Shown here one piece after another: positions 1 through 9,486 of a stretch of 9,486 nucleotides of DNA. The notes below the pieces were generated by a model. It was not told the origin of the DNA and did no database searches. It saw nothing but the letters and a program-made list of their open reading frames with translations. How positions within the stretch are numbered: position 1 is the stretch's first letter; the number at the start of each line of letters is the position of its first letter. Both the position numbers and the translations under genes were made by a program. The stretch covers positions 1 to 9,486 of the forward strand of contig JACQQW010000001.1 of assembly GCA_016206745.1 (NCBI GenBank), given 5' to 3'. This DNA comes from Candidatus Omnitrophota bacterium (GTDB taxonomy: Bacteria > Omnitrophota > Gorgyraeia > Zapsychrales > Fredricksoniimonadaceae).

Positions 1-935
1 AGCTGGAGCAGCGGGCCGATGAAGAAGTATTGCGCGCCAAGCAGACCTATCAAAACATCATCGAAGAGAAGGACAAGACCGTTGCCGCCAAAACAAAACT
101 GGAACGCGAGGCCGCCCAGATTTTTACCCTGTATGAGATGACCAAGGAAATCACCCGGCATTTTGATGAGCAGGAGGCGTTCAATATTTTCAAGCGCAAG
201 CTCAAAGAAAACGTCGGCATTGGGGATTGCCGGATGGCCGATGATTTGGCCCAGGCCGGCGGTGTTCCGCCGGATTATTCCGTGTTTACGCTCAAAAACA
301 AAGAACAGAAACTGGGTTTTCTGCTTTATAAGGGTGTTGCCCAGAAAGACAAAGAGAAATTTGACATCTTGGGCGCCCAGTTCGCCCTGGCTTACCGCCG
401 CATCAAACTGTATAAGGAAATCGAGACCCTGGCGATCACCGATGCTTCCACCGGCGTTTACACCCGCCGGTATTTCCTGGAGCGGTTCGAAGAAGAAATC
501 AAACGGGCCCAGGCGCGCAAGACCGCCGTATCATTTCTGATGCTGGACGTGGATCATTTTAAGAAAGTCAATGACCAGCACGGCCATTTGACCGGCGATG
601 AAGTGCTGGCGCAGATCGGGGGCGCATTGAAAGAAAGCGTGCGCGAGATCGACATTGCGGGGCGTTACGGCGGCGAAGAATTTTGCGTGGTCTTGCCCGA
701 AACGGACGCAGCCGGAGCCATGCTTGTGGCGGAACGTATCCGTAAATCAGTGGCGAAGAAAGCAATCAAGGCCTACGACGCCACGTTACACGTGACCGTC
801 AGCACCGGCATTGCTTCATTCCCGGCGGACGGCAAATTGCCGGAAGAATTGATTGATAAGGCCGACTGGTCTTTGTACCGCGCCAAGTCCCAGGGCCGCA
901 ATTGCACCGTGGCGTTTGGGATGTATAATAAATAA
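1..935 (+). CDS. GGDEF-domain diguanylate cyclase with N-terminal coiled coil and GAF-like region (5' end outside window)
   Basis: Predicted to make cyclic di-GMP from two GTP in the cytoplasm. The frame is open to the left edge (first full codon at 3), so the start lies upstream. The visible part begins with a charged helical stretch (about 3-120), then a short GAF-like sensory region (about 120-420), then a complete GGDEF domain (about 430-925). The domain shows LDVDHFKKVND, the active-site signature GGEEF at 669-683, and an RxxD inhibitory site (REID, 642-653) at the usual five-residue spacing before it, so product feedback is likely. No membrane segment is seen in the visible part. It ends with TAA one base before the next gene, which suggests an operon. 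GGEEF is a normal active variant, so catalysis is expected. Family assignment is firm; the signal sensed is unknown. Confidence 0.93.
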   Translation, partial: LEQRADEEVLRAKQTYQNIIEEKDKTVAAKTKLEREAAQIFTLYEMTKEITRHFDEQEAFNIFKRKLKENVGIGDCRMADDLAQAGGVPPDYSVFTLKNKEQKLGFLLYKGVAQKDKEKFDILGAQFALAYRRIKLYKEIETLAITDASTGVYTRRYFLERFEEEIKRAQARKTAVSFLMLDVDHFKKVNDQHGHLTGDEVLAQIGGALKESVREIDIAGRYGGEEFCVVLPETDAAGAMLVAERIRKSVAKKAIKAYDATLHVTVSTGIASFPADGKLPEELIDKADWSLYRAKSQGRNCTVAFGMYNK

Positions 936-936
936 A

Positions 937-2055
937 ATGTCTATAGCCAATAAAATCACCTTGCCGATCGTTTTCTTATTGTGCATTTTGGCCCTCAATA
1001 CCTGGGTCGGCCTGCGGCAAATGAGCAATATCCGCATGGAGTTCGCGGCCATGACCGATCACAATATGGTATTGATGGAATCTATAACGGACGTCCATCA
1101 ACTGCAATTGCAGAAAAATGTTTTGCTGCAGCGCCTGATCGGCATCGCCGAGGAATTGGGCTTTGAAGAGGTCAACTTCTCCCGCGTCAGTTACCTGCAG
1201 GACCAGATCAAAAGCATCCGCCAAGGGTTTGAGCGTTATGCCCAGTCCGGCGCGCAAGAGACTTTGCGCGCGCGGCGGACGGCGGCTGCGGCTGTGGATG
1301 TCAGCTGCGACCAAGAGCAGCGCGCGCAGTTGCGGCGCATGATGGAAGGGTTCAACCGCCTGGAATCCACCCGGAGGGCCTATGATGTTTTTATCACGGA
1401 CCTGCTCAAGGCCGTCGAAGCCGGCGGGTTTCAGTTGTCCTTGGAAGATTTGCAGTATGTCCAGGACCAGGAAAACCGTCTTTCCAGGGACGTGGGCGAA
1501 TTTTTAAGGCAAGTGCAGTCCTTTTCCCGCTCCTCTTTGGAAAGGACCAGGCAATGGGAGGCGCGGACCCAGGAGGTGCTTTCCGTGGTCTTATGGATGA
1601 CCATGATCGCCGGCTGTTTATTGGCCTGGTGGATCGCGCGTTCCATTGTGCGGCCTTTGAAATCTTTAAGCGCGGCGGCCCGCAATGTGGGCGAGGGGGA
1701 CTTCAAGGTGCGCTTAAATACGTCCTCCAAAGATGAACTTGCCGAAGTGGCAAAGGCATTTAACACGATGAGCCTCCAATTGGAAGAGTTTAAAACCCGC
1801 CTGGAGAAACAAAACCAGGAGTTAAAAGAAGCCAATGCGGACCTGGACCGGTTTATCCATCTCATGGGGCACGACATTGTGGACCCGCTGATGATCATGA
1901 TTGGTTATTGCGCTTATTTGGAACAGCACATAGGGCCGTCCGTGGACAGCAAGAGCGTGGAATCATTGCAAGGCATACGCCGCGCCAGCACCAAAATGCA
2001 GCAAATGGTGAAAGATTTATTGGGGTTCACTAAAAGCAAACGGCTGAAGGTTTAA
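937..2055 (+). CDS. Membrane HAMP protein with histidine-kinase phosphoacceptor domain but no ATPase domain
   Basis: A 372-residue membrane signalling protein. TM1 is about residues 7-26, an extracytoplasmic helical region covers 27-213, TM2 covers 214-234, and a HAMP domain (about 235-287, with the conserved Pro240 and DELAEVAKAFNTM) leads into a dimerisation/phosphoacceptor domain. The H-box reads GHDIVDPL with candidate phospho-His312 (1870-1872), and a second HisKA-type helix follows (MQQMVKDLLGFTKS). The protein stops 60 residues after the His; no N, G1 or G2 box of an HATPase follows, and the next 159 bases are AT-rich non-coding. It is thus either a phosphotransfer/scaffold protein that needs a partner kinase, or a truncated kinase. 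Start 937 was chosen because MSIANK leads straight into TM1 and lies one base after the upstream stop; an earlier in-frame start at 853 would overlap the GGDEF gene. Ribosome binding site is weak, so translational coupling is likely. Confidence 0.88.
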   Translation: MSIANKITLPIVFLLCILALNTWVGLRQMSNIRMEFAAMTDHNMVLMESITDVHQLQLQKNVLLQRLIGIAEELGFEEVNFSRVSYLQDQIKSIRQGFERYAQSGAQETLRARRTAAAAVDVSCDQEQRAQLRRMMEGFNRLESTRRAYDVFITDLLKAVEAGGFQLSLEDLQYVQDQENRLSRDVGEFLRQVQSFSRSSLERTRQWEARTQEVLSVVLWMTMIAGCLLAWWIARSIVRPLKSLSAAARNVGEGDFKVRLNTSSKDELAEVAKAFNTMSLQLEEFKTRLEKQNQELKEANADLDRFIHLMGHDIVDPLMIMIGYCAYLEQHIGPSVDSKSVESLQGIRRASTKMQQMVKDLLGFTKSKRLKV

Positions 2056-2214
2056 ACATTAATTTTTAATAATTTTTTAATTAAAACTATAACTCACCAT
2101 GTTCCATATATTTACGAATCAACAAAAATTTGCTTTTTATAAATTATGTGTTATACTTTTACTGTTTGCGAAGGAAACGCTTCCCATCAACCCCGTTATT
2201 AGGAGGAAAAACCG
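2056..2214 (+). promoter_or_regulatory. AT-rich intergenic region with extended -10 promoter and leader
   Basis: TTGCTT (2130-2135), a 16-base spacer and TATACT (2152-2157) form a sigma70-type promoter. A TG at 2149-2150, one base before the -10 hexamer, makes it an extended -10 promoter. Transcription would start near 2164, giving a leader of about 50 bases. Upstream, 2056-2090 is almost pure A/T and includes the 12-base palindrome TTTTAATTAAAA (2075-2086), which could act as an UP-type element. No GC-rich terminator hairpin for the preceding gene is visible. Inferred from consensus only. Confidence 0.6.
2201..2206 (+). promoter_or_regulatory. Strong ribosome binding site AGGAGG
   Basis: A near-perfect anti-16S match, eight bases before the ATG at 2215. 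It fixes the start of the giant protein and places a signal peptide at its N-terminus. Confidence 0.85.
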
Positions 2215-2301
2215 ATGAAATTCTTCAACCGTCTGCTTGCTCCGTGGATTGTTTTGAGTCTTATCGCAACTTTTGTCTTACCACCCACCGGAGCTTACGC
2301 A
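2215..2301 (+). other. Signal peptide region of the giant protein
   Basis: Residues 1-29: positive start (MKFFNR), hydrophobic core (APWIVLSLIATFVL), then PPTGAYA before A30, a good signal peptidase I site. No lipobox Cys is present, so a soluble or surface-released protein is predicted rather than a lipoprotein. Confidence 0.85.
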
Positions 2302-5300
2302 GCCGGCGCAACGGTGCTCAATTTGCCTGCGCCGGGCAAAATGGTCCCGTTGAGCGATAAATTTGTTCCCGCCATGGTCAAAGGCCTTACGCTTTATCCG
2401 CATAATCCTCTTAAATTTGATTTCATCATTGATACCGGTGACGCGCGCGTGCAGGGTGACGCATTAAGGGCAGAGTCTGCCAAAATGATCAAATATTTCC
2501 TGGCCGCTTTGACTGTCCCTGAAAAAGATGTGTGGGTCAATCTTTCTCCCTATGAAAAAGACCGCATCATTGCCAATGGTCTGGGCCAAACCGAAATGGG
2601 CCGCGACATGTTGGCCCAGGACTATGTCCTTAAACAATTGACCGCTTCCCTAATATATCCCGAAAACCAGTTGGGCAAGGCATTTTGGAACAAGGTCTAC
2701 CAAAGGGCCCAGAAGAAATATGGCACCACCCAGATCCCGGTCAATACCTTCAATAAAGTCTGGATCCTGCCGGACCATGCCACTATTTATGAACATAATG
2801 GCACGGCTTTTATAACGGAAAATAAGTTGAAGGTCATGCTGGAGCAGGATTATTTGGCGCTGCAAAAAAATACGGTCAACCGGAAAAATGACGTGAATGC
2901 ATTAGGCTCTCAAATCATCCGCGAAACGGTCTTGCCTGAATTGGAAAAAGAAGTCAATACCGGTAAAAACTTCGCCCAATTGCGTCAAATCGCCAATGCC
3001 GTGGTTTTGGCCACCTGGTATAAGATGAATTTGAAGCAGTCTTTATTGGGTCAATTGTACGCCAACCAGAACAAGGTGGCGGGTGTGGATGTGCAGGATA
3101 AAAACGTGAAGATGAAGATTTATGACCAATATTTGCAGGCTTTCAAAAAAGGCGTTTACAACTATATTAAGGAAGACATCGATCCGGTGACAAATCAAAC
3201 TGTGCCCAGAAAATATTTTTCCGGCGGGGAACATCTTATATACACACCAGGTGTTAATTTGGCCATGACCAGCACTATCGATTCGGCGCAGGTAAGCGGT
3301 ATCGATGCTGCTGTAGTAAGTTGGGATGCGGCAGAAATTGTACCTGGTGCGAATACCACCCCATCCCCTTCAAAGGTCACTGACGCCGCGATGGTGGCCA
3401 AAGATGTGAGTGTGTTGGGTCAGCTTGGCTATTTCGTGACAGGTCAGCAAGGAAGACAGTCAGGGAAGACTTCCATTCCAAGTTTAATAGGAGAGGGAAT
3501 GAGGGGAGTTATCATTTCACACTCTGAGGTCATCGAAGCTGCAGAAACAGAAGGTATCTCTCGTGAGACCGCGAATCAGAATTTTGCACGTCAAGTCGAA
3601 ATAGCCTTTGAAAATGACTTACTACAGGATATTATTGTTGCGGTTGGTGAAAATAAACCCGAAAGAGACGCCGGCATTGATAGTGTCAAAGCAATTATTA
3701 AGAGAGACGTCATGGCCCGTATCAGTCTGGTTAAAACTATTTTAAAACAAGGGAATAATGCAAAGCGTTTGCTTATTGCTTACGAGCCGGTTTGGGCCAT
3801 TGGTTCAGGCCAAACACCTGCGACGCCGGAGCAAGCCCAAGAAATTGCCAGCTATATCCGTACAATTATTGAAGAAGATGAAGATTTAGGTGTAGAAGTT
3901 GCGAGGGAAGTACGAATTCTTTATGGCGGCGCCGCAAGTGGAAGCAATGCTGCTAATTTTATGGCTCAAAAAGACATTGATGGTCTGCTCGTTGGTAGTC
4001 AGAGTTTAACTGTTGAAAGAGCAAAACCGATTTTGGATGCCCTGCAAAAAGCCGAGGTCAAGGATGGGCGTATTCCATATTTTGGCGCGAATTGGAAAAC
4101 AGATGAGGTCAATAAGAGTTTTTTCCTTGCATTTGGCAAGTTGTTCAAGGAATATGACCCTACGCGTATCAATATTGGAGTTGCTCCATCGGAGGATCAA
4201 ATTGGAAGTTTAGTAGATAAGCTTAAAGTCATGGGCGCGACCCGGGAGCAGCAATTAAATTACAATCAAGCTGCCATGAAGCAATTTGCTCAGCGTTTTA
4301 AAGCTACGGCCGTCAAACAGGAAGATGCGATCCTTACAGCCATTGGCCGTTTGGCAGGCGTGGACAGAGAAGCAATGACGGTGCGCCGCACGCTGACGAC
4401 CAGCTCTCAGCCAGCCCCGCCAACAACAGTGATCGATCCTGACGGGACAGTGAAGCTGTGGGACAAAGATGATACTATTCATGTATCCGAAGGCTTCTCC
4501 CCTGAGGACCGGACGTCCCTCATTCTTGTTCCGACGGAACGTGGCAGGGTGGCCCATCAAATGACCGTTATTTTTCCGGGAGAAGCGGATTTAGATGCCA
4601 GGGCTTTAGGCCGGCAGTTAAACAGCAGTGGGGTTAGTGTGCGGGACATGGAAGTTTCGCAAGCCCTTCAACCAGGGGACAAAATTGTCATTGATGCACG
4701 ATCCGCTTCTTTCAAAAAAAATGACGGTATCACTCAAGTTGATTTAACTTTTTGGTATGATCTTGGTACGGAGGTTGATGGAGACTTAAAAGAGGATAAT
4801 AAATTGATTATTCATGGATTGAAGGCTTTAAGAGGGTCTCAGCAAGAACCCAGCCGTGCCTTTCAACCCACCCCCAAAGGGTTAAGCAAAAACCTTTTTA
4901 TTAATGGCGCCCGCGGCCGGGTTGGCTCGCTCCTCGTCCGCCAATGGCTACTGGCAGGGCCGGACAGCGGCATCAACCTGGTGCTTGGCAATGGTGTCAG
5001 AAGCGCTGATGCCATGATACAGATTTTGCAGCAAGACTCTGTCCATGGCGCGATTGTAGTCCGGGGAAGAGTGGTCAATGGTTTGAAGGATAAGTATAAA
5101 CAAGGAAAAGAGAAGGGGATCGACTATTTAGAGATCACCTTCAATGGCCATACTTATAATAGAATCTATTTCCTCAATGACCGCCGTGATTATTCAAAGC
5201 TGCCCTTGGCTGATTTTGATGTTGACATTGCCGTTGATGCCATTGTCAATGGAGAAACATGGGACAATCTAGATAAATATATACAAGCAGGAGCCATAAG

Positions 5301-8300
5301 AGTTGTCCATACATCTCCAGCAAAAGTCGATCCTAAAAAAAGTGGTAAAAAGGCATTTGCTTTACAGCTTGGCGTGAGCGAGCACGAGTTCAATGGTCAA
5401 ACGATCTGTCATACGGGGTCTTGTACCACCTATAGTGCGACCGAGCCAGAGAACGCATTAATGCAAGAAGGCGGAATGGAGGCCAAAGAACAAAGAGATC
5501 TTTATGAGAAATACGCGCAAGCTTTGAATGAAACCCCGGAACTAACTAGTGATTTAGAAACAGTGACCATGAAAGCTGTCACCAATCATGCCGCCACAGG
5601 TTCTGATAATACCGTGGATACCTCCAAGCGGCCTTCCGCCATGAAAGGCATAAGACGGGAAACTTCAGGTGCATCAGTGGCCTTGTTGGAATTGCTGCCT
5701 GAACTCAAGGGAAAGCCTGTGCACGTCCATGCTTTGCGCGTCCCTGTAGCCAATATGTCCATCACCGATGTGACCAAAACCGTGAACGTTAATGAAGGCC
5801 AGACCTTGACAGTGGAGGACGTTAAGCAGAGGTTTATTGAGGCTTCTAAGATGCCACTTTTTCAAGGCAAGCTGAGGGTCATTGAAGGCGGATTTAACTC
5901 CAGGCAATTATTAGGCAGTTCTGCCGCTGCAGTTGTTCTATTAGATAGTATAGAAGTAGTCAAAGTCAATGGGACCCGGAATAAATATATGATCCACTAT
6001 AAAAGTTGGTATGACAATGAATGGGGATTTACCGCCCGGGTGTGGGACACCATTTTGGCTGTGGCCGACGACATGGTCCTTAATCCTCCACAAGCGGATA
6101 CGGTCGCTGAATTGCTCGCTGAAATTGACCATATCAACGGCAAATATCCAGACGGTGTCATTTCCGTCAGCGCGCCAAAGGGTATTATGCAAGTGGAAGT
6201 CAATGACCGTCACGCATTTACTGCTGAGTATGGTCTTTTGGATTATTTGGTAAAAGAAGCCCAGTTTAATCCTAATGAGGAAGTCAAGCGGGTGGCCCAA
6301 CAGATCATACGCCAGGCCGCCAATAGTCTAAACATCCATTCCGCTTCACGGCACAATGTGCAGAACGGACTTGTTGTTTTCAATCCCGGCACGGGTTCTG
6401 GTTCTAATTATATGGCCATGCAGCAAATATTCGCCGAGGCGCGCGATATGAATACGGTCCCGGTCATTAATATGAACCCGGCAGACCGGCGCGTGGAAAG
6501 AGGGCAGGACACTTTGACACCGGAGTTAGACGGTGTTCCTCAAGAAGCTGAAAAACCTGGTTTAGAGGACTATGAACCTGGTTATGTTCCCGCCACCATG
6601 GCTGCTGCATATGCCGCGGCCATAAAGGAAAGTTATACCGGCCTGGTGTTTTTTAACCTGGATAAGCTGGATGTTAATCCGGACAATTTTACTCCCGCTA
6701 AGAAGTACGAGGGCGCAAGCGGGTATGAGAAATTGAGAAAGGAATCTTTACAAAACGCGCTGGAAGATGCCCAGGACCGCATCCTCAAAGCGGCTAAAGC
6801 GGGAGTGTATAATTATCAAGTGGACCTGACCCCGGTGCTTACATATGGTCAGGAGTATGCCGATATTACCCGGACTCGATTGAGTTTTGTCATCGAGGCA
6901 GGGGTCGCATTGACGAAATTTGTCCGTGACCTGGAAGACCAAATCGGGTTTCTTTCCCAGCCTTTGTCTATTAGCTTTACCTTTGCGGAAGGGAAGGTGG
7001 CCGATGCTGAGATAGATGGCGTAAAGGGAGCGATTGAAAAGGAACTGAATCGTCAAGAGCTGGAACCACCCACCTCTTTCGGCGAGCATACCCCGCAATC
7101 GGATCCCAAAGCCGTGCAGTATGCGGTATTGCAAGGGGTGGTTGCCCAGCAGCAGGACATACGCATCGGCCGTTTACGCCATGACATGATCAATTTTATC
7201 TATGGATTGATCTATAAAACTGAGTTGGCAACGCAGAGGACCAAAGACCGCATTAAGGCAAATGGTCTCAGTGCCGCCGGCCAGCGCTATAGCCGTAATA
7301 AAGCTGCTTGGCTCAAGGCCTTGGCATTAGGGCGTAAGCAAGGAAAGTCTTTGGACGAGATTTTTGACTTGATCTTTACCGGTTCCATCCTCACTGGTTC
7401 CGATATCCAAGGCTTGAATAGCGAGGAAAAAGGACACCTGGATAAATTGATGGAATTTGTGTTCAGGGCTTTTCGCGCCGATATTTTTAATTTCCGTGAT
7501 GAAACAACGGCATTGAGTGTTTCTACCAATGCTAAAAATCAGATTATTGCAACTGCTAACGGACAGGGGAATGCGAATAAAGTCAATAAGGTTCTCAATG
7601 CCGGCTTTAGACACGATCCCAAAAAACCCGTACAACCCAAACCAGGCCGTACCACGCATGATAAGTATCAGAAATATTACCAAGAAGTTGCTGGTAAAGT
7701 GAAGGAATATCAAGAACCGGCGGTTGAATTCCATCTTGGAACGTATGGCGTTGGGCCGGAGCAATTGGACGCGCGCCTTCGTGAATTGGCAGATAGACAC
7801 ATCGCCAATCTGGCCACCAGAATGGGAGAAATTGGGATATTAGCCGCGGACGAAAGTGACGGCACACTTAAAAGACGGTTTGATGCTAATAGAATCCCGT
7901 GGACAACTGAAAATGTTCATGCTTATCGTGAGATGTTATTCACTACTCCGGGATTGGAAAAGTTTGTGAGCGGGGTGATCATTTATGAAAAGACCTTAAC
8001 TGAACAAACAGATTTGGTCCAGAAATCTCTTATAAATAGGGGGATAGCAGTTATTCTAAAAACGGATAATGGTCTTCAGCCTTTGTATAAAGATTCTAAA
8101 GAGCAAATTTCCAGCTGGGATCTTTCAAAAAAGGAGGACCAGGAAGCGCTGAGGGCTAGATTACGGCTGGGGAAGTCATTAGGTGTGACTGGTTCTAAAT
8201 ACCGTACGGTTATTGAGCTCACAGACAACGACGGAAAATTCAGACCCCCCTCACCGGAGGTCATTAGGAACAGCGCTTTTACCCAAGCCACCCAGGCAAG

Positions 8301-9165
8301 GATTGCCTTGGAAGAGGGAATCATCCCGATGGTTGAACCGGAGGTCCTGTTTGATGGAGATGTAAGCATCGAACAAGTTTATGCCATCACGGATGAGGTG
8401 TTGAGGACCACCTTTGAAGAACTTGAGAGACAAGGTGTCGACCCGCGTCATATCATTCTTAAGCCCAATATGACGGCTAGCGGTTATAAGCAAGCTAAGG
8501 ACAAACGTGCTGATAGTAAGAAGGTGGCTGAAATGACCACCAGGGTATTGATTAAACATGTGCCGGCGGCATTAGCTAATATTAACTTTTTATCTGGAGG
8601 GCAGCCGGGCAGCGAGGCAACTGAAAACTTGCATGAGATTAATCTGCTTCTCCAGGATCCTGAGAGGTTGGAAAAAGTTGTACGTCAAGCCCATGATGAA
8701 TTAATTGCAGAAGCTAACAGAAAAAGAGCTAATGAAGTGGCTTTATTAAATGCGGCACCTTGGAATGTCGGGTATTCGTATGGGCGTGAATTTCAAGGTG
8801 AACCGCAAAGGATATGGAACGGTAATCATGCAAATGTTGCACCAGCTCAAAAGGAATTCGCTAGAAGAGGAGACTCTATACTGGCTGCTCGAGTGGCGCA
8901 ATTAGAAGCCGTTGGAGCTGATAGGGCGGCGGTGTCGGTGGCAGAGAGAAGAGAAAGAGAAGGTGGTATCAACTTCGATCCGGCGATGTACAGCATTAAG
9001 ATCAAGCGCGATCGTAATGGCGTTCCGCTTACTGTGGACCAGCAGCCCATCGGCAGGATCAATGTCCTGGGGTTTAGGGGTATCATTAGGGCGATAGCGC
9101 CTGCGAATCTGCCATTGATACTGGGTATGACTCAACCATTGCAGAAGATAGCGATGAATCGTTAA
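2215..9165 (+). CDS. Giant exported multi-enzyme fusion: permuted triosephosphate isomerase, GAPDH-like domain, class I fructose-bisphosphate aldolase
   Basis: A 2316-residue protein in one uninterrupted frame. A Sec signal peptide (1-29: short K/R n-region, hydrophobic core, AYA-A cleavage site) predicts export. Domains in order: lineage-type N-terminal module (30-342), linker, circularly permuted triosephosphate isomerase (396-674), helix, Pro/Thr linker and beta-rich segment (675-889), GAPDH-like domain (890-1288), unassigned region (1289-1848), class I aldolase (1849-2225) and C-terminal module (2250-2316). Together these would convert fructose-1,6-bisphosphate to trioses and on to 1,3-bisphosphoglycerate. 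Isomerase and aldolase catalytic residues are intact; the GAPDH cofactor site is altered. It has its own promoter and terminator, so it is probably a single-gene transcript, and a paralogue starts just downstream. Domain identities are secure; export, activity and physiological role are inference. An alternative is a surface or adhesive protein built from enzyme folds. Confidence 0.92.
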   Translation: MKFFNRLLAPWIVLSLIATFVLPPTGAYAAGATVLNLPAPGKMVPLSDKFVPAMVKGLTLYPHNPLKFDFIIDTGDARVQGDALRAESAKMIKYFLAALTVPEKDVWVNLSPYEKDRIIANGLGQTEMGRDMLAQDYVLKQLTASLIYPENQLGKAFWNKVYQRAQKKYGTTQIPVNTFNKVWILPDHATIYEHNGTAFITENKLKVMLEQDYLALQKNTVNRKNDVNALGSQIIRETVLPELEKEVNTGKNFAQLRQIANAVVLATWYKMNLKQSLLGQLYANQNKVAGVDVQDKNVKMKIYDQYLQAFKKGVYNYIKEDIDPVTNQTVPRKYFSGGEHLIYTPGVNLAMTSTIDSAQVSGIDAAVVSWDAAEIVPGANTTPSPSKVTDAAMVAKDVSVLGQLGYFVTGQQGRQSGKTSIPSLIGEGMRGVIISHSEVIEAAETEGISRETANQNFARQVEIAFENDLLQDIIVAVGENKPERDAGIDSVKAIIKRDVMARISLVKTILKQGNNAKRLLIAYEPVWAIGSGQTPATPEQAQEIASYIRTIIEEDEDLGVEVAREVRILYGGAASGSNAANFMAQKDIDGLLVGSQSLTVERAKPILDALQKAEVKDGRIPYFGANWKTDEVNKSFFLAFGKLFKEYDPTRINIGVAPSEDQIGSLVDKLKVMGATREQQLNYNQAAMKQFAQRFKATAVKQEDAILTAIGRLAGVDREAMTVRRTLTTSSQPAPPTTVIDPDGTVKLWDKDDTIHVSEGFSPEDRTSLILVPTERGRVAHQMTVIFPGEADLDARALGRQLNSSGVSVRDMEVSQALQPGDKIVIDARSASFKKNDGITQVDLTFWYDLGTEVDGDLKEDNKLIIHGLKALRGSQQEPSRAFQPTPKGLSKNLFINGARGRVGSLLVRQWLLAGPDSGINLVLGNGVRSADAMIQILQQDSVHGAIVVRGRVVNGLKDKYKQGKEKGIDYLEITFNGHTYNRIYFLNDRRDYSKLPLADFDVDIAVDAIVNGETWDNLDKYIQAGAIRVVHTSPAKVDPKKSGKKAFALQLGVSEHEFNGQTICHTGSCTTYSATEPENALMQEGGMEAKEQRDLYEKYAQALNETPELTSDLETVTMKAVTNHAATGSDNTVDTSKRPSAMKGIRRETSGASVALLELLPELKGKPVHVHALRVPVANMSITDVTKTVNVNEGQTLTVEDVKQRFIEASKMPLFQGKLRVIEGGFNSRQLLGSSAAAVVLLDSIEVVKVNGTRNKYMIHYKSWYDNEWGFTARVWDTILAVADDMVLNPPQADTVAELLAEIDHINGKYPDGVISVSAPKGIMQVEVNDRHAFTAEYGLLDYLVKEAQFNPNEEVKRVAQQIIRQAANSLNIHSASRHNVQNGLVVFNPGTGSGSNYMAMQQIFAEARDMNTVPVINMNPADRRVERGQDTLTPELDGVPQEAEKPGLEDYEPGYVPATMAAAYAAAIKESYTGLVFFNLDKLDVNPDNFTPAKKYEGASGYEKLRKESLQNALEDAQDRILKAAKAGVYNYQVDLTPVLTYGQEYADITRTRLSFVIEAGVALTKFVRDLEDQIGFLSQPLSISFTFAEGKVADAEIDGVKGAIEKELNRQELEPPTSFGEHTPQSDPKAVQYAVLQGVVAQQQDIRIGRLRHDMINFIYGLIYKTELATQRTKDRIKANGLSAAGQRYSRNKAAWLKALALGRKQGKSLDEIFDLIFTGSILTGSDIQGLNSEEKGHLDKLMEFVFRAFRADIFNFRDETTALSVSTNAKNQIIATANGQGNANKVNKVLNAGFRHDPKKPVQPKPGRTTHDKYQKYYQEVAGKVKEYQEPAVEFHLGTYGVGPEQLDARLRELADRHIANLATRMGEIGILAADESDGTLKRRFDANRIPWTTENVHAYREMLFTTPGLEKFVSGVIIYEKTLTEQTDLVQKSLINRGIAVILKTDNGLQPLYKDSKEQISSWDLSKKEDQEALRARLRLGKSLGVTGSKYRTVIELTDNDGKFRPPSPEVIRNSAFTQATQARIALEEGIIPMVEPEVLFDGDVSIEQVYAITDEVLRTTFEELERQGVDPRHIILKPNMTASGYKQAKDKRADSKKVAEMTTRVLIKHVPAALANINFLSGGQPGSEATENLHEINLLLQDPERLEKVVRQAHDELIAEANRKRANEVALLNAAPWNVGYSYGREFQGEPQRIWNGNHANVAPAQKEFARRGDSILAARVAQLEAVGADRAAVSVAERREREGGINFDPAMYSIKIKRDRNGVPLTVDQQPIGRINVLGFRGIIRAIAPANLPLILGMTQPLQKIAMNR
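2302..3240 (+). other. N-terminal module shared with the downstream paralogue (residues 30-342)
   Basis: An uncharacterised, mostly helical module starting VLNLPAPGKMVPLSDKF and ending near PRKYFSGGEHL. Its first 36 residues (from V34) match the start of the next gene at 27 of 36 positions, counted by eye. From memory, similar modules head many large exported proteins in Omnitrophota assemblies, but this could not be searched. No catalytic motif is recognisable. It may serve export, surface anchoring or assembly; that is inference. Confidence 0.6.
3400..4236 (+). other. Circularly permuted triosephosphate isomerase domain (residues 396-674)
   Basis: Interconverts dihydroxyacetone phosphate and glyceraldehyde-3-phosphate. 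Motifs occur in the order beta3, beta4 (ISHSE, H436 and E438 matching H95 and E97), beta6 (AYEPVWAIGSG, E524 matching catalytic E165), beta7 (YGGAASGSN, 570-578), beta8 (DGLLVGSQSL, 589-598), and only then beta1 (GANWKTDE, N626 and K628 matching N11 and K13) and beta2 (INIGVAPSEDQ). Canonical enzymes begin with the NWK strand. The old C-terminal helix is joined to the old N-terminus by about ten residues, and the new ends fall between helix 2 and beta3. All catalytic residues are present. Differences are GHSERR changed to SHSEVI and a rewritten loop 3, the usual dimer-interface loop. Length is about 279 residues against about 250 normally. Confidence 0.9.
4237..4881 (+). other. Inter-domain helix, Pro/Thr linker and beta-rich segment (residues 675-889)
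   Basis: A helical stretch (about 676-725) is followed by a short Ser/Thr/Pro linker (TTSSQPAPPTT, about 728-738), then about 130 residues with alternating hydrophobic patterns suggesting beta strands (TSLILVPTERGR, HQMTVIFPG, DKIVIDARS, VDLTFWYDLG). No family is recognised. It may be a spacer or small beta domain between the isomerase and the dehydrogenase. Confidence 0.45.
4882..6078 (+). other. Glyceraldehyde-3-phosphate dehydrogenase-like domain (residues 890-1288)
   Basis: Canonical order is kept: nucleotide-binding start (LFINGARGRVGS), QQDSVHG, catalytic Cys1070 in TGSCTTYS, catalytic His1125 in TNHAATG, ETSGAS, RVPVANMSITDVT with the phosphate-contact Arg1175, and the near-C-terminal WYDNEWGF (1265-1272) including the nicotinamide-contact Asn1268. 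It should oxidise glyceraldehyde-3-phosphate with phosphate if a cofactor binds. Odd points: the usual NGFGRIGR reads NGARGRVGS, with an extra residue; the Asp that binds the adenosine ribose (INDP) is replaced by GNG; the Asn after CTT is Tyr; and Cys-His spacing is 55 rather than about 27 residues. The fold is secure; activity is uncertain. Confidence 0.88.
6079..7758 (+). other. Unassigned 560-residue region between GAPDH and aldolase domains
   Basis: No family is recognised with confidence. It contains a Gly-rich segment (VVFNPGTGSGSNYMAMQQ), an acidic linker (about 1445-1460), long amphipathic helices, and a KAGVYNY motif at 1528-1534 that echoes KKGVYNY at 311-317 of the N-terminal module. 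The last part (about 1785-1848) is Lys/Pro-rich and looks like a linker into the aldolase. The alternation of predicted strands and helices would allow another barrel or Rossmann-like enzyme, but no catalytic motif was found. Confidence 0.4.
7759..8889 (+). other. Class I fructose-1,6-bisphosphate aldolase domain (residues 1849-2225)
   Basis: Cleaves fructose-1,6-bisphosphate into dihydroxyacetone phosphate and glyceraldehyde-3-phosphate through a lysine Schiff base. Order and length (about 375 residues) match the animal/plant-type class I family. By comparison with rabbit muscle aldolase: D1879 in ILAADES (D33), K1949 (K107), K1995 and R1997 in SKYR (K146, R148), E2041 and E2043 in VEPE (E187, E189), Schiff-base K2083 in ILKPNM (K229), S2127 in FLSGGQ (S271), and R2191 in SYGRE (R303). 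All active-site positions checked are kept, so activity is likely if it folds outside the cytoplasm. The long C-terminal region with the terminal Tyr of muscle aldolase is missing. Confidence 0.95.
8962..9162 (+). other. C-terminal module of the giant protein (residues 2250-2316)
   Basis: After a charged helical spacer, the chain ends with about 67 residues starting GGINFDPAMYSIKIKRD, then GVPL, QQPIGRIN, GFRGII and LPLILGM. From memory, similar tails (GGI-D/N-x-NP, KRDGNGVPL, VTNLPLLLG) close many large exported Omnitrophota proteins; this was not verified. A constant tail on otherwise different exported proteins would fit a sorting or anchoring signal, but that is inference. Confidence 0.45.
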
Positions 9166-9201
9166 CAGGATTTATTGTCCCAGCTTGAGTAAAGCGAAGG
9201 T

Positions 9202-9247
9202 CTCTAAAGAACGGCCGTTCATGGATGGCCGTTCTTTAGAGGTTTTT
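9202..9247 (+). terminator. Intrinsic terminator after the giant gene
   Basis: A perfect 15-bp stem (CTCTAAAGAACGGCC at 9202-9216 with its reverse complement at 9227-9241), a 10-base loop, then G and five T. It lies 36 bases after the stop codon and 32 bases before the next start. The left arm plus loop start forms a nested 12-base palindrome GAACGGCCGTTC (9209-9220). Confidence 0.9.
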
Positions 9248-9267
9248 GCGGCGAATACCAACCAACA

Positions 9268-9272
9268 AGGAG
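9268..9272 (+). promoter_or_regulatory. Ribosome binding site AGGAG
   Basis: Seven bases before the ATG at 9280; it supports that start for the downstream exported paralogue. No separate promoter is obvious between the terminator and this site. Confidence 0.75.
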
Positions 9273-9279
9273 AAAAGGC

Positions 9280-9486
9280 ATGGTTTGTTTAAAACGTCTC
9301 CTGTCCCCCGTCATTGTTTTTTGTTTTACCGCCATTTTCATCGCCCAATCCTTCCCCCTATACGCAGCCCAAGGCAGCCTCCTGGACCTGCCTGAACCGG
9401 GAAAGATGATTGCCTTAAGCCCTAAATTTGTGCCGGCCATGGTTAAAGGCATCACCCTTTATCCGAATGATCCCCTTAAATTTGAT
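9280..9486 (+). CDS. Exported paralogue with the same N-terminal module (3' end outside window)
   Basis: The first 69 codons of a gene continuing past the window. It starts with a signal peptide (MVCLKRLL, hydrophobic core VIVFCFTAIFIAQ, then LYAA as the likely cleavage region) and continues LLDLPEPGKMIALSPKFVPAMVKG, then ITLYPNDPLKFD. This mature start aligns without gaps to the giant protein upstream (27 of 36 positions). The two genes are tandem, same strand, separated by 114 bases holding a terminator, so they arose by duplication of at least the N-terminal module. Total length and cargo domains cannot be seen; another large modular protein is the natural guess. Confidence 0.85.
   Translation, partial: MVCLKRLLSPVIVFCFTAIFIAQSFPLYAAQGSLLDLPEPGKMIALSPKFVPAMVKGITLYPNDPLKFD

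Follow-up and report, generated by a model that had tools for sequence, protein, structure and literature searches.

A giant reading frame of Omnitrophota joining triose-phosphate enzyme domains behind a predicted export signal, and its leader-and-tail relatives

Central carbon metabolism is generally regarded as intracellular, since that is where its substrates and cofactors are found. The locus analysed here raises the question of what a bacterium might do with consecutive glycolytic enzymes fused on a single chain that begins like an exported protein. The window (the whole stretch of DNA analysed, 9,486 nucleotides of Candidatus Omnitrophota contig JACQQW010000001.1) contains a frame of 6951 bases that starts with ATG and encodes 2316 aa without an internal stop. 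An earlier sequence-only reading had proposed that this one frame joins triosephosphate isomerase (TIM), GAPDH and class I fructose-bisphosphate aldolase (FBA), three neighbouring glycolytic steps, and Pfam matches bear this out. Absent from that reading were a shared leader and tail, a permutation of the TIM domain, a fourth, enzyme-like domain resembling class II aldolases, and separate ordinary TIM and GAPDH copies.

Architecture of the giant chain

From its signal-like N-terminus, the chain runs through a leader, a permuted TIM, GAPDH, a class II aldolase-like domain and a class I FBA to a C-terminal tail. The features in the window are as follows.

2215..9165, + strand: whole giant reading frame, 2316 aa; relatives L057, P0002, P0003 and P0004
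2215..2301, + strand: predicted signal peptide, residues 1-29, ending in AYA (rule-based; putative cleavage site)
2302..3234, + strand: shared leader domain, residues about 30-340 (about 310 aa)
3385..4242, + strand: circularly permuted triosephosphate isomerase, residues about 391-676 (profile matches)
4312..4866, + strand: linker, residues about 700-884, conserved in P0002, P0003, P0004 and L057; no match in a Pfam search
4867..6084, + strand: GAPDH, residues about 885-1290 (Pfam, NCBIfam, active-site residues)
6076..7500, + strand: class II aldolase-like domain, residues 1288-1762
7750..8949, + strand: class I fructose-bisphosphate aldolase PF00274, residues about 1846-2245 (profile match, nine sites)
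8962..9162, + strand: shared C-terminal tail, residues 2250-2316 (GGINFDPA...NLPLILG...; motif in homologues)
9367..9486, + strand: opening part of a tandem second leader gene, the rest cut by the contig end; 70% identity to the giant chain over residues 2-41

The domain search that the sequence-only reading had called for placed three families above their Pfam cut-offs: TIM PF00121 (112.8 bits, cut-off 20.1, residues 396-608), Gp_dh_C PF02800 (45.3 bits, cut-off 24.4, residues 1117-1262) and PF00274 (204.2 bits, cut-off 22.2, residues 1873-2145 plus a second stretch), the last with 3kx6_A as its best PDB match (159.6 bits). Gp_dh_N remained below its cut-off (20.2 against 31.7 bits), and two NCBIfam equivalog models were missed, GAPDH-I TIGR01534 (125.5 vs 367.2) and FBA NF033379 (247.7 vs 250); all three results weigh against reading the chain as active. 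Neither Pfam nor NCBIfam offered a family for residues 1288-1762: loosening the Pfam threshold to E 1 brought up a single chance row, and the P0006 slice of this region, searched against the PDB, a single chance match (E 0.72). The region was tentatively placed as class II aldolase-like through single-domain relatives and fold comparison. A search of the sequence for tandem repeats found none.

The TIM domain is circularly permuted. Its core, residues 396-608, corresponds to profile positions 53-243, and the segment that normally comes first, with GANWK, follows at about residues 618-676. Instead of the normal order, a rotated profile gives a single longer match, its score rising from 107.8 to 114.2 bits in the giant chain, from 126.7 to 136.8 in P0002, from 98.5 to 114.1 in L057 and from 91.8 to 112.0 in P0003; the matches of P0005 and P0007 were split instead, and P0006 was unchanged at 135. 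For the first segment alone, the observed score was reached by 9 of 500 shuffles in the giant chain, 1 in P0002 and none in P0003 or L057.

Absence of the fusion from related genomes had been named as a sign of an assembly chimera. We found the same chain in two independent relatives, and a chimera is not supported: L057 (contig JABDCU010000010.1) matches at 75% across residues 3-338 and at 50% across residues 372-1852 and carries the same chain plus enolase, while P0002 matches at 58% over residues 392-1837.

Catalytic residues in the cargo domains

The TIM Asn, Lys, His and Glu, which we take to be the catalytic positions, are kept in the giant chain and in all seven domains compared. These seven domains are 33-43% identical to the short TIM of the chain's own genome and all have Lys, His and Glu (7/7), while at sites that 28 or more of 29 short TIMs share unchanged they keep 347/560. 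Five of six further giant copies have all three residues (12/13 overall). In L193, the Lys of copy 1 lies outside the profile-supported stretch, and copy 2 is dead by residue. A tree of TIM sequences places 10 of 11 giant rows in one clade (95/99) and leaves L199 apart from it at the end of a very long branch, a topology to be read with caution as long branches meet in it (the P0001 group with P0006).

In GAPDH, the presumed active-site Cys and His are kept in 5/5 chains, including the 2316-aa chain, at 24-27% identity, and in six of eight further matches (11/13 overall); one match each in L175 and L178 is dead by residue. The cofactor-selecting Asp, which we take to be Asp32, is Gly in all five chains, which weighs against an active chain, and the nucleotide loop has one extra residue in the same five. 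The extra loop residue and the change at this position suggest NADP or relaxed cofactor use.

All nine FBA sites, presumably catalytic in rabbit numbering, are kept in the giant chain. Among 14 copies beyond it, 124 of 126 cells are kept (70/72 in eight copies, 54/54 in six further ones), at 27-50% identity. The aldolase slot is occupied by PF00274 in the 2316-aa chain and P0003, and at the same place by the FbaB/DeoC-type family PF01791 in P0002, P0004 and L057. The class II aldolase-like domain presents a different picture from the resident C54 protein: the His of the C54 GDHCQ motif is Lys in the 2316-aa chain and non-His in 6/6 giants, and two further C54 His are also unmatched, in a gappy alignment. 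If the C54 histidines form the metal-binding site of a class II aldolase, as we assume, this domain is likely inactive as a metal aldolase.

A search for separate copies, also proposed by the sequence-only reading, gave a divided answer. Ordinary short TIM and GAPDH genes are present in the same genome, and the idea that the giant chain is its only TIM or GAPDH was rejected. Of 285 phylum genomes, 6 contain PF00274, and all main matches lie in frames 1180-3299 aa long; apart from a short fragment in a 239-aa frame next to a giant one, no separate short PF00274 gene was found in the 285.

A family with shared ends and exchangeable cargo

The chain had been described as unusual. The three-enzyme fusion is real, but it is one member of a family whose leader occurs in 90 of 285 phylum genomes, with leader and tail common to scores of giant proteins. 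For the proposed signal peptide, a rule-based check gives a signal-like N-terminus, with export and cleavage as predictions: Lys/Arg precede a hydrophobic core (Kyte-Doolittle 1.84 across 19 residues) and an AYA motif, and beyond residue 40 no 19-residue segment exceeds 1.51. By the same rule-based check, a basic residue and hydrophobic core are present in 115 of 120 listed homologues, with AxA after the core in 55 of the 115. A GGI[ND]-type tail motif lies in the last 160 aa of 116/120 listed homologues, and of the 83 leader frames with a closed 3' end, from 79 loci, 68 have it within their final 170 aa.

Foldseek and VIA returned nothing convincing for the leader fold, though a missing match is no proof of a new fold. 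Among neighbours of leader genes at the 79 loci, no conserved secretion partner was found, which counts against an exported, active chain, and only general families recur; pilus or type II secretion-like genes, which we take to be GspE and GspF, adjoin them at 4 loci each. A search of titles and abstract starts, with preprints and most subscription papers outside its scope, yielded no paper on this family. Many members have no recognisable enzyme: 41 of the 120 listed homologues lack a Pfam domain, as do 11 of 13 other leader frames examined in the chain's own genome (at 0.01, some cut by contig ends), and these domain-less proteins weigh against the active-chain reading.

Other leader chains combine GAPDH, PGK, enolase and FBA II (L172), PGK and enolase (L195), or TIM and FBPase (L199). 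With P0001-P0010 left out, 8 of 14 enzyme pairs catalyse neighbouring steps against 2.1 expected, and 4 of 20,000 shuffles were as high. From the domains observed, we infer that PGK, enolase and FBPase on these chains represent neighbouring pathway steps. Their motifs are unevenly kept: the PGK Arg motif is present in 2/4 of one set and 6/9 of a further set, and enolase KxNQ in 2/3 of each of two sets, both of which weigh against activity; the PPDK motif is present in 1/3. A screen with PROSITE-like motifs, too strict in that genuine TIM and GAPDH sites escaped it, suggested that phosphomutase residues had been lost. This was rejected, as Ser-His is present in 7/8; the strict motif is present in none, which was counted against activity.

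Possible roles of the chain

Regeneration of trioses outside the cytoplasm, one of the roles suggested by the sequence-only reading, fits best because the catalytic residues persist and different families supply the enzyme in the aldolase slot; the location is a prediction. We give roughly even chances to the reading that the chain is a predicted-exported, catalytically active triose-phosphate unit working outside the cytoplasm. The separate TIM and GAPDH genes, the confinement of main PF00274 matches to long frames, the signal-like N-termini, the giant TIM clade, the neighbouring-step pairing and the other glycolytic chains were also counted for it. The Sec machinery would move the chain across the inner membrane, with predicted removal of the signal peptide, and the leader and tail, judging by their conservation, may retain or sort it in the periplasm or on the cell surface. 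There the aldolase domain could split fructose-1,6-bisphosphate, TIM interconvert the two trioses and GAPDH oxidise glyceraldehyde-3-phosphate, or all could run in reverse, as the conserved catalytic residues would allow. The class II aldolase-like domain would be a likely decayed former aldolase whose job has passed to the metal-free class I enzyme. Against an active exported chain stands the supply of NAD(P) and sugar phosphates, for which no source outside the cytoplasm is known.

Moonlighting glycolytic enzymes occur on cell surfaces, and the chain could instead be a scaffold, a surface protein whose enzyme folds now serve for binding or adhesion and no longer need to catalyse anything. 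Low scores against curated models, the loss of the resident enzyme's metal-site His from the class II aldolase-like domain in 6/6 giants, dead copies of TIM and GAPDH, the many leader proteins without a recognisable enzyme, and the proposal in the accessible text of one study that giant Omnitrophota ORFs are adhesins (PMC10066038) are all consistent with this. The adhesin role, raised also by the sequence-only reading, fits less well with the retention of catalytic residues, which far exceeds that of other conserved positions in the chain and its relatives, with two aldolase families filling one slot and with the pairing of neighbouring steps; some cargo copies elsewhere have nevertheless lost those residues, and we regard a scaffold as unlikely. 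Delivery into a host or prey cell to tap its metabolism, less likely again, would bring the chain to a supply of NAD(P) and sugar phosphates, in keeping with the several NAD-salvage domains listed for P0094 and the host dependence proposed for the phylum in the accessible text of the same study (PMC10066038). No conserved injection gene adjoins the leader genes, however, and PF03219 is found in 40/285 genomes but in none of the 90 leader genomes, against 12.6 expected at random in a comparison of two genome listings whose related genomes are not independent. An intracellular life as an ATP parasite, with the ATP/ADP translocase PF03219 as its marker, thus found no support, as the two sets of genomes do not overlap.

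That the exported chain is a polyprotein cut into separate enzymes, with leader and tail as mere carriers, would agree with the near-completeness of each domain and with ends shared whatever cargo lies between; the altered ends of the permuted TIM, which lie inside the chain, count against it. We regard it as improbable. A cytoplasmic megaenzyme, its N-terminus an anchor or unused, would add a further triose unit, cytosolic or bound to the membrane, where substrates and cofactors are at hand, and only 55 of 115 signal-like N-termini carry a plain AxA. This is the least probable of the four, given signal-like N-termini in 115/120 listed homologues of widely different cargo and a genome already provided with short TIM and GAPDH. 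Returning to the active exported unit, its extension to the whole family is distinctly more tentative: Omnitrophota would possess a second, extracytoplasmic central metabolism, through exported megaenzymes with one leader, one tail and exchangeable cargo that link successive steps of glycolysis, of the glyoxylate shunt and of sugar-nucleotide synthesis on single chains. Should export and activity be borne out, members of a widespread phylum, whose bacteria are small and mostly uncultured, would keep a second glycolytic set outside the cytoplasm, fused in pathway order; part of the phylum's unexplained giant genes would gain a testable function, a natural circularly permuted TIM would be on offer, and the leader-and-tail pair may define a new export or anchoring route.

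Among known systems, the bifunctional PGK-TIM enzyme is cytosolic. It likewise joins neighbouring glycolytic steps on one chain, but comprises two enzymes without leader or tail, and its NCBIfam model NF010569 scores 105.3 bits against the giant chain (cut-off 883). The FBA domain shares the sequence family and the nine presumably catalytic sites of PF00274 class I aldolases (3kx6_A), and differs in being embedded in a predicted-exported giant chain. TPI-GAPDH fusions with an N-terminal targeting signal are described, in the accessible text, from stramenopiles, cercozoans and an apusozoan (PMC3527533); they too combine TIM and GAPDH on one chain with a targeting signal and a partial glycolysis predicted in another compartment, but have two enzymes and mitochondrial targeting in eukaryotes, whereas the present chain has a bacterial predicted Sec signal, a permuted TIM, an added aldolase and the shared leader and tail. 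The giant ORFs of Omnitrophota, as far as the accessible text describes them, exceed 20 kb, have few annotated domains, are in some cases adhesin-like and have poorly understood roles, with host interaction proposed (PMC10066038); that text is silent on a shared leader and on glycolytic cargo. Our chain is likewise a very long single frame in the same phylum, but at 6951 bases lies below their >20 kb definition, and is enzyme-rich with conserved ends.

The giant chain and its surroundings

The sequence-only reading held that a single frame joins several glycolytic enzymes. That fusion is real: Pfam finds triosephosphate isomerase (TIM), GAPDH and class I aldolase domains in the 2316-aa window protein (P0001), and its top PDB sequence matches are class I aldolases (3kx6_A, 159.6 bits). 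The chain is a member of a larger family of giant proteins, many of which carry conserved ends, namely a leader of about 310 aa behind a signal-like N-terminus and a C-terminal tail, with variable cargo between them. Giant Omnitrophota ORFs are called poorly understood in one source (PMC10066038), and mitochondrial TPI-GAPDH fusions are described in another (PMC3527533); no account of the leader-and-tail family was found in a literature search covering titles and abstract starts. The main features of the window are as follows (P-numbers denote listed homologues and L-numbers loci with giant frames).

3-2055: GGDEF protein and HAMP-HisKA protein, upstream of the giant gene (Pfam)
2215-9165: giant gene
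4312-4866: TIM-GAPDH linker, conserved in P0002, P0003, P0004 and L057
9367-9486: start of a second leader gene, in tandem just downstream of the giant gene, the rest cut by the contig end

Using Pfam, no ATPase domain was detected in the HAMP-HisKA protein and no family matched the linker. GC content is 0.51-0.57 in the upstream region versus 0.41-0.50 in the giant gene. The window takes up positions 1-9486 of contig C8, in an assembly of 1.36 Mb that is 69% complete. Among named genomes, those with the closest leader relatives bear Candidatus Omnitrophota or Omnitrophica titles, with few exceptions, which makes the host probably an Omnitrophota. The contig of one leader gene (L090) is titled Phenylobacterium sp.; it probably comes from an Omnitrophota and was mis-binned.

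Divergent domains and their catalytic residues

The window TIM is circularly permuted. Its first segment, bearing the catalytic Lys, is placed after the last segment in the window protein, P0002, P0003 and L057; with a TIM profile rotated at that point, each of these four chains yields one longer match (gain of 6 to 20 bits), whereas the matches of P0005 and P0007, where TIM has the normal order, split. Shuffles scoring at least as high as the first segment alone numbered 9 of 500 for the window, a weak result, and 1, 0 and 0 for P0002, P0003 and L057. In a TIM tree whose long branches leave details unsure, the four permuted domains group together (support 100/99), consistent with one permutation event, and one clade (95/99) takes 10 of 11 giant rows, with L199 placed elsewhere, its branch exceeding 7 changes per column.

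Seven giant TIM domains are 33-43% identical to the short TIM of the same assembly as the window. At positions invariant in at least 28 of 29 short TIMs they retain 347 of 560 cells, yet all seven have the catalytic Asn, Lys, His and Glu. Among six further copies, Lys, His and Glu are intact in L175, L176, L194b and L199 and in the first copy of L193, but there the Lys falls outside the profile-supported stretch; the second copy in that chain (residues 1456-1688 of a 3299-aa frame) has lost all three. Window-type GAPDH domains are 24-27% identical to the short GAPDH and keep the active-site Cys and His in 5/5, but the cofactor Asp is replaced by Gly and the nucleotide loop is one residue longer (5/5 each). 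In four other giants, Cys and His are intact in 6 of 8 GAPDH matches, and both are lost in one match each of L175 and L178.

The window keeps all nine class I aldolase sites; eight other copies together keep 70 of 72 cells, and six more keep 54 of 54. The aldolase slot holds PF00274 in the window and P0003, and an FbaB/DeoC type in P0002, P0004 and L057; since both are Schiff-base TIM-barrel enzymes, they may be distant kin, though they form separate Pfam families. PF00274 is present in 6 of the 285 Omnitrophota genomes searched. Its main matches all come from frames 1180 to 3299 aa long; besides these, a 239-aa frame adjoining a giant frame holds one small additional piece. Class I aldolases also occur in giant frames of distant families with signal-like starts of another type (L190, L192), L190 having a malate synthase barrel besides.

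Residues 1288-1762 of the window protein, which precede the aldolase slot, matched no Pfam or NCBIfam family when searched alone. Their profile retrieves single-domain relatives of about 450 aa, with matches in 131 of 285 genomes, some in giant frames; the relative in the same assembly (contig C54) is a 445-aa PF01116 protein (53.2 bits). Fold prediction points to similarity with GatZ, UxaE and class II aldolases, and the GDHCQ-motif His of the C54 protein is kept in none of six giant domains. Our reading is that a class II aldolase has decayed here and class I types have taken over its task, a handover that would mean that aldolase activity matters.

Cargo of related chains

Enzyme content of other giant chains

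L172: GAPDH, PGK (343 bits), enolase, class II aldolase
L175 (more distant; 2810-13636, - strand, 3609 aa): divergent leader; GAPDH, PGK, TIM, enolase, GatZ-like
L178 (more distant; 6634-14142, 2503 aa): PFK, GatZ-like, GAPDH, PGK; signal-like start without window-type leader
L193 (start off contig): two class I aldolases, two TIM stretches, isocitrate lyase
L195: PGK, enolase
L196: PGK, HMGL-like domain
L197: GAPDH, acyl-CoA dehydrogenase
L198: PGK, His-phosphatase
L199: TIM, FBPase

Pathway neighbours make up 8 of 14 same-chain enzyme pairs, where shuffling gives 2.1 and 4 of 20,000 shuffles reach 8, in a test that left out P0001-P0010, used a general pathway graph, and included near-related, non-independent chains and the broad family PF00300. 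A Pfam domain was found in 79 of 120 listed homologues and a central-carbon or sugar enzyme in 38, in a list ranked by likeness to the window protein and so favouring such cargo. The L057 enolase scores 459 bits, above the curated cut-off of 300. Where the cargo is isocitrate lyase, the KKCGH-type motif is present in 5/5. Results for further cargo are mixed: in two screens, an Arg motif was kept in 2/4 and 6/9 PGK domains, and KxNQ in 2/3 and 2/3 enolases.

Another leader-type protein, P0094 (4008 aa), has several NAD-salvage domains in its precomputed Pfam list, namely PF04095, PF00857, PF01467, PF02540 and PF17767. A PGK domain also occurs in a very long frame of 8222 aa on G286:C56 (L202, L203), whose start is masked.

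Weighing a proposed exported, active pathway

The domain architecture, the relatives, the leader and tail, the TIM permutation, the retained catalytic residues and the separate short copies are observed, whereas the export of the chain, its location and activity, its cofactor and its role in a pathway are predicted or inferred. Several results count against reading the window protein as an exported, catalytically competent glycolytic chain. It falls below NCBIfam equivalog cut-offs. Of 13 leader frames on the 13 contigs examined in its assembly, several of them cut by contig ends, 11 have no Pfam domain at 0.01; the other two hold a sub-threshold GlpX fragment and an aldo/keto reductase. No dedicated partner gene was found beside leader genes. 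No cofactor source is known outside the cytoplasm, where the chain is predicted to act. Among the 285 genomes, the 40 with an ATP/ADP translocase and the 90 with leaders do not overlap, so life inside an ATP-rich host gets no support.

Whatever pathway role the chain may have, it is not the housekeeping glycolytic set: the same assembly encodes a short TIM (263 aa), adjoined by PGK, and a short GAPDH (364 aa). Within the order, 13 of 54 genomes carry TIM, PGK or GAPDH in frames longer than 1000 aa: TIM in 5, all of which also have a short TIM, PGK in 9, with a short PGK in 8 of them, and GAPDH above cut-off in 3.
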